NCBI GenBank assembly: GCA_023252195.1 | Contig: JAHEXI010000014.1 | Location: forward strand, 1-64,000 | DNA length: 64,000 nt | Source of the DNA: Pseudonocardiales bacterium | GTDB lineage: Bacteria; Actinomycetota; Actinomycetes; Mycobacteriales; Pseudonocardiaceae | Direction of reading: 5' to 3' | Shown: positions 1-64,000 of the stretch, in pieces | Position numbering within the stretch: position 1 is the first letter of the stretch | Layout: each line of letters begins with the position of its first letter | Notes under the pieces: generated by a model | Databases searched by the model: none | Told to the model about the DNA's origin: nothing | Seen by the model: the letters and a program-made list of their open reading frames with translations, nothing else | Made by a program: the position numbers and the translations under genes

Positions 1-67
1 CGTAGTCGGTCTGGTCGCCAAGAGCGGCAGCGATCTCCTCCAGATCCAGGCTGCTCAGATCAAGCAT
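1..67 (-). CDS. N-terminus of a probable UPF0158-family protein (cut by window edge)
   Basis: Read on the minus strand from the ATG at 65-67, 22 codons are visible before the window ends, starting MLDLSSLDLEEI. This start resembles the opening of UPF0158-family proteins, which are small cytoplasmic proteins of unknown role. No domain beyond this can be seen. The call rests on a short stretch and is tentative. Confidence 0.4.
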   Translation of the reverse strand, partial: MLDLSSLDLEEIAAALGDQTDY

Positions 68-678
68 CGGATCACGATATCGCGGCAGATGTGGCCAGCT
101 ACTGCGACGGCTTGAGCCTCGATCGATGCGGCACTGCGCTAATGGCGGCATGAGCGGTCGTTCGTCTCGGCGGTCCTGTTGCCCTGACTGCGAAAAGCAG
201 CGGCGGTGGCGTGGGTTGGGATGTCAGTATTTCGTGCATGACGAGTGCATTGGGTAGGCGGGTTGGGTGGGCCGATCTCGCGCTCGATGTCCGTGACGCT
301 GTGGACACGATTGTTGGGGGCGCCATCGTCAGGGCGGTGTCACAAGCCGGCGGGTTTTTGCCCGAAACGGCTGATCGGTCCGGACTGCCAGTGGCAGGCG
401 CGCGTGGTTAAAGCGGCGAACTGGGCGCAAAACGGGCACGGTGTCGAATTGCAGCGTCGAGAAGCGCGAGTAACCGCAGCCCTGTCTGCTGGGGGTGCAG
501 ATTCCTCACATGGAAGGTGGACAGATCAGCGGAACACTCCCAAGGCGAAACCGTCCAGATCAGCATTGATCACCTCGTCGGCCCAAATCGGGCACAAGAG
601 CCGCCCGATGGTTTTAGGTAGACGGTGACGGACATGAAACGTAGACCTGAACGCAATCAATAAAGGACGAGGTTGCAG
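68..678. other. No recognisable gene
   Basis: About 600 bases between the divergent UPF0158-like start and the methyltransferase. Several open frames cross it, but none has a recognisable domain, a good ribosome binding site or a consistent coding look. It presumably holds the divergent promoters. Confidence 0.4.
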
Positions 679-1452
679 ATGGACCCAAACGGGGACACGG
701 CCTATAACGCACCCACTTCGGCCAGCTTCGCTGAGCTTGATAGCAGGCTTGGATGGACGCTGGGGTACCCCTTCGCGCTTAGGGCTCTCGGCATCGGCGG
801 CCCCGACCCTCCGAAAACGCTGCTCGACTACGGATGCGGGCCGGGAAGAGCCGCCGACCGGATCGCACGCAGCTATGACATCCGAGTCATTGCCGTAGAT
901 CCTTCCGCCGAGATGTTGGCGATCGCCTCGCAACGGTACCACCATCCCCTGATCACCTATCGTCAGATACACGGCAATCGGCTTGACTTCCTGCCGGACG
1001 GCAGCATGGACGCGGCAATGTCCTGCTTTGTCTTCGTCGTGCTGCCCTCCCGTGAGCAGCTGCGGGCTATCGCCGCTGAGGTATGGCGTGTACTTCGGCC
1101 CGGTGGGCGGTTCGCGGTTCTTGATCCTCATCCAGAGTCTGTGGGGATACGATTCTCCACCGGCCTACTACGAGGAAACCCAGAAGTGGCCTACCACGAC
1201 GGCGACCCGCTAGTCGCCCGACTGCTGCTGACAAACGGCGAATGGCTGGAGCTCTCGGACTACTTCTGGTCGACACGCACCTACCATGAGGTTCTGGCCG
1301 AGGTTGGCTTCACCGATCTGCGGGTCGAATCACCCGTGCTCGCGGATGCCTACAAGCTGGCCGACCCTGCCGACCTGAACGCTTACGACTACGACGTCGA
1401 ACGGACACGCGCGCCGATGATGCTTATCCACGGTCGCCGGCCAGGCGCGTGA
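679..1452 (+). CDS. Class I SAM-dependent methyltransferase
   Basis: 257 residues. A Rossmann-type methyltransferase fold is indicated by motif I LLDYGCGPGRA (about residues 49-59), an acidic residue after the second strand in VIAVDPSAEML, and the post-motif VWRVLRPGGRFAVLDPHP typical of the Methyltransf_11 group. It should transfer a methyl group from S-adenosylmethionine to a small molecule; the substrate cannot be told. I chose the ATG at 679 over the TTG at 673 because AAGGACGAGG ends six bases upstream. It lies just outside the tRNA-derived repeats, so it probably belongs to the host backbone or an older island. Confidence 0.8.
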   Translation: MDPNGDTAYNAPTSASFAELDSRLGWTLGYPFALRALGIGGPDPPKTLLDYGCGPGRAADRIARSYDIRVIAVDPSAEMLAIASQRYHHPLITYRQIHGNRLDFLPDGSMDAAMSCFVFVVLPSREQLRAIAAEVWRVLRPGGRFAVLDPHPESVGIRFSTGLLRGNPEVAYHDGDPLVARLLLTNGEWLELSDYFWSTRTYHEVLAEVGFTDLRVESPVLADAYKLADPADLNAYDYDVERTRAPMMLIHGRRPGA

Positions 1453-2338
1453 TCGCTGAGCAAGGATGGTCACGGCCGGACTTGCGATCGGCACGTTGAG
1501 CAACCAGTCGCACGTGCGCCGCCGATGAGATCGCAACTGCGGCACGTCATGCAATGGGATCGAACGTACGCTCATCGGCAGATGAGTACGTTGCGACGAC
1601 CGCGTGCGTCCGGAGTTCGACAGCCACGATCCGGGCCGCGAAGCCGACGGGGTCCACGAAGGTGCGCCTGGTCGCTACCTCTCATCGAGCCGCTCAACGG
1701 CCGAGGCGGATCCTCCAATAGGTGTGTCTTGAGTGATGAGTCGTGTTGACCGTGGTTGTGCCCCCGCTGTTGAGCCGCTGCAGGCGCCGACGGACGTGCA
1801 GATCCAGCTCACGCGACGGGTCCAGGATCGCTGCGAGGAGCGCGCCGAGGTCCGCAAAGCGAGCGACCTCGGCCTCAATCTCATGCTCTGTAGGGTGCCC
1901 GGCAGGATTCGAACCTGCGACGCACGGTTTAGGAAGAGCTGCGTCGTCGGCCTATAGGCCTGCTACCAGCGACTACAGTTCGAGAGACGTCGCACCACCC
2001 ATGTCGTGAGGCAGGATTGTTGCCAAGTTCGCACCACGATCCGCACCACGCCGTACCGCTGTGGCTTGGCCTTTGCATGGGCTTGGTGAGCAGTCCGCCG
2101 TGGGTGTGATGCCCTCGTGCTCGACCTCGACTGGCGCTATGGCCTGTGCCAGGTGGCTCGGATGCCGCTTCACTGTGGCTGCGCTGCCTTGGATGCCGGG
2201 ATGCTCACGACGTCAAACGGAAGGGCGCCATCGGGTAGTTGCAGCGCCGTGCCCGATGCCGGCAGCTAGTTGGCGATCCCTGACTGCTCGTTGGTGCCCG
2301 CGATCGGCAAGGTGGTTGGCGCGGACGGTGTCGTTACT
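1453..2338. other. Gene-free stretch holding a decayed attachment-site copy
   Basis: No coding region can be supported. Apart from the tRNA-tail repeat at 1896-1935 it carries short CGCACCAC motifs near 1990 and 2030-2050. Similar motifs occur beside the second tRNA-tail copy near 3690-3710, so the two sites share flanking sequence and may come from related elements. Confidence 0.5.
1896..1935 (-). repeat. Decayed copy of the tRNA-Arg(CCT) 3' part (third att-like site)
   Basis: Forty bases match the 3' half of the tRNA gene at 47770, covering acceptor, T-arm and part of the anticodon arm. Two bases are missing from the acceptor C-run. The match stops in the anticodon loop region, as it does in the better copy at 3751. 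It looks like an old or secondary attachment site left by tandem integration at the same tRNA. Confidence 0.7.
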
Positions 2339-2665
2339 TCAGGCGGCGCCGAAGGTCACGGCGGGAAGGTCGGTGGCGTCGGCTACCTCCAGACGCAGCT
2401 GCACGCCAAGCGCGTCCGCGAGACGCTCGAGTGTGGCAAAGGTTGGGGAGGTGCCTCCTGCTTCCAGCCGAGCGATGACTGAGGCGGTGGTGCCCATGCG
2501 CGTGGCGAGTTCCTTCTGCGTGAGACCAGCGGCCTTGCGGAGCGTGTGGGTAAGTATGCCGAATTCGTAGGAACGGCGGGTTTCCTCATAAGCGTCGCGG
2601 AACTCGTCAGCGTCTGCGTCGTCCCGTGCGGTGTAGATTTCTTCTATGTCTCGTCGACTGTTCAT
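2339..2665 (-). CDS. XRE-family antitoxin (HigA-like)
   Basis: 108 residues with a helix-turn-helix of the Cro/CI type in the middle (GLTQKELATRMGTTASVIA, about residues 48-66), as in HigA antitoxins. The product should bind and neutralise the toxin encoded just upstream and, with it, repress the operon through the palindrome at 3008-3021. Its ATG overlaps the toxin stop by four bases, so the two are translationally coupled. Toxin first and antitoxin second is the order of higBA operons. Complete, with no sign of decay. The partner is inferred from position and family. Confidence 0.85.
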   Translation of the reverse strand: MNSRRDIEEIYTARDDADADEFRDAYEETRRSYEFGILTHTLRKAAGLTQKELATRMGTTASVIARLEAGGTSPTFATLERLADALGVQLRLEVADATDLPAVTFGAA

Positions 2666-2997
2666 CTGTCGAACTCCTGTTGCACTTGTTTGAGAACATT
2701 GTGGGCACGCTCGACTTCGCGGCGTTCGTTCTGGCGCTGTTTTCGGAACGTCGTGAGTAGCACGATCCGTCGGTCGGGTGCTACCCAGAACGTGATGCGT
2801 CGTTGCTCATCGCGAAGATGAAACCGCAATTCACGTAGGCCATTCCCGAGGCTGCGGGCGTACGGCATGGCCAAGGTGCTGCCCTGTTCGGTGAGCAGTT
2901 GCAGGTAAAAGCGTGTACGGGCGGCGTCGCGCGTGGACAACTTCATCAGCCAGGTGTCGACCTCATCTTCGGCCTCGATCCTCCACGCTGAACCCAC
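2662..2997 (-). CDS. RelE/HigB-superfamily toxin (Gp49/DUF891 type)
   Basis: 111 residues. The conserved core LRELRFHLRDEQRRITFWV followed by RIVLLTTFRKQ matches phage Gp49-like / HigB toxins, which are ribosome-dependent mRNA endonucleases. The start is the GTG at 2995-2997. The hexamer TATCAT (minus strand, 3008-3003) lies only five bases upstream, so the mRNA is probably leaderless. The antitoxin follows with a four-base overlap. The pair sits between two tRNA-tail repeats, a usual place for island-stabilising modules. Confidence 0.85.
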   Translation of the reverse strand: MGSAWRIEAEDEVDTWLMKLSTRDAARTRFYLQLLTEQGSTLAMPYARSLGNGLRELRFHLRDEQRRITFWVAPDRRIVLLTTFRKQRQNERREVERAHNVLKQVQQEFDR

Positions 2998-3007
2998 CCG
3001 AACATGA

Positions 3008-3021
3008 TAGCAAGTTTGCTA
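3008..3021. promoter_or_regulatory. Palindromic operator over the toxin-antitoxin promoter
   Basis: TAGCAA-GT-TTGCTA is a perfect six-base inverted repeat. It overlaps the likely -10 hexamer of the toxin gene, ten bases before its GTG. Antitoxins of this class repress their own operon by binding such palindromes. The role is inferred from position; the symmetry is seen. Confidence 0.65.
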
Positions 3022-3750
3022 ACTTTCATCAGGGCGGCGGTTCAGGAGCCCGCTATGGCTGCTGTCTCGGGTGGTGGCCCGGTGCGTCACAACTGAGACC
3101 GGCTCGTACGCAGCGTGGCAGCACCGCCAGCCAGGGGAGGCGCGGACCTACCCGGCGGTTGCCTCTCGATGTCGGCCTGTGCTGGCGACGTGACTGGGTT
3201 CGGCGCTGAAACGATCATGAGTTGACAGCGGGCTCACCGCGTTGAGCTGCCTGACGGCAACCCTACGACCGATGCCCGAATCGCCGAAGTTGCAGATGAC
3301 AGTGATCGAGTTGTGGTCGCCGAAGCACCTCGCCGCGATCGTTGCAGCGCTGGATGAGGGCGACCTCGTCGAGTTCGGCCAGGACGTGCTGGTCGTACGC
3401 CGACGTCGTGGTGATGATGAACCGTCGGGTGACCTTCGCGTCAGTCGCGTTCGCGCACCAGACCGTATGGAGCTCCGCTTGCGTGGTCGCGGCGATCTGG
3501 TTTGCGGAAAGATGGCCTGAGGTCCTCGTAGGTGAGCAGCTCGAGGAGCGGCCGGTGGTCATGGTGCTTGAATGTATCGACCGACGTTGCCGGAGAGTGC
3601 AGAGTCTTGGGCCATTCCGTCACTGGGCGATCTTGGTTGATATCGCAATCCGTGCGTCAGCTTCGACTCTTGTGACCCACAGTTCGAGCCTCGCACCACG
3701 CGCCGCACCACGAATTGGCAGCTCAGAGCTGCTTTGTGTCTCTGGCTTGG
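3022..3750. other. No supportable gene
   Basis: Overlapping open frames exist on both strands at 3242-3562 but none shows a known domain. The stretch may hold scrambled remnants. CGCACCAC-type motifs near 3690-3710 resemble those beside the 1896 repeat and could be integrase arm sites. Confidence 0.35.
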
Positions 3751-3793
3751 TGCCCCCGGCAGGATTCGAACCTGCGACACACGGTTTAGGAAA
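3751..3793 (-). repeat. Attachment site: 43-bp copy of tRNA-Arg(CCT) 3' part (distal end of island)
   Basis: Forty-two of 43 bases equal 47770-47812, covering acceptor 3' strand, T-arm, variable region, anticodon 3' stem and anticodon loop. Both copies have the same orientation. Identity stops exactly in the anticodon loop, where tyrosine integrases commonly cross over in tRNA genes. Together with the integrase next to the intact tRNA, this marks the far end of a roughly 44-kb integrated element. Confidence 0.85.
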
Positions 3794-4473
3794 GTTCGCT
3801 AGACCATCGACTTGAGGCGCCAGCAGGCGTCTACCGTTACACGCGGCTCGCTCCAACTGCCCTGAGGTCATTAGTGATCTCCATTTCATTCCCTGGACCC
3901 TTCCCAGCGGGTGGCGTCGCTGGTTCCAGCGGCAAGCCACCGAGGGACGTGAGGCCAAAGACCAGGCCCCTCACGCAGCTGCCTCGCTGGCGCACCGCCG
4001 ACCAGATGCTGGACGCGACCCCCACCAATAGCGGCACGCCTCTTGAACAAGGGGCCGGCCTTTCGTCCCAGCAGCGTTTGAACTTGCACCTGCCCCGGAG
4101 GCAGGGACCCGCCGTAGGCCGTCCTGGGACCGCTGGACCTCGAAGGAAGACCTCCCTGACGTGCAGTGGGGATCGTGCGGTGCGGATCGTTGCCGAGGTG
4201 AGCGGCGAGTACAGCTTCGGAGCCCCGCAGGTAGTGGTAAATCGGCCGGGCGATCACGAGATCACCGCAAGCGAGTCCTACGGTGGGCAGTACCTGTTTG
4301 GTACCGTGTCGACGCCTTGGTCAAGTACGACTAGGTCCACTCTGCGTGTCTGCAGCAGCTTGGACAGCTTGATAGTGCTCCGGTGACCGGTCGAGCCTGT
4401 CGAGCTTGGGTGACTACGAGCTGGTTGGGCTGTAGGTAAGGAACGCGTCACCAGGGGCTAAGTAGCCGGTAGT
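3794..4473. other. No supportable gene
   Basis: About 680 bases at the distal edge of the island. Open frames are present on both strands, but none is recognisable or has a convincing start. Confidence 0.35.
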
Positions 4474-5106
4474 TCACTTGGCTGCCGCGGTGGACGCGTC
4501 TTCCTCGGGCTGGATGGCGTCGAGGTAGCGGTGCAGCGAGGTCTTGGGGATGCCGGTCTTGGCGGCGATCTGGCCGAGGCTGTGGCCCTGGGCCTTGAGC
4601 AGCCGGGCGTACTCGATCTTGTCGGCCGGGTGGGCGAGCGGGCGGCCGATGTGCCGGCCGGCGGCTTCGGCGACGGCGCGGGCGTGGGCGGCCCGTTCGG
4701 CGGTGTAAGTGCGCTCCATCTCGGCGAACAGAGCGAGGAGTAGGAACGCGATGCGGCCCATGCCTTCGTCGGTGGTGTTGATCGGCAGCGGGTCGGCGAG
4801 GGAGCGGACGCCGATGCCGCGCTCCGCCAGGTCGTGTACGAGGTTGAGGACCTCGCGCAGGTTCCGGCCAAGCCGGTCGAGGGTGTGCACAATGATGGTG
4901 TCGCCGGCGCGGGCGTAGCCGAGCAATGCGGCCAGGCCGGGACGGTCGACGGCGGTGCCGGTCTTCTTGTCGGTGTAGAGCCGATCGACCGCGAGCCCGG
5001 CGCCGGCGAGCGCGTGGAGCTGCCGCTCCAGGCTTTGTTTGGTGGTGGAGACGCGGGCGTAGCCGAGCTCCAGGCCGACCGCCGGGTGAGCGTGACCGGT
5101 CCCCAT
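4474..5106 (-). CDS. Serine recombinase (Tn3-type resolvase/invertase)
   Basis: 210 residues. The N-terminal catalytic domain opens with [16 protein letters not shown], in which the serine is the expected nucleophile. The conserved DRLGRN and [16 protein letters not shown] segments follow. A C-terminal helix-turn-helix is seen in [15 protein letters not shown]. Such enzymes resolve transposon cointegrates or invert short segments at res sites. Full length for the family, with ATG at 5104-5106. No complete Tn3 transposase is near; only a C-terminal scrap of one lies at 42860-43057. It could be a lone passenger of a lost transposon. Confidence 0.9.
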
Positions 5107-5643
5107 GCCCGAACCGTACCGGAAGTCGGCGCCGTAGCGCAGTTTCGGAACGGACGTTGTGGGACGAGCTCCGGAACGGAGAAGCGCTGCTATTTCGGCC
5201 GCGGCTGAGGCCTGGGTCGGGTGTTCCACTTCCACGAATGTGGAACAGCATGCCTCAGCAGATCGTGGCCCGCGACCGGATTTTCTGCAAGGGGTTAGAC
5301 GTAGTTGAGTAGCTCGGGCGGTGGTAGCCATCGACGGCTCCAGGCAGCGCGGGTCGTCGGCTGGGCCGGTTTCCGCGAGCCCGATCGCGGCGCGCTCGGA
5401 GGAGGAGAATTCGACGCAGGTCATCGATGATCTCGCGCGTCTGATCAACCCCATGGGGTGGTGGGCATCGTTGGCGTGTGCGCCGAGTAGGACGTGCATC
5501 CGGTCCTCGATGGGCACCCCGGTGGGAGCCTTACGGTGCCGTGCGCCACCTTGTTCTCCAAGGGGGTGTCGGTCGGCTTCGGCCGCACCCTCCTGACCTG
5601 GCCACGAGACGCTGTACACCTCTGTTGAGGAAGGAGTAGTTGC
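5107..5643. other. Non-coding stretch upstream of the resolvase and the decarboxylase
   Basis: No gene is supported. An inverted repeat GTTCCAC...GTGGAAC (5223-5246, ten-base centre) could be part of a resolvase recombination site or a regulator site. A minus-strand stretch around 5400-5500 faintly recalls a carboxymuconolactone decarboxylase end, but is too weak to call. AAGGAGTAG just before 5644 is the decarboxylase ribosome binding site. Confidence 0.4.
5223..5246. repeat. Inverted repeat upstream of the resolvase gene
   Basis: Seven-base perfect arms GTTCCAC/GTGGAAC separated by ten bases, about 120 bases upstream of the resolvase start. It may be a res subsite or an operator. The symmetry is seen; the role is inferred. 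Confidence 0.4.
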
Positions 5644-7293
5644 ATGTCCGACACTCCAGGGAGCACGAAGACGGTACGGGAGGTCACTTACCAGCTGCTC
5701 CGTCAGGTTGGTTTGACGACGATCTTCGGCAACGTTGGCTCGACCGAGGAGACGTTCCTGAAGAACTTCCCGTCCGACTTTCGCTACGTGTTGGCGCTGC
5801 AGGAAGCCTCGGTAATCGCAATTGCCGACGGCTTTGCGCAGGCTATGCGCCAACCAGCCCTGGTGAACGTCCACACCGGGGCTGGATTGGGCAACGCGAT
5901 GGGAAATCTCCTGACGGCATTTCAGAACAAGACGCCGCTCATCGTGACCGCCGGACAGCAAACGCGCGAGATGCTGTTGCTGGAGCCGTGGCTGACTAAT
6001 GTGGAGGCCACCACGCTGCCCCGTCCCTGGGTGAAATGGGCGTATGAGCCGGTGCGCGCCCAAGATGTGCCCACCGCCTTCATGCGTGCGATTGCCACCG
6101 CGCTCCAGCCGCCCTCAGGGCCGGTGTTTCTCTCACTCCCGCTTGATGACTGGGACCAGGACTGCGCCGGACCGGCTGTCGTGCGGACGGTCAGTAGACG
6201 GATCGCGCCGGATCCCACGCGCTTGCGCGACGTTGCCCAGGCGCTACGGGAAGCGTCGTCCCCGGTGCTGATCTATGGTGCCGCCCTCGCCCGGGGAAAC
6301 GGTTGGAGCCAAGCGGTTGCGCTCGCCGAGGCGCTCGGCGCGCCGGTCTGGGCCGCGCCCGCCTGCGAACGTGCACCGTTTCCCGAAGACCATCCGCTCT
6401 ACTGCGGCGGATTGCCGTTTGCCATCGGCCCACTGAGCACCAAGCTCCAGGGCCATGACCTCGCCCTAGTCATCGGCGCGCCGGTGTTCCGCTACTACCC
6501 GTATGTGCCGGGCCCGTATCTCCCACCCGGACTGCGGCTACTGCACATCTGCGATGATCCGAACGAAACCGCTCGTGCTCCGGTGGGCGACAGCATCCTC
6601 GGGGATCCCGTCCTGTCTGTGACTGCCCTGACAGACCTGCTCGTCGGGCACCAACCTGCGACCCGCAAACCGCCTGCGAAAACTGCCCATCGTATGGCGC
6701 CTCATCCAGGCCGGGCACAACAGCAAGCGCACGACGGCCGCCTGTCCGCCGCGCAGGTATTTGCCGCGCTCAATGAGATCCGGCCCGCACATGCTGTCCT
6801 GGTGGAGGAAACCCCGTCCAACCTCAGCGACCTGCACCAGGCGTGGCCGGTCACCGAGCCCGACACGTTCTACACATTTGCCAGTGGCGGCCTAGGCTGG
6901 AATCTCCCAGCGTCGGTGGGGATCGCCCTGGCCGAGCGCGACACCGGCCGCAACCGGCCCGTGATCGTGATCATCGGTGATGGATCGTTCCAGTACTCGG
7001 TTCAGTCAATCTGGAGCGCCGCGCAGCTACAGCTACCCATGCTCATCGTGGTCATGCGCAACGAGGAATACTGCATTCTCAAGTCGTTTGCTGTCCTCGA
7101 ACAGACACCCGGCGTTCCTGGTTTCGACATTCCCGGCATCGACATCGTGTCCCTCGCCAAGGGATATGGCTGCGACGCCGCCCGCCTCGACGATCTCGAC
7201 ACGATCAAAACGACCGCAGCCCAAGCGTGGACAAAAAACAAGCCAACAGTGCTGGAAATCCCGATCTCTCCCCAAGTCCCGCCGCTAATTTGA
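5644..7293 (+). CDS. Benzoylformate decarboxylase-like ThDP enzyme
   Basis: 549 residues, co-linear with benzoylformate decarboxylase (MdlC), which uses thiamin diphosphate to turn benzoylformate into benzaldehyde and CO2 in mandelate breakdown. Matching landmarks: [11 protein letters not shown] with Ser33, ALQEAS with Glu54, VNVHTGAG with His77, [11 protein letters not shown], and the cofactor motif starting GDGSFQYS. The second catalytic histidine of the Pseudomonas enzyme (His281, in FRYHQY) is a tyrosine here (Tyr285, in FRYYPY), so substrate or reaction may differ. A good site AAGGAGTAG precedes the ATG. No other mandelate gene is nearby; the convergent neighbour is a broken dehydrogenase. 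Confidence 0.85.
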
Positions 7294-7344
7294 CCACCGC
7301 GGCGTCTGGCGTGACCCTCGGTAGTCGTCCTACGCTCGAGCGGG

Positions 7345-7810
7345 TCACAGGGTCTTGACCAACCCTCCGTCGATGAGGACGTCAGTGCCGGTGACGTTGC
7401 CGGCCCGATCACTGGCGAGCAGCAGAACCAGGTCGGCGACCTCTGGGGTGGGTGAAGCGGCCGGTCGACGTGTCGGCGGCGGCCTGTGTGGCGACCTGTT
7501 CGGGATGGCCGTGCGTGGCCCGGGCGACGGTGGCGGCGACTCCGTGGTCTCCCAGCCACAGATCGGTCTCGACCGGCCCGGGACTGACGGTGTTGACCCG
7601 CACGTCTCGGGGGCCGAACTCCTTGGACACCGACTTACAGAAGTTGGTCAATGCGCCCTTGGCGGCGCTGTAGTCGATGACCGCCGGGTCCGGCAGGAAC
7701 GCGTGACCGAACTCATGGTGACGATCGTGGCGGGAGCCCGGTCGAGCAGGTGCGGCAGTGCGGCACGGGTGGCTGCGCTGACGGCGGCGGTCGCCTCACG
7801 CTCGCCAGTC
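7345..7810 (-). pseudogene. Short-chain dehydrogenase/reductase, 3' part with two frameshifts
   Basis: On the minus strand three frames together spell the second half of an SDR: ATRAALPHLLDRAPATIVTM, then after a lost base FLPDPAVIDYSAAKGAL with the catalytic Yxxx[19 protein letters not shown], and after a second shift near 7450 the classical tail [17 protein letters not shown]. The Rossmann glycine motif and the first half are absent. It is dead by truncation and two frameshifts. Its end faces the decarboxylase end, so the two may once have formed a convergent aromatic-aldehyde unit; that link is a guess. Confidence 0.75.
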
Positions 7811-7946
7811 CAACATCTCGCTCGTGGGCAGGCCGCTGCTCCTGCACCGCGGTCCTTCCTACGCGCAGAACTGAAGAAGCACCCACGGTACGCCGGGTGC
7901 TCGGGTTACGGAGGAGGATTCAGACGACGGACTGGGGTAGGTGGGA

Positions 7947-9086
7947 TCAGTCCGGGAACCCGTCGCCGAGGTTCGGGGATGTGGCACCGGTGTCATCGGG
8001 TGCCCGGTCGGGAGGCCGTCGCACCGGAATCGGGGTCGCGGGCCATCGGCGGGGCCCTGACCACGGGGCTGGTACCGCGTCGGTACGCCAAGCCAGCTTG
8101 TAGGCCAGGGCTTCGTAGTTCACCCGCCAGCCCCGGAAGTGCGGCCAGGCTTCGGCTGCGTCGCGCTCAATCGGAAAGCCGATCGCTTGCAACTGGTCGA
8201 CCGCGGCCGCGAACTCCGCGAAGGTCAAGGCAATGTCTGCATTGGGGTCCGGATCAGGGTCGTAGCTGATGTTCAGCGCCGTGCCGATCTCGCGGAGCGC
8301 GGTGAAGCCCATGCGGATCGCCCGCCGCGGCTCGATCCGGTCTTGACTCGGGCGCAGCGCCAGCAGCATCGCCGCCGAATCCATCACCGCCAGCAACCCC
8401 ACCAGCCAGGACGACAGCGGCTGCGGCGAGCGGAAACGCACCAGCACCGGGTAGGTGGCGTGACTTTCCGCCACGTCGGCCGCCCACCGCTCCCACTGCG
8501 CGTAGAACTGCGGCAAATCGTCGGTGCGCACGCGCACCCCGTACCTGGTGCGCAGCAGCAATTCCGGACCCCACGGCGGCAAACCCGCGCGGGCGGTGAG
8601 CAGCGTCACTTCAGTCTCCCGGCGATTAAACGCCGCATACAGGGCCGGCAGATAGGCAATCTGCAGCGCGATGACCACCAGCCCAGTCGCGGCAGCCAGT
8701 ACGTTGATGACGGTGGGCGCCGTGCCGGGGCTCGCGGCGAACCCGAGGGTGAAAAGGGAACTTCCCGCCTCCCGCAACGCGCTGGCAAAGCCGAGAGTCC
8801 ACGGCCACAGCAGCAGCGCATACCCGATCTCAAAAGCAAACAGCAAGCCACCAAGTAACACCAGCAGGTACACTGCCGGTTGCGCGGCCAGGACCCGATC
8901 CTTGTTCTCATAGTCGGTGAAACGCCGGATCAGCAGCTGAAACACCCCGTCGACCACGGCGCCAACCACGCGGGCCCACACGCTGGCCCGCGCACGCGGG
9001 ATAACCAGCCTCCCGACAACGTCGGACATGGTCACCATGACGAGGACGGCGCCCACAACCATCGCCACGACCTGCAGCGCAGCCAC
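7947..9086 (-). CDS. Membrane protein of unknown function
   Basis: About 379 residues from the GTG at 9084-9086; the ATG at 9060-9062 is also possible, and neither has a strong ribosome site. At least three or four hydrophobic helices are visible: one at the start, one at YLLVLLGGLLFAFEIGYALL, one near VINVLAAATGLVVIALQIAY, and a weaker one at LVGLLAVMDSAAMLLAL. A long hydrophilic C-terminal half follows, ending in a proline-rich tail. The topology recalls small ion-channel-like proteins with a cytoplasmic domain, but no selectivity filter is seen. No function assigned. Confidence 0.55.
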   Translation of the reverse strand: MAALQVVAMVVGAVLVMVTMSDVVGRLVIPRARASVWARVVGAVVDGVFQLLIRRFTDYENKDRVLAAQPAVYLLVLLGGLLFAFEIGYALLLWPWTLGFASALREAGSSLFTLGFAASPGTAPTVINVLAAATGLVVIALQIAYLPALYAAFNRRETEVTLLTARAGLPPWGPELLLRTRYGVRVRTDDLPQFYAQWERWAADVAESHATYPVLVRFRSPQPLSSWLVGLLAVMDSAAMLLALRPSQDRIEPRRAIRMGFTALREIGTALNISYDPDPDPNADIALTFAEFAAAVDQLQAIGFPIERDAAEAWPHFRGWRVNYEALAYKLAWRTDAVPAPWSGPRRWPATPIPVRRPPDRAPDDTGATSPNLGDGFPD

Positions 9087-9582
9087 ACCGGCGAGTCTGG
9101 CACGCTCGTCGCCGCGACCGAATACCACAGATGGTCTGCAACCTCGTTGCACGGGCTGCCACGGGATCCAGACCAGCCGCCAGCAGCTGCGCCGGCTTCC
9201 CTCAATCTCGCTATTCCCAACAGGTCCGCAGGCCGGGTGCACATGTCTCCACGGCAACCAGCGAGCGCTGCTGCACCGGGTCCGGCTGCGGTGCGGTGCA
9301 CCTTGGATTCGCGCTCGGACCTCGACGGTTTCGTTCCCTGCACTCTTCTGGGCGATCTTGTTCCGCCCTGATGGCCGAGATCGGGGCCAGCCACGCGGCT
9401 TGGGGAATCATGAGCGCGTGCCTGCCGTGCGACCGCCGCTGCGAATCGGCCCTCCCGAGTCGACCGCTGTCGTGCTCGCGCCGATTGGCATGATCACTGT
9501 AACAAAACCAGGCATTCCAACCTAAGACCTGTAGTGCATTCCACGCCCCCACTGAGGAGAACGCCGTGACCCAGGAGAAGCG
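9087..9582. other. No supportable gene
   Basis: About 500 bases between divergent genes. Open frames run through the extension of the membrane-protein frame, but nothing is recognisable. It presumably holds the promoter of the reductase. Confidence 0.35.
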
Positions 9583-10293
9583 ATGACACAGCCACGCTAC
9601 GACGATCTGAAGGCGTTGTTCATCAACTGCACGTTGAAGCGCTCCCCCGAACGGAGCAACACTGCGGGGCTGATCGAGGTGAGCACTCGAATCATGGAAA
9701 AGCAGGGTGTGCAGGTCGAAGTGTTACGGGCGCTCGACCACGACATCGCCATCGGCGTGTGGCCTGACATGACCGAGCACGGCTGGGCAACAGACGCATG
9801 GCCGGAGATCTACCAGAAGGTCCTGGCCTCGGACATCCTGGTGATCGCCGGGCCGATCTGGCTGGGCGACAACAGCTCCGTGACCAAGCAGATCATCGAA
9901 CGGCTCTACGCCTGCTCGCACCTGCTCAACGACGCCGGCCAGTACGCCTACTACGGTCGGGTGGCCGGCTGCCTGATCACCGGCAACGAGGACGGCGTCA
10001 AGCACTGCGCGATGAACGTGCTCTACAGCCTGCAACACCTCGGCTACACCATTCCACCGCAAGCCGACTCGGGCTGGATCGGCGAAGCCGGACCAGGCCC
10101 ATCCTACCTGGACCCCGGATCGGGTGGGCCGGAAAACGAGTTCACCAACCGCAACACCACCTTCATGACCTGGAACCTGATGCACCTCGCCCGGCTACTC
10201 AAGAACACCGGCGGCATCCCCGCCCACGGCAACCAGCGCTCGGAATGGGACGCCGGCTGCCGGTTCGACTTCGAAAATCCCGACTACCGCTGA
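9583..10293 (+). CDS. Flavodoxin-fold NAD(P)H-dependent oxidoreductase
   Basis: 236 residues. The N-terminus KALFINCTLKRSPERSNT is the phosphate-binding loop of the NADPH-dependent FMN reductase / flavodoxin-like family, and ASDILVIAGPIWLGDNSSVTK is the second conserved flavin-binding segment. Such soluble enzymes reduce quinones, nitro or azo compounds, or free FMN. The ATG is preceded by AGGAGA at good distance. Complete and apparently intact, unlike the genes that follow. Confidence 0.85.
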   Translation: MTQPRYDDLKALFINCTLKRSPERSNTAGLIEVSTRIMEKQGVQVEVLRALDHDIAIGVWPDMTEHGWATDAWPEIYQKVLASDILVIAGPIWLGDNSSVTKQIIERLYACSHLLNDAGQYAYYGRVAGCLITGNEDGVKHCAMNVLYSLQHLGYTIPPQADSGWIGEAGPGPSYLDPGSGGPENEFTNRNTTFMTWNLMHLARLLKNTGGIPAHGNQRSEWDAGCRFDFENPDYR

Positions 10294-10502
10294 CGTTCAA
10301 GCGTGCCGCACCACTACCCGGACATGGCCAGCCACCGGCACATCGAGCCCGGGGCCGGCCTGCAGGTGCTCCAGGGCGGAGCAGATCTCGGCGACGGGTG
10401 TGGCGGTGAACCGTGTCGGGGTGGGTGGCGAACGCCTGGTAGACGTTCCCGGCTCGGACCCTGCCGGTTTCTTGCACCCGCGCAGAGATAAGGACTTCGA
10501 GG

Positions 10503-11203
10503 ATGAACGTGTTACGTCGATGTGCCGCAGTTGCTTTCGCGGGTGCGATGTCACTTGCGCTGGTCGGTATGGCCTCTGGGGTGGCGGTGGCTGACCCGGC
10601 TCCGCCGCCAGTGGCATCGATTCCGCATCTGCGTGGGGTGTCGACGTCGGTGGCGTTGGATTCGGGGTTCGTTTCCGCGTTGAAGTCGCTGCAGATCACC
10701 CCGGCACCGTCGGGCACAGCGAGGATCAACAACGGGGTCGCGAGGTTCCCGATCACCGGGGGCAACGTGACGGTATACAAGCCCGGGCAGGTCGACCCCT
10801 ACGTCCAAGGCACGATCATCCACGAGGGCAGTGGGCTGAAGCTGACCAAGGGTGCCACCACCGTTCAGCTCGACAACTTCATCGTCGACCGGGCAAGCCG
10901 GCCATCCTGACCGGTCGGGTGCTGGCCAACGGCAAGGTTGTTGCCGCGCGCACCACACTGTTCGACCTCGACGGCTCCACCCTGCAGCCGATCACCACGA
11001 ACGCCCAGGCCGGCACGGCGACGTTGACCGGGACAACGGTGAAGCTGTCCGACGGCGCGGCCACCGCCCTCAACGGTGCGTTTAAGACCGACGCGCTCAA
11101 GGGCGGCACCACCATCGGCATCGCAACGATCGTGGTGGCGCTGCCGGGGCACATGAACCAGATGTCGGCGCATCTTCACGGATCTCGCCCTGGCTCCTGT
11201 TGA
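10503..11203 (+). pseudogene. Secreted protein gene broken by a frameshift
   Basis: The first frame (10503-10910) encodes a clear signal peptide (MNVLRRCAAVAFAGAMSLAL, with cleavage near VAVADP) and a beta-rich domain. At about 10890, where VDPGKPAIL is expected, one C is missing and the frame ends. The next frame continues ILTGRVLANGKVVAARTTLF and ends near 11203. The whole resembles the Hta-like or other beta-sandwich exported proteins of actinobacteria, but I cannot name it. One base would restore it, so it is a recent pseudogene or a sequencing error. Confidence 0.6.
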
Positions 11204-11379
11204 CGCCGCTTCGCCGGGCACGCAACGGTGGCGAGGACAGATAGACGACCCGGGCAGATCAGGTTCAACGGTCGCCTATCCGCGGGCTCATCCCGGTGCC
11301 CGGACAGCGTCACGAAATGCGTCCGTCGACGCACGGTAGCGGTGCCGGAGGCGGGCGAGGACTGGTCACCAACTCCGGA

Positions 11380-11646
11380 CCGGGTGCCGATCAGGCTGCG
11401 ATGGCGCGGGTCGCGGCCGGTCAGGTACGCGCGGCGCTGCATCTCCTACCGGTCGAGCAGCGCAACGTGCTCGCGCTGGCCTATTTCGGTGGTCACACTC
11501 AACGTGAGGTCGCCGCTATGACTGATGTCCTCCTGGGCACGGTGAAGTCCCGCATGTTTACTGCGGTGGCGCGGCTGCGGACGCTGTTGGCCGATCAGTT
11601 GGAGCCAGAGCACCGGTCGCCGACGCCGCGCGGTGAGGCGGGGTGA
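11380..11646 (+). pseudogene. ECF sigma factor, region 4 fragment
   Basis: The translation contains VRAALHLLPVEQRNVLALAY, then TQREVAAMTDVLLGTVKSR and a short tail. This is the sigma-70 region 4.2 helix-turn-helix that recognises the -35 element. Region 2, needed for core binding and -10 melting, is absent upstream. It is therefore a 3' remnant and unlikely to act as a sigma factor. Confidence 0.7.
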
Positions 11647-11666
11647 ACCGGTGAACGACCAGCACC

Positions 11667-12182
11667 GCGGACCTGTCCGGCCTCGATGCCGCCGGTGGGG
11701 TCGTCCTACGACCTCATCTCATCCACGGTGTGGGCGACCGCTGGTTCGTACCCGAGCTCGTCAAACTCATCTGTCTGCTGAGCGGTCTGCCAAACGCCGA
11801 CCAGGTGAGGTTGTCCACGATCGCCGTTGACGACCTAGCCGGTGTGCTGGCGGGGTTAGTTACACACGCCGACGCACTGCCACCGGGCACCGTCCTGCAC
11901 GCCAACCACCCGACCCCGACCGTACTCCGCACAATGATCGACACGGTAGTCAGGAACATCGGTCTGTCCTGGACAAACCGGCACACCTCCCGCGAACAGG
12001 CCGGCAAGGAAATCCGCGCGAACGACGGTAGCGAACGGCATCTCGCCAGGATCTGCGCCGACCACTGGTACACCTCGGAACGCATCTGGCGGCTGGCCGA
12101 CTACGACCCCGGCCCTGGTTTCGCCGAGACATTCTCGCGCTATGCGTCGTGGTATCGGACAGAACTATCAAAATCGACCTAG
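11667..12182 (+). pseudogene. NAD-dependent epimerase / thioester-reductase-like C-terminal fragment
   Basis: The readable part begins LSGLDAAGGVVLRPHLIHGV, then GDRWFVPELVKLICLL and VRLSTIAVDDLAGVLAGLV. This is the pattern of the C-terminal half of extended SDR proteins (epimerase or male-sterility-type reductase). The NAD-binding GxxGxxG half is missing upstream, where the sigma fragment lies. An ATG at 11730 could express a short piece, but function is improbable. Confidence 0.55.
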
Positions 12183-12629
12183 CGTGCCTAGCTGAGTCAT
12201 CTCCTTCTGCCCCTCGTACCGTTCCCATCAGAGGTGAGTCAGCAACCTTGACAGCGGTTTGCGGGTTGCCTCAGGTAGGTGGGACAACGAATCGGGCGAG
12301 CGTTCATCCCACCTATCTGAGGCGAGTCGATCAATGTGATTAGCGAAGGCGGCCGGTGCCGGGGGCTCGTAGTAGCTGGTTTTGCCACGACCGTCGCGTT
12401 TGGCGTCGCTCGTCGACAACCAAAGGGATTCACCAGGTGTTTCGGCTGGTAGAGCACCTGCGGGAGCGATCCGATAAGCGATGTTATGACATTTCGTCCC
12501 TTATGGCCCTCTTTTGGCTGCCTGCCCGCTGTCAGTTCGATCTGAGCTTCGCTGGCCGTTCCCTCAGCCGTTCTGCGTGATGTGCCGCCCCTCACGGCAC
12601 AAGGGTTCAGCGCCGGCGTGCCCAGATTG
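12183..12629. other. Non-coding stretch with a strong hairpin
   Basis: No gene is supported. It contains the 17-base imperfect inverted repeat described separately at 12268-12323. Confidence 0.4.
12268..12323. repeat. Long inverted repeat (hairpin or foldback)
   Basis: Arms 12268-12284 and 12307-12323 match at 16 of 17 bases around a 22-base loop. It lies between the converging ends of the epimerase fragment (plus) and the methyltransferase remnant (minus), so it may act as a bidirectional terminator. No T-run follows, so it could also be the end pair of a lost mobile element. Confidence 0.5.
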
Positions 12630-13060
12630 TCAGGCGGTCGTTACGGCTGGCCCAGTTCGGTATGCGAACGACAGAGACAGTTGTCCATTGCGACTCGAGA
12701 AGATCGACATGGGGTCAGTGTCAGTGATGTCGCTTCGGCCATCGGTGATAAGTGCCAAAGTCGTCTGAGGCGCGGTGCGAAGCAGGGCTGGCATAAAGCC
12801 GTTGGGACGGGGCGGCCAGCAAACGAAGAGCGTTCGGTCGGAATGACAAGCAGCAACTTCGATGCCGCCCGGCATGACTGGCGCCCACGGCTCTGCCATG
12901 TCAGTTCAGCCGGGATCCAGCGGCTGGCGATCGTAGGCAAGTACGTCACCGCCTCGATCGGTCAGGAGACGGGCCCAGTAGCCACCGCCGGCTCCGATCT
13001 CGACAAGAGGTCGAACGGGTAACCACGGCAACTCTGGAGCAAGAACCACCGAAGAATGAC
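12630..13060 (-). pseudogene. SAM methyltransferase-like gene remnant
   Basis: One minus-strand frame gives VRPLVEIGAGGGYWARLLTD, a motif I of a methyltransferase, and stops soon after. The adjacent frame continues with RTLFVCWPPRPNGFMPALL and a short tail to 12630. Together they resemble a group of actinobacterial methyltransferase-fold proteins with a conserved CWPP segment. The 5' part cannot be read and the frame is broken between the two halves. Confidence 0.55.
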
Positions 13061-13191
13061 ACGCACTGGTCGACCCGGTCGATGGCGACGGCCACGGGAA
13101 TGTCGCAGTCGGCAATCTCGCGGATCTGGCGGGCATTCGGGCTCAAGCCGCACCTGGTGGAAACGGGGAAGCCGTTCACCGTCCGCAATCT

Positions 13192-14684
13192 TCAATGTCC
13201 GCGGCGGCCGGGGTACGAGTCTGTGTCGTTGTTAACGTCCGCGGGGTTGTTGACGATGGCGAGCATGGTCGCTTTGGGGTTTTGGGCTAGCCCTTGAATG
13301 AAGCCGTGATAATAGGCCTGGGAGGCCTTGCGGGCCGCCCATCGCCGCAGAGGCATGCCCATGAGCGCTGGCATCTCGAAGATGCCTGGTCGCAGACCAT
13401 CCAGCCGGCGGGAGAGCTCTGCCCCAAGGCGCAGCGTCTCCTCGACCGCCATGCCCACGGTCGTGCCGGTGCTGCCGACGATGGGAGAGTTCCACAATGT
13501 TTCGGCATCCGCTGCCTGCCAGTTCTGCGGGGGGTTGTCGGGCGACAGGATCGGGATTAGGGTCTCGGCTCGGTATGCATCGCGGGGGGCACCGGTGGCT
13601 GATCGGACCCGCTGGTAGAGGGCCTGCCCGTGCAGAGGGCTGCCGATACTCCAAGTTGGTAGGCGACCTCGACGTCGTCTATGCCCGCGCGAACGGCGGC
13701 AATGGCGAGGGCTTTGCCCACGCCCTGCTCGAGGAAGCCGTCGCCGAAGAGAAGCCCGCCGCCCTGGAGGATGAGGCCGTGGCTGTTGTCCCAGTCGTGA
13801 AACACTCGGGCCACCAGGTCGCCGAGGGTGATCTGCGGAAACCTGCTCGTGCGCGTCTTGACCGCCGTCTGCACGCGGCGGTGAAGGAAGCGATTGGGCA
13901 GGATCCTTGCGGGTGGGAAAAGCTCCCGCAGCGCCGAGGCCGTGTCTGCGGCGACTTTGCGTTGCAGGTCCTGCCAGAACCGTGGATACTTGTGATGCCA
14001 GAAGTGACGGATTGCCGTGACTGGTGTCCGCAGGTGTCCAGCCGCGAAGGCGTCGGTGAGATAGTGCTGGGCGGCCGCCTCCCGTGCCATCGCCCGGGAC
14101 TGGTCACCCCGGCAACGCCCCAGCCGCTGGGCCTGGTCCAGAGCCAGTTCGTGAAGGCGGTGATAGGCGACGATTGCTGAGTCGAAGCGGCTAGACGATG
14201 GGTTCCGGTGGTGGTGCGCGGTGTCGCATCGGCCAGGAGCGACGAAGTGGTCGTCGTTCGCGGCGGCCAAGGCCAGGAAGCGGTCCCGGATCCGCCTTTC
14301 GACCGCGGGATTCGCCGCGGTCCCGGTGAATCGGAAGTGGTGAAACTGCCCTCCCGGCGCAAAGCGGGTGTCGACGAAGCCCCCGTCCACCGCCATCACC
14401 GTGAGGGCGCAGATGACCTCGTCCTGGGTGCCGAGTTTGGTTCCGGACTCGCCGGGAATAGCGGCCAACTGGAACAGGTCGTCGGATGTCCAGCCGTCCG
14501 GTCGGATCTGGATGCCGTCGACGCCGTAGGTGCCAGGGGGATGGTTCGGGAAGAAGTCTCCGCTCAAGGCGATCAGGTCACCGTAGCTGAGAACAAAACG
14601 GTCCCCGGCGCAGTCGGCACCGACTTCGACGAGGGCACCCGCGGTAGCGGCCTCACCCACGGCACGATGCTCGTGGGACCTCAT
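13192..14684 (-). pseudogene. Zinc-dependent phospholipase C / S1-P1 nuclease-like protein, frameshifted near 3' end
   Basis: The main frame (13557-14684) opens with YGDLIALSGDFFPNHPPGTY and has a histidine-rich middle including RCDTAHHHRNP, YHRLHELAL and HYLTDAFAAGHLRTP. These are hallmarks of the trinuclear-zinc phospholipase C / P1 nuclease fold. Near 13632 an apparent two-base duplication shifts the frame. The neighbouring frame continues ALYQRVRSATGAPRDAYRAE and LWNSPIVGSTGTTVGM to the stop at 13192. Most zinc ligands lie before the shift, so a truncated product might still fold. Start at ATG 14682-14684 is uncertain. Confidence 0.55.
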
Positions 14685-14843
14685 CTGGGCCGGGCCTGGG
14701 TCACTGCCGGACGGTGCTGCGGGCGGCCAGGAGTGTGAGGCTCGGCTGGCCGATGCCGATGATGGAACACCAATCGGCACCCCGTTGCGTCTCGGACGCA
14801 CGATCGTGCCGCGGCCGCCCAGCGTTGTGGGTTCCTCGTAGAG

Positions 14844-15023
14844 GGGGTGTCGTTAAGGAAGCTGCTACCAGGTGCCAGTTGCTGGCATTTCCCCTGCTCA
14901 GCACCTTGACAATTGATCATCGCGTTAGGTCTCGAATCGTCTACAAAGAGATGCTTGAGTTAGCCTCACTGGCCAGCAGAAATAGCGTACTTGAGTTCAT
15001 GACAGGTTCCTTAACGACAGCCC
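14844..15023. mobile_element. 180-bp MITE-like element with terminal inverted repeats
   Basis: The two ends read GGG-n-TGTCGTTAAGGAA-n-CTG inward, with a perfect 13-base core (14848-14860 and 15007-15019). The GGG start and internal TTAAG are reminiscent of Tn3-family ends, so it may be a non-autonomous derivative. No transposase fits inside and no target duplication is evident. It overlaps the 3' end of the small gene at 14997-15368. Confidence 0.65.
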
Positions 15024-15368
15024 GCATTTGGCGAGCTGTGCTGTGTGGTGTCGGCGTGGACGTAGCCAAGGAAATGTCGGCTGCGGGTAGCCCAGCCAGT
15101 GGATTAGGTGGTATAGCCGAAGCCCGCGTGCGGCGAGCAGCTGATAGGCAAGTGCGGTTGGTTCTGGTTGGGATATAGGTACACCCGAGCTGATCCAATC
15201 CCGGACCCTTCCCAGTGGGGTGTTATCGTCGAGTTCGCGCAGCTCCAGTGTCCAGGTTGACCCCACCGAACTGCACCAGACCGCGGCCCATACCCGCACC
15301 GGTGATCTGATGATCTGTGAGTGGTGAGTGTGGTGTGGCGAAAGGCGTTCATTCACGTTGTGGGGCAT
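14997..15368 (-). CDS. Small protein of unknown function, tail altered by the adjacent MITE
   Basis: About 123 residues. The middle, ELRELDDNTPLGRVRDWISS followed by PTALAYQLLAARGLRLY, looks like a real compact domain. The last residues are encoded by the inverted repeat of the 180-bp element, so the natural C-terminus has probably been replaced. No function can be given. The start used is the ATG at 15366-15368, without a clear ribosome site; a later start is possible. Confidence 0.4.
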   Translation of the reverse strand: MPHNVNERLSPHHTHHSQIIRSPVRVWAAVWCSSVGSTWTLELRELDDNTPLGRVRDWISSGVPISQPEPTALAYQLLAARGLRLYHLIHWLGYPQPTFPWLRPRRHHTAQLAKCGLSLRNLS

Positions 15369-15380
15369 GGCAAGGACACC

Positions 15381-15875
15381 TTAATTTTGGGTAATAGTGG
15401 CCTCATCGGTGCTCCTTTTTCTGGGGCTTGCTGCACGCCGGGTCTTGGTGGCGACGCGGGCAAGCAAGGTGGTCGCGGAGATCCCGAACAGCGCCAGTGT
15501 CACCGCCAGCCAGTGCGGCAGGAATGGTTGCTCTGACAGTCCGGAGGCCAGGTGGAACTCGGTGGGCAGCCGCAGGATTAGCGGGGCCCACACCAGCAGC
15601 AGCAGTCCGGAGACCACGGCGGGGACTCGCAGGTGGTTGAGCCAGGGCACGCCGCCGACGGTGGCTAGCGTGGGATGGCGTCGTAGCAGCAGGACCAGCG
15701 CCGCGTCGAGCCCGGCATACAGCGGGAACAGCACCAGGTCGTGGACGACGGCGCTGCCGACAAACCAGGCGGCGATGCCGATCGGGTTGCCGGCCAGTAA
15801 CCGGATTGCGGCGTAGCCGGCGACGGCGAAGCTGGCCAGCAAGGCCAGCAGCTGGAGGGATTCGCGCCGGGTCAT
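15381..15875 (-). CDS. Four-helix membrane protein coupled to the cytochrome/molybdenum fusion
   Basis: 164 residues starting MTRRESLQLLALLASFAVAG, with about four transmembrane helices and a basic C-terminal tail. Its ATG overlaps the stop of the preceding oxidoreductase gene as ATGA, so the two are translationally coupled and probably work together. Not a recognised heme protein; histidines inside helices are few (HDLVLFP, HWLAVTL). It may be an assembly or membrane-anchor partner of the molybdenum enzyme. Confidence 0.65.
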   Translation of the reverse strand: MTRRESLQLLALLASFAVAGYAAIRLLAGNPIGIAAWFVGSAVVHDLVLFPLYAGLDAALVLLLRRHPTLATVGGVPWLNHLRVPAVVSGLLLLVWAPLILRLPTEFHLASGLSEQPFLPHWLAVTLALFGISATTLLARVATKTRRAASPRKRSTDEATITQN

Positions 15876-17278
15876 CGCGCTGCCCCGGCCTGGAAGGTCA
15901 GGCGGGTGACCCATTTGGTGTTGTGCACACCGGGCAGGGCCGGGACCGCGATTCGGGCCGGGAAGCCGTGATCAAGCGACAGGTCTGCGCCGTTGACCCG
16001 CAGCGCGAGCAGCGCGTCGGGCGCGTGCACTTGGTCGGCCGACAGGGTGGCCGCGCGGAAACCGCCTTGTTGGAGGGATTCGACCAACAACTCATCGCCG
16101 GGGCTGGCGCCGGCCATGCGGGCCAGGTCGGCGAGCCGGACCCCGGTCCAGGTCTGTTCGCCGGTGGACCAGCCCTCCACGCAGGCGATCGGCAACCGGG
16201 CGGTGTGCTGGGGCAGCGCCAGCAACTCGGTCCGCCACAGCGATCGGGACGCTGGGCCGTGCAGCGCCAGGCGCCAGGAGTCATCGACGGGGGTGATGCC
16301 GGCCATGGCGGCGGTCTTGTTGACCGGGAAATCATTCGGTCCGGATCCCAGTGCCAGACCGCGCGGGGCCAGCAGGGCAGTCGATCGGGCTGGGCCGCCG
16401 AGCGTCTGGCCGATGCTCAAGCCCAGCAGGGTCAGGGAGCTGAGTGCGACCATGCCCAGCGCGCCGCGGCGCGAGATGGTCGGCGGGGCCGGATCCGGTG
16501 AGACCAGGTGATCGGGATCCGGGGGTTCCGGGCGGGTGGCCGACAACGGGGTCCGCAGCTCCCGGATCAGGCTGCGCGACCGCAACGCGGTGACCAGGCG
16601 CCCCAGCCGAAACGCCACGTGCACCACGAACGCGGCGATAAACACCCAGGCCCCGTAGTAATGCGCCTGGTAAAACCCAAACGGCCAGGCGTAGTAGTAC
16701 TGAATGTTCATTACGCCGGTCACCAGCTCGAACACCGCGCCGCCCACCAGCAGCAACAATGAGCCGCGCTCGACGAGCTGGGTCAGTGAGCGCGCTGGAG
16801 GCCACTCGAACAGCTTGGGCAACACCGACCACAGCTTGGCCAGCACGATCGGGATGAGCACCAAGCCCAGGGTGACGTGCACCCCCTGGGTCACCCAGTA
16901 CAGCCACGACGGGCTCGCCGGCCAGGTCGGCAACCACGAACCCAGCAACCCCTTATCCGGTGTGGTGTCGTTGACCCGGGCCAGATTGGGGTCATACGCG
17001 GCATACGACGCCAGACCGGTGAGAAACATCAGCGTCATCCCGACCAGCAACACCACGCTGAACACCGCGGTCAGCCACGGGCCGCGCAACGGGCTCCGCC
17101 AAAAGCCAGGCCGGAACGGACCCCCCGGGCGACGCGCGGCCGCGTAACCGATCCACCGACCCAGCACGATGGTAAGCCGTCCCGGGTGTTCGTCGAGGTC
17201 CACGTTCTCCTTGTGGACAACCAACCGGGACTCGTCGACATAGTCGTCAGACGACGCTCGATCGTCGAACGATGTCAC
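15872..17278 (-). CDS. Membrane cytochrome b-like domain fused to sulfite-oxidase-type molybdenum domain
   Basis: 468 residues. The N-terminal half has four membrane helices (about 68-95, 128-150, 172-192, 205-228) with histidines 134, 206 and 220 able to bind heme, as in cytochrome b561-like proteins. After a linker, ISRRGALGMVALSSL looks like an internal anchor. The C-terminal domain (about 310-468) is the oxidoreductase molybdopterin-binding domain of the sulfite oxidase/YedY family. Cys366 in LPIACVEGWS is the expected molybdenum ligand and HNTKWVT the family end motif. A likely outward-facing reductase or oxidase linked to the quinone pool. AGGAGGG precedes the ATG by eight bases. Confidence 0.85.
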   Translation of the reverse strand: MTSFDDRASSDDYVDESRLVVHKENVDLDEHPGRLTIVLGRWIGYAAARRPGGPFRPGFWRSPLRGPWLTAVFSVVLLVGMTLMFLTGLASYAAYDPNLARVNDTTPDKGLLGSWLPTWPASPSWLYWVTQGVHVTLGLVLIPIVLAKLWSVLPKLFEWPPARSLTQLVERGSLLLLVGGAVFELVTGVMNIQYYYAWPFGFYQAHYYGAWVFIAAFVVHVAFRLGRLVTALRSRSLIRELRTPLSATRPEPPDPDHLVSPDPAPPTISRRGALGMVALSSLTLLGLSIGQTLGGPARSTALLAPRGLALGSGPNDFPVNKTAAMAGITPVDDSWRLALHGPASRSLWRTELLALPQHTARLPIACVEGWSTGEQTWTGVRLADLARMAGASPGDELLVESLQQGGFRAATLSADQVHAPDALLALRVNGADLSLDHGFPARIAVPALPGVHNTKWVTRLTFQAGAAR

Positions 17279-17376
17279 AGGCCCTCCTGTAGATGGTCAG
17301 GACACGGCGTCGACGCCTGGCCGGCTTGGTTCACCGGGTGGACTTGTGGCTACAGGATTGCCGGTGTCCGACGCGG

Positions 17377-17470
17377 TCAGCAGGTCAGGTTGTCGCACTC
17401 CCCGGCTTTGATGCCCTTGATCCAGACGTTGATCTCCGCGCGGGTAAACCGAATCGTTTGCTGAACGATC
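17377..17470 (-). pseudogene. DUF397 C-terminal fragment
   Basis: On the minus strand the reading ends IRFTRAEINVWIKGIKAGE before the stop at 17377. This is the conserved tail of DUF397 proteins, small actinobacterial partners of XRE regulators. The usual N-terminal WRKSSYS part is not readable upstream in frame, so only a remnant is called. Confidence 0.4.
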
Positions 17471-17572
17471 CCCAGGCCACTTCGGCGAACAGCCAACCCG
17501 GTCTACTGCGCTCGGACCTTTGGCTAGCCGAGGTGCGCACCTGCGCCAACTCACCGACCACGACAAGGGCCG

Positions 17573-17869
17573 TTATTTGACGGCGATGATGTCCGTGGGG
17601 CGGATGGTGGGTTCGCTGGCCAGCAGGTCAGCGGCGACGTGGCCCAAGGCGATCGGGATCTGACCGTTGATGTGGGCCTGGCGGGCGTCTTCGTCGTTGA
17701 AGGAGTCGAAGATGCCGTAGGCCGTCTCGCTGAGCTTAAAGGCATACCAGGTGACGGTGCCCGTTTCCTCCACAGCCAGAGCGCGGCTGTGGACAAGGAA
17801 GGCCGCGAGCGCTTCGCCCTTGCCGGGTTTCGCCTCCAGGAGAGCAAGAAGGCCTCGGTCGAGGGTCAT
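17573..17869 (-). CDS. Antibiotic-biosynthesis-monooxygenase (ABM) fold protein, copy A
   Basis: 98 residues, a ferredoxin-like ABM domain: LLALLEAKPGKGEALAAFL, VEETGTVTWYAFK, YGIFDSFNDEDARQAHI. Such dimers act as small monooxygenases or quinol/aldehyde-detoxifying proteins. GGAAGGGAAC precedes the ATG. It is transcribed away from a GlxA-type regulator gene that is now broken. A second copy at 25584 differs by only a few residues and keeps an intact regulator. The whole module was therefore duplicated in inverted orientation. Confidence 0.85.
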   Translation of the reverse strand: MTLDRGLLALLEAKPGKGEALAAFLVHSRALAVEETGTVTWYAFKLSETAYGIFDSFNDEDARQAHINGQIPIALGHVAADLLASEPTIRPTDIIAVK

Positions 17870-17929
17870 GGCGGTTCCCTTCCGTAGTCGTTTGATATCG
17901 ACGTTAGGGACCGTCTACGGCGGGCAACA

Positions 17930-17945
17930 GTGGCGTAGACGCCAC
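17930..17945. promoter_or_regulatory. Palindrome between ABM copy A and the broken regulator
   Basis: GTGGCGT-AG-ACGCCAC, seven-base perfect arms, lies in the divergent promoter region. The same arms occur at 25509-25524 in the second copy of the module. Conservation in both copies suggests the binding site of the GlxA-type regulator. Confidence 0.7.
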
Positions 17946-17964
17946 GTTGAGTACCATTTCCGAC

Positions 17965-18425
17965 ATGAAGGTTGCTGTTGTTGCCGTCGACGGGATGTTC
18001 GATTCGGTCCTGAGCGTGGTACTCGACGTGCTGAGCTCGGCCAATGCTCTGCGCAGCGACGTCTGCGGGGCACCCTCACCGATCGAGGTGACCGTCGTGG
18101 GGCTGGGCGAGTCGGTCACGACCGGGCACGGGCTGCGCATCCACACCACCCCGGCACATAAACTCGCGCCCGCACCCGACGTCGTGGTCATACGGCACCC
18201 GGCGTCAAGGAGTCCCACCACGTAATCGGCCTGGTGGCCGGCCACCCGATCCTGTCGTGGATCAACAGGGTCGCCGAGCAGGGGGCTGCGCTAGCGGCGG
18301 CGTGCACGGGAACGTTCTTTCTCGCCGAGGCAGGTGTGCTCGACGGTCGCCGCGCGACGACGAGTTGATGGCTCGGGCCAGCGTTTCGCAAGCGCTACCG
18401 GGCTGTAGACCTCAACGAAACCTCC
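17965..18425 (+). pseudogene. GlxA-type AraC-family regulator, 5' part, copy A
   Basis: The reading MKVAVVAVDGMFDSVLSVVL matches the intact regulator at 24473-25489 almost residue for residue through the DJ-1/PfpI-like domain. A frameshift falls after PDVVVI, and a Trp codon is changed to TGA near 18366 (TTS-stop-WL). The gene breaks off near 18425, where IS21-like ends begin. A matching C-terminal helix-turn-helix fragment lies at 23618-23974. The middle 90 or so residues are missing. Confidence 0.8.
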
Positions 18426-18437
18426 ACCCGTGTCCGC

Positions 18438-18479
18438 GTACGACCTCATGTGCAGAAGCGGGTACGACCTCACGTGCAG
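18438..18479. repeat. Repeated terminal motifs of an IS21-type element
   Basis: GTACGACCTCAYGTGCAG occurs twice (18438-18455 and 18462-18479, 17 of 18 identical) directly downstream of the istB remnant. IS21-family elements carry multiple repeated transposase sites at their ends. This marks the element boundary inside the broken regulator. Confidence 0.6.
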
Positions 18480-18482
18480 AGG

Positions 18483-19195
18483 TCAGGCGGGGGTCGATGA
18501 TGCCATGTTGGGGTCTTGTCCTCCAATCGTGGTGAGTCGGTGTTTTAGTCTGTAGCTTGGTCCGTTGATTGAAAGTACCTCGCAGTGGTGGAGTAGGCGG
18601 TCGAGTATTGCGGTGGCCAGGACGTCGTCACAGAAGACGTGGCCCCATTCGCTGAAGGCCTTGTTTGAGGTCAAAATAATAGGGCCGATCTCACATCTTT
18701 TCGAGATGACTTGGAAGACGAGGTTGGCGTCGGATCGGTCGAGTGGCAGGTATCCAACCTCATCGACCACGAGTACCGCGGGCCGGGTGTAGGTACGCAT
18801 CTTGCGGCTGAGTCGGCCGAGCTCGTCGGCGGCGCGAAGGTGACGGACCATATCGTCGAGGTTGGTGAAGTAGATCGAGTGCCCGGCCCGCATCTGGCCG
18901 CCAGCCTCGAGCAACTCGTGAAGCGAGCCGACAGTGAACAAGTGGGTTATCTCGATTTCCTCGATCTGATTATCGAAGAAGAACTCGGTATCCGCGATGG
19001 GCGCCGGTTCCGTGCGGCACTACGACTGTCCAAGCTGCCCCATCATAAAACCATCGACGAGTTCGAGTTCTCATTCCAGCCCGACCTGGACGTGCGGAAA
19101 GTTAAGGACCTGGCCAGCCTGTCGTTTATCGACACGAAAAGTAACGTGGCTCTCTTGGGTCCGCCCGGAGTGGGAAAGACTCACCTCGCGGTGGG
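18483..19195 (-). pseudogene. IS21-family istB ATPase with its N-terminal half inverted in place
   Basis: On the minus strand 18483 to about 18890 encodes the C-terminal half: RAGHSIYFTNLDDMVRHLRA, VLVVDEVGYLPLDRSDAN (Walker B) and PIILTSNKAFSEWG. On the plus strand about 18890-19195 encodes the N-terminal half: FLDLIIEEELGIRDGRRF, FEFSFQPDL and the Walker A ALLGPPGVGKTHLAV. Turning 18890-19195 around would join GKTHLAV directly to RAGHSIYF, which is the normal istB order. So one istB gene appears to have suffered a 305-bp internal inversion. IstB is the helper ATPase of IS21 transposition; this copy is dead. Confidence 0.75.
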
Positions 19196-19310
19196 CGACT
19201 ACCCGGCCTTGGCGGTCCTGGGGCAGCAGTTCTAACCGGAGGTGCGAAGGCCCCCAGCGGCCGCGACGCGCACCTCGGCCATACCCAGTCGGAGTCATGC
19301 CGGAGTCACC

Positions 19311-20303
19311 ATGACCACCACCATCACACCGATGTCCGAGACCGCCCTGGATACGGTGGCCGATCTGGCCGCTCAGTTGCGGGTGGATTCGATCCGCTCG
19401 TCGACCAGCGCCGGCTCGGGGCACCCCACCTCGAGCATGTCCGCGGCCGATCTGCTGGCTGTGCTGGTCACCCGGCATTTGCGTTACGACTGGGACGACC
19501 CGCGCTCGCTGGTCAACGACCATTGATCTTTTCTAAGGGGCACGCGTCCCCGCTGCTGTACGCGGTGTTCAAGGCTGTCGGGGTGGTCTCTGAGCAGGAG
19601 CTGATGACCGGCTACCGCCGCTTTGGGCAGCGCCTGGAGGGCCACCCCACCCCGATCCTGCCCTGGGTGGACGTGGCCACCGGCTCGCTGGGTCAGGGGC
19701 TACCCGACGGCGTCGGCGTGGCGCTGGCCGGTAAGTACCTGGAACAGCGGCCCTACCGGGTGTGGGTGCTGTGCGGTGACAGCGAACTGGCCGAAGGCTC
19801 CATCTGGGAGGCGCTGGACAAGGCCTCCTACTACCAGCTGTCCAACCTGATCGTGATGGTTGACGTCAACCGGCTGGGCCAACGCGGCCAGACCGATCTG
19901 GGTTGGAACGTGGACGCCTACGCCCGCCGCGTCGAGGCCTTCGGCGCCCGCGCGCTGGTCATCGACGGCCACGACCTGGCCGCCATCGACACCGCCCTGG
20001 CCACCGCCGAAGACAACACCGCCAGCGGGCAACCCACCGTGATCGTGGCCAAAACCATCAAGGGCCGCGGATTCTCCGAAGTCGAAGACAGCCCCGACTG
20101 GCACGGTAATCCCCTTCCCCCGGACATGGCCCAGCGGGCGATCACCGAGCTGGGCGGTGTGCGCAACCTGGTGCTGCGCGGCCCGCGTCCAGCCCCCGCT
20201 CCCGCCAGCCCAGAGGTCACCCCCCACGAAGCGGGCCAGCCCGCCAAGACCGATGCGGCAGCGCCGCGCTACGCCGTCGGTGACAAGGTGGCCACTCGCA
20301 AGC
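19311..20303 (+). pseudogene. Transketolase, N-terminal half, frameshifted and truncated
   Basis: Starts at ATG 19311. DTVADLAAQLRVDSIRSSTS and SGHPTSSMSAADLL are transketolase N-terminal motifs. One base is missing at about 19523 (VNDH then IFSKGHASPLLY). The thiamin-diphosphate site GDSELAEGSIWEAL and the GRGFSEVED segment follow. The reading stops at GDKVATRK, exactly where the 172-bp element begins, so the pyrimidine-binding and C-terminal domains are lost and are not found elsewhere in the window. Transketolase moves two-carbon units in the pentose phosphate pathway. This copy cannot. Confidence 0.85.
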
Positions 20304-20475
20304 GCACTGTTGCATTGAGGGATCGGCCCGCTCAAGCTGATCTCATCGGTCCGTCCAGAGGCCCTCGCCCAAGACTCAGATGCCCGATTTATCATAGTTA
20401 TCTACGGGGCTGGTAGGGCCTGTTTTGCTGCTTTGGGCCACGGCGGGTACGCCCTTTGCCTCAATGCAACAGTGC
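20304..20475. mobile_element. 172-bp IS6-end-like MITE, copy 1 (inverted relative to copy 2)
   Basis: Ends are GCACTGTTGCATTGAGGG and CCTCAATGCAACAGTGC, close to the GGCACTGTTGCAAA ends of IS6-family elements. The sequence is the reverse complement of 31117-31288 with no difference visible by eye. It separates the transketolase remnant from the 5' part of a GH15 gene. It has no coding capacity for a transposase. A related, diverged copy lies at 46109-46278. Confidence 0.9.
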
Positions 20476-21710
20476 CAGTTTTTGCGCCCGCCGCGGGTTT
20501 CCCAGATGCCTTCATCAGGCTGGTCCCAGTGGTCACAGACCCAGTTCACCAGGGCACAGACCCGGTCCCACAGGTCGCTGGAGATGGGCTGTCCCCACTT
20601 GTCGTACAGGTAGATCGAGTCGATCAGCGCGCCATAGATGTCCAGTTGCAGCTGGTCGACCGCGGCGTTGCCGACCCGAACCGGGCGCGAGCCCTGGTGT
20701 CCGGACCAGTGATCGAGGGTGCGTTCGGGCAGTTCAGTGCGCCCGTCGATGCCGTACATGATCTGCAATGGGCCCGTGGGGCCGTCGTCGCGCAGGGACA
20801 AGTTGGTCAAAAAGTTCATGAAGGCCTCGGCCTCGCCGGTAAACCCCAGCCGCAGCAACGCATAGACACAAAAAGCGGCATCGCGCAGCCATAGGTAGCG
20901 GTAGTCCCAGTTGCGCTCGCCGCCGAGTTGTTCGGGCAGGCTGGTCGTGGGCGCGGCCACGATCGCGCCGGTGGGGGCGTAGGTGAGCAGCTTGAGGGTC
21001 AACGCGGAGCGGTGCACCATCTCCCGCCACCGGCCGCGGTAGCGCGACGTGGACAGCCAGCGCCGCCAAAACGCCACCGTGGCGGCGAACTGCTGCTGTG
21101 CTTGGGCGTGCGGGCACTCCCGCGGCGCCACGTCGTCGTCGACGCGGTCCAGCGCGAACACGGCGGACTGGCCTTCGCTGAGTTTGAACTGCGCCCACGC
21201 ATCCGCTGCATCGCAGTCCAGCGGCATCGTGGCGGTCAGCGCCAGCGACAGCTCCGCGGACTCGAACACGACCAGGCCGTCATGGCGGCGCACCGTGTGT
21301 GGCGCCAGGCCATAGCCAAACCGGGGCGCCACCCGTATCCGAAACGGAATCGCGCCCCGCACGCACACCACACGCCGAATCAGCCGGTGCCGATCCACAT
21401 CACCGTTGTCGGCCAGGGGCATGAAGTCTTGAACCTCACCTATCCCGTCTTCGGTGAAAAACCGGGTGATCAGCACGTTGGTGTCGGGAAAGTAGAACTG
21501 CCTGGTCCGTGCCGCCACGTCAGCGGTCAGCTCAAATGATCCGCCCTGATCGGCGTCCAAGATCGCGCCGAACACGCTCGGGGCATCAAACGACGGGCAG
21601 CAATACCAGTCGATGGTGCCGTTGCTGCCTACCAGGGCGACCGTACGCAGATCACCGATCAGGCCGTGCTCAGAGATCGGCAGGTAACGACAGTTGGGCT
21701 CGTCAACCAT
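20476..21710 (-). pseudogene. GH15 family hydrolase (glucoamylase/trehalase-like), 5' part
   Basis: From the ATG at 21708-21710 (AGAGGTAGC upstream) the protein reads YLPISEHGLIGDLRTVALVG, GTIDWYCCPSFDAPSVFGAI, and ERNWDYRYLWLRDAAFCVYA. These are the landmarks of bacterial GH15 proteins that cleave alpha-glucans or trehalose with inversion. The frame runs without error to GGRKN, where the 172-bp element starts and adds a foreign tail. The missing C-terminal (alpha/alpha) barrel part is at 31289-31872 on the plus strand. Only rearrangement, not point mutation, has broken it. Confidence 0.9.
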
Positions 21711-22109
21711 TGCTACCTCTCTGCACCCTGCGGTCACCAGGCAGATCTCGTGCTCCGGTGGTCATTGTCCACCAGTCACGGACCGAACAGCAGTCCGGGA
21801 TTGCAGCTAGCGGTAGGGAAGGTGCCCGCAGACGGGGAAGACCGGCCTGCACCGAAGCGCCACCCTGGGTGACAGTGCCGAGCACTGAGCGGTCCATCAC
21901 ACCTGATCTTCAAGCGAAGGTGTCCTGGATAAATTATCGCAGTTGGTCTGTTCTCACCAGCTTTTCGCTATCGCCTGAGCAGCTTGTCGATCAAGTGCGT
22001 GACGCACAAACAGCGCTGGCAGTCGCGGAGCATTACATCGAGCAATGCTTGAAATCAGTGGATTGACGCTGGGAGGGCGTAGCTTCCCGGTGATCGAGTA
22101 GGTCTCATG
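21711..22109. other. No supportable gene
   Basis: About 400 bases between the GH15 start and the IS256 element. It holds the presumed GH15 promoter and the left edge of the transposon. Confidence 0.4.
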
Positions 22110-23466
22110 CAGGCCGGCGGTCGCAACGCTGGTCGGGACGGCATGCCGGTGTTCAAGGTAGTGCAGGCGTCGGTGCTGAGCGAGCGGCCGAGTTGCCGGA
22201 TGTTCCGGATGGGTCGGTGCTGGATGAGATCGTCCGGGAGAGCGCGCGGAAGATGCTGGCTGCGGCGCTGCGCGCGGAGGCTGATGGGTACGTCGACGCG
22301 CTGATTGGGGTGGTCGACGGGGTTGGGCATCGGAGGGTGGTGCGCAACGGCTATGCCGGGCCGCGCACGATCCTGTGCGGGGCGGGGGCGGTCGAGGTCC
22401 GCGCGCCCGGGTCAACGACAAGCGCGTCGATGAGGCCACTGGTGAGCGTAAGTGCTTCGCCTCGGCGATTCTGCCGGCGTGGTGTCGTAAGAGCCCGATG
22501 ATCAGCGAGGTATTGCCGTTGCTGTCCCTGCAGGGGCTGTCGACCATTGACTTTGGCCCGGCGTTGGGCCAGTTTCTGGGCTCGGATGCCGGCTTGTCCG
22601 CGTCGGTGATCACCAGGTTGACCGAGACCTGGAAGGGCGAGCAGCGCGCGTTTGCCGCCCGAGACCTCCCCGAGGTCGACTACGTCTATCTGTGGGCGGA
22701 CGGCATCCACGTCAACATCCGCTTGGAGGAGCACAAGCGGTGCCTGCTGGTGCTGATCGGGGTGCGCGCCGACGGGCGCAAGGAACTCATCGCGCTGACC
22801 GACGGGTACCGGGAGTCGGTCGAGTCGTGGGCGGATCTGTTGCGCGATGGTGCCCGGCGCGGGATGCGTGCCCCGGTGCTCGCCGTCGGGGACGGTGCGC
22901 TGGGGTTCTGGGGCGCGCTGCGCAAGGTCTTCCCCGAAGGGCGGGAGCAGAAATGCTGGTTTCACAAGATCGCTAATGTGCTCGGGGTGCTACCCAAGTC
23001 TGCGCATCCCGACGTGAAGAAAGCGCTGGCCGAGATCTGGAACGCCGAGGACAAGCGGCATGCCTACGACGCGGTCAAGGCCTTTGAGGCCGGCTATGGG
23101 GCCAAGTTCCCCAAGGTGGTCGCGAAGATCACCGGTGATCACGATGGGCTGCTGGCGTTTTATGATTTTCCTGCTGCGCACTGGGTTCACCTGCGCACTA
23201 CGAATCCCATTGAGTCGACCTTCGCGACGGTCAGGCACCGGACGAAGATCACCCGCGGGCCCGGTCCGCGGGCGGCGGGGTTGGCGATGGCGGTCAAGCT
23301 CATCGAGGCCGCGCAGGCACGGTGGCAGGCGGTCAACGCCCCGCAGCTGGTCACGCTGGTGCGCGCCGGCGCGGTCTTTGAGTCCGGCAAGCTCGTCGAA
23401 CGTGCCGATCAGTCAGGGAGCCCGACAGGCCCTGAACCCATCGGGGCTGACCGCGACGCCGCCTGA
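22110..23466 (+). pseudogene. IS256-family (Mutator) transposase with one frameshift
   Basis: The first frame carries the N-terminal part VLDEIVRESARKMLAAALRA and NGYAGPRTILCGAG. At about 22405 one base is missing and the rest continues from RVNDKRVDEATGERK. The DDE core is complete: YVYLWADGIHVNIR (D), APVLAVGDGALGFW (D) and NPIESTFATVRHRTK (E). Mutator-type transposases move by cut and paste with short target duplications. I did not identify its terminal repeats. Frameshift aside, it looks recent. Confidence 0.85.
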
Positions 23467-23617
23467 TCGGCGAGGGTTCGCCGCTCGTCCCGTCCACCGT
23501 ATCCCGCTGATTTATTGCTGCGCGATGCCCGCCGGCTCAGCGGCGTGGACGATGCGCTGACCGCGGAGATCTGGGCCAGCGGCTGGCTGGGGCAGGCATG
23601 GTTGAACGCACCCCGTC
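23467..23617. other. Short stretch with a possible protein scrap
   Basis: A plus-strand reading at about 23515-23600, DDALTAEIWASGWLG, resembles a motif of small actinobacterial proteins but has no start or end. It is probably debris between the transposon and the regulator fragment. Confidence 0.3.
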
Positions 23618-23974
23618 ATGACCGCATTCGAGCTGTGGGTACGCAGGAACCTGGCCGATCCTTTGCCCCTCAAGCAGGTAGCGGGAGCACTCGGCGTGAG
23701 CGAGCGAACCCTCCAGCGCGTCACCGCGTCGGTCGTTGGCATCTCTCCGATGGACTTCGTGCACGAAATCCGACTCGATCAGGCCACATTCCTGCTCCGC
23801 ACCACCACCATGTCCGCCGAGGCGATCACCCGCGCCGTCGGCTACCAGCACCTGGGAACCCTCAGAACACTCATTCGACGCCGCCATGGATCCACCCTCA
23901 CCGGCCTGCGATCAGGAGCTCACCACCGGCCGGAGAACACCCCACAGCCACTCCAAGGCACCAGCAGATCATGA
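23618..23974 (+). pseudogene. GlxA-type AraC-family regulator, C-terminal DNA-binding part
   Basis: The reading TAFELWVRRNLADPLPLKQV, LGVSERTLQRVTAS and TMSAEAITRAVGYQHLGTLR is the two-helix-turn-helix AraC domain. It is closely similar to the C-terminus of the intact regulator at 24473-25489. The N-terminal amidase-like domain is absent. It may be the other half of copy A at 17965-18425 (same strand, 5.2 kb apart) or the remains of a third copy. It cannot be a complete regulator. Confidence 0.75.
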
Positions 23975-24470
23975 ACCCAACCGCCAATGCTTGAGCTCAT
24001 CGAAGTCCATCGCCAGGACTGGGCCACCGAGGTCCGGGTCGGCACGCACAACCCGACCATGCAACGCTCGCAGCTCGCTTCCCGGCTCGATACCAAGCTC
24101 TGACACGAGCAACGCGTGCACGTCCCGGTACACCTGCAGGGCACCTGCCTGGCGCCCAGTGCGGTAGAGCGTGAGCATGTCCAACTGCTGCCACCGCTCC
24201 TGCAAGGGATGCAACCGGGTCAGCCTGACCAGCTCCGGCAGGACCTCAGCATGCCGCGCCAGCTCAAGATCCAGCGCGATGCGGTCCTGCAGCGCCAGCA
24301 GCCGCAGCGTCTCCAGTCGATTGCGCTCAGCGCTGACGTACTCACCCTTGGCCCCGCCCAGCGCATCGCCCGCCACAACGCAAGACCGGTCCGCCGTTCC
24401 CTGACCGCCTTGGAGCAGATCACCGCTGCACGTGCCGCGCGAGCACGTCTCCGGTCGAGGAGAACGTCGG
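23969..24470 (-). pseudogene. SARP/AfsR-type regulator, bacterial transcriptional activation domain fragment
   Basis: The minus-strand frames give SAERNRLETLRLLALQDRI, HPLQERWQQLDMLTLYRTGR, and VSELGIEPGSELRALHGRV. This is the TPR-like BTAD domain that follows the winged helix in SARP activators of secondary metabolism. The DNA-binding part is missing and a frame change separates an upstream piece (DVLLDRRRARAARA). Wedged between two copies of the GlxA-type regulator. Confidence 0.65.
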
Positions 24471-24472
24471 CG

Positions 24473-25489
24473 CTAGAAGGGTTCACGGCCGGGTGACGAC
24501 CGGACCTGCTGCGGGCTCCTCTCCGGCTGGTCGTGAGCTCCTGATCGCAGTCCGGCGAGGGTGGATCCGCGGCGGCGTCGGATGAGTGCTCTGAGGGTTC
24601 CGACGTGCTGGTAGCCGACGGCGCGGGCTATTGCCTCGGTGGACATGGTGGTCGTGCGGAGCAGGAATGTGGCCTGATCGAGTCGGATTTCGTGCACGAA
24701 GTCCATCGGGGACATGCCAACGACCGACGCGGTGACGCGCTGGAGGGTTCGCTCGCTCACGCCGAGTGCTCCCGCGATGCTCTTCAGGGGTAGAGGGTTG
24801 GCCAGGTTCCTGCGTACCCACAGCTCGAATGCGGTCAGGACGGGGTCCGCGCCGGCCAGCATGGAGGGGATGGCGAATGCTGCCTGCGAGGGACGGTCAC
24901 CGATGAGTAGGTGACGGCTCACCAGCTCTGCCAGGGCTGGGCTCTGTTGGCGCACGATCGACAGGGCGAGGTCGATGTGAGCGAAGGCCGCGCCTGCGGT
25001 GGTGACGCGACCGTCATGGATGAGCGTGGAGGTTTCGTTCAGCGAAACGGCCGGGTAACGCTTGCGAAACGCTGGCCCGAGCCACCAACTCGTCGTCGCG
25101 CGGCGACCGTCGAGCACACCTGATTCGGCGAGGAAGAACGTTCCTGTGCACGCCGCCGCGAGAGCAGTCCCCTCCTCGGCCATTGTCCTGATCCACGACA
25201 GCATCGGGTGGTCGGCAACGAGGCCGATCACGTGGTGGGACTCCTTGACGCCGGGGGCCGGCATGACCACGATGTCCGGCGCGGGCTTGAGTTCACGGGC
25301 CGGGGTCGTGTGGATGCGCAGCCCGTGCCCGGTCGTGACCGATTCACCGATCCCCGCGACCGTCACCTCGATCGGTGAGGGTGCACCGCAGACCTCGCTG
25401 CGCAGAGCATTGGCCGAGCTCAGCACATCAAGTACCACGCTCAGTCCCGAATCGAACATCCCGTCGGTGGTGAGGACAGCGACCTTCAT
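24473..25489 (-). CDS. GlxA-type AraC-family transcriptional regulator (intact copy B)
   Basis: 338 residues. The first 190 or so form a DJ-1/PfpI amidase-like domain: MKVAVLTTDGMFDSGLSVVL, then [13 protein letters not shown], and [20 protein letters not shown] with the cysteine of the nucleophile elbow. The last 110 residues are two AraC helix-turn-helices (LGVSERTLQRVTAS, TMSTEAIARAVGYQHVGTLR). It is divergent from the ABM-lactonase pair and probably controls it through the palindrome at 25509-25524. The start at ATG 25487-25489 matches copy A; no clear ribosome site precedes it. Confidence 0.85.
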   Translation of the reverse strand: MKVAVLTTDGMFDSGLSVVLDVLSSANALRSEVCGAPSPIEVTVAGIGESVTTGHGLRIHTTPARELKPAPDIVVMPAPGVKESHHVIGLVADHPMLSWIRTMAEEGTALAAACTGTFFLAESGVLDGRRATTSWWLGPAFRKRYPAVSLNETSTLIHDGRVTTAGAAFAHIDLALSIVRQQSPALAELVSRHLLIGDRPSQAAFAIPSMLAGADPVLTAFELWVRRNLANPLPLKSIAGALGVSERTLQRVTASVVGMSPMDFVHEIRLDQATFLLRTTTMSTEAIARAVGYQHVGTLRALIRRRRGSTLAGLRSGAHDQPERSPQQVRSSPGREPF

Positions 25490-25508
25490 GTCGGAAACGG
25501 TACTCAAT

Positions 25509-25524
25509 GTGGCGTCTACGCCAC
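25509..25524. promoter_or_regulatory. Palindrome between regulator copy B and ABM copy B
   Basis: GTGGCGT-CT-ACGCCAC keeps the seven-base arms seen at 17930-17945, with the same distance and orientation to both genes. It is the best candidate operator of the GlxA-type regulator. Confidence 0.7.
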
Positions 25525-25583
25525 TATTCCCTGGCTGCAATTTTACCTAACGTGCGTACCAACGGCTACGGAAGGGAACCGTC

Positions 25584-25880
25584 ATGACCGTCGATAGAGG
25601 CCTTCTTGCTCTCCTGGAGGCGAAACCCGGCAAGGGCGAGGAGCTCGCGGCCTTCCTTGTCCAGGGCCGGGCACTCGCCGTGGAGGAAACCGGCACCGTC
25701 ACCTGGTATGCCTTCCAGCTGAGGCAGACGACCTATGGCATCTTCGACTCCTTCAACGACGAAGATGCCCGCCAAGCTCACATCAACGGTCAGATCCCGA
25801 TCGCTTTGGGCCACATCGCCGCTGACCTGCTGGCCAGCGAGCCCAACATCCGCCCTGTTGACATCATCGCCGTCAAGTAG
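25584..25880 (+). CDS. Antibiotic-biosynthesis-monooxygenase (ABM) fold protein, copy B
   Basis: 98 residues, nearly identical to copy A at 17573-17869; changes are scattered and conservative (for example KLSETA to QLRQTT). GGAAGGGAAC precedes the ATG. It is followed after 56 bases by a lactonase-like gene, probably in one transcript under the GlxA-type regulator. The downstream lactonase is absent from copy A, so copy B shows the fuller module. Confidence 0.85.
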   Translation: MTVDRGLLALLEAKPGKGEELAAFLVQGRALAVEETGTVTWYAFQLRQTTYGIFDSFNDEDARQAHINGQIPIALGHIAADLLASEPNIRPVDIIAVK

Positions 25881-25936
25881 CCGAAACGATCACTCATCGG
25901 CAGTGGGGGACAACGGTACGTTCTTGGAGGAGCGAG

Positions 25937-26974
25937 ATGTCAAGTGAAGCTATCGAGCCGAACTCCGGATACGTCTACATGCAGACTAATGAGCCGGAGC
26001 GCAACAGGGTGCTGGCCTTTAGGCGCGCTGGCGATGGAACGTTGACGCCTTCGGGCGCCTACGACACCGGCGGCGCCGGCGATGGTATTCCGCACCTGGC
26101 CTCGCAGGGGTCGGTGGTGCTCACCGGCGATGGGCGGTATTTGCTCGTCACGAACGCCTCTAGTGGTGACGTGAGTGTGTTCGCCGTCGGTGGGGGCGGG
26201 TTGTCTCTTGTGCAGACGGTCGCGACCGGCCACTCGCCCAAGAGCGTCGCCGAGTACGAGGGTCTCGTTTACGTGCTGAACACCCGCGACCCGTCTTTGA
26301 CTGGCTTGCGGCTCAGCGGCCTGAAGGTTGAGCCGCTCGCCGAGTCAACCCACAAACTTGCCTCTGATGCCGATCCGGCGCAGGTCGGCTTCAGTCCAGA
26401 GGGTGTCACGCTGGTGGTGACCGAGCGCGGCACGAACGCCATCCTCGCTTACCCAGTGGACGCGGCGGGTCACCTTGGGGAGCCGCTCGTGCAGCTCTCG
26501 TCGGGGCCGACACCGTACGGCTTTGCTTTTACTAAGCGCGGTGGGCTCGTCGTGACCGAGGCTTTCGGTGGTCAGAGGGGAAAGGCGGCTGCCTCCTCGT
26601 ATGTGATCAGTGATGGTGGTCTGGCACCGGTGTCGCGCTCGGTTGGCAATGGCCGCAGCGAGAGTTGCTGGGCCGTGGCCACCAACGATGACCGCTACGT
26701 GTTCACCATCAACTTCGCCGACGGCGCTGTGTCACGGTATTCGATCGGCGCCGAGGGCGGCATTGCACTCGACGAGGCCGCGGCTGGTCTCGTCCTGGAC
26801 GGGCAGACAGGTCTTCGTGACGAGGCTCTGAGTAGCGACGGCGGGTTCCTGTACGCGATCCACGCCGACTCGCGGCGCGTGTTCGGCTGGGCCCTCGGTG
26901 CGGGCGGCGCGCTGTCACCGATCGGGTCGTGGGAGGGACTGCCCGCGACCGTGGCCGGGCTCGCGGTCAGCTAA
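25937..26974 (+). CDS. Seven-bladed propeller protein, lactonase family (YkgB/6-phosphogluconolactonase-like)
   Basis: 345 residues built of repeated beta-propeller blades: GRYLLVTNASSGDVSVFAV, GVTLVVTERGTNAILAYPV, DDRYVFTINFADGAVSRYSI, DGGFLYAIHADSRRVFGWAL. Members of this family include lactonases and muconate-type cycloisomerases; the exact substrate is not evident. No signal peptide, so cytoplasmic. GGAGGAGCG precedes the ATG. Together with the ABM protein it could deal with a quinone- or lactone-type compound sensed by the regulator; that is inference. Confidence 0.8.
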   Translation: MSSEAIEPNSGYVYMQTNEPERNRVLAFRRAGDGTLTPSGAYDTGGAGDGIPHLASQGSVVLTGDGRYLLVTNASSGDVSVFAVGGGGLSLVQTVATGHSPKSVAEYEGLVYVLNTRDPSLTGLRLSGLKVEPLAESTHKLASDADPAQVGFSPEGVTLVVTERGTNAILAYPVDAAGHLGEPLVQLSSGPTPYGFAFTKRGGLVVTEAFGGQRGKAAASSYVISDGGLAPVSRSVGNGRSESCWAVATNDDRYVFTINFADGAVSRYSIGAEGGIALDEAAAGLVLDGQTGLRDEALSSDGGFLYAIHADSRRVFGWALGAGGALSPIGSWEGLPATVAGLAVS

Positions 26975-26979
26975 AGACG

Positions 26980-27190
26980 ATGCTCGAACTGTTTGGCCCC
27001 GTACTGAGCACCGAGCTCGCGGTGGCCGTGGTGACTGTGCCTGCTGGGCTGGTACTGGGCCGGGGCATCGCGCAGCAAGTGACCCGGCAGCGGGAGGCCC
27101 GCGCCCGGGATCGGGCGGCCGAATCAGCGCGACGCGAACTGGTCGCCTGGATCAGTCACGACCTGCGCACCCCACTGGGCTTCCTGGTAG
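26980..27190 (+). pseudogene. Sensor histidine kinase fragment (HisKA)
   Basis: A short reading MLELFGPVLSTELAVAVVTV has one membrane helix and then RRELVAWISHDLRTPLGFL, the phospho-accepting H-box of a sensor kinase. It breaks off right after the H-box and no ATPase domain follows. Six bases separate it from the lactonase stop, so it is a fusion scar at the end of that operon. Confidence 0.7.
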
Positions 27191-27404
27191 TAAGCGCCGA
27201 AATACCAACGGTCTGCCTCGTTTACGCAGGTCACGGTTGTTACAGTTCGCCGTCGCGCACCCCGCCGCGGCGGTGTCAATCGAACCGTCTGAGCAGCGCA
27301 ACCGGTGTAAATCGATGGTTTTTCTCTGGAAGCTACGGGGAGGCCCTAAGGAGGCAAGGAGCGGCGATGGTATCGGCCGACTCCGCGCGGAGAGGTTGCG
27401 GTCG

Positions 27405-29270
27405 GTGTCTGACACGGGTCTCTCCACAGTGAACTCAGCGCGGATACCGTCCACGGACCGTGGCGACGACGGTACGGGACTGGCCTGGCGCCTGTGTGGT
27501 GGTGCCGTGGTCGGAGTCGTGGCCGGGCTCCCGGTAGGTGCTCTACTGACCTATCAGGGCATGCTCGCCGATCGCGGCGCGGGTGTGGTGCCCGCGTGGC
27601 TGGTGTATCTCGTCTCGGTGGCGGGGGTCGGGGCGGTGATCGGTCTCATTGTGGGGTATCGGCCCCGTGCTCTGGCCTCGGCCTCGTCGGGAGGCGTGCT
27701 GGTCGGTCTGCTCGGTTGGTTGCTGTGGTCGCTCACCGTGGACCCCGTACTCCGCGGGCAGCTGCCGACCTGGTCGATCGATGCCGCCGCCGGGTCGTAC
27801 CGGGGACTCGTCGCGGACCTGTTGCAGGGTGGTCTGGCCGGGGCGCTGTGGCAGAGCTTGGCCACGGTGGTGGCGCGGCGACGGCCGGGACGGACACTAC
27901 GCGAGCGGGCCGACCGGCCGAGGGTGGTCATCGTCGGTGGTGGCTTCGCCGGGGTTGGCGCAGCCCGGCGTTTTGAGCGCCTCGCCGTGCGGGCCGGGTC
28001 GCCGGACGTGACGCTGATCAGCGACTCGAACTTTCTGCTGTTCACGCCGATGCTGGCCGAAGCCGCGTCGGGGGCCTTGGAGCCGGCGGCCATCAGCGCG
28101 CCAGTCCGTTCGGCGGCCGGGCATACCCGCTTCTACCAGGGCACCGTCGAGGACATCGACACCGACACGCGTACCGTCCGGGTGGTGACCGATGGCGAGG
28201 TTCAGCTCATCGTCTACGACCAGCTCGTGCTGGCAGTCGGCTCTGTTCCCCGCTTCCTCGAACTCCCTGGCGTGGAAGATCATGCGTTCACGTTGAAGAG
28301 TCTCGCTGACGCGACCCGTCTGCGAAATCATGTATTGACGGTGCTCGAACGATCCGATCGCCTGCAACCCGGTGAGGAGCGCAGCCGGTTGCTCACCTTT
28401 GTGGTGGCAGGCGGCGGCTTCGCCGGCACTGAGATCGTTGCTGAGCTGTTCGATCTGGTGCATGGGGTCTCACATTTCTACCCGAGCATCGTGCCGGATG
28501 AGCCCCGGTTCGTCCTGGTGCATTCCGGACAACTCATCCTGCCGGAGCTGTCCGCGGAGCTGGGCGCGTACGCGCTGGGGCGGTTGCGCGCCCGCGGGAT
28601 CGAGTTCCGCCTCGGCGAGCGGGTGACCGAGGCCAGCTCGCGGGACGTCTCGCTGAGCGACGGGACACTGATCCCGACGGCCACATTCGTATGGACCGCC
28701 GGGAACCGGCCAAGTCCGCTGGTGGAAAAGGTGAGCGGGGAGCACGCCCGCGGCGCGCTGGTCACCGATCCTATGCTGCGTGTGCCGGGTTTGGAGGGGG
28801 TGTGGGCGGTCGGGGATTGCGCGCGGATCCCGGACCCGGCCAACGACGGAGCCGCCTATCCGCCGACTGCACAGCACGCCCTGCGTCAAGGCAAAGTCGT
28901 GGCCGACAACATCACCGCCGTGTTGGCCGGTCGCTCGCCGGAGGCGTTCCGGTTCAGCACGATCGGGGTGCTCGTCGCACTCGGACACCGCACCGCCGCC
29001 GCCGAGATCCGCGGCCACCGGTTCTCCGGGTTGGCTGCCTGGGTGATGTGGCGCGGCATCTACCTGGCCAAGCTCCCCGGCGCGGAGAAACGCGTCCGGG
29101 TGTTCCTGGACTGGCTGCTGGACCTGGCTTTTCCCCGCGACATCGTGATCACCGACGCCGAGCCACCCGATCCCGTGCCCCAGCGCCTCACACGGGCAAG
29201 GACGGAACACCGACAGACGGTGCCAAGCGCACAGCCGAACTCCGCGGACGGCGGACATGAAGCTCGTTAA
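27405..29270 (+). CDS. Type II NADH dehydrogenase with N-terminal membrane domain
   Basis: 621 residues. After a short lead, three or four membrane helices (about residues 28-170) precede a complete NDH-2-like flavoprotein: RVVIVGGGFAGVGAARRFE (FAD site), FVVAGGGFAGTEIVAELFD (NADH site), FVWTAGNRPSPLVEK and GVWAVGDCARIPDPAND. NDH-2 enzymes pass electrons from NADH to quinone without pumping protons and normally attach only peripherally. The added helices should anchor this one and could contact a partner. The GTG at 27405 has GGAGAGG nine bases upstream. The next gene overlaps its stop by 14 bases, pointing to a joint complex. Confidence 0.85.
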   Translation: MSDTGLSTVNSARIPSTDRGDDGTGLAWRLCGGAVVGVVAGLPVGALLTYQGMLADRGAGVVPAWLVYLVSVAGVGAVIGLIVGYRPRALASASSGGVLVGLLGWLLWSLTVDPVLRGQLPTWSIDAAAGSYRGLVADLLQGGLAGALWQSLATVVARRRPGRTLRERADRPRVVIVGGGFAGVGAARRFERLAVRAGSPDVTLISDSNFLLFTPMLAEAASGALEPAAISAPVRSAAGHTRFYQGTVEDIDTDTRTVRVVTDGEVQLIVYDQLVLAVGSVPRFLELPGVEDHAFTLKSLADATRLRNHVLTVLERSDRLQPGEERSRLLTFVVAGGGFAGTEIVAELFDLVHGVSHFYPSIVPDEPRFVLVHSGQLILPELSAELGAYALGRLRARGIEFRLGERVTEASSRDVSLSDGTLIPTATFVWTAGNRPSPLVEKVSGEHARGALVTDPMLRVPGLEGVWAVGDCARIPDPANDGAAYPPTAQHALRQGKVVADNITAVLAGRSPEAFRFSTIGVLVALGHRTAAAEIRGHRFSGLAAWVMWRGIYLAKLPGAEKRVRVFLDWLLDLAFPRDIVITDAEPPDPVPQRLTRARTEHRQTVPSAQPNSADGGHEAR

Positions 29271-30657
29271 GCGACTGCGCCGTGATGCTGTCTCCGGTGC
29301 TCTGGCTGGCCTGGCGGGAGGTGTGGTCTTCGGTGTGGCGATGGGCCTGGTCGGGACCTTGCCAAGTGTCGCGCAGATCGTGCGCAGCAACTCTCCCGCA
29401 ATCGGCTTCGCGCTGCACATGATCATCGCAGCCATCATTGGCGCGGGATTCGGGCTGCTCGTGGCCAACCAGCAGCTACGTGCCGGCGAGACGCTGTTCT
29501 GGGGTCTGATCTACGGCACCTTCTGGTGGTTCCTCGGAGCGCAAACCTTGCTGCCGATCCTCGCTGGCCGGCCGCTGGCTTGGGATCTTGCCGGCGCTGA
29601 GCAGCTGTTCCCGAGCTTGATTGGGCATCTGTTCTACGGCGGTGTCACCGCCGTGGTGTTCGTGGCCCTTCGCCGCGGTGTTGTTGTGCCACCACAGCCA
29701 CGGCTGGGCCCGCTCCTGCGAGGCCTGTCGGCCGGCCTCATGGTCGCCGGAGCGCTGTACCTCCTGGCCGGTGCCGCGCTGAACCCGCTCGTGGTGATCG
29801 GCGCCCTCGCCGGCGCCGGCTACCCGCTGTTGTTCGGTACTGTGCGGGAAAAGTCTGGACCAGCGCTGGTCCGCGGTACGGTCTACGGCTTCCTGATCTG
29901 GGTGCTCGAGCTGACCGTGGGACCCCTACTGGCCGGCGCGGCCCCGAGTTGGTCCCACGATGCCGCAGCCGCCGCGGTGCACAACCTGCCCCCGTCGGTC
30001 CTGCTCGGTGCCGGCATCGCGGTGGTCTTCGGCTGGCTGGGCGCTCTGGCCCGGGGGTTGTTTGTGGATGACATCCGCACCGTGCACCGGGAGGCGCCAG
30101 GCGGTTGGGGCCTGCGCGCACTAGGCTCCGGCGCGCTGGCCGGCCTGGCCGGAGGTGTGGTGTTTACCGCCGTCCTGGCGGTAGTGGGCGCCCTACCCCG
30201 GGTCGCGCAGATCATGGGCTCGCAGGCACCCCCGGCCGGCCTGGTGGTGAACCTGATCATCGCGCTGGTGATCGGTGTGACCTACGCGCTGATGTTCCGG
30301 CGCAGCAGCTTCGACCTCGTCTCGGGTGTCGGCTGGGGAGCCTGCTACGGATTCTTCTGGTGGGTGTTGGGCCCCTTGACATTGCTGCCCGCCCTCACCG
30401 GCGTCACCCCGCGGTGGGACCCTGCGGCGATCGCGAACGCCTTTCCCGCCCTTGTCGGGCTCCTCGCGTACGGGGCCGCATTGGGATCGACCTACTACCT
30501 ACTCGAAGCCCGCGCAAACCCGTGGTGGGTCACCCGCAACCAGGCCGAGACCGACCGTGTCCTCGCCCAACGCAGCCAAACCCTCGGCTCCGCACCAGCC
30601 TTGTGGGGGCTGACCGTCCTGATCGCATTGACCATCCCACTGCTGGCGGCCAGCTGA
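29257..30657 (+). CDS. Internally duplicated polytopic membrane protein, coupled to the NADH dehydrogenase
   Basis: 466 residues with about a dozen membrane helices. Two similar units are visible: residues about 12-130 (GALAGLAGGVVFGVAMGLVG, WGLIYGTFWWFLGAQTLLP) and about 296-415 (GALAGLAGGVVFTAVLAVVG, WGACYGFFWWVLGPLTLLP), each ending in a W-D...FP...YG pattern. Such internal repeats are typical of transporters and channels. Its start lies within the end of the dehydrogenase gene. A role in quinone access, ion flow or scaffolding of that enzyme is plausible but unproven. No known family is recognised. Confidence 0.75.
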   Translation: MKLVKRLRRDAVSGALAGLAGGVVFGVAMGLVGTLPSVAQIVRSNSPAIGFALHMIIAAIIGAGFGLLVANQQLRAGETLFWGLIYGTFWWFLGAQTLLPILAGRPLAWDLAGAEQLFPSLIGHLFYGGVTAVVFVALRRGVVVPPQPRLGPLLRGLSAGLMVAGALYLLAGAALNPLVVIGALAGAGYPLLFGTVREKSGPALVRGTVYGFLIWVLELTVGPLLAGAAPSWSHDAAAAAVHNLPPSVLLGAGIAVVFGWLGALARGLFVDDIRTVHREAPGGWGLRALGSGALAGLAGGVVFTAVLAVVGALPRVAQIMGSQAPPAGLVVNLIIALVIGVTYALMFRRSSFDLVSGVGWGACYGFFWWVLGPLTLLPALTGVTPRWDPAAIANAFPALVGLLAYGAALGSTYYLLEARANPWWVTRNQAETDRVLAQRSQTLGSAPALWGLTVLIALTIPLLAAS

Positions 30658-30746
30658 CCCCGCCCACCGCGACGCCAGCCGCAGAGTGTGATCCTGGTCG
30701 GCGTGTCGTGATCACGAAGGCGGCCACTGCGTGATCAACTTCAAGT

Positions 30747-31008
30747 GTGTTGGATCTCGAAGAGGACGCGGTGGCCGCGTCATGGACTGTAGTTGATGAT
30801 CGTGCACCCCGGTGGCGGGCGGGGTTCGATGAGGCGTTTGGGCTGATAGCAGGCCGGTTCGCAGGCAGATTCACGGCGCCGGGCCTGCGGGGTTCCAGAA
30901 GTCGGCCTGCGCCGCTGACCTGGGTGATCAGTGTGGCCGGCTGGCTGTGGGGTTCCCAAAGCCGGCCTGCTCCTCTGGCCTGGGTGATTGGGGTGCTCGG
31001 CCGCCTGG
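30747..31008 (+). pseudogene. Transposase N-terminal scrap with a 60-bp degenerate tandem repeat
   Basis: The reading WRAGFDEAFGLIAGRF near 30810-30860 resembles the start of IS701/IS4-type transposases. It is followed by two imperfect 60-base units (about 30889-30948 and 30949-31008), each holding CGGCCTGC...CCTGGGTGAT. No further transposase sequence follows. The identification is weak; the repeat is plain. Confidence 0.4.
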
Positions 31009-31116
31009 GCGTGATCGTATGCCGTGTGGGGTGCGTCTGCTCTACCTGATCTTTGTCCAGCTTGTGAACCTGGTGTTGTTACTCGGCCGCTCGTCGGCGT
31101 CTAAAGACGTCGAACG

Positions 31117-31288
31117 GCACTGTTGCATTGAGGCAAAGGGCGTACCCGCCGTGGCCCAAAGCAGCAAAACAGGCCCTACCAGCCCCGTAGATAACTATGA
31201 TAAATCGGGCATCTGAGTCTTGGGCGAGGGCCTCTGGACGGACCGATGAGATCAGCTTGAGCGGGCCGATCCCTCAATGCAACAGTGC
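31117..31288. mobile_element. 172-bp IS6-end-like MITE, copy 2
   Basis: Begins GCACTGTTGCATTGAGGC and ends CCCTCAATGCAACAGTGC. By eye it is the exact reverse complement of copy 1 at 20304-20475. Its right flank is GCAAAAACT followed by the 3' part of the GH15 gene. The same nine bases flank the broken GH15 end beside copy 1, as expected for the target duplication of the original insertion. Confidence 0.9.
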
Positions 31289-31872
31289 GCAAAAACTTCC
31301 TGTACTCGCGGTTGATGTGCTGGGTGGCCATCGAACGGGCCATGCGCATGGCCCGCCACCGGGGCCTGCCCGCCGAGCTGGGGCGCTGGGGGGCTGCCCG
31401 GGATGCGATCTACTACCAGATCATGCGCCGCGGCTGGTCGCCCACCCGGCAGGCGTTCGTCCAGCATGAAGACGACGATGTCCTCGACGCCGCAGTGTTG
31501 ATGATGCCCATGGCCAAATTCATCTCCCCGACCGACCCCAAATGGCTGGCCACCCTGGAGACGCTCACCGCCGAGCTGGTGTCCGATTCCCTGGTCTACC
31601 GCTACGACCCCCGAGCCAGCCCAGATGGCCTCCGCGGAGAAGAGGGCACTTTCTCCTTGTGCTCGTTTTGGTACGTCGAGGCACTCTCCCTCGCCGGGAG
31701 GCTGGAGGAAGCTCGGCTGGCCTTCGAGAAGATGCTGACCTACGCCTACCACCTCGGCCTGTATGCCGAGGAGATTAGCCGCGCCGGGGAACAGCAGGGC
31801 AACTTCCCCCAGGCCTTTACCCACCTGGCGTTGATCAGCGCCGCGTTCACCCTCGACCGCGCGCTCGGCTGA
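31289..31872 (+). pseudogene. GH15 family hydrolase, 3' part
   Basis: Beginning in frame at RKNFLYSRLMCWVAIERAMR, this encodes the last 190 or so residues of a bacterial GH15 protein: RRGWSPTRQAFVQHEDDD, DSLVYRYDPRASPDGL, GEEGTFSLCSFWYVEAL and a normal stop. The segment EEGTF carries the catalytic-base glutamate region. It continues exactly where the 5' part at 20476-21710 stops (GGRKN). Reading is clean, so the split is recent and caused by rearrangement. Confidence 0.9.
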
Positions 31873-32229
31873 CGTCTGTCACCCCCGAGTATGTCTCCAT
31901 GTCGGGTGATCATCACATGGTGATCAGGCGTGCAACCGGGCACCCCAGCGGGTGGTGACGGCTGGGAAGCGCAATGGGTCCAGGCTGTGAAGTTGTGCCC
32001 CGTGGGCGCGGTGCCCTTGCCGGGTTGTGACACTCCCCCGAGTTCGCCGCCCTCGCAGCGTGGGGCGGGGGGAATTGTGGTGTGGCCGGTGACCCTTTGA
32101 CATCTCGGTCGGGGGCACGGACGTTCACCGGATCACCGGCCACATGGCGGCTACTCACCCCTCGTGGGTGTGGGGGGTAACCCACGAATCGCAGCGAGAC
32201 CGCCAGCTCTATGGAGTTGAGATCAACTA
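31873..32229. other. No supportable gene
   Basis: About 360 bases after the GH15 fragment. Proline/arginine-rich frames on both strands look like noise. Confidence 0.4.
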
Positions 32230-32562
32230 TCAGCCCACTACACCCGCTCCGACAGGCAGGGGACCTATCGCAGGCCGCGCCTGGGGCACGGTCTCGGCGG
32301 AGACGAGGTTCTTATGCGCAGTCCGCCACACGCTGCACGGCGCCGTACGAGAGCGCCAACGGTTCGAGCACTCCGGACAGCGGCCCCGAGAATCCGGCGC
32401 GTGGGTCACAAGCAAAGCCCGCCACCCCGAGGTCAGGCGGGGCAGCTCACCGCGCGCCACCGACAGCAGCGACCGATTGTCGGCGTCGCTGACCAGTTCG
32501 TCGAGCAGGTCGAGCCGGTCCCACACCGCCTGCCGGAGAATTTGACCCAGAACCCGGTCCAC
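32230..32562 (-). CDS. Small zinc-finger-like protein of unknown function
   Basis: About 110 residues from the GTG at 32560-32562. LARQAVWDRLDLL-type helices are followed by LPRLTSGWRALLVTHAPDS and RGRCPECSNRWRSRTAPCSV, whose three cysteines and nearby histidines could hold a zinc ion. I recall similar HxPDxRGRCxxC proteins as common in Pseudonocardiales, with unknown role. No operon partner. The last residues look less conserved, so the true end may be earlier. Confidence 0.5.
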   Translation of the reverse strand: MDRVLGQILRQAVWDRLDLLDELVSDADNRSLLSVARGELPRLTSGWRALLVTHAPDSRGRCPECSNRWRSRTAPCSVWRTAHKNLVSAETVPQARPAIGPLPVGAGVVG

Positions 32563-32759
32563 CTCGCCCCCTTCCCCCGTATAGAGGATTTCCGCGCTGT
32601 GCGATCCGGCTCACGCACTCTCGACAGACGGAGTGGGGCAACGACACACTTCATGGGCCTGCACTGCGCCGATCGGACGCGCTAAGACCGATGAACGGCA
32701 CACACTGATAGGTGGCACCGATCAACTTGGACTGATGCGCGTTGGCCGCTGGCAGCAAC

Positions 32760-32935
32760 TCATCACACACCCGAGAGCGCACCGCGCCCCGGCCGATCGT
32801 CACCTCCGCGCTCACGATCAGGTGATCGTGGTGGTCGTAGACGCGCAGAATGCTCTCATCGACTTCGATGTGACACCGAAACTTTTCGAGTTCCGAGACG
32901 AGGACCCATCGGAAGCGATAGACGCTCAACATGGA
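32760..32935 (-). pseudogene. Possible transposase C-terminal scrap (IS481-like)
   Basis: The minus-strand reading VLVSELEKFRCHIEVDESI continuing LRVYDHHDHLIVSAE resembles the beta-rich tail after the integrase core of IS481-type transposases. No catalytic core is present. Low confidence. Confidence 0.3.
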
Positions 32936-32973
32936 TGAGCCCTGGAGCCACCGTCCAGCCCAGGGCTCATCCG
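32934..32973 (-). terminator. Strong hairpin after the beta-trefoil gene
   Basis: A perfect 13-base stem (32934-32946 with 32961-32973) and a 14-base loop starts 13 bases beyond the stop of the minus-strand gene at 32986. There is no long T-run, which is usual for high-GC actinobacterial terminators. Confidence 0.75.
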
Positions 32974-32985
32974 AACCTCGCCGAC

Positions 32986-33408
32986 TTACACGGGATCGAA
33001 GGCCCACTCCACGGTGCCATAGCCACCAGGGGGGAGGATGGCAACCAGCGGAGGGTAAATGCGGAGGAGGCTCATGCTAAGCACCAGACCCTCGCTTGAG
33101 GCTGCGGAGGTCAAAACGTACGTCTGCTCATTATCATCGTCGCCGATCGACAACTTCCAAGCGAAGGGTTGCCTCGTTCCCTTGACTATCATGGCTTGCT
33201 GGCTGGGGTCGCCATCGTTTCCCAGGTAGAGGTCGGACGCGACGCTGCGCAGCGTGTAGGTGCCCGAGTCAAACGCCACGTTCCACTGCTGGGTGGGTTC
33301 GCCATCAGGCGGCAACATCGCCACACCCGGAAAAGAGTTATCCATGGTGAGCTGCCCGCCAGGGCCTCTCACCGTGTAGGTTCCGTCAGGGATGACCTGA
33401 TCACTCAT
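32986..33408 (-). CDS. Beta-trefoil protein resembling fungal-type protease inhibitors (I66/ricin-B-like)
   Basis: 140 residues beginning IPDGTYTVRGPGGQLTMDNS, with trefoil-type repeats: VAMLPPDGEPTQQWNVAFDS, GTYTLRSVASDLYLGND, and a final GGYGTVEWAFDPV. The pattern of an initial xGxYTI strand plus QxWxV repeats resembles the MEROPS I66 serine-protease inhibitors and ricin-B lectins, known mainly from fungi. It has no signal peptide. AGAGGA precedes the ATG. The gene stands alone with a strong terminator and an AT-richer upstream region, as expected for a recently acquired unit. Confidence 0.65.
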   Translation of the reverse strand: MSDQVIPDGTYTVRGPGGQLTMDNSFPGVAMLPPDGEPTQQWNVAFDSGTYTLRSVASDLYLGNDGDPSQQAMIVKGTRQPFAWKLSIGDDDNEQTYVLTSAASSEGLVLSMSLLRIYPPLVAILPPGGYGTVEWAFDPV

Positions 33409-33854
33409 ATTAGAGTCCTCTCATCCGTGATCGCCCGATCGACTGGCCTACAGATAACTCAGACCAGTAGTCACGTTGGCTGTTACGATCATTCAACTTT
33501 GGCGGGTAGATTGTGCATCTGGTCAGTTTGAATAGCTAGGCCTTGCAAGGCTAAAGGTAACCGTAGGGGGACGATGAAGTAAGGTAATCGACTGTTCGAG
33601 TGACCAACCGCCACTTAGGTGTACTACTTACAGCTATCTCCGCACGCGCAAACCCGTTCAAAGAGTGCAATCTTTTCGATGTTTTTATGACTCACAAACA
33701 AATTGATGCAGGCCAAGACCTTCGTTTGCGGCTGTCGATCGGTGTCAACGTGTGGACACCGGCCCCGCGTCGACCGGGCACCCAATTATCGCTTCACCCT
33801 GGCCAACGACTACACATCCTCGCCTGAATCGCACCGCACTGCCTCCGATCGCCG
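33409..33854. other. AT-richer intergenic stretch with a palindrome
   Basis: Visibly richer in A and T than its surroundings. It contains a perfect 12-base palindrome GCCTTGCAAGGC at 33540-33551. No gene is supported. It presumably includes the promoter of the beta-trefoil gene. Confidence 0.45.
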
Positions 33855-34571
33855 GTGTCCGGGCCTCCCGGCTACGCGTCTAGTGCTTGTCCGCTTGTAG
33901 TCGGTGACAACTTTCTGTACGTCTTCAAGCAACTCAATCAACAGCTGCGCGCCGCCCCGGTTGACACCGCGCCCGTCCGTCGCCCACTGGAGCCACCTCG
34001 CCCGGTGATGGCCCCGGTGACGCCGCCAATGGCCAGGGAGCAAACCGCACCCGGTGGGCAGGCTCATGTCCACGCGGCCAAGGTCTTGGGCCTGGCCCAG
34101 GAGATCGCCGACCGGATGACCAGCGACGCCAAGACCGAAGCCGACGCGATGCTCAGCCAGGCCCGCGCCACCTCCGAACAGCTGCTCTCCGAGGCCAAGG
34201 CGAAAGCCGAGAACATGGTCACCCAGGCCCAGACCCGGGCCGAGACCCTGCTCAACGACGCCCGAAGCAGAGCCGAAACCCGGGACCGGGAGTCCCGAGA
34301 GAAAGCCGCTTCGTTGGAACGCGACGCGGCCCGCAAGCACACCGAGATCCTCGGTGCGCTTCACCAGGAGAAAAACACTTTGGAGAAAAAGATCGACGAA
34401 CTACGCACCTTCGAGCGCGACTACCGCACCCGCCTAAAGATCTACCTGGACTCCCAGCTCCAAAAACTGGACGAGCGTGGACCCACCCCAACAGCACACC
34501 CGACACAACCCAGCCACCACCAGAATCGGCGCGCACACCCAAACCCGCTAGCCACCCTTCCACCGGAATGA
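33855..34571 (+). CDS. DivIVA/Wag31-like coiled-coil protein lacking the membrane-binding domain
   Basis: Up to 238 residues. From about residue 70 on it follows the C-terminal half of actinobacterial Wag31/DivIVA: VLGLAQEIADRMTSDAKTEA, TQAQTRAETLLNDARSRAET, RKHTEILGALHQEKNTLEKK, and ELRTFERDYRTRLKIYLDSQ. The N-terminal DivIVA domain, which senses curved membranes through a conserved RGYxxxEVD segment, is missing; proline-rich sequence stands in its place. Wag31 directs polar growth. This version could bind the real Wag31 through its coiled coil and alter growth. The start is uncertain, and it may be a truncated gene. Confidence 0.65.
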   Translation: MSGPPGYASSACPLVVGDNFLYVFKQLNQQLRAAPVDTAPVRRPLEPPRPVMAPVTPPMAREQTAPGGQAHVHAAKVLGLAQEIADRMTSDAKTEADAMLSQARATSEQLLSEAKAKAENMVTQAQTRAETLLNDARSRAETRDRESREKAASLERDAARKHTEILGALHQEKNTLEKKIDELRTFERDYRTRLKIYLDSQLQKLDERGPTPTAHPTQPSHHQNRRAHPNPLATLPPE

Positions 34572-34859
34572 CCCGCGAGATGGTCCGGCAGCCCATCTAA
34601 GCCAAGACCCAATAAAGATCAAAATAACGTCACGGGGCTTATCGGATGACAACAAGCACGGGAGTGGCGGCAGGGTGCAACAACTCCCGGCATCGGCCGA
34701 TCTGAGTGAGTTCGCAGGTGAGGCGTCTGTCTGCCGGCCTTGCTGAGCAACCTGCGGCGCGGGGCCAGGTGATGACGTCGCAGCCCACAGTAGGTTTCCT
34801 GCATTAAATGCAGGACTCTGCGCTTGGTGTGATGTGTGGTGGATACTGTGCTGAGGTAT
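34572..34859. other. No supportable gene
   Basis: About 290 bases between the Wag31-like gene and a transposase scrap; nothing recognisable. Confidence 0.35.
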
Positions 34860-35003
34860 GTGCCGCGAGTGGCCACCGCAGCGTCGTCCACCTCGAACGC
34901 GACGTCCGCCTCTGGATTAACGAATGGACCAACGATCCCAAACATTCATTTGGACGAAGACCGCCGACGAGATCCTCGACACCCTTGCCGCCTACTGCTT
35001 ATG
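34860..35003 (+). pseudogene. IS630-family transposase, C-terminal scrap
   Basis: VVHLERDVRLWINEWTNDPK followed, after one lost base, by FIWTKTADEILDTLAAYCL and a stop. The DxRxWIxxWNxxPxPFxWTKTADEIL pattern is the end of IS630-type transposases. Everything upstream is gone. Confidence 0.75.
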
Positions 35004-35005
35004 AA

Positions 35006-35356
35006 TTACCCGTGATGGTCTTCGCAGTCCCAGCGCTCTGCCACCGCGGCGACGAGATGCATGCCCCGCCCGCGCGGTTGGTGACCGCAAAGTTCCCGCA
35101 CGACCGGGCGGACGGCGGAGCCGTCGGCGATCGAGATCCGCAGCCACCCATCAGAAAAGGTAAGCTCAACAACGATGCTGGTCTGGCCCCTAACGTGATC
35201 GACAACGTTGGTCACCAATTCGGTAATGACCAAGGCGGCATCATCGCGACAGTGCTCGATCCCCCAGGGGCTGAGTAGTTCCAGCGTCACGTGGCGGGCA
35301 GCCGGGACACTGCGCGCCACGGTCGGCAGATCAACCCTCGCGGCGACGGTAGCCAT
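35006..35356 (-). CDS. Stand-alone HATPase (anti-sigma/RsbW-type serine kinase-like)
   Basis: 116 residues from ATG 35354-35356 (GAGGACGTC upstream). N-box ELVTNVVDH and G-box RGRGMHLVAAVAERW place it in the HATPase_c_2 group of RsbW/SpoIIAB-like proteins, so abundant in actinobacteria. Such proteins bind ATP and hold a sigma factor or phosphorylate an anti-sigma antagonist. No partner is adjacent. It is divergent from the small palindrome-controlled pair at 35529-35860. Confidence 0.8.
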   Translation of the reverse strand: MATVAARVDLPTVARSVPAARHVTLELLSPWGIEHCRDDAALVITELVTNVVDHVRGQTSIVVELTFSDGWLRISIADGSAVRPVVRELCGHQPRGRGMHLVAAVAERWDCEDHHG

Positions 35357-35496
35357 GACGTCCTCATTTCGGCACCCGGACCCCTGAGTGGGGAGGCGAT
35401 ACCGTGGGACTGTCTTGGAGACCGTTGCACGTTGTCGCCCCTCACGCAATACCGAGAGCAGCGGGCTGTCGCGTGCGGCGCACGTGTAGGACTGGA

Positions 35497-35527
35497 CGTG
35501 GAGTCTGACCATCGGTCAGACTCCACG
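35497..35527. promoter_or_regulatory. Perfect 31-bp palindrome at the start of the RHH gene
   Basis: CGTGGAGTCTGACC-ATC-GGTCAGACTCCACG: 14-base perfect arms around three bases, ending one base before the ATG of the ribbon-helix-helix gene. It is a strong candidate operator for that protein, since RHH antitoxins bind such repeats at their own promoters. If transcribed it would instead form a hairpin hiding the start codon. Confidence 0.75.
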
Positions 35528-35528
35528 C

Positions 35529-35669
35529 ATGACCGTCAAGGTTGGGATCTCGCTACCGGACGCGACGCATGCCCGGGCACTCCAGCATGCCCGCAGTACT
35601 GGGACCACCCTTTCCGGACTGATCGACGCCGCACTAAAAGCGGAGCTCACTCGCCGCGAACCGTGCTGA
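35529..35669 (+). CDS. Small ribbon-helix-helix protein (antitoxin-like)
   Basis: 46 residues, MTVKVGISLPDATHARALQ and TGTTLSGLIDAALKAELTRR. The short strand followed by two helices fits the RHH (CopG/CcdA) fold that binds DNA as a dimer. The stop overlaps the GTG of the next gene. The position directly after a 31-bp palindrome suggests autoregulation. It is shorter than many antitoxins, with only a minimal tail to bind a partner. Confidence 0.7.
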   Translation: MTVKVGISLPDATHARALQHARSTGTTLSGLIDAALKAELTRREPC

Positions 35670-35860
35670 TTGCGGAGATCGAGACCGGTACTCGTTACCG
35701 GGCCACCGCCTATGCCACCGAAACCGATTACGGTGTCGTGCTCGTCGACCGGGTGGTGTGGATGCCCGTCGACATGCTCGGCGAGCCGTTCGGCCGCCTG
35801 ACCGACGCGCAACGCGATCGCGTCATTAACCAAATCGTGGCCGTACTCCGAGGCGCCTAG
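35663..35860 (+). CDS. Small CcdB-like protein, candidate toxin of the RHH pair
   Basis: 65 residues from the GTG at 35663, overlapping the upstream stop by seven bases. VVLVDRVVWMPVDMLGEPFG and RLTDAQRDRVINQIVAVL recall the second half of CcdB/MazF-fold toxins, where a LGEPVG segment precedes the last helices. It is about two-thirds the usual length. It could be a compact toxin, or a partner of another kind. Operon structure and the palindrome support a two-gene regulatory unit. Confidence 0.55.
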   Translation: MLIAEIETGTRYRATAYATETDYGVVLVDRVVWMPVDMLGEPFGRLTDAQRDRVINQIVAVLRGA

Positions 35861-36009
35861 TACGGCAGCCGATGCGCCCAGTGATCAGGAGGTGATCGGC
35901 CAAGATTGAGCTGAAGGCGGCGCAGGTTGTGATGTATCGCATTTTCTGCAAGCCTGTTTGAGGGAATGCCAACGTTGCGCGGGAAGGAATGCGGGAAGGA
36001 ATATCGGCA

Positions 36010-36420
36010 TCATGGTCGTTCCCGGGCTCGTGACCTGGTGACTTTGTTCGCGCAGGTGATGCAGATCCTGGTCGCTGGGCGGGCAGTAAGCCGGTCTGTG
36101 GAGATCGGACCTCCGCAGCGCTCGCATACCTGGTACTCACCGGTCAGTATCCGCTGGGCAGCTCGGTCGAGGTCCTCGAGGTCGACGCGTGCGCGCCTCA
36201 GCATGGCCTGAACCTGGGCCCGTTCGAACGCGATCGTGGAGCCCTCCGGATCGTGCTCGTCATCGTTGATGGTCAGGGCTGACGCTTCAACGATGCCATC
36301 CCACTGGCGCATCAATGAGTCGATCAGTCGCGCCGTACGAACACGTTCCTCGCCGATCAGCTCTTCTGCAGCTGGCCGCTGCGATGGTGAGAGTTCGGCA
36401 GGCTCGGTGGGATCATTCAT
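36010..36420 (-). CDS. TraR/DksA-family zinc-finger protein
   Basis: 136 residues from ATG 36418-36420. An N-terminal helical part is followed by a coiled pair (FERAQVQAMLRRARVDLEDL) and the zinc finger YQVCERCGGPISTDRL...ICITCANK, with four cysteines. TraR/DksA proteins enter the secondary channel of RNA polymerase and modulate promoters. The acidic tip pair DxxDxA is not obvious, so potency is unclear. Complete gene, no operon partner. Confidence 0.8.
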   Translation of the reverse strand: MNDPTEPAELSPSQRPAAEELIGEERVRTARLIDSLMRQWDGIVEASALTINDDEHDPEGSTIAFERAQVQAMLRRARVDLEDLDRAAQRILTGEYQVCERCGGPISTDRLTARPATRICITCANKVTRSRARERP

Positions 36421-36703
36421 GACGTGCCCAACTAAACGCGTAAGAAGGGACCCATTCCGGCAAGCGATCGTTCTGACCCCGGCGGGCGAGGGGCGCCGTT
36501 GCCTTGGCGAATCACCTGCTTGGGTCAAGGGTACGAGCGAGGAAAGCCCGAGCAACGACAGCCTCCTGAACTGTGCGGCTGGGGTCGGATTGTGTCTCGC
36601 CGCTATCACTCACCTGCCGAGAAGGATGCGTCTAGTTGATCTTGTAGGACTTGGGGACATGCACCTCTCATACGCGGTTGCGCTTCGTTGACCGTGCTGG
36701 GGA
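36421..36703. other. No supportable gene
   Basis: About 280 bases between the DksA-like gene and the end of the molybdopterin oxidoreductase gene. It must hold the promoter of the former; no known riboswitch pattern was recognised. Confidence 0.35.
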
Positions 36704-38866
36704 TCAGTCGGTCTGGTTTAGTTTGGCCACCTCGACGAGGTTGTCGGAGTACACTCCGGCATTGCCCAGTGTGCTGTGCTGATCCAGCGTGATCGAGTTG
36801 ACTGAGCTCAGGCCCGGGCTGGAACTGGCCCAGTGCCCGACGTTGGCCATGACCAGGCCGGGTATCAGAGCGTCGTCTAGCTGTGCGGGGCCCTGGAATG
36901 TGCCGCGGTCGTTGAATACCTGGACCAGGTCGCCGGTAACGATGCCGCGCTGGGCCGCGTCGTCGGGGTGCAAGGAGACGCGCTGCTCACCTTGGATGCG
37001 CTGCTTGTCTTGTGCGTTGCCGTACTGGCTGTTGAGAAATGCGTGCGGTTTCGGGGAGACGATGTTGAGTGGGTAGCGCTTGGCTAGCTCTGGGTTGGAG
37101 TCGGGCGCTTCGAAGGGCGGCACGTAATCGGGTAGCGGGTCGATGGGGTCGCTGGGTTGCATGGCTTCGTACATCGACCGCCAGACCGGGACCACGAAGT
37201 TGCCACCTTCGGCGAGGCTTGATTTGAACTCACATTTGCCCGACGGGGTGGGGAAGTTGCCGTCGGCGTGCGGAGCCCGGACGTCGGGGGCGCCGACATT
37301 GATCCGCAGATAGCCGTGTTCTTTGAGCTTGTCCCAGGTGATGCCGTCCATGGCTGGGGCGTCCCAGTCGTGGAAGTCCATCAGCATTTGTTCATCGGTA
37401 CGGTCCCAGTAGTCGTCGTCAAACCCCATGGTTTTCGCCAACCGCCGGAACAGCTCCACATTAGGTACGCACTCGCCGGGCGGAGGGATCGCTGGCTGGT
37501 TGAGTGAGATGTACAGATGTCCCCAGGTGACCATGATGTCGAGTTGCTCGGCCTGCATGGTCGCGGGCAGGATGAGGTCCGCGTAGCGGGCGGTGTCGGT
37601 AATGAAATGCTCGCTGACCACTGTGAACAGGTCTTCGCGCAGCAGGCCACGGATCAGCTTGGCTTGCGCCGGGCCCTGCGAAACCGGATTGGAGTTGTAC
37701 ACGAACAGTGACTTCAGTGGTGGGTCGAGCGTCAGCTCACCAATCAACGCTGCACCCAGGTCAAGTTCGTTGATGACCCGGGTGCCCTCAGGGATCCACT
37801 CGGGTTTGCAAATCTTGTCGAACTGGGTAGGAAACTCCCAGATTGGCATCTCCACCGTGCCACCACCAACGTGCCGCCAGGCGCCGACCAGGGCGGGCAG
37901 GCAAGTGATGGCGCGAATCGCCTGGCCGCCGCCCCGGCTGCGTTCGATCGCCACGCCTTGGCGGATCGCGGCCGGTTGGGTGGTGGCGTACTCACGTGCC
38001 AGCGTGCGGATGGTCTCGGCCGGAACGCCGGTGATCTCCGCGACGCGCTCGGGCGGGTACTGGGCGGCTCGCTGCGCCAGGTCGGCGTAGCCGATGGTGT
38101 AGTTGTCGACGTAGTCAAAGTCCACCAGGTCCTGGGTGATGATCTCGTGGATAAGACCCATGGCCAGCGCGCCATCGGTGCCCGGCCGGATGGGGATGTG
38201 CCAGTCGGCCTGGCGGGCGGTGCGGGTGCGGATCGGGTCGATCACGACGACTTTCGCGCCCTTTTTCTGGGCTTCCAGCACAAAGGGCCACGCGTGCAGG
38301 TTCGTGCTGGTCATGTTCATGCCCCACACGATGATGTACTTCGAGTAGGCCATGCTTTCGACGTCGAGCCCGCCGGTGGGACCAACAGTCATGATCCAGG
38401 CGGTCGATGAGCCGGACTCGCAGTAGGTCTTTTCCGCCACGCTAGAGCCCAGACGGTTGAAAAACGCATCACCGGAGGTGAGACCGTTGAGCACGCCCTG
38501 ATGCCCCAGGTAGGCGTGCGGCATGATCGCCTGCGGACCGTACTCGTCGATGATCTCAGTCCACCGAGCTTTGATCTCGGCGAGCGCATCGTCCCACGAG
38601 ATGCGCTCGAACTGCCCTGAGCCCTTCGGCCCGGTGCGGCGCATCGGGTACAGCAGGCGGTCGGCCTGGTAGTGGTGCGCGGGGAAGTTCTTGAGTTTGA
38701 CGCACAGGCCCCCGCGCGTCATCGGGTGGTCCGGATCGCCTTGGACGTCGACGAGCTTGCCGTCGCGGACATGGTAGAGCATCGCGCAGGTGTCTGGGCA
38801 GTCGTGCGGGCATGCGCCGCGAACGACCTTTAGCTCCTTGGAAGCGATTTCTGGTGCAAGCGTCAT
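36704..38866 (-). CDS. Molybdopterin oxidoreductase (MopB/BisC superfamily) with one Fe4S4 site
   Basis: 720 residues. Cys19, Cys23, Cys27 (CPHDCPDTC) and Cys55 (GGLCVK) form the N-terminal iron-sulfur site. YCESGSS near residue 149 offers a cysteine as likely molybdenum or tungsten ligand. The cofactor-binding segments include YIIVWGMNMTSTNLHAWPF and a C-terminal molybdopterin dinucleotide domain with FLNSQYGN. The family includes formate dehydrogenase-like, thiosulfate/polysulfide reductase and acetylene hydratase-like enzymes; which reaction is catalysed is not evident. No Tat signal, so cytoplasmic. GGGGAGGCG precedes the ATG. It is divergent from a MoeA-type gene that can supply its cofactor. 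Confidence 0.85.
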   Translation of the reverse strand: MTLAPEIASKELKVVRGACPHDCPDTCAMLYHVRDGKLVDVQGDPDHPMTRGGLCVKLKNFPAHHYQADRLLYPMRRTGPKGSGQFERISWDDALAEIKARWTEIIDEYGPQAIMPHAYLGHQGVLNGLTSGDAFFNRLGSSVAEKTYCESGSSTAWIMTVGPTGGLDVESMAYSKYIIVWGMNMTSTNLHAWPFVLEAQKKGAKVVVIDPIRTRTARQADWHIPIRPGTDGALAMGLIHEIITQDLVDFDYVDNYTIGYADLAQRAAQYPPERVAEITGVPAETIRTLAREYATTQPAAIRQGVAIERSRGGGQAIRAITCLPALVGAWRHVGGGTVEMPIWEFPTQFDKICKPEWIPEGTRVINELDLGAALIGELTLDPPLKSLFVYNSNPVSQGPAQAKLIRGLLREDLFTVVSEHFITDTARYADLILPATMQAEQLDIMVTWGHLYISLNQPAIPPPGECVPNVELFRRLAKTMGFDDDYWDRTDEQMLMDFHDWDAPAMDGITWDKLKEHGYLRINVGAPDVRAPHADGNFPTPSGKCEFKSSLAEGGNFVVPVWRSMYEAMQPSDPIDPLPDYVPPFEAPDSNPELAKRYPLNIVSPKPHAFLNSQYGNAQDKQRIQGEQRVSLHPDDAAQRGIVTGDLVQVFNDRGTFQGPAQLDDALIPGLVMANVGHWASSSPGLSSVNSITLDQHSTLGNAGVYSDNLVEVAKLNQTD

Positions 38867-39131
38867 CGCGAAACGCCTCCCCGGCGGGACGATGGAAATG
38901 AACGGCCACGTCGCCGAAGCGACGCATCAAGTAAGGCAAGAACGAGTTACTCGTACGTGACATAGGAGTAAAGGCCTGTCACCGTCCCGTTAATTTCACC
39001 GGTGTCCAGTCTCGCCCGGTTTCCGCAAGGGCGGAAAAATACGGGAGAAGTCTCCGATGTTGGAAGTTGTTCCGCGGTTATGAATCCGCAGATGCGAGTT
39101 TGTCGCCAGGTCAGGCGATGGGAACCTGTCG
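38867..39131. promoter_or_regulatory. Divergent promoter region of the molybdoenzyme and moeA-like genes
   Basis: 265 bases separating the two starts. A small perfect hairpin TTTCCGC-AAGG-GCGGAAA lies at 39020-39037 and reads the same from both sides. No established molybdenum-cofactor riboswitch could be recognised by eye. Shared control of enzyme and cofactor insertion is inferred from the divergent layout. Confidence 0.45.
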
Positions 39132-40901
39132 ATGTTGCCGTCAGTGGTTAGCGTGGCAAGAGTGGTCAAGCGCGATCCTTTTGGCGCTTTCCTGGCACGC
39201 GGAGGTAGCCCAGTGGCGGTGACGTGGCCAGCCCTCGATTCCCCGACCGACGGCACGCGGTCGCCGCGGGATGGCGCGGACCCGGTAACAGAGTCGTTCC
39301 AGGTGTGGATGCAGACATGCGTGGAATCCGGGTGGGTCACCGCGACCGGTGCCGAGCTCGTCGAGGTCACCGCGGCCAGTGGGCGGGTCACGGTCGATCC
39401 GGTGCGGGCGGTGTGGTCGGTGCCCGCCTACCAGGCCGCAGCCATGGACGGCATCGCGGTAGGGGCCGCCAGCACGACCAGCGCGACACCGCAGCGACCC
39501 CTCCGGTTGGTACCCGGGGAGTTCGACATTGTTGACACCGGTGACTTGATGCCCGACGGGCGCGATGCCGTGATCATGCGCGAATATATTCGGTACCTCG
39601 ACAACGGTAGTGTCGAGATTGGCCAGTCTGTCGCCCCAGGTCGCCATGTCCGCGCCATCGGAGAGGACATCCAAGGCGGAAGGATTCTGTTACCGGCTGG
39701 TCACCGCATCCGGCCGGTTGACATGGCCGCATTGGCCGCGGCAGGTCACCGTGACGTCCGGGTCCGGCGCCGACCGGTCGTGGCCATTCTGGCGACCGGG
39801 GACGAGGTGCGCCCGGTCGGTGCGGTTCTCGCGCCAGGCGAGGTACTCGATACGAACTCGCTGATGCTCGCCGGGATGGCCGAGGAAGCCGGCGGCGAGG
39901 CCCAACGGCTGCCTATCGTGCCGGACCGGCCGGATGAGCTTGCCCAGGCCGTGGCGGTGGCAGCGCACCATGCCGATGTGGTGCTAGTGATCGCCGGTTC
40001 GAGCGCCGGCCGTGGCGATCACACCGCTACGGTCGTGCGCCGTCTCGGCCTGGTCGCGGTGCACGGCGTCGCCATCAGGCCCGGGCATCCGGTGCTGCTG
40101 GGAGTGCTGTCCGGCGAGCGCCCGGTACCGGTGGTCGGGGTGCCCGGCTACCCGGCCTCGGCCGAGCGGGCGTTCACGTGCTTCGTGTCGCCCCTGCTCC
40201 GCACCATGCTCAGGACAGGGGCACTCGGAACTGGGGAATCGGCCGGCGACGGAGTGCCAGCCCGGCTGGCCTGCGCGGTGAGCTCGGCCAGGCATCTGGA
40301 CGAGTACCTACGCCTGCGGCTGGCCCGCATCATCGACCCCCGCACCCGCCGGGAGGCTTTGGTGGTCGCCCCGCTGCAGCGCGGTGCCGGCGCACTGAAC
40401 ACGATGATTCAGACCGAAGCGATCCTGCGCATCCCCGTCGGAACGACCGGTTTCCCCGCGGGCGCCGAGGTGCGCCCCGTCCCGGTTGCTGGTGCCGCGT
40501 TCGAAGCAGCGACCACGATCATCACCGGCCTGCGCTCGCCAGCAACCGATGCCCTCCTGGAGTTGCGCCACGATCAGCTGCCCCAGGGATCACTACACTG
40601 GTCCGAGGTCAGCGTCCAAGACGCCAGCGACGCACTAGCGACTGGCTTGTGCCATGCGGTCACGCTGGCGCAGCACCGCAGCGCCAGCAGTGGTACGGCA
40701 GATCCCATAGCTGCACTCGCCGAGCGCATCGGTGAGCTCACCATCATCGAGATCGCCCGAACCAGCTCGACCAACGAGGTGCTCGTGGTGCCAGCACTCG
40801 CCTCCCACACCCAGCCGATCGCGGCACTGAGGGCAGTGCTGCGCTCCACAGCCTTCCACCGACTGCTCGGATACCCGCCGCCATCCCACGCGGGATTGTA
40901 A
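39132..40901 (+). CDS. MoeA-type molybdenum insertase with extra C-terminal domain
   Basis: 589 residues. Residues about 50-440 are MoeA: YQAAAMDGIAVG, DTGDLMPDGRDAVIMRE, VAPGRHVRAIGEDIQGG, VAILATGDEVRPVG and VVGVPGYPASAERAF. MoeA puts molybdate into molybdopterin. The last 130 residues (PATDALLELRHDQLPQGSLH to the end) look like a periplasmic-binding-protein-like domain, known to be fused to MoeA in some prokaryotes and thought to sense or carry a ligand. Divergent from the molybdoenzyme at 36704-38866. The start ATG 39132 lacks a strong site; a start up to 40 codons later is possible. Confidence 0.85.
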   Translation: MLPSVVSVARVVKRDPFGAFLARGGSPVAVTWPALDSPTDGTRSPRDGADPVTESFQVWMQTCVESGWVTATGAELVEVTAASGRVTVDPVRAVWSVPAYQAAAMDGIAVGAASTTSATPQRPLRLVPGEFDIVDTGDLMPDGRDAVIMREYIRYLDNGSVEIGQSVAPGRHVRAIGEDIQGGRILLPAGHRIRPVDMAALAAAGHRDVRVRRRPVVAILATGDEVRPVGAVLAPGEVLDTNSLMLAGMAEEAGGEAQRLPIVPDRPDELAQAVAVAAHHADVVLVIAGSSAGRGDHTATVVRRLGLVAVHGVAIRPGHPVLLGVLSGERPVPVVGVPGYPASAERAFTCFVSPLLRTMLRTGALGTGESAGDGVPARLACAVSSARHLDEYLRLRLARIIDPRTRREALVVAPLQRGAGALNTMIQTEAILRIPVGTTGFPAGAEVRPVPVAGAAFEAATTIITGLRSPATDALLELRHDQLPQGSLHWSEVSVQDASDALATGLCHAVTLAQHRSASSGTADPIAALAERIGELTIIEIARTSSTNEVLVVPALASHTQPIAALRAVLRSTAFHRLLGYPPPSHAGL

Positions 40902-40911
40902 TCTCAACGGT

Positions 40912-40983
40912 GGGGTGTACTAAGGATCTTGGACAGGAACTCTCGAACCAGAGAGGATCTGTCCTAGATCCTTAGTACACCCC
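40912..40983. terminator. Very long hairpin after the moeA-like gene
   Basis: Arms 40912-40936 and 40959-40983 match at 24 of 25 bases (GGGGTGTACTAAGGATCT...), and the 22-base loop holds a further CTCTC/GAGAG stem. This is far longer than a normal terminator. It starts eleven bases after the stop codon, so it probably ends the transcript, but it could be a palindromic mobile element that landed there. Confidence 0.65.
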
Positions 40984-41114
40984 AGTCAAAGCCTCACCGG
41001 ACTTAAGAGGCGCCAGACGTCAACCACGGACTGGTCCAGAAGCCGCTCGAGCTCTATTAGCTACGGCCAGCCCCAAACGAGCCAGCGTGTAGCTCACTGG
41101 CCTGCGATTGATGG

Positions 41115-41347
41115 TTAGGAAGTGCCTGCCTTGGCGAGGTGGCGGTAGATGGTGGAGCGGGTGACGCCGAACTCGTTGGCGATCTGTTGGACGGTGTGCT
41201 TGCGTTTGCCGTCGTCACCGACCTCGTCGTACATCTGCTGAGCGAGGCGGACCTGGCGAGGGCCCGAGTTTGGGTTTCTGTCCACCGGTGCGACCACGCG
41301 CGCGTGCGGCGGCCAGCCCGTCGATCGTGCGCTCGGACCGCTGGAGG
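41115..41347 (-). pseudogene. Serine recombinase (resolvase/invertase) C-terminal fragment
   Basis: RSERTIDGLAAARARGRTGG then, after a frameshift, RQVRLAQQMYDEVGDDGK and QQIANEFGVTRSTIYRHL. These are the E-helix end and helix-turn-helix of a resolvase/invertase. The catalytic serine domain is missing. It is unrelated in detail to the intact resolvase at 4474. Confidence 0.75.
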
Positions 41348-41465
41348 TGTAACGCGAACCTTCGTTACCGGACGGGGTGACGGGTCTGCATATTCTTCCC
41401 TGGTGAGACGCAGTCGGCTGGATATCCTCATGGACCGGCGGTGTCGTCATGACAGGCTGAGCGTT

Positions 41466-41951
41466 GTGCAGCCGCTGGTGACCTGGACCCTGGACGGACA
41501 GACTCTCATCTTGCGCCGCGCCGCACGCACCGACGTAGCAGCGATCGTCGAGCTTCTGGTCGCCGATCAACTCGGCACGACCCGCGACGGCGGGCCGGAC
41601 CTGGACCCGTATTACCGTGCCTTCGCCGCGATCGATACGGATCCGGCCCAGCTCCTGCTTGTCGTGACCACCGACGACGGCACGATGGTGGGCACCGCCC
41701 AGGTGACGTTCATTCCCGGCCTGGCCCGCCGCGGCGCCCTGCGCGCCCAAGTGGAGGCTGTGCGGATCGCCGCTGGGCACCGCAGCCGTGGACTGGGACA
41801 GGCGATGCTGTCCTGGACGATCACCGAAGCCCGCAGGCGCGGATGGGGGCTCGTGCAGCTAACCACGGACAAAACCCGCACCGATGCGCACCGTTTCTAC
41901 CAGCGGTTCGGGTTCACCGCCTCCCACGAGGGCCTCAAGCTTTACCTTTGA
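41466..41951 (+). CDS. GNAT-family N-acetyltransferase
   Basis: 161 residues from the GTG at 41466; an ATG at 41430 is the alternative. LILRRAARTDVAAIVELLV is the typical GNAT start, VEAVRIAAGHRSRGLGQAML the acetyl-CoA pyrophosphate loop (R-x-x-G-x-G/A), and AHRFYQRFGFTASHEG the end motif. It acetylates an amine of unknown identity with acetyl-CoA in the cytoplasm. Apparently intact, alone between remnants. Confidence 0.85.
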   Translation: MQPLVTWTLDGQTLILRRAARTDVAAIVELLVADQLGTTRDGGPDLDPYYRAFAAIDTDPAQLLLVVTTDDGTMVGTAQVTFIPGLARRGALRAQVEAVRIAAGHRSRGLGQAMLSWTITEARRRGWGLVQLTTDKTRTDAHRFYQRFGFTASHEGLKLYL

Positions 41952-42124
41952 TCCCCGCTGCAGCCGGGGGGAGCACGGGCGGTTCAGGGACGCCGCCTAC
42001 CGCTGAAGATTCACCGCCACATAGCTCCGAAGATCACACGTTATCCACTGAGATGGTCCGATGTGCGTCTGAGAGCCGCTGACCGATGCCGGTTCGCTAT
42101 CGGTGTTCTTAGTAGAATGCCCGG

Positions 42125-42748
42125 GTGGCAGGTGCACCGACCAGCTGGAGGAACACAACCCACGATTGGGCACGGGGACTGGACGTTGAGCACCTCGAGC
42201 AGATCCGTTGGAAGCCGGCCATCTTTGCCCCCGGTGGGGCGATGCACTTAGTGCTCGAGGTCCTCGCCTACGCCGCAGACGAAGCGGTGTGCAACGGCTC
42301 CGGCCACGCCGTTGTGACACTGCACCCCGACGGGTCGGTGTCGGTCGCGGACAACGGACGAGGTACTGACACACGCGTCGACAATGAGGGACAGACCGTC
42401 AAAAAGCCGGTGATGACGACCAAGGACCTCAGGTTCTTCGACTCCTCAGGGGCGGCGACGCTTCCCGACGGGAACCCGCGGCGAGGGATGTCGGTCGTCA
42501 CAGCGCTCAGCGAATGGCTCATACACACAAACCGGCGCCTCAACGGCTGCTGGACCCAGCGCTACGAACGCGGCGCGCCGGTCACGCCTCTCATGCCCAT
42601 CCAGGGCGATGGCACGACTGGGACGACCGTGCATTTCCTCCCGGATGCCCGCCTCGTCTCGAACATCGAGATTCCGGCCCCGGAATCATGCCAACTGGCC
42701 GCGACGTTCCCACACCTCTCCATCGGAGTGAATAACGAGTGGGTCTAG
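42125..42748 (+). CDS. Stand-alone GyrB-like GHKL ATPase domain protein
   Basis: 207 residues. HLVLEVLAYAADEAVCNGS is a degenerate N-box, HPDGSVSVADNGRGTDTRV the DNGRG nucleotide-binding motif, and VTALSEWLIHTNRR and TTGTTVHFLPDARL follow the DNA gyrase B ATPase domain. The transducer, Toprim and tail domains of gyrase are absent and the length looks intended rather than truncated. Similar short proteins occur in actinobacteria; their role is unknown to me. TAGAAT lies seven bases before the GTG start, so the mRNA is probably leaderless. Confidence 0.7.
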   Translation: MAGAPTSWRNTTHDWARGLDVEHLEQIRWKPAIFAPGGAMHLVLEVLAYAADEAVCNGSGHAVVTLHPDGSVSVADNGRGTDTRVDNEGQTVKKPVMTTKDLRFFDSSGAATLPDGNPRRGMSVVTALSEWLIHTNRRLNGCWTQRYERGAPVTPLMPIQGDGTTGTTVHFLPDARLVSNIEIPAPESCQLAATFPHLSIGVNNEWV

Positions 42749-42859
42749 ATCGACAACCTCTTCACCCTGCCCGCTACTCGTTGAAGTTCTAGGTCTGCCC
42801 GTTCGCCAGCAGCACCATCTGGTCGCACTGCGCTTCCTTGCCGCTGATCCTGCCGGTCA

Positions 42860-43057
42860 TCAGGCCGCGACGGCGACGTCGAGGTGGCTATCCATGTCAA
42901 TTTCTATGCGGCCGTACAGATTCGCGTGCGACCAAAAAAACGGGGACAGCACCCGCTTGTCTGATGAGGTGAGCCGATTCGCCCAGTCGTCCTCCGAGAG
43001 AATGCGCTGTATCAACAAGGTGTTAACAAATTCTCTGAACTGACCATGCTCGCTCAC
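42860..43057 (-). pseudogene. Tn3-family TnpA transposase, C-terminal scrap
   Basis: The reading FVNTLLIQRILSEDDWANRL, then FWSHANLYGRIEIDMDSHLD, is the conserved end of Tn3-type transposases (ALTPLFWxHVNPYGxFxLDM). About 65 of nearly 1000 residues remain. It is in phase with no complete element; the resolvase at 4474 could have belonged to the same class of transposon. Confidence 0.85.
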
Positions 43058-43092
43058 GGTAGCGTCAGCGGTCGGCGATGTGGGTTAGTGCG

Positions 43093-43500
43093 TCACTCCG
43101 CCGCGCCGGCGCGGCGCATGATTTCCTCGACAACTGTGGTCTTGGAGTCGGCGTAGTGCTGGACGTGTCGCCACACTCGCTGGGCTAGGTCACGTTTGGT
43201 GCGCTCGTGGTGGTCTCGGTCGGCCCCGCTGATGCGGAGCCAGTCGCGAAAGCGCAGCATCCGGTCAATTTCGGGGGCACCAAGACTGAATACGTGCAGG
43301 TTGATGTCCGTGTCCGGTCCCTTGAACATGCGGTGTTCGAACGACTTAGGCTCGCGGATGCGAAGTACGTATCGGGCTGATTCTAAAAGCGGCACGTATG
43401 AGGCCTCGTCGGCTGAGTTAGGCACGACCAGCAGTATGTCGACGATGGGTTTGGCGGCCAGGCTTGGTACGGAGGTCGAGCCTACGTGCTCGATGAGAAG
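43093..43500 (-). pseudogene. GrpB (UPF0157) family gene, 5'-truncated
   Basis: Minus-strand reading ALLIEHVGSTSVPSLAAKPI, VPLLESARYVLRIREP and FEHRMFKGPDTDINLHVFS follows GrpB proteins, nucleotidyltransferase-fold proteins of uncertain role. The first 30 or so residues are missing: an in-frame stop lies just upstream and no start is in place. Without its N-terminus it is probably inactive. Confidence 0.75.
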
Positions 43501-43558
43501 GGCCGAGCTACGTCGCCGGGCGCTCTGTCACGGTCCCCAAGGAGGTGCCTTGCCGGCA

Positions 43559-43786
43559 ATGAGCGATATTGGATCTTTGTTTCCCGAGCCGACCAACCCG
43601 GCGTCCTCACGGGCCGAGATCTTCCTCAGATACCTCGGCTACTTCCGCGGCGAGCTCGAGGTGCTTCGCCAGTACGTGGATTTCACCGGCCGCGCCCGGC
43701 GGAAGGAGTACTGGATGTTCACGCTGATCAGCGTGATCATCTCGCTTGTGCTCGCAATCATCGACAACCTGCTGACGATTGGGTGA
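43559..43786 (+). pseudogene. DUF805 membrane protein, truncated by an IS6-family remnant
   Basis: From ATG 43559 (AAGGAGGT upstream) the product reads YVDFTGRARRKEYWMFTLIS and VIISLVLAIIDNLLTIG, the conserved start and first membrane helix of DUF805. The reading stops after 75 residues, where IS6-type transposase sequence begins on the other strand. The remaining helices are lost. Confidence 0.75.
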
Positions 43787-44104
43787 CATGATCGACCGAG
43801 ATGCCGCGCTCGGCCAGCAACTCTTCGACGTCTCTGTACGACAGGCCATACCGCAGGTACCACCGAACCGCCCAATGCCGCTAAGTTAAGACTCTTCAAG
43901 ATCGTCTTTTGACCCTGTGGCCTGCGGCGACGTCTCGCATGAAGATCGATTTCTCTGTCTAACTTAACGGCATTGACCGAACCGCCAAGACGATCACATC
44001 CGGTGGAAATCCTGCGAAACCGGACCTGGATGGTGGCACTTGAACCTGACAAAGGCGCATCGGCCTACCCTGCCCGAGCCCGTCATCGATCAACGCAACA
44101 GATC
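43787..44104 (-). pseudogene. IS6-family transposase N-terminal remnant
   Basis: Minus-strand reading FPPDVIVLAVR, interrupted, then VRWYLRYGLSYRDVEELLA and ERGISVDHVT, is the helix-turn-helix start of IS6-family transposases. A 101-bp element splits it. Near 44089-44104 the sequence ATCAACGCAACAG resembles the inverted ends of the 172-bp elements, so a relative of this IS may be their parent. Confidence 0.75.
43874..43974. mobile_element. 101-bp MITE inserted in the IS6 remnant
   Basis: Ends AATGCCGCTAAGTTAAGAC and GTCTAACTTAACGGCATT are near-perfect inverted repeats. The host sequence CCGAACCGCC is present on both sides, as expected for a target duplication of about ten bases. Removing the element and one copy restores the continuous transposase reading. 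Confidence 0.75.
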
Positions 44105-44112
44105 CCGCAAGG

Positions 44113-44238
44113 GACACCCCGATGGTGACCTTCCAGGGCGGGCAGTACTCGGTGCCCCACCGGCTGCTCGGGTAGCTCGTGTGGGTGCGGGTGCATGGCC
44201 GCGGCGACGGCGAGGCCGTGATTATCGTGCACCGTTAA
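44113..44238 (+). pseudogene. IS21-family istA transposase, C-terminal scrap with stop
   Basis: DTPMVTFQGGQYSVPHRLLG, an in-frame TAG, then LVWVRVHGRGDGEAVIIVHR. This is the Mu-transposase-type C-terminal barrel of IstA. The catalytic core is gone. An istB remnant of the same family lies at 18483-19195, too far to be the same insertion without rearrangement. Confidence 0.75.
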
Positions 44239-45386
44239 ATCCGCTGCCATAGCTCGGGAATTCAGTTGCCGCGAGTTCGTGCACGGTCGCCGCACGATCG
44301 GGTATGCACGTCAGGCTGTTCGCCGAGTATGCGCTGCGGACCGATAACCCGCTGAACGGGGTGACCGTGATCCCCGTGTGGGTGGTGAGTTCACGTTAAT
44401 CAACCATTACAGGCCCAGCGTGCGTCACTCGTCAAGCAGCTCTTGGTCTTGTGGTGGTGGCCCCACGCGGTCTGCTCGCTGTAGAGCGTCCGGCCCTTGA
44501 GGCAGTCGTGGAGGATGCCGACGATGCGGTTGCTGAACTCAATCGTACCGGGATGGGAATAGCCTGGCCAAGAGTCGGATGTTGCGTCGCAGCGAAACGT
44601 GACGTTGTCCCGCTGCGAAGAAAACCCGCCGGCCAGGAGGGGGGAGCTGCCCGGCGGGTTTCCCTCGGGGAGAGAATCGCCACTCTGACGCGTGCCTAGC
44701 GTAAACCATCCGCCGCTGCCCGGCGCTATATATCACCTGATTAGCGTAGATCAGGCACGATAGGAAGAGTCGTCGCTGCACACAGTGTTATCTCACATAC
44801 TGACGGGTACGCCAGGTGACTCGCCGAGGCCAGTCGGACGTGCTGTGCACTATCCGCTAAAACGTCACCAGGCAAGTGAAGAGCTTATGTTTCGGTAATG
44901 TTAATACCGGTGACGACATGACGAGCGGTCAGCGAGCGGGTGCCGGTGCGTCGATCGTGTCGTGGTGCCGACAAGCCACAGCGGGGGGACGGTGACACTC
45001 GGCAGCGCCGCGTTGACGGCGGAAGTTGCATGAGCCGCGTCGGGTGCTGACCACCGGATCTGGAAGCTGGACTGACACCACCACCATCCCCGACGTACCA
45101 GCCCAAGTGGGCGGTGACCACGGCGCCGCGCCGCGCTGGTGTCGGGATCCAGCCCCCATAGGCACCGACCGCATCCGCGAGACCATCGGGCCACACCACC
45201 CTCCCTCGTACTGATCGCGCCAAGACACTGAGCGATCGCGCGATTACCAGTTCGCAACCGACTCCGTATGTGCCAGCACCCGATAAGACAATGGTGTCCG
45301 AAAGTAGCATTGACGGCACACTCTGCAAGTCCTGGGGGCCACGGGTCAACGCTTGCGGCTTGTGCTTGGGATTGTCCGCCCCGCGT
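44239..45386. other. Long stretch without a recognisable gene
   Basis: About 1.1 kb. Frames on both strands are arginine-rich and show no domain. It contains a good terminator-like hairpin at 44621-44661 and an AT-richer patch at about 44700-44900. Probably decayed sequence. Confidence 0.4.
44621..44661. terminator. Symmetric terminator-like hairpin
   Basis: AAACCCGCCGG (44621-44631) pairs perfectly with CCGGCGGGTTT (44651-44661) around a 19-base loop. The A-run on one side and T-run on the other would let it work in both directions. No intact gene ends here, so it is an orphan of lost neighbours. Confidence 0.65.
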
Positions 45387-45833
45387 GTGACTATTGACTA
45401 CGTGGATGTGTCGGCCGAGGATATCGCCAGGGTTCCGGTGGGCAATGTGCGGGTTCCGCGGGCTGAGTTCGTGGCGCTTTGGCAGCGGGCGGAGCGATTC
45501 CACGAGGAGCAAGTCCGGCGGGGTATACCGGATTGGTATGGCGCCGGTGTGGTGGAAACCTGCTGTTGGTTGGCGAACGCGATCCCCAGATCGGAGGCCG
45601 GCGGTCCGGCACGCCTCGCACGGTCGCCAGTAACGGAACGTATCGACGTAGCATACGAAGAGTTGATCGAGGCGGAATGCTTGGCCGCGGAGAAGCTGGC
45701 TGCGTGCCGACCGGTGCCTACCTGGATAGAGCATCGGCCGGGCTGGATCGACGCTGTGGTGACGACGTTAAACTGGGCGTGGCGCCGGTACGGACGGCCA
45801 CCGCTGAATATCGATGGAAGCGCAGTGGGCTGA
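45387..45833 (+). CDS. Conserved actinobacterial protein of unknown function
   Basis: 148 residues from the GTG at 45387, beginning TIDYVDVSAEDIARVPVGN. The segments EFVALWQRAERFHEEQ, YGAGVVETCCWLANA, IDVAYEELIEAECLAAEKL and RPGWIDAVVTTLNWAWRRYG look like a helical, complete protein. I recall similar proteins in Pseudonocardiales genomes but know no function. No ribosome site is obvious. Alone between debris and the third 172-bp-type element. Confidence 0.6.
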   Translation: MTIDYVDVSAEDIARVPVGNVRVPRAEFVALWQRAERFHEEQVRRGIPDWYGAGVVETCCWLANAIPRSEAGGPARLARSPVTERIDVAYEELIEAECLAAEKLAACRPVPTWIEHRPGWIDAVVTTLNWAWRRYGRPPLNIDGSAVG

Positions 45834-46108
45834 AAGCGGGGGACCGCCGAGGAATGCCACCGCGCTGGTCGAGACATCCGACAGGTTGCACAGCGGATCA
45901 CCAGCGACCGACGAGGTTGCGCGTCGCGGTGCGCAGAGCGGTCCCGGCACTCACGGCAAGCAGCGCGGACAGCGCGTCGATACTGCGGAAACGAAGTCCT
46001 CTAAGCCTAACCCTGGGGATGTCAGAGCAGACCGCATAATCTGCCCTGCCAGGACGAGCACAGCGATCGGCGAGGATGCCATACCTGAGCCACGGGGCAC
46101 TGTTGCGG

Positions 46109-46278
46109 GCACTGTTGCATTGAGGCGAAGGGTGTCCTCTCCATGGCCCAAAGCAGCAATCATGCTCCCAGGCCCCGCGGAGAACTATGACAAATCGGGA
46201 ACCCGAGGTCTGCTGCGCGGCTTCTAGGCAGGTATGTGGGACCAGCTCGGGCGGACCGATCGCTCAATGCAACAGTGC
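46109..46278. mobile_element. 170-bp IS6-end-like MITE, copy 3 (diverged), in the integrase 3' end
   Basis: Same ends as copies 1 and 2 (GCACTGTTGCATTGAGGC ... GCTCAATGCAACAGTGC) and the same GTGGCCCAAAGCAGCAA-like interior, but with many changes. A partial extra end GGCACTGTTGC lies just left of it (46096-46106). It supplies the last codons and the stop of the integrase gene, so the natural integrase tail has been lost. Confidence 0.85.
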
Positions 46279-47642
46279 CGTCCAGACTCCTTGAGAAGAG
46301 CGATGGCGCGGTTGACGGTGCCGGCGGAGACGTTGTGTTGCGCAGCCAATTCGGTGGACGTGGGCAGCGGTGAGCCAGGGGCCAATTCGCCGCGTTCGAT
46401 CGCGGCGCGGATTTCGGCGGCGAGCGTCTCGTAGGCATTTCGTGGTGTCCGGCGCGTGGGGTCTGGTTGGGGCATGAGGTTGGCGATAGCGTCGGCGGCT
46501 CGACGATCGGCCTCATCGACCCATGCGGCATAGAAGCGGAGAGTGGTTGCTCCGCCGGAGCCGTGGCCGAGGCGACCGGCGACGGTGCGTAGGTCAACGC
46601 CGGCTGTGAGCAGCTCGGTGGCGGAGTAGTGGCGTAGGGAGTGGATGCGTGTACTGCGTAGACCGAGACGGGTTGCGAGGCGTCGGTACTTCTGGGTGAC
46701 GGTGCTGGGGAGCAGGGCAGTGGAGCAGTCAGGGCTACTAGAGAACACGAAGGCGTCTCGGGGTAGTTCGATCTCGAGTGCTGCGCACTCGGACTCCGAT
46801 TGCGTTCGGTAGACGGTGAGCAGGTCCACGGTGTGCGCGTCGAGCGCGATACGGCGTTTCTGCCGGGTCTTGGTCGACTTCTCGCGGTTGCCTTCGGCGG
46901 TCTGCGCGTAACTGCGTTCCACGGTCATGATGCCGCGGGGGAGGTCGAGGTCGGTCCAGCGCAGTGCGCACATCTCGCCGCGGCGGCAGCCGGACACCAT
47001 CGTCAGCCAGAGGAACATGGCCCAGGCCGGGTCCTGCCAGGTGTCGTTGAGCAGTGCGGCAACCTCGGCGGCGGACGGAGGGTCGGGGTCGGGCCGCTCG
47101 AACGATGGCGGCGTGGCGAACGCGGCTTCGTTGTTGCCGAGGTAGCGCCAGCGCACGGCCCGGTCGAGTGCGGCACGAAGAATGAAATGGACCTGTCGTA
47201 CGGTGGATGCGGACAGTGGTCGACAGTCGTGGTCCTTCGCCCGCCCGCTGCAGAGCTTGTTGCAGTGGCGCAGCCGGGCATAGAAGCGTTCCAGCAGCTC
47301 GGCGTCGAGCTTGGCCGCGAGCATCAAGCCGAACGTCGGACCAATGTACAGGCGGATCAGGCCCTTGTAGCGCTGGCGGGTGGTGTCCTCGAGCTCGGTA
47401 ACCCCGAGCCACTTCTCGACCACCTGGCCGATGGTTATCGCACTGCGTGGGTGCCGCTGCTCGTCGACCTGAGACTGGAGCTTCGTCAGCTCGATCTCGG
47501 CTTGCGCGTGCGTCTTCGCGGATTTGCGCAGGTAGCGCTCCTTGCGTGTCAGCGGGTCAACGCCGGCATACACGATGGCCCGAAACGTGCCGTTGGGTCG
47601 GGTCTCGATGTGCCCACGGGGACGATGCTTGCGGCCTGCCAT
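46224..47642 (-). CDS. Tyrosine site-specific integrase with C-terminal GntR-like winged helix
   Basis: 472 residues. An arm-binding region (about 1-65) and a SAM-like core-binding domain lead to the catalytic domain. Arg220 (SGCRRGEMCAL), His334 and Arg337 (HSLRHYS), His360 (LGHGSGG) and Tyr371 (RFYAAW) form the active site. Residues about 403-455 form a GntR-type winged helix (YETLAAEIRAAIERGE, LAAQHNVSAGTVNRAIALL). From Arg455 on the codons belong to the inserted 170-bp element. The catalytic part is intact. The gene lies beside the tRNA-Arg(CCT) 3' end and should have driven integration and excision of the island between 3751 and 47812. Confidence 0.9.
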   Translation of the reverse strand: MAGRKHRPRGHIETRPNGTFRAIVYAGVDPLTRKERYLRKSAKTHAQAEIELTKLQSQVDEQRHPRSAITIGQVVEKWLGVTELEDTTRQRYKGLIRLYIGPTFGLMLAAKLDAELLERFYARLRHCNKLCSGRAKDHDCRPLSASTVRQVHFILRAALDRAVRWRYLGNNEAAFATPPSFERPDPDPPSAAEVAALLNDTWQDPAWAMFLWLTMVSGCRRGEMCALRWTDLDLPRGIMTVERSYAQTAEGNREKSTKTRQKRRIALDAHTVDLLTVYRTQSESECAALEIELPRDAFVFSSSPDCSTALLPSTVTQKYRRLATRLGLRSTRIHSLRHYSATELLTAGVDLRTVAGRLGHGSGGATTLRFYAAWVDEADRRAADAIANLMPQPDPTRRTPRNAYETLAAEIRAAIERGELAPGSPLPTSTELAAQHNVSAGTVNRAIALLKESGRHCCIERSVRPSWSHIPA

Positions 47643-47665
47643 GAGGGCACGCTAGCGCACGCTCA

Positions 47666-47720
47666 TTCCCCAAACCCTTCCCCAAACCCTTCCCCAAACC
47701 CTTCCCCAAACCCTTCCCCA
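47666..47720. repeat. 12-bp tandem repeat beside the attachment site
   Basis: TTCCCCAAACCC is repeated four times without change (47666-47713) plus seven further bases. It lies 23 bases upstream of the integrase start and 50 bases from the tRNA 3' end. Iterated motifs here may be integrase arm sites or a copy-variable promoter spacer. Confidence 0.75.
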
Positions 47721-47769
47721 GAGGACTTCGACTGAGTATCCTCGGCGAGTCTGTGCTGCTCAAATGATG

Positions 47770-47812
47770 TGCCCCCGGCAGGATTCGAACCTGCGACGCA
47801 CGGTTTAGGAAA
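47770..47812 (-). repeat. Attachment site at the intact tRNA (integrase-proximal end of island)
   Basis: This 43-bp segment, from discriminator base through the anticodon loop, is repeated at 3751-3793 with one mismatch and at 1896-1935 with a two-base gap. It is the integrase-side end of the element. Confidence 0.85.
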
Positions 47813-47842
47813 CCGATGCTCTATCCCCTGAGCTACGAGGGC
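47770..47842 (-). tRNA. tRNA-Arg (anticodon CCT)
   Basis: 73 bases on the minus strand fold as a complete cloverleaf: acceptor GCCCTCG/CGGGGGC, D-arm with AGCTCAGGGGATAGAGC, anticodon loop TTCCTAA with CCT (complement at 47807-47809), T-arm GCAGG-TTCGAAT-CCTGC and discriminator A. It reads AGG codons. CCA is not encoded. Its 3' 43 bases form the attachment core shared with 3751-3793, so the gene was restored by the integrating element. Confidence 0.95.
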
Positions 47843-47870
47843 TGATCTGCGGTCTTGCCGCGACCGGAGC

Positions 47871-48540
47871 CTACCGTCTTGGCTCTGGTCCGCGTCTGGT
47901 CCGCGGGTTTGGCTGGGCCGCAGAGTCCACGGCCGGCGCCGCGGGCAGTGTCTCATGGTCTTGACCGGCCGTAAGAGCGGCCGTGATCTGGTCATTGATC
48001 GTGTCCTCCTGTCCGTCGATGCAGTTGACGTAGATCTTCAGCAGCACCGCAACGTCGTGACCGAGCCGCCGGGCGACCTCGGTCGGGTGGACACCGTTGT
48101 TCAGCCAGAGGGAGGCCGCGGCTTGCCGCAGGTCATAGGGTTGACGCGCCAGCGGTGGATGGACCTGCTCCTTCTGATCGGGCAAGCAGAAGCCGTCTCC
48201 AGCCGGAAGCTGGTATCTCGCAGTCGGTAGCCCTAGGGCTACCGACCTCGGCTGGTCGCACGCCCGCGTAGCACAGGCACCCGAAGAAGGCCACCAGGTA
48301 CTCGCCTCGGCGAGGCTGGTCTCGCACGGCGTCGAGCAGCACGCGGACCTGTTCAGGCTGGCCACGACCCGGCGGTCCACCGCTTCCGCCACATCGGGTG
48401 CCGTCCATTGCACCAGGTCAAGCCGGTTACTCAGAAACGCGTGCTGGTCCTCATCGATCTCGCCACCGCCGAACTCCGCAGCGGCAACCTCCCCGACGCG
48501 TGCTCCTACGCAACCAAGGCCGCCGATCTCCTCCACCAGG
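47871..48540 (-). pseudogene. Second tyrosine integrase, broken
   Basis: The 3' part reads QPYDLRQAAASLWLNNGVHP, VARRLGHDVAVLLKIYVNCI and DGQEDTINDQ, the end of a phage/plasmid-type integrase. The usual His of HxxR-containing DLRHAA is Gln here. Upstream pieces (GEYLVAFFGCLCYAGVRPAE) are in another frame, so at least one frameshift has killed it. It ends 29 bases from the tRNA 5' end, on the side opposite to the island integrase, and must belong to a different, older element. Confidence 0.75.
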
Positions 48541-48677
48541 CTGCCTAAGCGGTCGGTGTTGCCGGCACCTTGGCCAGATCGCTGCCTGAGATACCAGCGG
48601 CGGGGTCGCTATCCTAGGAGGAAACTCCCCAGAGCGGCGAGCGCAGGAAAGACACGTCGAGTTGACCTGCTTGACAG

Positions 48678-49811
48678 GTGAGTCTCAGGACATCATTGGT
48701 GGCTGCTGTGGCGGAGGCCTCGAACACCGAGGACAGTGGTAAAGGCTTCTTCAGCGGACGTTCGGTCGCGTTTTGGACCATCATAGGGAGCGTCGCGGGG
48801 GTGTTGTCGTTGCTCGTGGCAGTCCTGAGCTTCCTGGTTTCAACTCGGGCGCCCGCACCAGCTCAGCAACAGGATGCGACCGCACCGATCCGTACCGGCA
48901 CCCCCACGGCTCGCCTGGCAGGATCCATTCCCGTTGCAGGCAGCCCGAGCGGTCTCTTGGTGGCCCCGGACGGACGTCGCGCTTATGTGACCCACCTTTC
49001 CGGCGCTCTGTCGATGATCGACACGGCCACCAACACGGTTACCGCCACTATCGACGTTGGAGGTGGCGCGCTTGGCGTGGCAATGACGCCGGACGGGAGC
49101 CACGTCTATGTGGCGCATTGGGGCTCCTCGATGGTGTCTGTGATCGACACCGCCACCAACACCGTCATCGCCACCATCAACGTCGGAAGCGTTCAGTGGG
49201 ATGTGGCGGTGACTCCGGATGGGCGCTGGGCTTATGTGACCAATCGGGGCTCTGGCATCGTCTCTGTGATCAATACTGCCACCAACACTGTCGCCACCGC
49301 GGTCGATATCGGAGGCGATCGGGCAGACAACCCGGTTGAGGTGGCGGTGACTCCGGATGGGCGTCGAGCTTATGTGACCAACCGGGGCTCTGGCACGGTG
49401 TCGGTGATCGATACTGCGACCAACACCGTTACTACCACCATTCGCGTCCAAAGCGGTCCAAACGGCGTGGCGGTGGCCCCGGACGGGCGTTACGCCTACG
49501 TGACCAACGAAGGCGCCGATACGGTGTCGGTAATTGATACCATCACCAACGCCGTCACGGCGACGATCACCGTTGGCAATGCTCCAGTGACGGTGGCAGT
49601 GGCCCCAGACAGCCATCGCGCCTACGTCGTTGACCGGGCTTCCAATGCCTTGGCGGCCTTGTCGGTGATTGACACTGCCGCCAACACCGTCATTGCAACG
49701 GTAGGTATCGGAGGTGATCCGGGCGCTGTGGTGGTGACCCCGGACGGGCGGCACGCCTACGTGACCAACCAGGGTTCCAACGCCGTATCGTTGATCGACA
49801 CCGGCATATGA
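48678..49811 (+). CDS. Membrane-anchored YVTN beta-propeller repeat protein
   Basis: 377 residues. One membrane helix (about 30-55, FWTIIGSVAGVLSLLVAVLS) anchors an outside domain made of seven YVTN-type blades with the recurring core VAVTPDGRRAYVTNRGSGTV and SVIDTATNTVTATI. Such propellers are binding platforms on the cell surface. The GTG at 48678 is used; the GTG at 48699 has a slightly better AGGA upstream. The blades are very similar to each other at the DNA level, so copy number may vary between strains. It lies between two integrase remnants. Confidence 0.8.
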   Translation: MSLRTSLVAAVAEASNTEDSGKGFFSGRSVAFWTIIGSVAGVLSLLVAVLSFLVSTRAPAPAQQQDATAPIRTGTPTARLAGSIPVAGSPSGLLVAPDGRRAYVTHLSGALSMIDTATNTVTATIDVGGGALGVAMTPDGSHVYVAHWGSSMVSVIDTATNTVIATINVGSVQWDVAVTPDGRWAYVTNRGSGIVSVINTATNTVATAVDIGGDRADNPVEVAVTPDGRRAYVTNRGSGTVSVIDTATNTVTTTIRVQSGPNGVAVAPDGRYAYVTNEGADTVSVIDTITNAVTATITVGNAPVTVAVAPDSHRAYVVDRASNALAALSVIDTAANTVIATVGIGGDPGAVVVTPDGRHAYVTNQGSNAVSLIDTGI

Positions 49812-49826
49812 TGTCGACACTTACGG

Positions 49827-51320
49827 TCAAGTCGCAGAACCGTTGCATGCTATGGAATCGCTCCGCGCTCGCAACGCATTCAGGAACGCTGAGTAGCTCC
49901 ATGTAAGGTTCTCGACGCTCTTCTCGAACCCGGTGGACTTGTCGAACTGTTCGCTGAGCTCGAGATGGTTGCTGTGATAGACGACCGAGTCGAGCATCTT
50001 GTCCCCGGCATCCCTCAGCACGTCGGCTGCGTTGGCTTCGTGCCCCGCCGCGGGATTGATGCCGAGCTTGCTAAAGAATTCCTCAGCTTTGACGACCGTT
50101 GCTGCAGCGATACCGTCTGCTTGCAACGGGAATTTCAACAGGCCGCGCTTCAGCGCTGAAGCGACGCAGTAGTAGAACGCCCCGTAATTGGCAGTGCAAA
50201 GAGCCCAGGGGTGGCCTGTGCTCTTGTTCTTTTCGTCAGTGTCCCCATCGTAGGTATCGCCAGGATAGCGGCCCATAAGGGGACCTCGGTCCGGAGCGTC
50301 CTGCACGTTAATCGGGTAAACGAGGTCGGCCGCCAACGGGTTGCCATTGCCGTTAGTAGCACCATGATCCGACCACTGGTCCCGTACCTGTGCGGCCGTC
50401 GCCAGGAGCTTCACGCCGGTACAGGGCACCGCCCCATAGATCGATGCCATGACGATGTCGATGTTCGGATCGTATGCCTTGATGTCGATGCCCGGGTTGT
50501 CGTCGGGATCCTTGACCGAGACATAGAGCCCCTTCTCGTCGCTCCAATGCGAGTCCAAGGCACCTGCCAGGGCGGTGGTGGCAGCGTCGATATCTGGCAG
50601 GTTCAGGCCGATTTCGGCCTGCTTCGCCTTCGCCTCCTTCAAGCAGCGCAGCTGTACTGCGCGGGTGAAGAAGGACATCCCTGCCAGCTCCTCCCAGAGG
50701 TTCTGGCTGGGATCGTCCTTCTTGTCGACGATGTGCTGGACGTTCTTCTCGATGACCGTCTTCGCGTCGTTCTGCGACTGCGCGGAGAGCTGGCCGAAGC
50801 ACTGCATGATCGCGAGGCTCTGCAACGCGGGTCCGTCGTACTGCGGCCCGCGTTTATCCCACGGTGTGCCGTCGACGTAGAACGTCGCGTGGCCTATGTC
50901 GCCCTTCGCGACCTTTGGATCAGCTGCTGCGTTGTCTTGACACAGCTTGGCGAAGGAGACGTAGTCGATCATGCGCTGAGACTCTGTCGCGCCCGGTGGC
51001 GGCTCGTCGAACGACAGCTCGATGGCCGCGAGGGCAGCATCACGGGTCCAGTTGTAGACGTAGTCCTGGTTGAGCGGAGCGCCATGGACCGCCTTTTGCT
51101 CGGCGTCGTACGAGGGAGAAGCTATCAAGCAGCCCGGCTCGGAGTACTTGGTGGCGCCCCCGTTGTAGCCGTGCTCGCTGGGTACCCAGGCGATCACATA
51201 TCCGCTGGTTGCCATGTTGCGCTGCATGGCCGCGAGGAACGTCGAGCGAGGTTGAGCCACGCCCTCGGGCCGCGTTAGATCGAACCTGGTCTGATTCTTG
51301 GCGTACACCCGTGCTGGCAT
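49827..51320 (-). CDS. Fungal-type GH15 glucoamylase without signal peptide
   Basis: 497 residues from ATG 51318-51320. The order of motifs follows fungal glucoamylases: DYVYNWTRDAALAAIELSFD, DGTPWDKRGPQYDGPALQSL, NLWEELAGMSFFTRAVQLRC with the catalytic acid, MGRYPGDTYDG...HPWALCTANYG, and LSEQFDKSTGFEKSVENLTW with the catalytic base and the final WSYSAFL. These enzymes release glucose from starch ends with inversion. No secretion signal or starch-binding domain is present, which suggests an intracellular role or loss of a leader. It differs in type from the split bacterial GH15 of the island. Confidence 0.85.
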   Translation of the reverse strand: MPARVYAKNQTRFDLTRPEGVAQPRSTFLAAMQRNMATSGYVIAWVPSEHGYNGGATKYSEPGCLIASPSYDAEQKAVHGAPLNQDYVYNWTRDAALAAIELSFDEPPPGATESQRMIDYVSFAKLCQDNAAADPKVAKGDIGHATFYVDGTPWDKRGPQYDGPALQSLAIMQCFGQLSAQSQNDAKTVIEKNVQHIVDKKDDPSQNLWEELAGMSFFTRAVQLRCLKEAKAKQAEIGLNLPDIDAATTALAGALDSHWSDEKGLYVSVKDPDDNPGIDIKAYDPNIDIVMASIYGAVPCTGVKLLATAAQVRDQWSDHGATNGNGNPLAADLVYPINVQDAPDRGPLMGRYPGDTYDGDTDEKNKSTGHPWALCTANYGAFYYCVASALKRGLLKFPLQADGIAAATVVKAEEFFSKLGINPAAGHEANAADVLRDAGDKMLDSVVYHSNHLELSEQFDKSTGFEKSVENLTWSYSAFLNALRARSDSIACNGSAT

Positions 51321-51401
51321 CTTTGCCCCCAAGTCGTGGCTGTGTCGTGACGAGTCTGGCCCGTGGCGAGGATCGTCGCGTTGCACCCGCTGACGGCTCA
51401 C

Positions 51402-52096
51402 TGGCGATGACCACCTGTGAGCCCTAGTTTGGACAATCTGGGAGGCTGTTGCTTAGATCACCTTGGTCGTGTTCTCAAGATCGTCAATAGTGAGTGATTA
51501 CCGTGCAGGATCGCACGGCCATCACTCACTTTCGGCGATCATGGCAGGTCGTTGGGCTGTCGGCCGGATCCACTAGCGGATCCTCCCAGAACACGAGGTC
51601 CACGACTGCTAGTGCCGGCGTGAGACGGCGCTACGCCAGGGCTCGAAAGTTCTCGTGCCCACTGCGGCGGCACTGTGGGTGCGGCCGTCAACCACGCGCA
51701 GGCGGATAGGACGAACTCAGCCTCGCTGGTCATTGATCGTGTCCTCATGTCCGTCGACCCAGTTGCCCCCTAGCCTCCCATCGGTGAGCGCAACGGACCC
51801 TCGGTCGCCATCGCGGTGCGCCAGCGGCTTGCGGACGACGCGCTGCATGTCGGCCACGTTCCGTAACACCATCTGGCGCCGCCGCGATTACAGAGTATGT
51901 CCGGCGACTTGCAGCGAGTAGCGTGGCAGCCACAGCAGGCCTGCTGGCGGTCGATGTTCCGCTCCACCAGCGGAGGCGGAGGCCGAGCGTGGCGTCTAGG
52001 CGGTGCCCGGTATCGCCCCTGACGGCAGGAATTTTTTCTTTTCCGGATGGCTGGACCCGCTAGATCGACGCATCAAGAGAGACTGGCCATATCACG
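51402..52096. other. Remnant region with an integrase scrap
   Basis: About 700 bases. The segment 51727-51757 repeats 47989-48019 with one mismatch and encodes the same integrase tail (DGHEDTINDQ). Nothing else is recognisable. It suggests that an older element once reached from the tRNA to here. Confidence 0.55.
51727..51770 (-). pseudogene. Integrase C-terminal scrap repeated from 47.99 kb
   Basis: Thirty of 31 bases equal 47989-48019 and read NWVDGHEDTINDQ on the minus strand. Same gene family as the broken integrase at 47871-48540. It brackets the YVTN and glucoamylase genes between two copies. Confidence 0.65.
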
Positions 52097-53200
52097 ATGC
52101 TGCAAGCCTACCGCGTGTCTATTGAAGCAGCGGGTATCGATGCCCGTCCGGCCTGGGCAGACCTGGTCAGGCAGGACCAGAGCATCGCGCTTTCCAAGAC
52201 ACCGCAATGGGTCGATTGCATATGCAGTTCCGATCACTTCTCAGACGCCACTTTGCTGTTTCGAGGAGAAGATGGGCGTCGACTGATCCTGCCTCGACTG
52301 CGGAATCCTTCGCTCCCGGGAATATTCGCGTCACCTCCGCGCCATTGGAACCTGGGCGCTGATGCGAGCGGTTTCCTCAGCGAAGGAGGGCCACCGTCGC
52401 CCCGAGAGGCCAGTGCGCTGATCCAGGAAATCCGACGTCATCCTGGTCTGCGCACCCGCGTCGTGGTGGGTAAGGAGGATGCCCAGGTGTGGGCGTCAGC
52501 GGTTCCAAGCACGGTCTATTGCGTCGCCCGGACCGCGCAGGTACTCGATCTCTGCGGCAGTTTTTCTTCAGTCTGGTCGAAACAGTTCACGGGCAAGGTG
52601 CGATCCAATTGCCGGAAAGCCGAACGACGGGGCGTCGTTGTGGAATCGGACAGTACTGGGCGGCTGATTCCGGCCTTCGACATACTATATCGCAGCTCCG
52701 TCGACAGATGGGCTCAGGAGAGAGGTTATCCCTTAACGTTGATGCGCTGGCTTGCGCAGCGCCAGCACCCGCAGAAAAAGTTCGCCACAGTGGCCCGCAG
52801 GTTGGCGGAGTGTTGCACTGTTTGGATAGCGTGGCGGCAGGGCGAGCCTATCGCTGGCATCATCAATTTGACGAGGGGTCCGCGAGTCACCTACTGGCGG
52901 GGTGCGATGGACAAAGAACGTTCGCGTGGCACCGGTGCGAATGAACTTCTCCATCGTTGCGCGATCGAGGCCGCCTGCGCAGGTGAACGACAGAGCTATG
53001 ATTTCGGCCTATCCCAAACTGCCGATTTAAAGAGATTCAAGGGTACTTTTGGAGCAGGTGAAGTCCCCGTGCACATCTACTACTTCGAGAGGTTTCCCAC
53101 CGTGGCTACCGAGACCAAGTGCTACGACGCGGCTAAGCAGAGTGTCCGAGCTGCGATGCGGCTCACGCACACGGGTAGGTTAAGCCAGGGCGCCCGATAA
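52097..53200 (+). CDS. FemAB/GNAT-like acyltransferase, first paralogue
   Basis: 367 residues. Two GNAT-like subdomains are suggested: an N-terminal half with TPQWVDCICSSDHFSDATLL and DASGFLSEGG, and a C-terminal half with GKVRSNCRKAERRGVVVESD, FDILYRSSVDRWAQERGYP, WRGAMDKERSRGTGANELL and FGLSQTADLKRFKGTFGAGE. The RKAE and FKxxFG segments are typical of FemAB/BioF2-type acetyltransferase-fold proteins that modify cell-wall or exopolysaccharide units. A close paralogue follows at 54975 with a flippase between, so the three probably build and export one product. Soluble, no signal peptide. Confidence 0.75.
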   Translation: MLQAYRVSIEAAGIDARPAWADLVRQDQSIALSKTPQWVDCICSSDHFSDATLLFRGEDGRRLILPRLRNPSLPGIFASPPRHWNLGADASGFLSEGGPPSPREASALIQEIRRHPGLRTRVVVGKEDAQVWASAVPSTVYCVARTAQVLDLCGSFSSVWSKQFTGKVRSNCRKAERRGVVVESDSTGRLIPAFDILYRSSVDRWAQERGYPLTLMRWLAQRQHPQKKFATVARRLAECCTVWIAWRQGEPIAGIINLTRGPRVTYWRGAMDKERSRGTGANELLHRCAIEAACAGERQSYDFGLSQTADLKRFKGTFGAGEVPVHIYYFERFPTVATETKCYDAAKQSVRAAMRLTHTGRLSQGAR

Positions 53201-53265
53201 TACTGACCTGATGATCCCCGTGGGATGGCGTCGCGTGCCAGCACCTCGACGACCGGAGGCAACAT

Positions 53266-54957
53266 GTGCGGGTTCTCCCGCGACGTGCAACCCTGGCGAC
53301 GTGGCACAGGCTGCCATCCACGATCGCTCCGGGCCACCATCTCGGGTTGGTGGATCTGGTGACAGCGCTTGACGGCGAAACGCCCACCACCACGGCGCGG
53401 AACTCGGCCACGGTTGCCTGCTGGACGCTGATCAGCAGGGCCACCGGGTTGCTGAGGGTGGTCGTGATCGGCGCGGTGCTGGGGCCCACCTATTTCGCCA
53501 ACTGTTTCCAGGCCGGCTACGTCGTGCCGAGCATAGTGTTCACGTTGATTGCCGGGCCGGTACTGGCGATGGTGCTGGTGCCTGGCGTCGTCCGCGCCAT
53601 CGGCGTCGGGGGTCTGCCTCGGGCCCGGGAGATGCTCGGCCGGGTGGCCGGGTGGCTACTCGCGGTCTCGTCCGCGGTCGTCGCGTTGTTGGTGATCGCC
53701 GCACCGGCGGTGGCCTGGACGCTGAGCCTCGGGATTCCTGATCCGGTGCAACGTGGCCGGGGCCTGTGGCTGACCACGTTGCTGGTCCTGCTTGTCGCCC
53801 CGCAGATCCTGCTGAACTGCCTGGCTTACCTGGGCATGACCGCCCAACGGGCGCGTGGGCGCTTCGCGCTCGCGTCGGCCGCACCGGCCGTGGAGAACCT
53901 CGTACTGATCCTGACGGTGGCGCTGTCGGGCTGGTATTACGGGACGGGCCTTGACATCGATCACGTGCCGGTCGGTCTGGTGATCGTACTGGGGGTGGGC
54001 AGTACGTCGGGTGTTGCGCTGCACGCGGCATTGCAGCTGTTCGGTGCGGCGCGGGTGGGTCTGCTGACCCGCCCGTCGATGCGTTGGCGCCACGACCCCG
54101 AGGCAGTCGCAGTGACCCGCAGGTTGGCCCGCTCGGTCGGCGTGGCGGCCTGCCCGGCAGCAGCGATGTACGTGCTGTTCGCGCTGGCCGGCTCAGTGCC
54201 CGGTGGCGTGTTCGTCGTCCAACTGTCCTACGCCACGTTGTTTTCGCTGTCCTACATCAGCGCCCGTGCGGTGTCGATGGCCGCGCTTCCGGGGCTGGCA
54301 CACGCCGCCCATCGCGAGGACGGCGTCACCTTCGGCTCGGCATGGCGCCAAGGCCTGTCCTACGCCGTGATCGCCAGCTTGCCGCTGCTGGTGTTGCTCG
54401 CGGTGCTCTCCGGACCCACTGCGAACATTCTCGCCAACGGCGAGTTGCGCCATGCGGCCCTGATCGGTCCACTCGCTACCTGCCTGGCGGTGGTGGCGGT
54501 AGCCCAGCTGATCGGCGGGCTGTGCGACCTCGGTAGCCAGGCCCTATACGCGCGGCTGGACGACCGCATCCCGCGGCGGGCCAGTGAGGTGGCGTTCGGC
54601 GTGACGGTGGTGGTCGCCGCCGGGGCCCTGCTCGTGCCAGCCGATGGGGCCCGCCTCGTTTGGCTGGTGGTGGCCATCCTGGCCGGTGAGCTCGCCGCCG
54701 CCGGGATGGTGCTGACGCGGTTGCGCCGGGTGATCCAGCCCGAGCGGTTCATCGAACTCCGAGCTCTTGCCGGCGCGCTGATGGCCACGGTCGCGATGGT
54801 GCCGGTGGCTGCCGCGGTGTGGTGGATTCAGCATGTCCACAATGGCAGTCAGCTCAGCAACCTCGCAGTTCTTACCTTAGGTGGGATCGTAGCGCTCGCG
54901 GTCTATGCACTAGTGCTACGGGCCACGATGGTGCGACGGACCAGCACGGCGTCATGA
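53266..54957 (+). CDS. MurJ/MviN-family lipid-linked glycan flippase
   Basis: 563 residues with about 14 membrane helices. The start NSATVACWTLISRATGLLRV and VVIGAVLGPTYFANCFQAGY is the MurJ/MviN signature, and helix pairs continue to VLTLGGIVALAVYALVLRAT. MurJ-type proteins flip lipid-linked sugars, such as lipid II or an exopolysaccharide unit, across the membrane. GGAGG lies six bases before the GTG at 53266. Its stop overlaps an ATG and lies 18 bases before the second FemAB-like start. Since a housekeeping MurJ normally sits near the origin, this is likely a specialised copy for the FemAB-modified product. Confidence 0.8.
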   Translation: MRVLPRRATLATWHRLPSTIAPGHHLGLVDLVTALDGETPTTTARNSATVACWTLISRATGLLRVVVIGAVLGPTYFANCFQAGYVVPSIVFTLIAGPVLAMVLVPGVVRAIGVGGLPRAREMLGRVAGWLLAVSSAVVALLVIAAPAVAWTLSLGIPDPVQRGRGLWLTTLLVLLVAPQILLNCLAYLGMTAQRARGRFALASAAPAVENLVLILTVALSGWYYGTGLDIDHVPVGLVIVLGVGSTSGVALHAALQLFGAARVGLLTRPSMRWRHDPEAVAVTRRLARSVGVAACPAAAMYVLFALAGSVPGGVFVVQLSYATLFSLSYISARAVSMAALPGLAHAAHREDGVTFGSAWRQGLSYAVIASLPLLVLLAVLSGPTANILANGELRHAALIGPLATCLAVVAVAQLIGGLCDLGSQALYARLDDRIPRRASEVAFGVTVVVAAGALLVPADGARLVWLVVAILAGELAAAGMVLTRLRRVIQPERFIELRALAGALMATVAMVPVAAAVWWIQHVHNGSQLSNLAVLTLGGIVALAVYALVLRATMVRRTSTAS

Positions 54958-54974
54958 TTCGAGAGGTCGGTCGC

Positions 54975-56075
54975 ATGGTGCTTCCTCACGCTTATCGCCT
55001 GTCCGTTGAAGCGGAGGGTGCGGCAGCCCGTCCCGCGTGGGAAGCCTTAGTGGCCCGTAACGAGAACATCGCGCTTTCGATGACCCCCGACTGGACTGAC
55101 TGCATATGCGGTTCGAGCCGCTTCTCGGACGCAACTTTACTGTTCCGGGGAGAAGATGGGCGACAGCTGATCCTGCCTCGTCTACGGAAAACCGGAACGC
55201 CCACCTTGCTGGGACTGTTCGAATCACCGCCGCCGGGATGGGGTCTTGGTGCTGATGCGAGTGGTTTCCTCGGCGACGGAGGTCCAGCGTCGCCCACCCA
55301 GACCCGGGACCTGATCCAGGAGATCCGACGCCTTCCTGGGTTGCGCACCCGCATCATGGTGGGTGGGGCCGACGCCGCGGTGTGGGCGTCAGTGGCTCCC
55401 AGCACTATATATTCCACCGCCTTGACCGCGCAGGTGCTCGATCTTCGCGGTGGTTTTTCCACGGTCTGGTCGGAACGGTTCACGAGCAAGGTGCGATCCA
55501 ATGCTCGAAAAGCAGAACGACGGAACGTCACTGTGGAGTCGGACAATACTGGACGACTCGTGCCGGTCTTCGACATGCTGTATCGGAGCTCCGTCGACAG
55601 ATGGGCTCAGCAGCGGGGTCATCCGGTATCCCTGATGCGCTGGCGGGCGCAGCGCCGCGAGCCGCGAAGCAAATTCGCGATAGTGGCACGGCGGATGGGC
55701 GAGCGTTGCACCGTGTGGATAGCGTGGCAGGGCGGTGAACCCCTCGCAGGCATCATCGTCCTCACGAGAGGCTCGCGGGCTACCTACTGGCGGGGTGCAA
55801 TGGACAAGGAACGCGCGCGGGGTACTGGCGCGAACGAACTTCTCCACCGTTACGCCATCGAGGCGGTATGCGCCGATGAACGACAGAGCTACGACTTCGG
55901 GCTATCCCAAACTGAAGAGCTGAAGAGATTCAAAAATACTTTCGGGACGCGGGAAGTTCCGGTGCACGCATACTACTTGGAGAGACTGCCCACGGCGGCT
56001 GCCGAAGCGAAGGCTTACAACGCCGCCAAGCAGACTGTGCGGGCTGTAGCGCGGCTCGCGCGCACCGGTCGGTGA
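54975..56075 (+). CDS. FemAB/GNAT-like acyltransferase, second paralogue
   Basis: 366 residues, collinear with the first paralogue (YRLSVEAEGAAARPAWEALV, TPDWTDCICGSSRFSDATLL, SKVRSNARKAERRNVTVESD, FGLSQTEELKRFKNTFGTRE). I chose ATG 54975, preceded by GAGAGGTCGG, because it fits the first paralogue; ATG 54954 overlapping the flippase stop is the other option. Two related transferases around one flippase suggest two successive additions to the same lipid-linked precursor. Likely cytoplasmic, acting at the inner membrane face. Confidence 0.75.
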   Translation: MVLPHAYRLSVEAEGAAARPAWEALVARNENIALSMTPDWTDCICGSSRFSDATLLFRGEDGRQLILPRLRKTGTPTLLGLFESPPPGWGLGADASGFLGDGGPASPTQTRDLIQEIRRLPGLRTRIMVGGADAAVWASVAPSTIYSTALTAQVLDLRGGFSTVWSERFTSKVRSNARKAERRNVTVESDNTGRLVPVFDMLYRSSVDRWAQQRGHPVSLMRWRAQRREPRSKFAIVARRMGERCTVWIAWQGGEPLAGIIVLTRGSRATYWRGAMDKERARGTGANELLHRYAIEAVCADERQSYDFGLSQTEELKRFKNTFGTREVPVHAYYLERLPTAAAEAKAYNAAKQTVRAVARLARTGR

Positions 56076-56500
56076 GCCGGTGCGTACTGGATGGCCGCGC
56101 GACCTCACCGGCGGCCCCAAGCAGACCCCGGCCAGTGGCGAGCCGACGAACCCGGCCTCCCGCCGTTGAGGTGAAGCGAAGATCAGTCGTTGCCGGAGAT
56201 TCTGATTACGCGACTTTCCGTTGTCAAGCAGTCACGGTGAAGACCCGTCCGGCCCAGAACTCTACGCCAATTGGGGTATACAACTACCTGGTGCGCGGCG
56301 AATCTTCTACTGTCAGTGTTTGGGAAAGGTTTTGGTCATCCACTGTTTAGTGGTTTACAGCGGTCGTCCCCGCTGAGGGAAGGCCGTGCTAGGTGCAGCG
56401 GCACAGACCACACTTCGGGCGGCGGCCTGTGCCGGGAAACCGGACGTTACTGCGAAATCTACAAGCCATCTCAGCGGACGAAGAAGGGGCTGAGGCGCAC
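56076..56500. other. No supportable gene
   Basis: About 425 bases between the FemAB operon and the small zinc-ribbon gene. It is moderately AT-richer around 56200-56350 and likely contains promoters; no gene seen. Confidence 0.4.
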
Positions 56501-56734
56501 ATGAGCACTTTGTTTTCGCAGGTCGTGGTCTTATTCCTCTTGGGTTGGGGTGTTTGGCACCTGGGTCGTGTCTTTTGGTGGCCGCAGAAGGGCTGCCGGC
56601 GGTGTCACGGCGCGGGTAACTTTCGGAGCAGCACGTGGTGGTCCGGTCGGCCGGTGCGGAGAATGTGCCCTCGTTGCGGTGGAACGCCATGGGAGTACCG
56701 AGTGGGAGCTGCTGACCCGTCCGGGGATGACTAA
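56501..56734 (+). CDS. Small membrane protein with DnaJ-type zinc ribbon
   Basis: 77 residues. One N-terminal membrane helix (FSQVVVLFLLGWGVWHLGRV) is followed by CRRCHGAGNFRSS and CPRCGGTPWEYR, two CxxCxG knuckles like the zinc domain of DnaJ. GAGG lies six bases before the ATG. The role is unknown; short membrane zinc-ribbon proteins of this kind are frequent in actinobacteria. Confidence 0.7.
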   Translation: MSTLFSQVVVLFLLGWGVWHLGRVFWWPQKGCRRCHGAGNFRSSTWWSGRPVRRMCPRCGGTPWEYRVGAADPSGDD

Positions 56735-56816
56735 GCGGCCGCAAAGCCGGTGCATCCGATCGCCACCGTCGGCTTGAGCGCGACAGATCACGCCGGTCAC
56801 GGTTAGCGTCGTCACT

Positions 56817-57659
56817 ATGCGCAGCCTTGGCGAGCCGCGGGCCCCGGCGGCCCGACCCGCGACGCAAGGCTCCAGTTCGCGGGCTAGGCGTCGGATGCGT
56901 GTGGCTGGTCTGGTCCTCGGCGCGTTGCTGGCGGCCGCGGCGCTGGGATTCGTGCTGCTGTGGGCGCTCACCCCGTCGGTGGACGACCTCCAGCGGCGAG
57001 TGGCGGATCGGCTGGCCGCCCACGGGGCCACCGAGCTCGGCGCGCTACCGGTGCCCGACCGGGTTGGCCAGGCCGTGGTGGCCACCGAGGACAGCCGGTT
57101 CTTCACCGACCACGGCGTTGACCCTCGGGGAGTTGTCCGGGGTCTGCTCGGCGGCCTTGAGGGCAATGAGGACGGCGGGGCGACGCTCGACCAGCAGCTC
57201 GCCAAGCTGCTCTATACCCCCGAGCGCACCGAGGTGGGCGCCAAGATCGAGCAGGTCATCCTCGGTGTGAAGATCGACAGCGGGTACTCGAAGCGGCAGA
57301 TCCTGCGGGCCTACCTCGCCAGCGTCTACTTCGGCCAGGGCTACTACGGTCTCGCCGACGCCGCCCCCGGGTACTTCGGGCTCGCGCCGGGCGACCTGTC
57401 CTGGGCGCAGGCGAGCCTGCTGGCCGGGGTGGTGCAGGCCCCGACGGCCTACGATCCGCTGACTCACCTCGATCTCGCCAAACAGCGTCAGCGTGACGTC
57501 CTCGACCGGCTCGTCGAGACCGGGGTGTTCAGCCGGGCGCAGGCCGACGCCTCGTTCGCCGCCCCGCTACGCCTAGCGGTACCGCCCCGTACTGGCCTGC
57601 GTACTGACCGTGGTGCTCCACCCGCCACTGACCGACCACTACCTGCCGCTGGGCGCTGA
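56817..57659 (+). CDS. Monofunctional peptidoglycan glycosyltransferase (GT51)
   Basis: 280 residues: an arginine-rich cytoplasmic start, one membrane anchor (about 28-52), then the GT51 domain with ATEDSRFFTDHGVDPRG (catalytic Glu), GGATLDQQLAKLLYTPER, KIEQVILGVKID, KRQILRAYLASVYFGQGYYG and LLAGVVQAPTAYDP. It polymerises lipid II into glycan strands outside the membrane. No transpeptidase domain follows; the C-terminus is a short basic tail. ATG at 56817 with TAGCGT a few bases upstream, perhaps leaderless. Confidence 0.9.
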   Translation: MRSLGEPRAPAARPATQGSSSRARRRMRVAGLVLGALLAAAALGFVLLWALTPSVDDLQRRVADRLAAHGATELGALPVPDRVGQAVVATEDSRFFTDHGVDPRGVVRGLLGGLEGNEDGGATLDQQLAKLLYTPERTEVGAKIEQVILGVKIDSGYSKRQILRAYLASVYFGQGYYGLADAAPGYFGLAPGDLSWAQASLLAGVVQAPTAYDPLTHLDLAKQRQRDVLDRLVETGVFSRAQADASFAAPLRLAVPPRTGLRTDRGAPPATDRPLPAAGR

Positions 57660-57772
57660 TCACAGCTTTTTGTGCATCGTTCTGGGCTGACACGTGAGGT
57701 GATACGCGGCGAAAGTGACCCCGAGCGAACCGGCTCTTCTCTCCGACGAGGCCGGGAACGGTAGGCCCCTAG

Positions 57773-59002
57773 ATGTCCGGCAAGCATCGTCGCTTCATCC
57801 CGCACCGTCGACGCCGCGCCGTCACCGTCACCGGTGCAACGCTGGCCGCTGGCGGTCTCCTCGCGGGCACCGCCTCCGCCGCCCCGGACGTCAACTGGGA
57901 CGCGGTTGCGGCGTGTGAGTCCGGTGGGAACTGGGCCACGAACACCGGAAACGGCTTCTACGGCGGCCTGCAGTACACGTTGAGCACCTGGCACGCCAAC
58001 GGTGGCGTGGGTAACCCCGCCACGGCGAGTCGGGAGCAGCAGATCTCCGTGGCGCAGCGCGTTCTGGCGACCCAAGGGATCGGCGCGTGGCCGGTCTGCG
58101 GACGTCACGCCAACGATAGTGCCCCTTCTTCCCCGGCCAGACACGCTGCTCCAGCGGAACCGAAGCACGCCGCGCCATCCGTCCCGGCCGCGCCGCCCGC
58201 CGCCCCTGCGCCCACGCCCGCGTTGCCAGCGCAGACCGGCCCCACCATCGATTACGTAGTTGCCGCCGGCGACACCTTGGCGCAGATCGCCACTGCGCAA
58301 TCCGTACCCGGTGGGTGGCAGCAGATCTACGACGCCAACCGGGACACGATCGGCGACCCGAACGTCATCGTCGTCGGCCAGCACCTGATGGTTCCCGATG
58401 GTGCGGCGTCAGGAGTACCCGCGGCGACCCCACCGGCTCTCGCCTCGGTGATGAAGCTCGCTGACACGGCGGCTCGGGCCATCACCCCGGCACCGGCACC
58501 GGCCCCTGCCGCCACACTCCCGGCTGCCGAAGCACCCGCGGCGGCCAAGGCCCCTGTCACGGCACCCGCCCAGGCGCCCGTCAAGGCACCCGCGGCGACC
58601 AAGGCACCCGCCGAGGCACCCGCGGCTGCCAAAGCACCCGCATCGTTCACGATGAAGGTCGCGGCCCGCGCGGTCACCGCCGCGCTAGCTCAGCAGGGCA
58701 CGCCCTACGTGTACGGAGGCGCCGCCCCGGGTGGCTTCGACTGCAGCGGGCTAGTGCAGTGGATCTACAAGCAGGTCGGGATTACCCTGCCGCGCACCGC
58801 CGCGGCGCAGTCCGCCGCCGGGCATCCAGTCAGCCTCAACGAGCTGCAACCCGGCGACCTGCTCTTCTTCTACAAACCAGTGGATCATGTCGTCATCTAC
58901 GTCGGAAACGGCAAGATCGCCGAAGCGTCCCAACCCGGCCAACCGATCCATGTACGGGCCATGTATCTCAACGGCTTCGTCGGAGCACGCCGGATCGTCT
59001 GA
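57773..59002 (+). CDS. Secreted Rpf-LysM-NlpC/P60 cell-wall hydrolase
   Basis: 409 residues. A signal peptide ([20 protein letters not shown], cleavage near TASAAPD) is followed by an Rpf transglycosylase domain ([20 protein letters not shown], catalytic Glu), a LysM domain ([18 protein letters not shown], residues about 160-208), a long Ala-Pro-Lys linker, and an NlpC/P60 endopeptidase with [11 protein letters not shown] (catalytic Cys) and [20 protein letters not shown] (His). It should cut both glycan and peptide in peptidoglycan during growth or resuscitation. This domain set in one protein is compact but known among Rpf-like proteins. Confidence 0.9.
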
Positions 59003-59053
59003 CCAGCACACGGTCGCTCGTTACCGCCAGTCGCCATGCTGCGGTCGTCTAAG

Positions 59054-59065
59054 GTCGCTCTCAGG
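59054..59065 (+). promoter_or_regulatory. CGCTCTCAGG motif upstream of mprA (possible MprA box)
   Basis: GTCGCTCTCAGG lies about 22 bases before the mprA start. CCGCTCTCAGG occurs at 61184-61194 before the pepD-like gene. MprA of mycobacteria binds loosely conserved repeats upstream of its own operon and of pepD. The shared motif is seen; binding is inferred. Confidence 0.5.
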
Positions 59066-59086
59066 CGGGGGGTCCACACTAGGCGG

Positions 59087-59782
59087 ATGCGCATCCTCGT
59101 AGTCGATGACGACCGGGCGGTCCGGGAGTCGCTGCGCCGGTCGTTGCAGTTCAACGGCTACACCGTGCAGCTTGCCGGGGACGGTTTGCAAGCCATTGAA
59201 GTGGTGGCGACGCAGCGACCGGACGCGATGGTGCTCGACGTCATGATGCCCCGGGTAGACGGCCTGGAAGTGTGCCGGCGGCTCCGCGGTACCGGCGATG
59301 ATCTCCCGATACTGGTACTCACCGCCCGGGATGCGGTCTCCGACCGGGTCGCCGGGTTGGACGCCGGCGCGGACGATTACCTGCCCAAGCCATTCGCGCT
59401 GGAGGAGCTGCTCGCTCGGTTGCGGGCCCTGCTTCGGCGCTCCCCGGACAGCGTCGGGACGGTCGGCATCACCGCGACCACGCTGGAGTTCGCCGACCTC
59501 GTCTTAGACCAGGGCACCCGCGAGGTGGCCCGGGGCACCCGCCGGATCAGCCTGACCCGCACCGAGTTCAGCCTGCTGGAGCTGTTTATGCGACACCCCC
59601 GGCAGGTGCTCACCCGCGGCCGGATCCTGGAGGACGTCTGGGGCTATGACTTCCCCACCTCGGGCAACGCACTGGAGGTCTACGTCGGCTACCTGCGGCG
59701 CAAGACCGAAGCGGGCGGTGAGCCGAGACTGATCCACACCATGCGGGGCGTGGGCTACGCATTGCGGGTGACGCCTCCGTGA
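59087..59782 (+). CDS. mprA: Envelope-stress response regulator MprA
   Basis: 231 residues, OmpR/PhoB type. Receiver domain [20 protein letters not shown] with phospho-acceptor Asp51 ([12 protein letters not shown]) and conserved Lys in LPKPFALEE. Winged helix at the end: [20 protein letters not shown] and [27 protein letters not shown] (split here). In mycobacteria MprA with MprB answers envelope stress and controls pepD and sigma factors. The start ATG 59087 fits the family; the frame extends upstream but without homology. The gene overlaps mprB by four bases. Confidence 0.9.
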
Positions 59783-61170
59783 CACCGCCGGCCGACCCGA
59801 CCTTCGGGAATCGGCGGATGTCGCTGCGCACCAGAGTCACCGGGTTGGCCGCAGTGTGCGTCGGAACCGCCGTAGCACTGGTGTCGCTCGCCGGCTACTT
59901 CACGGTGCGCACCAGCCTCTACGATCAGCTCGACACCACGCTGCTGCAGCGCGCCGATTCGCTGCGCAGCACACTTGCCAACGCCGAGCAACTAGGCGGC
60001 ATACCCGCTAGCTTCTTCAGCGCGGCCGACATCCGGGTCGGCCTGCTCGACGGCCGCACCGGCCAAAGCGTGGTCGGCGGGGACTTGGAGCTGGGCCCGC
60101 AGGAGCTCGCCGTGGCGCGCGGAGAGCAATCCGAATCGTTGCGCACCGATAAGGCGCGGGACCTGCGCGTCGCCGCCGTGACCGCGGGGCCGGATGCCGC
60201 GCTGGTGGTGGCCAGCGGCTTGGATACCACCCGGATCACCCTGTCCCGACTCGGTCTGGTCTTCATCCTGGTGGGAGGAGCTGGCGTGCTGCTGGCCGCG
60301 GCTGCGGGAACCGCGGTCGCCCAGGGCGGTTTGCGCCCGGTGCAACGACTCACCGAGGCGACCGAGCGGATCGCCCGCACCGGTGATCTGCAACCGATCG
60401 CCATCTCTGGCGACGACGAACTCGCCCGGCTCACGGGCAGCTTCAACAGCATGCTCGCCGCGCTGGCCGAATCGCAGGAACGCCAGCGCCGGCTGGTCGC
60501 TGATGCCGGCCATGAGTTGCGCACCCCGCTGACCTCGTTGCGCACCAACCTGGAGCTGCTGGCCGCCTCCGATCGCCCGGACGCTCCTTCACTGTCCGAA
60601 CAGGACCGCAAGGAGATCTCCGGCGACGTGCGGGCCCAGGTGGAGGAGCTGTCCACACTGGTCGGAGACATCGTCGAGCTGGCCCGCGAGGACGCCCCTC
60701 AGGTGGTGCACGAACCGGTCGAGCTGGCCGACGTCGTCGAGCGGGCGTTGGCCCGGGCGGCCCGCCGGGCGCCGGGAGTCCACTTCGAGGTCGACCTTGT
60801 TCCATGGAGCCTGCTCGGTGACGCCAACGCTCTGGAACGCGCTGTGCTCAACCTGCTCGACAATGCCGTGAAGTGGAGCCCCCCGGGCGCGACCGTCACC
60901 GCCCGGTTGGCGCCGACCGGACGGGGTACTGCCGCGGTCGACATTGCCGACGCCGGACCTGGCGTCGCCGACGCCGACCTGCCCTATATCTTCGAGCGGT
61001 TCTATCGCTCATCGGACGCGCGTACCTTGCCCGGGTCGGGACTCGGACTGGCCATCGTGGCGCAGGTCGCCGCCCGTCACGAAGGTACGGTGCGGGCCAG
61101 GAAAAGCCTCGCGGGCGGGATGCTGATGACCCTCGAGCTACCCGGTCGACCATCCACCCATCACCCTTAA
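59779..61170 (+). CDS. mprB: Envelope-stress sensor kinase MprB
   Basis: 463 residues, GTG start overlapping the mprA stop. Two membrane helices (about 20-42 and 155-180) flank an outside sensor domain. A HAMP linker follows ([20 protein letters not shown]), then the H-box with His245 ([20 protein letters not shown]), the N-box NLLDNAVKW and the G-boxes [18 protein letters not shown] and SGLGLAIV. It senses envelope disturbance and phosphorylates MprA. Gene order and domain set match the mycobacterial pair. Confidence 0.9.
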
Positions 61171-61183
61171 GGTGCCTCATATG

Positions 61184-61194
61184 CCGCTCTCAGG
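61184..61194 (+). promoter_or_regulatory. CGCTCTCAGG motif upstream of the pepD-like gene
   Basis: CCGCTCTCAGG, 22 bases before the protease start, repeats the motif in front of mprA at similar distance. A related CCTCAT stands nine bases further upstream. Candidate MprA binding site; inferred. Confidence 0.5.
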
Positions 61195-61215
61195 AATCCA
61201 GGACACCCTAGAGAT

Positions 61216-62472
61216 ATGACCGACGAGACGCCGCGCCCAGCACAACCCGGTGATCCGGGCGGATACCCCTCGCCCTGGGCACCCACCGGTCAACCGGGGT
61301 CGTCGTGGCAGCCGGGGCAACAGCATTCCCCTCCCACCGCCCCGATCGGGATGCCGCCTGCAGGTGACTCACGACCGCGTCGCGGTGGGCCCGTTGTCGG
61401 AGCCGTCGTGCTGTCGCTGATCGTGGGCCTGGTCGCCGGAGGTGTCGGTGGCGCCGTCGGCTATGAGCTGGCCAGTAGCGGGTCGCAGGCCACCAGCGCG
61501 CTGGACTTGCCCGCGCCGGGTGCCGTGCCGATCGCTAACCTCCCGGGTGGGTCGGTCGAGCAGGTGGCGCAGAAGGTGACGCCCAGCGTGGTCCAGCTCC
61601 GGGTCCACGGATCCCAGATAGCTGCCGAGGGCAGTGGAATCGTGCTCAGCGCCGACGGACTGATCCTCACCAACAACCACGTGGTGGAACCAGCCGCGAC
61701 TGGCGGCCAGCTTGCCGCCGTGTTGCAGGACGGCCGCTCTGTGCCGGTCCAGATCGTCGGTAGGGCGCCGACCTTCGACCTCGCGGTGGTGCGGGCCCAG
61801 GGCGTCAACGGCCTGACCCCGGCTGCGCTGGGGACCTCCGGCACTGTGCGTGTCGGCCAGGAAGTAGTGGCGGTCGGCTCGCCACTGGGCCTGTCTGGCA
61901 CCGTGACCAGCGGCATCATCAGCGCACTGGACCGCCCGGTACGGGCTGGCGGTGAGGGCAGCGGGCAGGACACCGTGCTGGACGCGATCCAGACCGACGC
62001 CGCCATCAACCCAGGTAACTCTGGTGGCCCGCTGACCGACATGCAGGGCCGGGTGATCGCCATCAACACCGCCATCGCCTCGCTCAGCTCCGGTGGCGGG
62101 CAGGTGGGCTCAATCGGGTTGGGCTTCGCGATCCCCATCGATCAGGCCAGGCGGATCGCTAATGAGCTCGTCCACACCGGTCAGGCCACTTCGGCGATCC
62201 TCGGGGTGACCGTCCCGGCCGGCCAGCCGGAGGACGGCGCAGCCACGGTCCAGCAGGTCACGCCTGGTGGCGCCGCCGCCGCTGCCGGTATCCAGTCCGG
62301 CGACAAGATCACCAAGGTGGGCGACCGGGTGATCGACAGTGGCGATTCGCTCGTTGCGGCCATCCGCTCACACTCACCGGGTTCCCAGATCACCCTCACG
62401 ATCAAGGGAGTGGGCGGCGCCACTCGGCAGGTCCAGGCCACCCTGGGCAGCCAGCAGGTCGGCACCCGCTGA
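61216..62472 (+). CDS. pepD: HtrA-type membrane-anchored serine protease PepD
   Basis: 418 residues. A proline-rich cytoplasmic part and one membrane helix (about 58-85) precede a trypsin-like protease with His155 (LTNNHVV), Asp188 (TFDLAVV) and Ser269 (INPGNSGGPL). A C-terminal PDZ domain follows (about 315-410, AAAAGIQSGDKITKVGDRVI). It degrades or refolds damaged proteins outside the membrane. Directly downstream of mprAB, as in mycobacteria, where MprA controls it. Confidence 0.9.
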   Translation: MTDETPRPAQPGDPGGYPSPWAPTGQPGSSWQPGQQHSPPTAPIGMPPAGDSRPRRGGPVVGAVVLSLIVGLVAGGVGGAVGYELASSGSQATSALDLPAPGAVPIANLPGGSVEQVAQKVTPSVVQLRVHGSQIAAEGSGIVLSADGLILTNNHVVEPAATGGQLAAVLQDGRSVPVQIVGRAPTFDLAVVRAQGVNGLTPAALGTSGTVRVGQEVVAVGSPLGLSGTVTSGIISALDRPVRAGGEGSGQDTVLDAIQTDAAINPGNSGGPLTDMQGRVIAINTAIASLSSGGGQVGSIGLGFAIPIDQARRIANELVHTGQATSAILGVTVPAGQPEDGAATVQQVTPGGAAAAAGIQSGDKITKVGDRVIDSGDSLVAAIRSHSPGSQITLTIKGVGGATRQVQATLGSQQVGTR

Positions 62473-62552
62473 AGAGGCTGCCGACGACTGCGCGGGCCCG
62501 GAGATCGAGACCTGTTTCTCGGCTCGGAGAGCCTCCGGCTACGGTGCTCGGC

Positions 62553-63053
62553 ATGGAACACAGCGTGCGCAGCCTGGGTCGGGCTCTCGTCGTGGTCGTC
62601 GACGACCGGGTGGTGCATGGTGAGCGCGGGGACGCAACTGGTCCGCTGGTCACCGAGCTCCTCGAGGAGGCCGGCTTCGTCGTCGACGGCTCGGTGGTGG
62701 TGGCGGGCGAGTCGGTGGACATCCGAAATGCGCTGAACACGGCGGTCATCGGTGGCGTGGACCTGGTGGTTACCGTCGGTGGTACCGGTGTGTCACCGAG
62801 AGACGTCACCCCGGACGCCACGGCCGGCGTACTGGACCGCCCGATACCGGGTATTGCAGAGGCCATCCGCGCCTCTGGGCTCGCAGCCGGCGCCGTGGAC
62901 GCGGGTCTGTCCCGTGGGCTGGCCGGGGTGTCGGGAAGCACCCTGGTCGTGAACCTGGCGGCGTCTCGGGCGGCGGTCCGGGATGGGATGGCGACTCTCA
63001 CCCCGCTGGTCGGCCGGGTGATCGAAGAGCTGTCCTGGCCAAACCAGGACTGA
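62553..63053 (+). CDS. moaB2: MoaB/Mog-family molybdopterin protein (MoaB2)
   Basis: 166 residues. VVVDDRVVHGERGDATGPLV, VVTVGGTGVSPRDVTPDATA and IPGIAEAIRASGL are the substrate-binding segments of MoaB/Mog, which adenylates molybdopterin before molybdenum insertion. The place after pepD and before mscL is that of moaB2 in mycobacteria. ATG 62553 is used; a GTG nine bases upstream is possible. Its product could serve the molybdenum enzymes found in the island. Confidence 0.85.
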   Translation: MEHSVRSLGRALVVVVDDRVVHGERGDATGPLVTELLEEAGFVVDGSVVVAGESVDIRNALNTAVIGGVDLVVTVGGTGVSPRDVTPDATAGVLDRPIPGIAEAIRASGLAAGAVDAGLSRGLAGVSGSTLVVNLAASRAAVRDGMATLTPLVGRVIEELSWPNQD

Positions 63054-63085
63054 GCGCCCCGCAGGAGAGCTGGCCACCACCACGA

Positions 63086-63115
63086 CGGGCCCGAACGGTC
63101 GGCGTTGCGGGCCCG
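63086..63115. terminator. Bidirectional terminator between converging genes
   Basis: CGGGCCCG at 63086-63093 pairs with CGGGCCCG at 63108-63115 around a 14-base loop. It lies between the stops of moaB2 and of the convergent repeat-protein gene, so it can serve both. Confidence 0.6.
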
Positions 63116-63129
63116 CGGGGCGGGGCGGT

Positions 63130-63570
63130 TCAGTGGCTCCCGCCTGCCTTGCCGTTACGGCTCAGGACATTGCTCACACTCTCCAACTGGTCGTGGTAAC
63201 GGCCGCCGGTGGCCTTGTCTGCCGTAAAGACCGCGGCCCCGACGAGCTCGACGGCCATGCCGGTGACCTTCTCGACGAGTGGACCGGCCTTCTCCTTCGC
63301 CTGATCAAAGATCGGGCCGGCGGTGACGGCTACCCTCTCGGCGTACGGGCCAGCCTTGTTGATCGCTTGCTCGACCATCGGGCCGGCCAGATCCTTGGCT
63401 ACGTGGATGAACGGGTCAGCCTGTTCCTTGGCCTGCTCGACGTAGGGGGCGGCCTTTTCCATGGCCTTCTCGACGAGCGGGGTGGCTTTCTCGATGACCT
63501 GCGCAACGACAGGGCTGGCCAAGGTGATGACGGGACCGGCCGCGTCCTTGATTTTGTCCACTAGACTCAT
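63130..63570 (-). CDS. Small helical repeat protein (LEA/apolipoprotein-like 11-mers) with MT0933-antitoxin-like tail
   Basis: 146 residues from ATG 63568-63570, with GGAAGGCTCC upstream; the longer open frame lacks this site. The body repeats an 11-residue amphipathic unit (TPLVEKAMEKA, APYVEQAKEQA, GPMVEQAINKA, GPIFDQAKEKA), predicted as a long helix that could lie on a membrane. The tail VFTADKATGGRYHDQLESVS resembles the end of small MT0933-type putative antitoxin proteins. It is inserted between moaB2 and mscL, a place empty in mycobacteria. A surface or membrane-stress protein is a reasonable guess. Confidence 0.7.
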   Translation of the reverse strand: MSLVDKIKDAAGPVITLASPVVAQVIEKATPLVEKAMEKAAPYVEQAKEQADPFIHVAKDLAGPMVEQAINKAGPYAERVAVTAGPIFDQAKEKAGPLVEKVTGMAVELVGAAVFTADKATGGRYHDQLESVSNVLSRNGKAGGSH

Positions 63571-63874
63571 GGTGGGAGCCTTCCGTTTGCGAGATGGGGA
63601 CTGTGTTACGCAGTCATGAGCTACATCCTGGCACTGGGATCCGGTAGCGGGAAGTGATCGGCACTGGCTGGCCCGGGCCATCACGCGGTAGGGGGAGGGT
63701 GTCATCACACGCGCGAGTGCGGCGGACCGCAATACAAGGCTGGATCTCGTGTTCGGGGACGTGCTGCCCGAGAGTACCGCAGACGACCAGCCCAGGTTGG
63801 CGGACTCGGAGTCTGACGAGCGCGACCAGTGGCTGCAGGACAATCGCCCCCCGCACCATGAAGCCAGCTGGTGA
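63571..63874. other. Intergenic stretch upstream of the repeat protein
   Basis: About 300 bases between the start of the repeat protein and the end of mscL, both on the minus strand. Frames continue through it but without homology; it should hold the repeat-protein promoter. Confidence 0.4.
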
Positions 63875-64000
63875 TCAGCTCCGCCGCTGGGCTTGCAGCA
63901 GGTCGCGAATCTCCACCAGCAGTTCTGCCTCGCTCGGCAGAGCGGGTTCCTCCACAAGAGGTTTGGAGTACCGGTTCAGCAGCCTGCCCATCGGGACGAC
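63875..64000 (-). CDS. mscL: MscL mechanosensitive channel, C-terminal part (cut by window edge)
   Basis: The last 41 residues are visible: VVPMGRLLNRYSKPLVEE and then SEAELLVEIRDLLQAQ before the stop at 63875. This equals the end of the second membrane helix and the cytoplasmic helix bundle of MscL (VVLP...LLTEIRDLLAQ in the mycobacterial channel). MscL opens under membrane tension to release solutes. Position after moaB2 supports the call. Confidence 0.85.
   Translation of the reverse strand, partial: VVPMGRLLNRYSKPLVEEPALPSEAELLVEIRDLLQAQRRS

What the first reader, a model, noticed from the sequence alone, without database searches (positions are those of the whole stretch)
15381..17278. 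Membrane cytochrome fused to a sulfite-oxidase-type molybdenum domain, plus a coupled membrane partner
One polypeptide joins a four-helix heme-binding membrane domain to a molybdopterin domain with the expected cysteine. The small four-helix gene follows with an ATGA overlap. Known YedY-type systems use separate catalytic and membrane subunits (MsrPQ). Here catalysis and membrane electron transfer are in one chain, with an extra partner of unknown type.
Basis: partly seen in the sequence, partly recalled or inferred. Interest (0 to 1): 0.65.

Follow-up and report, generated by a model that had tools for sequence, protein, structure and literature searches.

The report
Membrane molybdenum enzyme with obligate partner
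The fused heme-and-molybdenum membrane enzyme belongs to a published family, but it always travels with a small undescribed membrane partner and usually sits among genes that build a sulfur-containing sugar cap on the cell surface, which suggests what it works on.

Summary
Window 17278-15872(-) encodes a 468-aa fusion and 15875-15381(-) a four-helix partner, with an ATGA overlap. The fusion is not new in kind: it is a Sco3746/Rv0218-type protein with a four-helix b-heme-type domain, an internal twin-arginine, a fifth Tat-type helix and an extracytoplasmic sulfite-oxidase-fold domain with CVEGWS (Tooke 2017, PMC5449189).

What I found beyond that: (1) the partner has no Pfam or NCBIfam family and is effectively obligate. 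It lies beside 121/121 fusion loci, 50/50 type I fusions in an order-wide sample, and, in divergent form, 55/55 type II loci. (2) Fusion loci recur beside homologues of the methylthioxylose (MTX) capping genes. DUF2064, about one per genome, lies within 10 kb of 30/50 type I and 46/51 type II fusions; presence over 200 genomes is 93/2/15/90.

Best explanation: a quinol-linked, MsrPQ-like thioether/sulfoxide oxidoreductase acting on methylthiopentose caps (MTX/MSX), with the partner as membrane subunit. The substrate is inferred, not shown. The window copy has lost the cluster context; a second copy in the genome keeps part of it.

The parts
15872..17278 (-). fusion gene: Sec/Tat-type membrane b-heme + molybdopterin oxidoreductase, 468 aa
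   Evidence: ORF; PF00174; 112-sequence alignment; AlphaFold2 model
17283..17288 (-). AGGAGG Shine-Dalgarno-like site 4 bases before the GTG start
   Evidence: read by eye
16577..17080 (-). four-helix cytochrome-b-like domain (residues 67-234); invariant H134, H206, H220
   Evidence: best membrane-domain structural match 1kqf_C, FdnI, Z 8.8, rmsd 3.0, 145 aligned, below the level the tool calls safe for helical bundles
16400..16471 (-). twin-arginine R270-R271 and Tat-type TM helix 5 (residues 270-293)
   Evidence: RR 112/112 type I and 55/55 type II; helix in model
15887..16291 (-). molybdopterin domain (residues 330-464), CVEGWS motif, Mo-ligand Cys366
   Evidence: PF00174 E 2.9e-24; sulfite oxidase fold Z 18.5; C366 112/112
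15872..15875 (-). ATGA stop/start overlap of fusion and partner
15381..15875 (-). obligate four-helix partner, 164 aa; H45-D46-x4-P51 in helix 2; W37, D46, P51, D57, R83, P85 invariant in type I
   Evidence: adjacency
10572..11140 (+). frameshifted relative of a secreted protein that lies next to the fusion on Rhodococcus and Arthrobacter plasmids (possible remnant of the original neighbourhood)
   Evidence: two tblastn pieces in different frames, 53% and 44% identity

Best explanation
The pair is a membrane oxidoreductase. The fusion is inserted by Sec (helices 1-4) and Tat (helix 5 with the folded molybdopterin domain), which places the Mo domain outside the cytoplasmic membrane. Electrons pass between the quinone pool and the Mo centre through one or two b hemes held by H134, H206 and H220. 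The partner is a constant second subunit of the membrane part (quinone site, heme-pocket completion or stabilisation). By fold, motif and gene company I think it acts MsrPQ-fashion on a thioether/sulfoxide pair: it reduces, or less likely makes, the S-oxide of 5-methylthiopentose caps (MTX and its sulfoxide MSX) on surface glycans. Shown by computation: architecture, conservation, partner linkage, gene neighbourhood. Shown by others for a relative (Sco3746): topology and Tat dependence. Inferred: hemes, Mo cofactor, quinone, substrate and direction. The window copy is a second copy away from the cluster; the genome's other copy keeps DUF2064 and methyltransferase neighbours.
For: Invariant H134/H206/H220/C366/H437/RR (shared with type II). 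Partner beside 121/121, 50/50 type I and 55/55 type II; type I and II partner profiles match at hhalign 98.8%, E 1e-16, against a best of E 0.006 in 20 column shuffles. CVExWS context shared with E. coli MsrP, hhalign E 2e-8, 26% identity. Gene company: Rhodococcus plasmid carries fusion-partner-methyltransferase-GTC-MTA phosphorylase-epimerase-GT2-DUF2064; Arthrobacter, M. abscessus and Kitasatospora plasmids similar. M. simulans has homologues of the GTC, GT2, DUF2064, epimerase and MTA phosphorylase (59/60/53/63/66% to Rhodococcus) in one locus beside menE. In M. tuberculosis MtxS (Rv0539) and MtxT (Rv0541c) make the MTX cap (figure legend of PMC8780516). DUF2064 within 10 kb of 30/50 and 46/51 fusions, presence 93/2/15/90; MtxT homologue within 10 kb of 27/50 and 34/51, presence 73/22/13/92. 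Within about 5 kb, at least two of six such gene kinds in 40/80 type I loci against 1/20 for other PF00174 loci. Both MTX and its sulfoxide are found on LAM (PMC8531672).
Against: No biochemistry. 24 of 80 named type I loci have none of the six gene kinds within about 5 kb; in the 5 named Mycobacterium loci (L110, L114, L121, L124, L125) the fusion is not beside them. The window copy has none of these genes nearby, and MTA phosphorylase was not found in this genome, although GT2, GT-C, epimerase and DUF2064 relatives were. 22 of 95 fusion-bearing genomes lack an MtxT homologue at E 1e-10. MsrA is cited as able to reduce the carbohydrate sulfoxide (title of Stalford 2009, in the reference list of PMC10503756), so another route exists. 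Presence counts are not corrected for phylogeny. The direction of the reaction is unknown.
Confidence: 0.45

Rival explanations
1. A general extracytoplasmic methionine-sulfoxide reductase: a one-chain functional counterpart of MsrPQ for exported proteins, with only incidental linkage to glycan genes.
For: MsrP-like CVExWS motif and fold; authors of PMC5449189 draw the MsrPQ comparison; mycobacterial and other loci lack glycan genes nearby.
Against: Repeated linkage to, and co-occurrence with, methylthiopentose-type genes, which a housekeeping protein-repair enzyme would not predict; NCBIfam MsrP score 18.6 against cut-off 207.
Confidence: 0.25
2. It carries out a different redox step on the same surface glycan (for instance oxidation of the thioether to the sulfoxide, or oxidation of another sugar or lipid group), passing electrons to menaquinone.
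For: Same neighbourhood evidence; the membrane domain resembles FdnI, which feeds electrons to menaquinone (FdnI role recalled); the cluster also holds a methyltransferase of unknown substrate.
Against: Thioether oxidation by menaquinone is uphill on recalled potentials (DMSO/DMS about +160 mV, menaquinone about -74 mV).
Confidence: 0.18
3. A sulfite dehydrogenase/oxidase used for energy or detoxification.
For: Best solved-structure matches are sulfite oxidases; Rv0218 called 'a possible sulfite oxidase' in PMC2936551.
Against: No C-terminal dimerisation domain (Mo domain ends at 464 of 468); SoxC/SorT/SorA scores about a tenth or less of their cut-offs; CVExWS is MsrP-like; no sulfur-oxidation genes among the recurrent neighbours identified.
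Confidence: 0.08

Closest known systems
Sco3746 family of dual Sec-Tat heme/MoCo membrane proteins (Tooke et al. 2017, PMC5449189; passages read)
   Same: Five TM helices, conserved His in the membrane part, RR before helix 5, C-terminal MoCo domain, actinobacterial spread
   Different: That paper's main text holds no hit for a partner gene or operon (terms Sco3745, Sco3747, neighbour, small membrane, operon: 0); no substrate proposed there that I saw
Rv0218 of M. tuberculosis (PMC5800017, PMC2936551, PMC6299477; passages read), with Rv0219 next to it (recalled)
   Same: TM regions plus C-terminal molybdopterin domain; named Mycobacterium loci L110, L114, L121, L124, L125 have the same pair
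   Different: Annotated only as a conserved TM protein or possible sulfite oxidase; no link to MTX seen in those passages
MsrPQ (E. coli, L226)
   Same: Extracytoplasmic MoCo enzyme fed through membrane heme b; CVExWS active-site context
   Different: Two polypeptides; MsrQ shows no detectable relation to the fusion or to the partner (hhalign probability 0.3% and 0.1%); MsrP C-terminal extension absent
FdnI/cytochrome b561-type di-heme subunits
   Same: Four-helix bundle; H206/H220 spacing of 14 as in FdnI H155/H169 (FdnI numbers recalled); Z 8.8
   Different: No His at the start of helix 1 in type I (112/112 Arg), so the second heme would lack a ligand; Pfam score below cut-off
MtxS/MtxT methylthioxylose capping pathway of mycobacterial LAM (PMC8780516 legend read; Angala 2017 not held, recalled)
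   Same: Fusion loci contain homologues of its GT2, GT-C, DUF2064, epimerase and MTA phosphorylase
   Different: No redox enzyme is described for it in what I read; MSX occurs in LAM (PMC8531672)

Membership tests
Sco3746-type dual Sec-Tat MoCo membrane protein | Five TM helices, RR directly before helix 5 | tested here: met
   Model helices; RR 112/112 and 55/55
Sco3746-type dual Sec-Tat MoCo membrane protein | Conserved TM histidines for b heme | tested here: met
   H134, H206, H220 112/112; type II 54 of 54 ungapped
Sco3746-type dual Sec-Tat MoCo membrane protein | C-terminal MoCo-binding domain with Cys ligand | tested here: met
   PF00174 E 2.9e-24; C366 112/112
Sco3746-type dual Sec-Tat MoCo membrane protein | Insertion by both Sec and Tat | not testable with these tools
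   Shown for Sco3746 only (PMC5449189)
MsrPQ | Separate MsrP and MsrQ chains; MsrP and MsrQ family models | tested here: not met
   One chain; MsrP model 18.6 bits against cut-off 207; MsrQ hhalign E 0.2 and 0.46
MsrPQ | MsrP-like active-site context around the Mo cysteine | tested here: met
   CVEGWS against E. coli CVEAWS, hhalign E 2.3e-8
Sulfite oxidase/dehydrogenase (SUOX, SorA, SorT, SoxC) | C-terminal dimerisation domain and family score | tested here: not met
   Chain ends 4 residues after the Mo domain; SoxC 41, SorT 31 and SorA 28 bits against cut-offs 420, 570 and 600
Cytochrome b561/FdnI fold | Four-helix di-heme bundle | tested here: inconclusive
   1kqf_C Z 8.8, rmsd 3.0, 145 aligned; Pfam E 0.2
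MTX capping pathway (as associated enzyme) | Genomic linkage and co-occurrence with MtxS/MtxT/DUF2064/MTA phosphorylase homologues | tested here: met
   Met for the family. Not met for the window copy itself
MTX capping pathway (as associated enzyme) | Acts on MTX/MSX | not testable with these tools
   Needs chemistry

The most novel reading that the evidence does not exclude
The fusion plus its undescribed HDx4P partner is a dedicated, quinol-driven extracytoplasmic sulfoxide reductase for methylthiopentose caps on actinobacterial surface glycans: the redox arm of the MTX pathway, running from soil actinobacteria and their plasmids to Rv0218/Rv0219 of mycobacteria. It would set the MTX/MSX balance and make the cap a renewable antioxidant. 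The partner would be a new membrane electron-transfer subunit that defines the system.
Probability: 0.35. Interest if true: 0.85.

Novelty: new variant of a known kind. Interest (0 to 1): 0.58.

Why it matters
Rv0218-type enzymes have no known substrate that I found. One report says the gene was shown essential for growth in mouse spleen (PMC5800017, passage). The neighbourhood gives a specific, testable substrate class and names a partner that any purification or knock-out study would need to include. It would also answer what sets the thioether/sulfoxide state of a surface sugar that is used as a diagnostic epitope (MTX-LAM immunoassay, PMC6258851, title and passage).

Tried and rejected
Heme ligand supplied by the partner. 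Type II fusions often have a His at the start of helix 1 (38/55) or helix 3 (34/55); type I has Arg at the first site (112/112), while its partner often has a His at position 8 (96/113). As a trans-ligand idea this fails as a rule: the window partner has Gln8, and 8 of the 112 type I pairs have none of these three His. Partner H45 is not invariant either (104/113; W in six, V in two, N in one; 51/55 in type II).

Known fold for the partner: Foldseek gave 3 hits, none with E<=0.001; VIA-align top Z 5.9, to a long-helix adhesin; sequence profile against PDB best E 0.58. The model is moderate, so a known fold is not excluded.

Partner found without a fusion (order sample): 58 of 61 partner places lie beside a fusion. 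Of the other three, G025 ends at a contig edge (L040), G096 is a broken remnant with no fusion on the 3.5 kb taken (L224), and G195 is not supported by the profile.

MTA phosphorylase in the own genome: not found. Papers linking Rv0218 to MTX: the 8 Rv0218 papers and the 16 listed of 17 methylthioxylose papers share none. Searches for Sco3746, Rv0219, Rv0218/Rv0219/lipC/molybdopterin and Rv0541c/Rv0539/MtxT showed no such link in titles or abstract starts. Searches (sulfite oxidase with cytochrome b terms) gave 0 and 1 papers. Angala 2017 was not held.

Rows dropped: type I/II counts use listed places with good membrane-plus-Mo matches (50 and 51); Mo-domain-only hits of E about 1e-19 or weaker were left out, and the list was itself cut. 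The 20 control loci were picked by me from the listed Mo-only hits, skipping one near a contig end (G060) and others further down; one (L246) is only 6.3 kb long. The one positive control locus (L259, genome without the fusion) is itself an MTX-like cluster. Type II partners were taken as the best-scoring ORF on the fusion's strand; E-values run from 1e-13 to 2.1, and four (L188, L197, L206, L180) are not significant singly. One notebook entry says 15 genomes for the phylum comparison; on recount it is 16, as given in the full report.

Full report
Observation. On the minus strand of the window, 17278-15872 encodes a 468-aa protein and 15875-15381 a 164-aa protein, overlapping by ATGA. The first carries a molybdopterin domain (PF00174, residues 330-464, E 2.9e-24). 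The N-terminal half is not called by Pfam above cut-off (cytochrome b561 E 0.2). The AlphaFold2 model has five long helices, and residues R270-R271 stand directly before the fifth. VIA-align places residues 308-466 on sulfite oxidases (Z 18.5, rmsd 2.7, 156 aligned) and residues 65-234 on FdnI, the cytochrome subunit of formate dehydrogenase N (Z 8.8, rmsd 3.0, 145 aligned). The FdnI match is the best one in the membrane part but is weak by the tool's own standard for helical bundles.

What the fusion is. In 112 distinct type I homologues (54-85% identical to the window protein where measured), H134, H206, H220, C366, H437 and R270-R271 are invariant. A more distant type II set of 55 loci keeps the same three TM histidines (54 of 54 ungapped) and RR (55/55). 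Tooke et al. 2017 (PMC5449189; abstract, start of the introduction and passages read) describe exactly this architecture for S. coelicolor Sco3746. They show five TMDs and Tat dependence with reporter fusions and compare it with MsrP/MsrQ. Rv0218 of M. tuberculosis is noted as TM segments plus a molybdopterin domain (PMC5800017) and as 'a possible sulfite oxidase' (PMC2936551). So the fusion itself is known. By motif the Mo domain is nearer MsrP (CVEGWS against CVEAWS, hhalign E 2.3e-8) than sulfite oxidases, and it lacks their C-terminal domain. The membrane part is not detectably MsrQ.

The partner. In the distinct set the intergenic distance is mostly -4 to +11 bases. In a 200-genome sample of the order, 50 of 50 type I fusions have the partner adjacent, and 58 of 61 partner places are beside a fusion; the three exceptions are a contig end, a broken remnant and a false hit. 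In a phylum sample of 296 genomes, the 16 genomes with strong type I fusion matches are, by my reading of the lists, the same 16 with strong partner matches. All 55 type II loci examined have a same-strand ORF in the same place. Type I and II partner profiles are homologous (hhalign 98.8%, E 9.9e-17; best of 20 column-shuffled controls E 0.006). Their shared signature is H-D-x4-P in helix 2 (D 113/113 and 54/55, P 113/113 and 53/55, H 104/113 and 51/55). There is no Pfam or NCBIfam family and no recognisable structure. On plasmids it is annotated 'hypothetical protein'.

Gene company. Clustering the flanks of the 80 named loci showed recurring glycosyltransferases, a DUF2064/TIGR04282 protein, a methyltransferase and an epimerase. 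On a Rhodococcus plasmid the order is fusion, partner, methyltransferase, a 453-aa membrane protein, S-methyl-5'-thioadenosine phosphorylase, epimerase, GT2, DUF2064. Plasmids of Arthrobacter, M. abscessus bolletii and Kitasatospora with type II fusions show the same kinds of genes. In M. simulans five of these (453-aa membrane protein, GT2, DUF2064, epimerase, MTA phosphorylase) have 53-66% identical homologues in one locus next to menE. I identify that locus with M. tuberculosis Rv0535-Rv0541c by recalled gene order. PMC8780516 (figure legend) states that MtxS (Rv0539) makes MTX-P-C50 and MtxT (Rv0541c) transfers MTX to LAM caps. PMC8531672 (passages) reports both MTX and its sulfoxide MSX on LAM of four strains.

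Numbers. DUF2064 occurs about once per genome where present. It lies within 10 kb of 30/50 type I fusions (median 3.7 kb) and 46/51 type II fusions (median 0.9 kb). Across 200 genomes: both 93, fusion only 2, DUF2064 only 15, neither 90 (Fisher 9e-38, not corrected for shared ancestry). By my reading, the close pairing is found in 13 of the 15 families that have a fusion in the sample. The MtxT homologue is within 10 kb of 27/50 and 34/51, only 67-186 bases away in five genomes, and the presence table is 73/22/13/92. Of six gene kinds within about 5 kb, at least two are present in 40/80 type I loci and at least one in 56/80; among 20 loci of other PF00174 enzymes, 1. That one, L259, is a genome without the fusion in which a full sulfite-oxidase-type protein sits in an MTX-like cluster.

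The window copy. The genome has two pairs, 78-81% identical. The other (G000:C2:12799-14566) keeps DUF2064 and the methyltransferase just upstream and a two-component system downstream. The genome's only DUF2064 is there; GT-C and epimerase relatives lie together on C34 and the GT2 on C44; an MTA phosphorylase relative was not found. The window copy has none of these nearby, only a frameshifted relative of the secreted protein that precedes the fusion on the Rhodococcus and Arthrobacter plasmids, among other gene remnants. It is closer to two other copies from related MAGs (85%; L048, L053) than to its own paralogue, so the two copies may be separate lineages rather than a recent duplication.

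Mechanism and judgement. The most economical reading is MsrPQ-like chemistry in one chain with a constant membrane partner, directed at the thioether/sulfoxide of a methylthiopentose cap. Reduction by menaquinol is favourable on recalled potentials; oxidation is not. The substrate remains an inference from gene company, and the fusions in the five named Mycobacterium loci are unlinked to the MTX locus. I therefore put 0.45 on the full statement, and much more on the architecture and on the partner being a constant component.

Noticed in passing
window 10572-11140 (+): Frameshifted relative of a secreted Ala/Ser-rich protein found beside the fusion on Rhodococcus and Arthrobacter plasmids and in 8 other fusion loci (L010, L011, L013, L015, L018, L019, L020, L030); no Pfam family for the Rhodococcus protein.
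   Followed up: partly
window 18483-20416: IS21 IstB-like ORF (18483-18941, -; matches only the C-terminal half of the model) and a transketolase N-terminal domain match over 19523-20416: the flank of the pair looks like a patch of mobile-element and gene remnants.
   Followed up: no
window 20376-21737 (-): GH15/trehalase-like gene matching only the first part of the GH15 model; a GH15 cluster is also present in 16 of the 80 named type I loci, usually just after the fusion.
   Followed up: no
L259 (genome G105), 4729-6276 (+): In a genome without the fusion, a 516-aa sulfite-oxidase-type protein with a TM N-terminus and a C-terminal extension sits beside GT2/DUF2064/MTA phosphorylase: possible displacement of the fusion by another member of the superfamily.
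   Followed up: partly
L224 (genome G096), 1963-2373 (+): Orphan, shortened partner remnant next to ribosomal-protein and ssb-like genes with no fusion on the stretch taken.
   Followed up: partly
L010, L011, L013, L015, L018, L019 partners: The otherwise conserved H45 of the partner is Trp in six related genomes, while D46 stays invariant.
   Followed up: no
type II fusions: Type II fusions have an almost invariant His at the outer end of helix 1 (52/55) where type I has an invariant Tyr: possible different heme ligation between the two subfamilies.
   Followed up: no

Follow-up and report, generated by a model that had tools for sequence, protein, structure and literature searches.

A probable two-part NADH-oxidising membrane complex combining an NDH-2 head with YagU-type membrane units

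Two overlapping genes in the window (the whole 64,000-nucleotide stretch of Pseudonocardiales DNA analysed here) probably encode an undescribed two-part, NADH-oxidising membrane complex. P0001 carries an NDH-2 redox head behind a membrane unit of its own, and P0002 is built of three further units of the same type; judged from profile comparisons, the module is one redox head plus four copies of a single membrane unit, split 1 + 3 over the two genes (Table 1). We consider it reasonably likely that the pair acts as a membrane-integral, two-subunit, non-pumping NADH:menaquinone oxidoreductase, with the four YagU-type units as its membrane body. The usual view of NDH-2, also treated as a drug target, is that of a simple, single-subunit, peripheral entry point for electrons. 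This picture is broken by a module, conserved in at least four phyla, whose NDH-2 is integrated into the membrane and has a subunit dedicated to it. Moreover, the module links the uncharacterised DUF1440/YagU family to a definite redox enzyme and so opens the family's function to testing.

The gene pair and its distribution

Both reading frames lie where an earlier note, made from this sequence alone, had put them (27405-30657), and the stop of P0001 is indeed overlapped by a 466-residue protein: the P0002 ATG sits 14 nt inside the P0001 gene, giving a stop/start overlap of 14 nt. The same note had proposed co-occurrence of the two families as a check on their pairing, and this proved to be near-total. 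A scan with P0001 alone, taking one genome per species, found 35 loci, distributed over Pseudonocardia, Kutzneria, Actinophytocola, Kibdelosporangium, Actinomadura, Amycolatopsis, Chloroflexota, Acidobacteriota, Acidimicrobiales and Planctomycetota. Further loci came from 396 Actinomycetota genomes that had been sampled evenly, and a short, frame-broken match in Streptomyces dysideae (L089) was left out of the counts. The 48 fused loci span four phyla (Actinomycetota, Chloroflexota, Acidobacteriota and Planctomycetota), and the three-unit partner lies directly downstream in 47 of the 48 fused-NDH-2 loci with downstream sequence, a count that includes partners seen only by their start at contig ends; the overlap of the two genes is 4 nt in 32 of the fused loci and 1 nt in 6. 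Recurrence on this scale puts the pairing far beyond chance. The single exception (L121, G334:C133) is a diverged extra copy of the fused NDH-2; its genome also carries a complete pair at another place, and since no partner adjoins L121 the head may work alone there. Conversely, none of the three-unit partners in the 396 Actinomycetota genomes was demonstrably apart from a fused NDH-2; one of them, in G560, sits at a contig edge with its upstream gene out of view.

The fused NDH-2s are united in a single clade, set off by a branch with support 97/92. Three candidates for other N-terminally extended NDH-2s (L041, L043, L052) were rejected, their extensions being devoid of any hydrophobic segment and resembling a spurious upstream reading frame. 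Evolutionary distances among the NDH-2 cores are closely matched by those among the partners (r = 0.95, and r = 0.96 for unit D against the partner, with 0 of 2000 permutations reaching the observed correlation), which is a mark of co-inheritance rather than contact, shared ancestry alone being enough to give a high correlation.

Within the Actinomycetota the pair is patchy (11 of 396 sampled genomes). The genome that carries P0001 and P0002 also encodes complex I, plus another NDH-2 that lacks the membrane domain, so the pair is an additional enzyme, and its patchy distribution fits a role under special conditions. Across lineages we found no conserved neighbour other than the partner; a larger conserved operon was considered and rejected, the neighbours held in common being confined to closely related Chloroflexota or Actinomadura.

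Table 1. Coordinates of the gene pair and its features in the window
Feature	Position	Strand	Description
P0001	27405..29270	+	NDH-2 with N-terminal membrane unit, 621 aa; start GTG 27405 or 27429
Unit D (aa 24-160 of P0001)	27474..27884	+	Four-helix YagU-like membrane unit; AlphaFold helices, hhalign homology to A, B and C
NDH-2 core (aa 171-582 of P0001)	27915..29150	+	Two dinucleotide-binding domains and NDH2_C; Pfam, Z 44 to 4NWZ
Quinone-site motif AQHALR (aa 489-494 of P0001)	28869..28886	+	AQxAxR variant; sequence, conservation in 42 relatives
P0002	29257..30657	+	Partner, three YagU-like units and a C-terminal helix, 466 aa, ATG start
Unit A (aa 8-142 of P0002)	29278..29682	+	His pair intact
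His54 of P0002	29416..29418	+	Helix 2 member of His pair; 84% His in family
His124 of P0002	29626..29628	+	Helix 4 member of His pair, motif SLxGHLxYG; 80% His in family
Unit B (aa 148-272 of P0002)	29698..30072	+	Diverged; without His pair
Unit C (aa 284-424 of P0002)	30106..30528	+	Both family histidines replaced: N332 (AAC, 30250-30252), L402 (CTC, 30460-30462)
C-terminal helix (aa 429-464 of P0002)	30541..30648	+	Conserved APALW motif; possibly a thirteenth membrane helix

An NDH-2 head and four related membrane units

That P0001 is an NDH-2, as the earlier note had recognised, is well supported. Residues 173-579 match the Pfam families Pyr_redox_2 (E 2e-46) and NDH2_C (E 1.4e-6; 28.8 bits against a cut-off of 27.7), the latter indicating that the C-terminal membrane-interacting module is present, and both the NDH-2 domains and this module were found in all 42 relatives scanned. 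Among solved chains P0001 is closest to those of NDH-2. Structural comparison of its head with Caldalkalibacillus thermarum NDH-2 (4NWZ) gave Z 44.0 and rmsd 2.2 over 387 residues, and the head fold is shared with canonical NDH-2s in general (4NWZ, 5NA1 and the mycobacterial 9MQY; Z 41-44 over 385-415 residues), as are the FAD and NAD sites, the quinone motif and the C-terminal amphipathic module. The best structural match of all is the NDH-2 chain of Bacillus subtilis YjlC-YjlD (9A63; Z 45.1), where an NDH-2 has been modelled with a partner. The catalytic NDH-2 positions of P0001 are intact: the Gly-rich FAD and NAD motifs of the core are invariant or nearly so among relatives, and in the AQHALR motif A489 and Q490 are invariant, with A492 and R494 conserved in at least 90% of the 42 relatives. 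The AQxAxR form of the quinone motif has been reported in 15 % of NDH-2s, in a family-wide analysis from which fused-domain members were expressly excluded (PMC5299459). Motif and fold together suggest a quinone as the electron acceptor, presumably menaquinone in these lineages.

In front of this head the AlphaFold model of the joined pair has four helices (aa 24-50, 61-83, 90-116 and 132-159), which favours the higher number of the three or four N-terminal helices in the earlier note. The segment that follows helix 4, ARRRPGRTLRER, is strongly positive, which by the positive-inside rule places the head on the predicted cytoplasmic side. At the helix ends of P0002, 20 Lys/Arg residues are predicted inside versus 4 outside.

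The partner had been read in the earlier note as two similar multi-helix units. Such a duplicated two-unit protein is ruled out by profile-profile comparison, which resolves three mutually related four-helix units, A, B and C (hhalign E 1e-30 to 7e-44), B being a diverged copy. Unit D of P0001 is in turn homologous to all three (hhalign probability 99.4-99.7 %, E 1e-21 to 1e-26), and in one relative (L118) units D and C can be aligned even by BLAST (E 1e-19). The note had overlooked that the membrane domain of the NDH-2 is a fourth copy of the unit in P0002. All the complete pairs that we aligned have the same 1 + 3 unit count. Gly, Trp and Pro make up most of the invariant membrane positions, which are retained even in diverged units; in unit D they are G101, W105, P114 and W123, the first three making up a motif of the third membrane helix. 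In an early-branching clade (L113, L114, L115, L122 and L082-L084) it is the first partner unit that has diverged and not the second, so the degenerating unit differs between lineages.

The family to which these units belong is DUF1440/YagU (PF07274). P0002 passes the curated DUF1440 cut-off (35.7 bits against 34.7); in the genome-level search its stretch scored 23.6 bits, below the cut-off; 39 of 40 P0002 relatives match the family at E 0.01. Unit D gave no direct match to PF07274 in 42 members and is linked to it only via the units of P0002. A Pfam scan of P0002 at E up to 1 returned DUF1440 as the sole match, with no EetB (PF07456), antiporter or pump family. YagU of Escherichia coli shares the unit type and a pair of histidines with P0002, but it consists of one unit, whereas P0002 has three in one chain, with a diverged fourth fused to NDH-2, and several units of the NDH-2 module lack the histidine pair.

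Conserved histidines and predicted structures

The family alignment contains no conserved acidic residue inside the cores of the membrane helices, and the conserved Arg of the membrane part lie near predicted cytoplasmic helix ends. Besides these Arg, conservation of ionisable residues deep in the helices is limited to two histidines, one in helix 2 and one in helix 4. Across 182 units the pair is mostly inherited whole or not at all (both in 90, neither in 81, one only in 11; kinship among the sequences inflates any p-value for these counts), and both histidines occur in every single-unit relative aligned as well as in E. coli YagU. In the P0002 model helices 2 and 4 run parallel and each histidine lies 6-7 residues in from the predicted outer end, so the two probably sit at matching depth, close to the outer face. 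Modules have from 0 to 3 intact pairs, most of them two or three; the pair of unit C is nearly always intact, while D and B are usually without one.

The window departs from this pattern, with a single intact pair, in unit A, and none in units B, C and D. His402 is present in 45 of 46 family members, the window being the sole exception; it is also the only one of the 46 with neither unit C histidine, N332 and L402 each standing one base from a His codon. Elsewhere, one genome has an additional complete pair (L119, G550:C15) in which every unit lacks the full His pair; it is possibly a specialised copy.

P0002 is modelled by AlphaFold with good scores (pLDDT 89.6, pTM 0.90). The joined pair was modelled as a single chain, P0001 being run into P0002 by a one-base slip (AGGA) at 29199, with alignment A8; alignments A3, A4 and A7, in which unit D was misaligned with the P0002 units, were discarded. 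The resulting model has a pLDDT of 81.7 and a pTM of 0.63, a whole-chain score given without an error matrix. Set against our own rough estimate of a pTM of ~0.5 for two well-folded, unplaced halves of these sizes, this score is at most a hint of some relative placement of the two proteins, short of a shared interface. We found no sequence similarity of P0002 to any solved chain, and its structural matches in the PDB are poor: the best Foldseek E is 0.1 and the best VIA Z is 5.9, the hits being low-scoring ties with parts of MmpL, ClC and other proteins. Such matches lend no support to a transporter fold, nor do they speak for or against a new one.

Possible functions of the module

In the reading we favour, a physical complex of the two proteins would have its NDH-2 head on the cytoplasmic face, where NADH would be oxidised via FAD and the electrons passed to quinone. 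The head would be held not only by its amphipathic C-terminal helices but by four YagU-type units, its own N-terminal one and the three of the partner. To judge from the 1 + 3 unit count, these most likely assemble as a pseudo-tetrameric membrane body that would fix the head and shape the access of quinone, and the reaction is expected to be non-pumping. What the earlier note had called a built-in NADH:quinone module with a transporter-like, possibly ion-coupled partner is thus supported in part: the module is, and near-total co-occurrence gives it an obligate-looking membrane partner, while its transporter-like and ion-coupled attributes find no support. P0002 is a DUF1440/YagU protein, with no match to a known transporter or antiporter family and no convincing match to a solved transporter fold, and no acidic residue is conserved inside its helices.

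Two known systems offer comparisons. The flavin-based extracellular electron transfer of Listeria and Lactiplantibacillus employs a specialised Ndh2 with the dedicated membrane partners EetA, EetB and PplA (PMC9888254), and P0001 is likewise set apart by a dedicated membrane partner. However, EetB belongs to PF07456 (PMC9973259) and P0002 to DUF1440, and conservation of the gene neighbourhood across lineages stops at the pair. Canonical NDH-2s, for their part, are described as monotopic, single-subunit enzymes (PMC5220320); P0001, in contrast, has four predicted membrane helices and a conserved partner gene whose product has 12-13. YjlC, the partner of the B. subtilis enzyme, is a different, non-YagU protein. 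Each part of the module belongs to a known family, whereas our search of open-access papers turned up neither the combination nor its 1 + 3 architecture nor its conservation. This is in keeping with the earlier note's suggestion that the complex may be previously undescribed: we found no account in those papers of a membrane-fused NDH-2 with such a partner, and none of the open-access papers naming DUF1440 concerns its function, judged by their titles and abstracts.

The histidines suggest a different possibility, that of a transmembrane electron conduit in which the pairs, lying near the outer face, would bind a haem or metal, with NDH-2 electrons crossing to an extracytoplasmic acceptor. Their about equal depth in co-directional helices, their tendency to be kept or lost together, their presence in all the single-unit relatives and the two or three pairs retained in most modules are all as such a conduit would have them. 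Against this, the number of intact pairs falls as low as zero, no cofactor family was recognised, and the window has one pair at one depth, which makes a chain of cofactors across the membrane unlikely there; we regard a conduit as unlikely overall. A broader proposal, that the four units are a membrane machine driven by NADH oxidation, in which the His pairs carry protons or bind haem or metal, is in our view similarly doubtful; if true, it would provide a coupled, or electron-passing, NDH-2 and the first molecular function for DUF1440.

A strictly ion-coupled NADH:quinone oxidoreductase, in which the NDH-2 reaction drives ions along a path formed by the four units, would account for a multi-helix partner being retained with the enzyme over four phyla. 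Moreover, E. coli YagU is induced by external acid (PMC2270276) and needed for full survival at pH 2 (19 % vs 70 %; PMC1626474), which could point to proton handling and is, by analogy, the only physiological hint that we found on the role of the unit. Yet the helix cores have no conserved acidic residue, the conserved Arg are near the predicted cytoplasmic ends and no antiporter or pump family is matched. NDH-2 chemistry itself is, in addition, regarded as non-pumping, and we consider ion coupling improbable.

The acid phenotype, being the only one found for YagU, could also be taken to mean that the NDH-2 reaction tunes an envelope-stress membrane protein, and not the reverse, the module being a redox- or pH-controlled sensor or channel; the Crp/FNR-type regulators near several single-unit genes would suit such a role. 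We give this little credence: conservation is strict for the catalytic NDH-2 features and exceeds that of the membrane part, and the fused pair has no conserved regulator next to it. Finally, that the units merely tether NDH-2, with no specific function and a neighbourhood of operon convenience, agrees with the erosion of the His pairs in some members, the window included, but is very improbable, given that one helix would suffice while 16 helices with invariant Gly, Trp and Pro have been retained and that both proteins diverge in step.

A few observations concern the surroundings of these genes. In the Actinomycetota, Crp/FNR-type regulators lie near single-unit DUF1440 genes at L126, L128, L140, L141 and L144 (more weakly at L131 and L133), which may be a hint of what the family does. 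Downstream of the pair in the window lies a truncated GH15 glycosidase, represented by its C-terminal half (31285-31872), and GH15 genes also occur near single-unit DUF1440 genes in four loci (L131, L138, L139 and L144). On the upstream side, a histidine kinase fragment matching the first 25 HisKA positions only (26980-27432) abuts the NDH-2 gene and is probably what remains of a lost gene. Further upstream (22375-23466 and 23515-25540), a Mutator-family transposase adjoins partial and complete copies of an AraC/DJ-1-type regulator gene, which suggests a recent rearrangement.

Follow-up and report, generated by a model that had tools for sequence, protein, structure and literature searches.

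Does a palindrome followed by two overlapping genes of only 46 and 65 residues constitute a minimal toxin-antitoxin system, or is it what is left of a longer one? The question is raised by a locus in the window, the stretch of 64,000 nucleotides of DNA from a Pseudonocardiales bacterium analysed here, which a first-pass annotation had described as a minimal two-gene unit made of an RHH protein and a CcdB-like partner. The palindrome, both frames and their overlap had been placed at the right coordinates. A perfect 31-bp palindrome occupies positions 35497-35527 (CGTGGAGTCTGACC-ATC-GGTCAGACTCCACG; 14-nt arms, 100% complementary, around a 3-nt spacer), and a single base separates it from the ATG of the RHH frame (35529-35669, plus strand, 46 aa). 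This frame overlaps by seven bases a 65-aa frame that opens with GTG (35663-35860, plus strand) and makes up the 3' end of a 189-aa open frame (35291-35860). No Shine-Dalgarno sequence is present upstream of that GTG, where the DNA reads CACTCGCCGCGAACC. With arms of at least 14 nt and a spacer of at most 8, the palindrome is the sole inverted repeat in the 64 kb, and a relaxed version allowing three mismatches was found in none of 100 shuffles. A second perfect palindrome in the window, with 12-nt arms and a spacer of 0, lies at 48223-48246, near tRNA-Arg(CCT) at 47769-47842.

Truncated genes and their intact relatives

Comparison with homologues bears directly on the question. The genome to which the window belongs (G000, a 4.74-Mb assembly of 48 contigs) carries a second copy of the locus at G000:C10:27434-27993, hereafter the C10 copy, which is full length and is 95% identical to the window in the RHH protein and 89% in the toxin part. 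Full-length pairs also occur in G003:C125, G004:C51, G079:C84 and G095:C27, and a full-length toxin of this family is present in G407, which is counted here for its toxin alone. In the intact copies the antitoxin has 79 residues (that of C10 reads MTVKVGISLPDATHARAL...LAAWKTGR) and the toxin 107-111, and in all five pairs the GTG start of the toxin overlaps the antitoxin stop by four bases (GTGA). A complete antitoxin together with a complete toxin is thus found at each of these five loci and not in the window, which lacks 234 bp of the C10 arrangement, corresponding to antitoxin residues 45-79 and toxin residues 1-44. The distance from the ATG to toxin codon Val45 is accordingly 134 bp in the window versus 368 bp in C10 and G079. 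When the DNA of ten loci is aligned, the loss falls in one clean internal gap that follows antitoxin codon 44 and ends before toxin codon 45, with a junction at 35660-35663 (plus strand) that joins antitoxin codon 44 to toxin codon Thr44/Val45, as read from the assembled sequence alone.

What remains of the antitoxin is residues 1-44, after which come an out-of-frame dipeptide (PC) and a new stop codon, so that the RHH domain is complete and the C-terminal half is missing. The 65-residue frame corresponds to the C-terminal end of a 109-residue PemK/MazF-like toxin that has lost the first 44 residues, some 40% of its length, and its apparent GTG start is the internal toxin codon Val45. Read in this alignment, the seven-base overlap is a deletion scar. 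Both frames are truncated, the operator is conserved and an intact paralogue exists; the locus very probably descends by deletion from a type II toxin-antitoxin operon that paired an RHH antitoxin with a PemK/MazF-like toxin. The description as a minimal two-gene unit does not survive the truncation of both genes, an outcome that the first-pass annotation had itself named as counting against it. By the same comparison, the window pair is not a new minimal system, with its full-length copy standing elsewhere in the same genome. The ancestral layout would have comprised a palindromic operator on a leaderless promoter, the 79-residue antitoxin and then the 107-111-residue toxin with its GTGA overlap, and a single 234-bp deletion would have removed the C-terminal half of the antitoxin and the N-terminal 44 residues of the toxin. 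In type II antitoxins the C-terminal half is normally the toxin-binding part.

A displaced front end of the toxin was also considered. Upstream of the operator, in the frame of the toxin fragment, positions 35358-35400 read DVLISAPGPLSGE, which is like the missing front end (E 0.0057 for the frame and 0.045 for the stretch against the toxin HMM). Since the ribosome-binding site and start codon of an opposite-strand anti-sigma-type gene, conserved in G002 and G009, extend into this stretch, the likeness is more likely a coincidence. An anti-sigma/RsbW-type ATPase gene lies at 35006-35357 on the minus strand (HATPase_c_2, E 1.3e-7) and has 73% DNA identity in two genomes of the genus; the window's match ends at the gene start, beyond which the two relatives have different sequence.

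Identity of the antitoxin and toxin families

The first gene probably codes, as first read, for a protein of the RHH antitoxin type. The order of beta strand, helix and helix in the RHH domain of about 45 residues is visible from sequence, and the profile hits, all of them weak and sub-threshold, are to CcdA (E 0.0018), RHH_5, DUF6364 and YlcI_YnfO.

For the second gene, the "CcdB-like" label held in part: the protein is toxin-like and related to the CcdB/MazF superfamily, but the family that it matches is PemK/MazF (PF02452) and not CcdB. A CcdB identity was ruled out, as no form of the toxin matches the CcdB profile. PF02452 matches all 16 toxins of the alignment (best E 3.7e-5). The C10 toxin covers nearly the whole profile, with E 1.9e-4 and 22.1 bits versus a cut-off of 23.1, and the window fragment by itself has no PF02452 match. 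On these scores the intact toxin counts as PemK/MazF-like at a sub-threshold level. In MazF, the catalytic arginine follows the first beta hairpin (Arg29 in E. coli, within a K/R-R-P motif). This arginine is absent from the C10 toxin, which has a gap opposite the K-R-P segment (RP motif) of 7bye_B; MNY or the like stands at the position in more distant relatives, and in the window the region is wholly deleted. Because the catalytic arginine was not found, even the intact protein is best called a predicted toxin. Structure prediction gave a pLDDT of 50 for the intact toxin and 58 for the fragment, too low to place the deletion on the fold. A Foldseek search with the intact-toxin model put 7bye, a toxin-antitoxin complex, at the head of its hits and MazF-mt3 chains in the top ten, all at E values of at least 0.5, which is no evidence of relationship.

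Palindrome, probable operator and promoter

The core of the palindrome, GTCTGACCnnnGGTCAGAC, has two sites in the 4.74-Mb genome, one directly before each RHH copy, when searched as GTCTGACC-N-GGTCAGAC; its reversed control has none. In the window this inner core (GTCTGACC-ATC-GGTCAGAC) spans 35503-35521 and is the probable operator. Across 120 related genomes the core is found elsewhere in toxin-less remnants in G010 and at G003:C16 (see below) and once in G016, there without the spacer and at a site for which no link to an RHH gene was made, and in the remaining intact copies the core differs at one position or more. Eight of nine distinct loci conserve the right half, GGTCAGACT, together with its spacing from the start codon, and the left half varies. 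A palindrome at the promoter, a feature of toxin-antitoxin operators, is common to the homologous operons. The palindrome is probably an operator laid over the -10 element, for which CAGACT (35517-35522, plus strand), six bases before the ATG, is the likely candidate; a promoter of this geometry would be leaderless. In M. tuberculosis, for instance, 32 of the 37 toxin-antitoxin gene pairs whose primary start site has been mapped are leaderless (PMC3898074). An operator role had already been suggested on first reading, and it gains in probability from the recurrence of the core before homologous RHH genes. The same operator and promoter layout is seen in an unrelated RHH-PIN (VapBC-like) pair of this genome (G000:C41, locus L045, about 3788-4500), where a perfect 32-bp palindrome, AGCATCCGGTGCATCATGATGCACCGGATGCT, lies just upstream, TAGACT stands six bases before the GTG and the PIN partner matches PF01850 at 1.3e-11.

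At the outer ends of the window's palindrome, six bases per arm occur in the window copy only. Its left flank is like that of the relatives (CGTGG), and its right flank, TCCACG versus TGGCAG and the like, is the reverse complement of the left. Template switching at quasipalindromes is known to turn imperfect repeats into perfect ones (PMC7202029), and the outer arms may have been made perfect in this manner, by copying of the left flank onto the right.

The other role proposed for the palindrome, an RNA hairpin over the start codon, is highly improbable. As RNA, the stem is indeed very stable (-30.7 kcal/mol for 64 nt, z -3.6), but any perfect DNA palindrome folds likewise. Pairing is not kept in the relatives, in which the left half changes against a constant GGTCAGACT, and what stays fixed is the distance from GACT to ATG, as it would for the -10 element of a leaderless promoter. 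From such a promoter, the transcript would begin at the ATG and the palindrome would not be transcribed into the mRNA.

Present state of the remnant and other broken copies

The toxin remnant of 65 residues is most likely inert, and the 46-residue RHH protein may still be able to form dimers, bind the palindrome and repress its own synthesis, and perhaps that of the C10 paralogue; the operator core common to both loci makes repression of C10 in trans possible. Over the RHH residues, the window and C10 differ by 24 synonymous and 3 non-synonymous changes (dN/dS about 0.02), and among changes private to the window branch, three of four in the RHH part and six of eight in the toxin part fall at third codon positions. 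By this measure, the RHH and toxin fragments have not drifted in the manner of old pseudogenes. Such a preponderance of third-position changes implies either a recent deletion or continued selection on the short products, and the data fit both.

Two rival readings draw on this pattern. A genuine minimal pair would consist of a toxic 65-residue protein neutralised and autoregulated by the 46-residue RHH protein; open frames, an overlap and an operator are present, as such a pair would have, and the third-position bias extends to both fragments. However, this reading has to accommodate a toxin without some 40% of its length, an antitoxin without its entire C-terminal half and a start at an internal codon that has no ribosome-binding site. 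A search for the same small pair, which the first-pass annotation had proposed, moreover found it in no other genome searched, and the reading is very unlikely. A stand-alone RHH repressor, retained after the toxin function was lost and controlling both itself and the intact paralogue in trans, has a better though still low probability. Its RHH domain is complete and under strong protein-level constraint, the operator core lies at both loci and nowhere else in the genome, and a different toxin-less remnant, consisting of the operator and RHH residues 1-43, is present in G010:C194 and G003:C16. A young deletion would nevertheless account for the constraint equally well, and most of the divergence from C10 may predate the deletion. 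Type II repression, moreover, often requires the toxin as co-repressor. The fuller proposal, in which the toxin-less 46-residue repressor and its own operator have been kept and tune or silence the intact paralogue, and in which the genus has lost the toxin more than once while retaining operator and RHH domain, is somewhat more doubtful again.

The window copy is one of four distinct broken loci in the genus, as against five intact pairs, counts that refer to the genomes searched. G010:C194 and G003:C16 share an identical toxin-less remnant composed of the operator, RHH residues 1-43 and toxin scraps. G004:C8 has a shortened antitoxin and has kept the toxin front, with no recognisable operator, and at G003:C9 a partial operator and 27 RHH residues are left. 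The flanks of the G010:C194 and G003:C16 remnants (loci L041 and L042) are near-identical for about 3 kb on the upstream side and about 800 bp on the downstream side, and G010 and G003 count as two species; either a recent transfer or contamination in one of the assemblies would explain this. An ancestral deletion common to the window and G010:C194, whose junctions lie close to each other, was considered and set aside, as the RHH tree does not group them; this tree, built on the first 43 codons, has poor support (44-73% on deeper branches). In the genomes searched, the family is found only in the window's order, and no relatives turned up in plasmids or viral contigs (toxin search) or in phages (antitoxin search).

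This small family has been broken repeatedly within one genus, with the RHH domain and usually the operator outlasting the breakage. A decayed toxin-antitoxin locus can pass for a minimal new system when one genome is read. Should the leftover RHH protein bind both operators, it would be a straightforward example of a degraded locus that exerts cross-regulation.

Among known systems, MazEF/PemIK is like the intact relatives in having a small antitoxin gene first, an overlapping toxin of about 109 residues and a PF02452 match, but C10 scores just under the Pfam cut-off and has no catalytic arginine, and the window is without half of each protein. CcdA/CcdB is approached from the antitoxin side only, through the weak, below-cut-off match to CcdA noted above; no form of the toxin matches CcdB. 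The best solved match of the 79-residue antitoxin is Rv0298 (8u12) of the M. tuberculosis pair Rv0298-Rv0299, in a weak alignment covering residues 4-71 (E 0.054). There, too, the toxin partner is a MazF homologue; Rv0299 is an atypical one, reported to keep only two of seven substrate-binding residues and to be only marginally toxic (PMC5175181, where the sentence prints Rv2099 and the context indicates Rv0299). Unlike that pair, both window genes are truncated. With the short RHH regulators CopG and ORF56, finally, the window protein shares the state of an RHH domain standing alone in about 45-55 residues, and ORF56 (2k9i) aligns weakly to RHH residues 3-41 (E 0.29); in contrast to these regulators, the short form in the window would have arisen by deletion from a longer antitoxin.

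Follow-up and report, generated by a model that had tools for sequence, protein, structure and literature searches.

Why would two related transferase genes of the FemAB type enclose a gene for a MurJ-family flippase, and on what would the three proteins act? The question is raised by positions 52,097 to 56,075 of the window, the whole stretch of 64,000 nucleotides from a Pseudonocardiales bacterium that was analysed here (GCA_023252195.1, JAHEXI010000014.1:1-64000). A sequence-only reading had described two related FemAB-type transferases on either side of a MurJ-family flippase, with no glycosyltransferase or polymerase adjacent. Both observations were confirmed, the first by matches to PF13480 and PF03023 and by the 71% protein identity of the two transferases, which we call GNAT1 and GNAT2. 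The features of the locus are:

51854..51876, + strand: upstream element, CCACGTTCCGTAAC(GT)CATCTGG then CGATTACAGAGCATG
52097..53200, + strand: GNAT1, FemX-fold transferase (PF13480, 56 bits), with the pair F314-K315
53266..54957, + strand: MurJ-family flippase, exopolysaccharide-cluster clade (PF03023, 115.7 bits)
54954..56075, + strand: GNAT2, FemX-fold transferase (PF13480, 59 bits), with the pair F326-K327

All three genes are real ORFs on one strand (+). The spacing in the window is 65 bp between GNAT1 and the flippase and -4 bp between the flippase and GNAT2, the ATG of GNAT2 at 54954 overlapping the TGA of the flippase as ATGA; in relatives it ranges from -20 to +165 bp. The longest ORF of GNAT2 begins at 54819, but the orthologues favour the ATG at 54954 instead. 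The start codon of the flippase is uncertain, with several orthologues starting approximately 20–30 codons further downstream. At the DNA level, GNAT1 and GNAT2 are 77% identical over 1 kb. The third-position G + C content of GNAT1 and GNAT2 was 0.64 and 0.67, respectively, that of the flippase 0.83 and the median of the window genes 0.77; the low values of the GNATs were seen again in most copies in the genus (about 0.60–0.74). Downstream of the triplet in the window genome lie a transglycosylase and an Rpf/LysM-like gene.

With a probability of roughly 0.5, we read the triplet as a small module for tailoring and flipping that descends from an exopolysaccharide pathway of the Wzx/Wzy type, in which the FemX-fold transferases would aminoacylate a lipid-linked unit. 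This reading is based on the ancestry of the flippase, the presence of two canonical MurJs elsewhere in the genome, the linkage of the three genes in changing surroundings and the FemX matches of the transferases. It is weakened by the gene content of the locus, since no sugar-making, glycosyltransferase, polymerase, initiating sugar transferase or chain-length gene was found beside the triplet.

The AF2 model of GNAT2 (pLDDT 90.6) contains the double GNAT fold. Its top structural matches were FemX and Sba18/Sbb17 (Z 23.7–25.6), with FemX at Z 25.6 (VIA) over 302 residues with an rmsd of 3.4 and Sbb17/Sba18 at about 24, whereas the MprF domains reached Z about 18 and the CoA-dependent tandem GNATs at most 15.3. 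A profile search of the PDB with an alignment of 37 relatives gave Sba18 (E 2.3e-6) and FemX (E 1.3e-5) as best matches; a narrower GNAT alignment gave no match in the same search. In the profile alignment, F304-K305 of FemX aligns to F326-K327 of GNAT2, and the Lys of this pair is invariant (37/37 relatives). Both F304 and K305 of FemX have been reported to be essential (PMC4964394), and the matching Lys of DhpH-C is likewise essential (PMC12945691). Neither GNAT1 nor GNAT2 matched the FemX equivalog NF047883 at E 0.001, indicating that they are not FemX orthologues. An XrtA/PEP-CTERM system was considered and rejected, as TIGR03019 gave 35.2 and 34.2 bits against a cut-off of 260 bits. The FemX fold and the retained essential Phe-Lys pair slightly favour aminoacyl-tRNA over acyl-CoA as the predicted donor. 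In addition, GNAT1 and GNAT2 are strongly basic (+18), and their C-terminal helix, which is cationic and amphipathic and has the highest hydrophobic moment of each protein, would be compatible with contact to the membrane or to tRNA.

It is possible, but not likely, that the GNATs are instead HfsK-like acyl-CoA N-acyltransferases that acylate an amino sugar of an exopolysaccharide repeat unit before it is flipped. Most genus copies have R-x-x-G-x-G(A) where the P-loop helix of domain 2 begins, which fits the consensus of CoA-type GNATs (Q/R-x-x-G-x-G/A, PMC4964394) and argues against the aminoacyl-tRNA part of our reading. The motif is broken in some of the genus copies and does not occur in the wider family, where sequences such as ARRTDAGALL and AGPVYANYLL take its place, but every copy keeps the FemX-type Lys; given this distribution, we retain acyl-CoA as an alternative donor. 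HfsK itself is a FemX-like double GNAT active in holdfast polysaccharide (PMC5362036), and the DegT aminotransferase of the related exopolysaccharide cluster described below would yield an amino sugar. The far poorer structural match to CoA-dependent tandem GNATs than to FemX, however, does not fit this alternative.

The flippase belongs to the MurJ/MviN family (PF03023, 115.7 bits against a Pfam gathering score of 27.4), but it stays below the cut-off of the MurJ equivalog TIGR01695 (115.9 against 235.55 bits). Nor is it the only MurJ of its genome, a finding that would have refuted the sequence-only proposal: six MurJ-family genes are present, and two of the other copies exceed TIGR01695 (275.6 and 254.4 bits) and are canonical MurJs. 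Its nearest paralogues are the C5 and C29 copies (each 73% identical). The C5 copy is part of a locus with Gfo/Idh, DegT aminotransferase, Wzz, the flippase, a putative polymerase (a membrane protein without family match), a bacterial sugar transferase, a FemAB-like GNAT, GH16 and GT2. This type of cluster was found in nine triplet-bearing genomes of the genus, including the window genome (contig ends clip some of them), and in a more diverged form in seven genomes of other genera and families; in the most distant of these (G284, G173, G707 and G704) some genes are lacking or differently arranged. The triplet flippases group together in the tree as a single clade (support 100/98), nested inside the flippases of the C5-type clusters, which gives good support to the prediction that the window flippase is a duplicate of an exopolysaccharide-cluster flippase. 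The genus also has orphan flippase duplicates, namely the C29 copy in the window genome and L084, L086 and L090-L092.

On the basis of the equivalog score and the tree, a lipid II flippase was rejected. A role in peptidoglycan synthesis, with the GNATs putting an amino acid branch on lipid II and the flippase flipping the branched precursor, is improbable for the triplet as a whole. FemX is the nearest characterised fold, the flippase is a MurJ-family protein and the genes downstream in the window genome would suit such a role, but the flippase misses the MurJ equivalog and clusters with exopolysaccharide flippases, the GNATs lack an NF047883 match and are far under TIGR03019, and the cell-wall neighbours are confined to the closest relatives. 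The arginines of the MurJ cavity were dropped as a substrate test: by E. coli MurJ numbering and on our reading of the alignments, the R18 and R24 positions are preserved, and R52 and R270 are missing from the canonical actinobacterial copy too. What counts against the exopolysaccharide module at this point is that the flippase does not betray its substrate by sequence; its AF2 model (pLDDT 60) was left unused, being too weak to count 14 transmembrane helices.

GNATs of the window type are scarce. They were found in 10 of 349 sampled genomes of the order and 6 of 395 of the class, both counts including the window genome and based on the top few candidates scored per sampled genome. Outside the genus they are often in tandem, near glycosyltransferase, UDP-sugar dehydrogenase or PMT genes. 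Among the extra-genus loci examined, none was beside a MurJ, an absence that is not strict, as it applies to samples and top candidates; this argues against the module, since the pairing may be local history only. A second GNAT-flippase pair, oriented head-to-head and sharing 47% and 49% identity with its counterparts in the window, is present on C6 and in G008, and judging from the sequences it is an independent link between the GNAT and flippase families. G008 also holds a third GNAT copy (L023).

For the genus (uncultured soil Pseudonocardiaceae/Pseudonocardiales MAGs), 11 genomes were compared. GNAT1, flippase and GNAT2 were present in the same order and on the same strand in 9 of the 11, including G005, whose contig stops inside GNAT2. 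In a tenth genome (G006) the triplet is split over two contigs, one with GNAT1 and a fragment of the flippase and the other with the flippase and GNAT2, and it is absent only from one MAG, itself incomplete (87% complete). The conservation in other genomes on which the sequence-only reading had made its proposal depend was thus found, and the shared order and strand show that the triplet is not a chance arrangement. The genes are under purifying selection (median dN/dS 0.15, 0.19 and 0.15 for GNAT1, flippase and GNAT2, respectively). The GNAT1 copies group in one clade and the GNAT2 copies in another (support 96/99), indicating a single duplication that predates the diversification of the genus.

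The order of the triplet is kept while its flanking genes vary (G000/G008, G002/G009, G001, G003, G004, G007). In the window genome and G008 it lies among cell-wall and two-component genes, in G002/G009 near genes for glycerate kinase and a hydroxyacid dehydrogenase, in G001 near those for a trehalase and a permease, in G004 near a polyphosphate kinase gene, and in G003 and G007 near still other genes. DNA similarity among the loci runs from approximately 250–400 bp 5' of GNAT1 to the stop codon of GNAT2. In contrast, the genes of the exopolysaccharide locus stay in the same order and the locus mostly beside the same neighbour; a desaturase gene still flanks it wherever the contig extends that far, except in G002. 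As the genus genomes are draft MAGs, some of the triplet contexts could reflect binning or assembly, but this is unlikely as a general cause, since independent genomes agree.

The upstream element (51854-51876) is located about 220–240 bp 5' of GNAT1. Allowing up to 3 mismatches, it has one match per genome in 9 of the 11 genus genomes, always 5' of GNAT1, and a reversed control pattern had 1 match, in one genome. From its sequence and position it is probably a promoter or regulatory site. An RNA element upstream of GNAT1 was ruled out, as Rfam gave no match. A mobile element around the triplet was also rejected: the inverted-repeat scan found no flanking repeats, the sole inverted repeat nearby being a 31-nt hairpin at 51476-51543, and the integrase/tRNA-Arg element stops at approximately 47.8 kb, short of the triplet. 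That the triplet is a chance product of repeated flippase and GNAT duplication, inherited or laterally moved and with no shared function, is very doubtful in spite of the orphan flippase copies and the third GNAT copy in G008, given the order preserved in differing surroundings, the retention of both GNAT copies since before the genus diversified, the dN/dS of 0.15–0.19 and the unique conserved element upstream of GNAT1.

For the exopolysaccharide module we infer the following order of steps. The lipid-linked sugar unit would originate outside the triplet, the probable source being the exopolysaccharide cluster of the chromosome (Gfo/Idh, DegT and sugar transferase). The acceptor would be an amino-sugar-containing unit on undecaprenyl diphosphate. 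GNAT1 and GNAT2, predicted to be cytoplasmic and membrane-associating, would attach aminoacyl groups from aminoacyl-tRNA (or acyl groups, with acyl-CoA as the alternative donor), and the MurJ-family flippase would then carry the decorated unit outward, where an exopolysaccharide would be the final polymer. The earlier proposal of two acyl or aminoacyl additions followed by flipping fits the fold and the context, with the additions being two separate ones as a possibility only. We consider it rather unlikely that the triplet is a self-contained 'aminoacylate and flip' cassette, in which the transferases, as tRNA-dependent sister enzymes, put aminoacyl groups on a lipid-linked exopolysaccharide unit in two steps, successive or distinct, the flippase takes the decorated unit only, and the three genes move between genome sites as one unit. 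Such a cassette would be a tRNA-dependent system for decorating a surface polysaccharide with amino acids.

The proposed new envelope-modification system was not borne out as an unrelated pathway: the clade of the flippase comes from an actinobacterial exopolysaccharide cluster that already has a FemAB-like GNAT. The triplet is most likely a genus-restricted offshoot of exopolysaccharide machinery and not a new class of pathway. It nevertheless suggests a small module of the kind 'decorate a lipid-linked sugar, then flip' that was previously undescribed; no FemAB-MurJ-FemAB triplet was found in the literature searched, which covers few subscription papers. MurJ-family proteins are often annotated as lipid II flippases, and here one clade is tied by its context to exopolysaccharide, and one duplicate in that clade is firmly linked to two FemX-fold transferases. 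Should the donor prove to be aminoacyl-tRNA, tRNA-dependent amino acid transfer would extend to the building of surface polysaccharides, and the cassette would be a small system for testing whether a flippase selects a tailored substrate.

The closest described arrangement that we found is the Pap cluster of Pseudomonas fluorescens F113, described in silico only (PMC7716237). Like the triplet, it combines a predicted MurJ-like flippase (PapL) with two predicted acetyltransferases (PapN and PapO), of which PapO is FemX-like. It differs in being a full Wzx/Wzy-type cluster with glycosyltransferases and a polymerase, in the 17% identity of PapL to MurJ, in that PapN and PapO are dissimilar and do not flank the flippase, and in belonging to another phylum (PMC7716237). 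HfsK of Caulobacter crescentus is a FemX-like double GNAT that works on exopolysaccharide, as we propose for the GNATs of the triplet, and needs a C-terminal extension for membrane association; unlike them it is a single c-di-GMP-controlled gene product with an unknown donor, and the available part of that report mentions no link to a flippase gene (PMC5362036). The streptothricin-type aminoacyl-tRNA-dependent synthases (Orf11, Sba18, Sbb17) include the best profile match and near-best structural matches to the GNATs, but their substrate is a soluble antibiotic and no flippase is involved. FemABX and MurMN share with the GNATs the double GNAT fold, the essential Phe-Lys pair and paired genes for successive additions (femAB, and likewise murMN), whereas their substrates are peptidoglycan precursors; to our knowledge, their genes do not form an operon with a dedicated flippase gene. 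Finally, the C5-type exopolysaccharide cluster contains the nearest relatives of the flippase together with a FemAB-like GNAT of another subfamily; compared with that cluster, the triplet has no sugar, chain-length or polymerase genes, and its GNATs, present in two copies, are of a different subfamily.

Two partial copies of a tRNA-Arg, at 3750-3793 (44 bp, 98%) and 1898-1935 (38 bp, 100%), were found in the window, and a tyrosine integrase gene adjoins the tRNA-Arg itself. The region from 1898 to 47842 is probably an integrated element of approximately 44-46 kb, delimited by the tRNA-Arg and its partial copies. The features from the integrase to the GNAT-flippase-GNAT triplet are:

46224-47642, tyrosine integrase with a GntR-type domain
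47769-47842, tRNA-Arg
48678-49811, gene for a YncE-like beta-propeller protein whose repeats are nearly identical
49827-51401, GH15 gene, convergent with the YncE-like gene
51476-51543, inverted repeat (31 nt, 81% complementary, 6-nt loop)

The putative element stops short of the triplet; the last three features lie in between.

Distant paralogues of the triplet genes form a head-to-head flippase/GNAT pair common to the own genome (L008:7066-10266) and genome G008 (L024). In other bacterial families, FemX-fold GNATs occur in tandem, two or three per array (L059:7997-11309, L060:5385-7531 and L107), with glycosyltransferase genes near some of these arrays. A second FemX-like GNAT type, that of contig C31, adjoins window-type GNATs in G006 and G008 (L018:3855-5027, L023:7919-9115).

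Duplicates of the exopolysaccharide-type flippase are also present as orphans, without cluster genes, at six loci (L009 on contig C29, L084, L086 and L090-L092), and this flippase seems to have been copied repeatedly within the genus. In the conserved actinobacterial exopolysaccharide cluster (L007 on contig C5 of the own genome, L076-L079, L109-L111), a MurJ-family protein, mostly adjoined by a FemAB-like GNAT gene, takes the place expected for the Wzx flippase; for these cluster proteins, the annotation as lipid II flippase is probably wrong.
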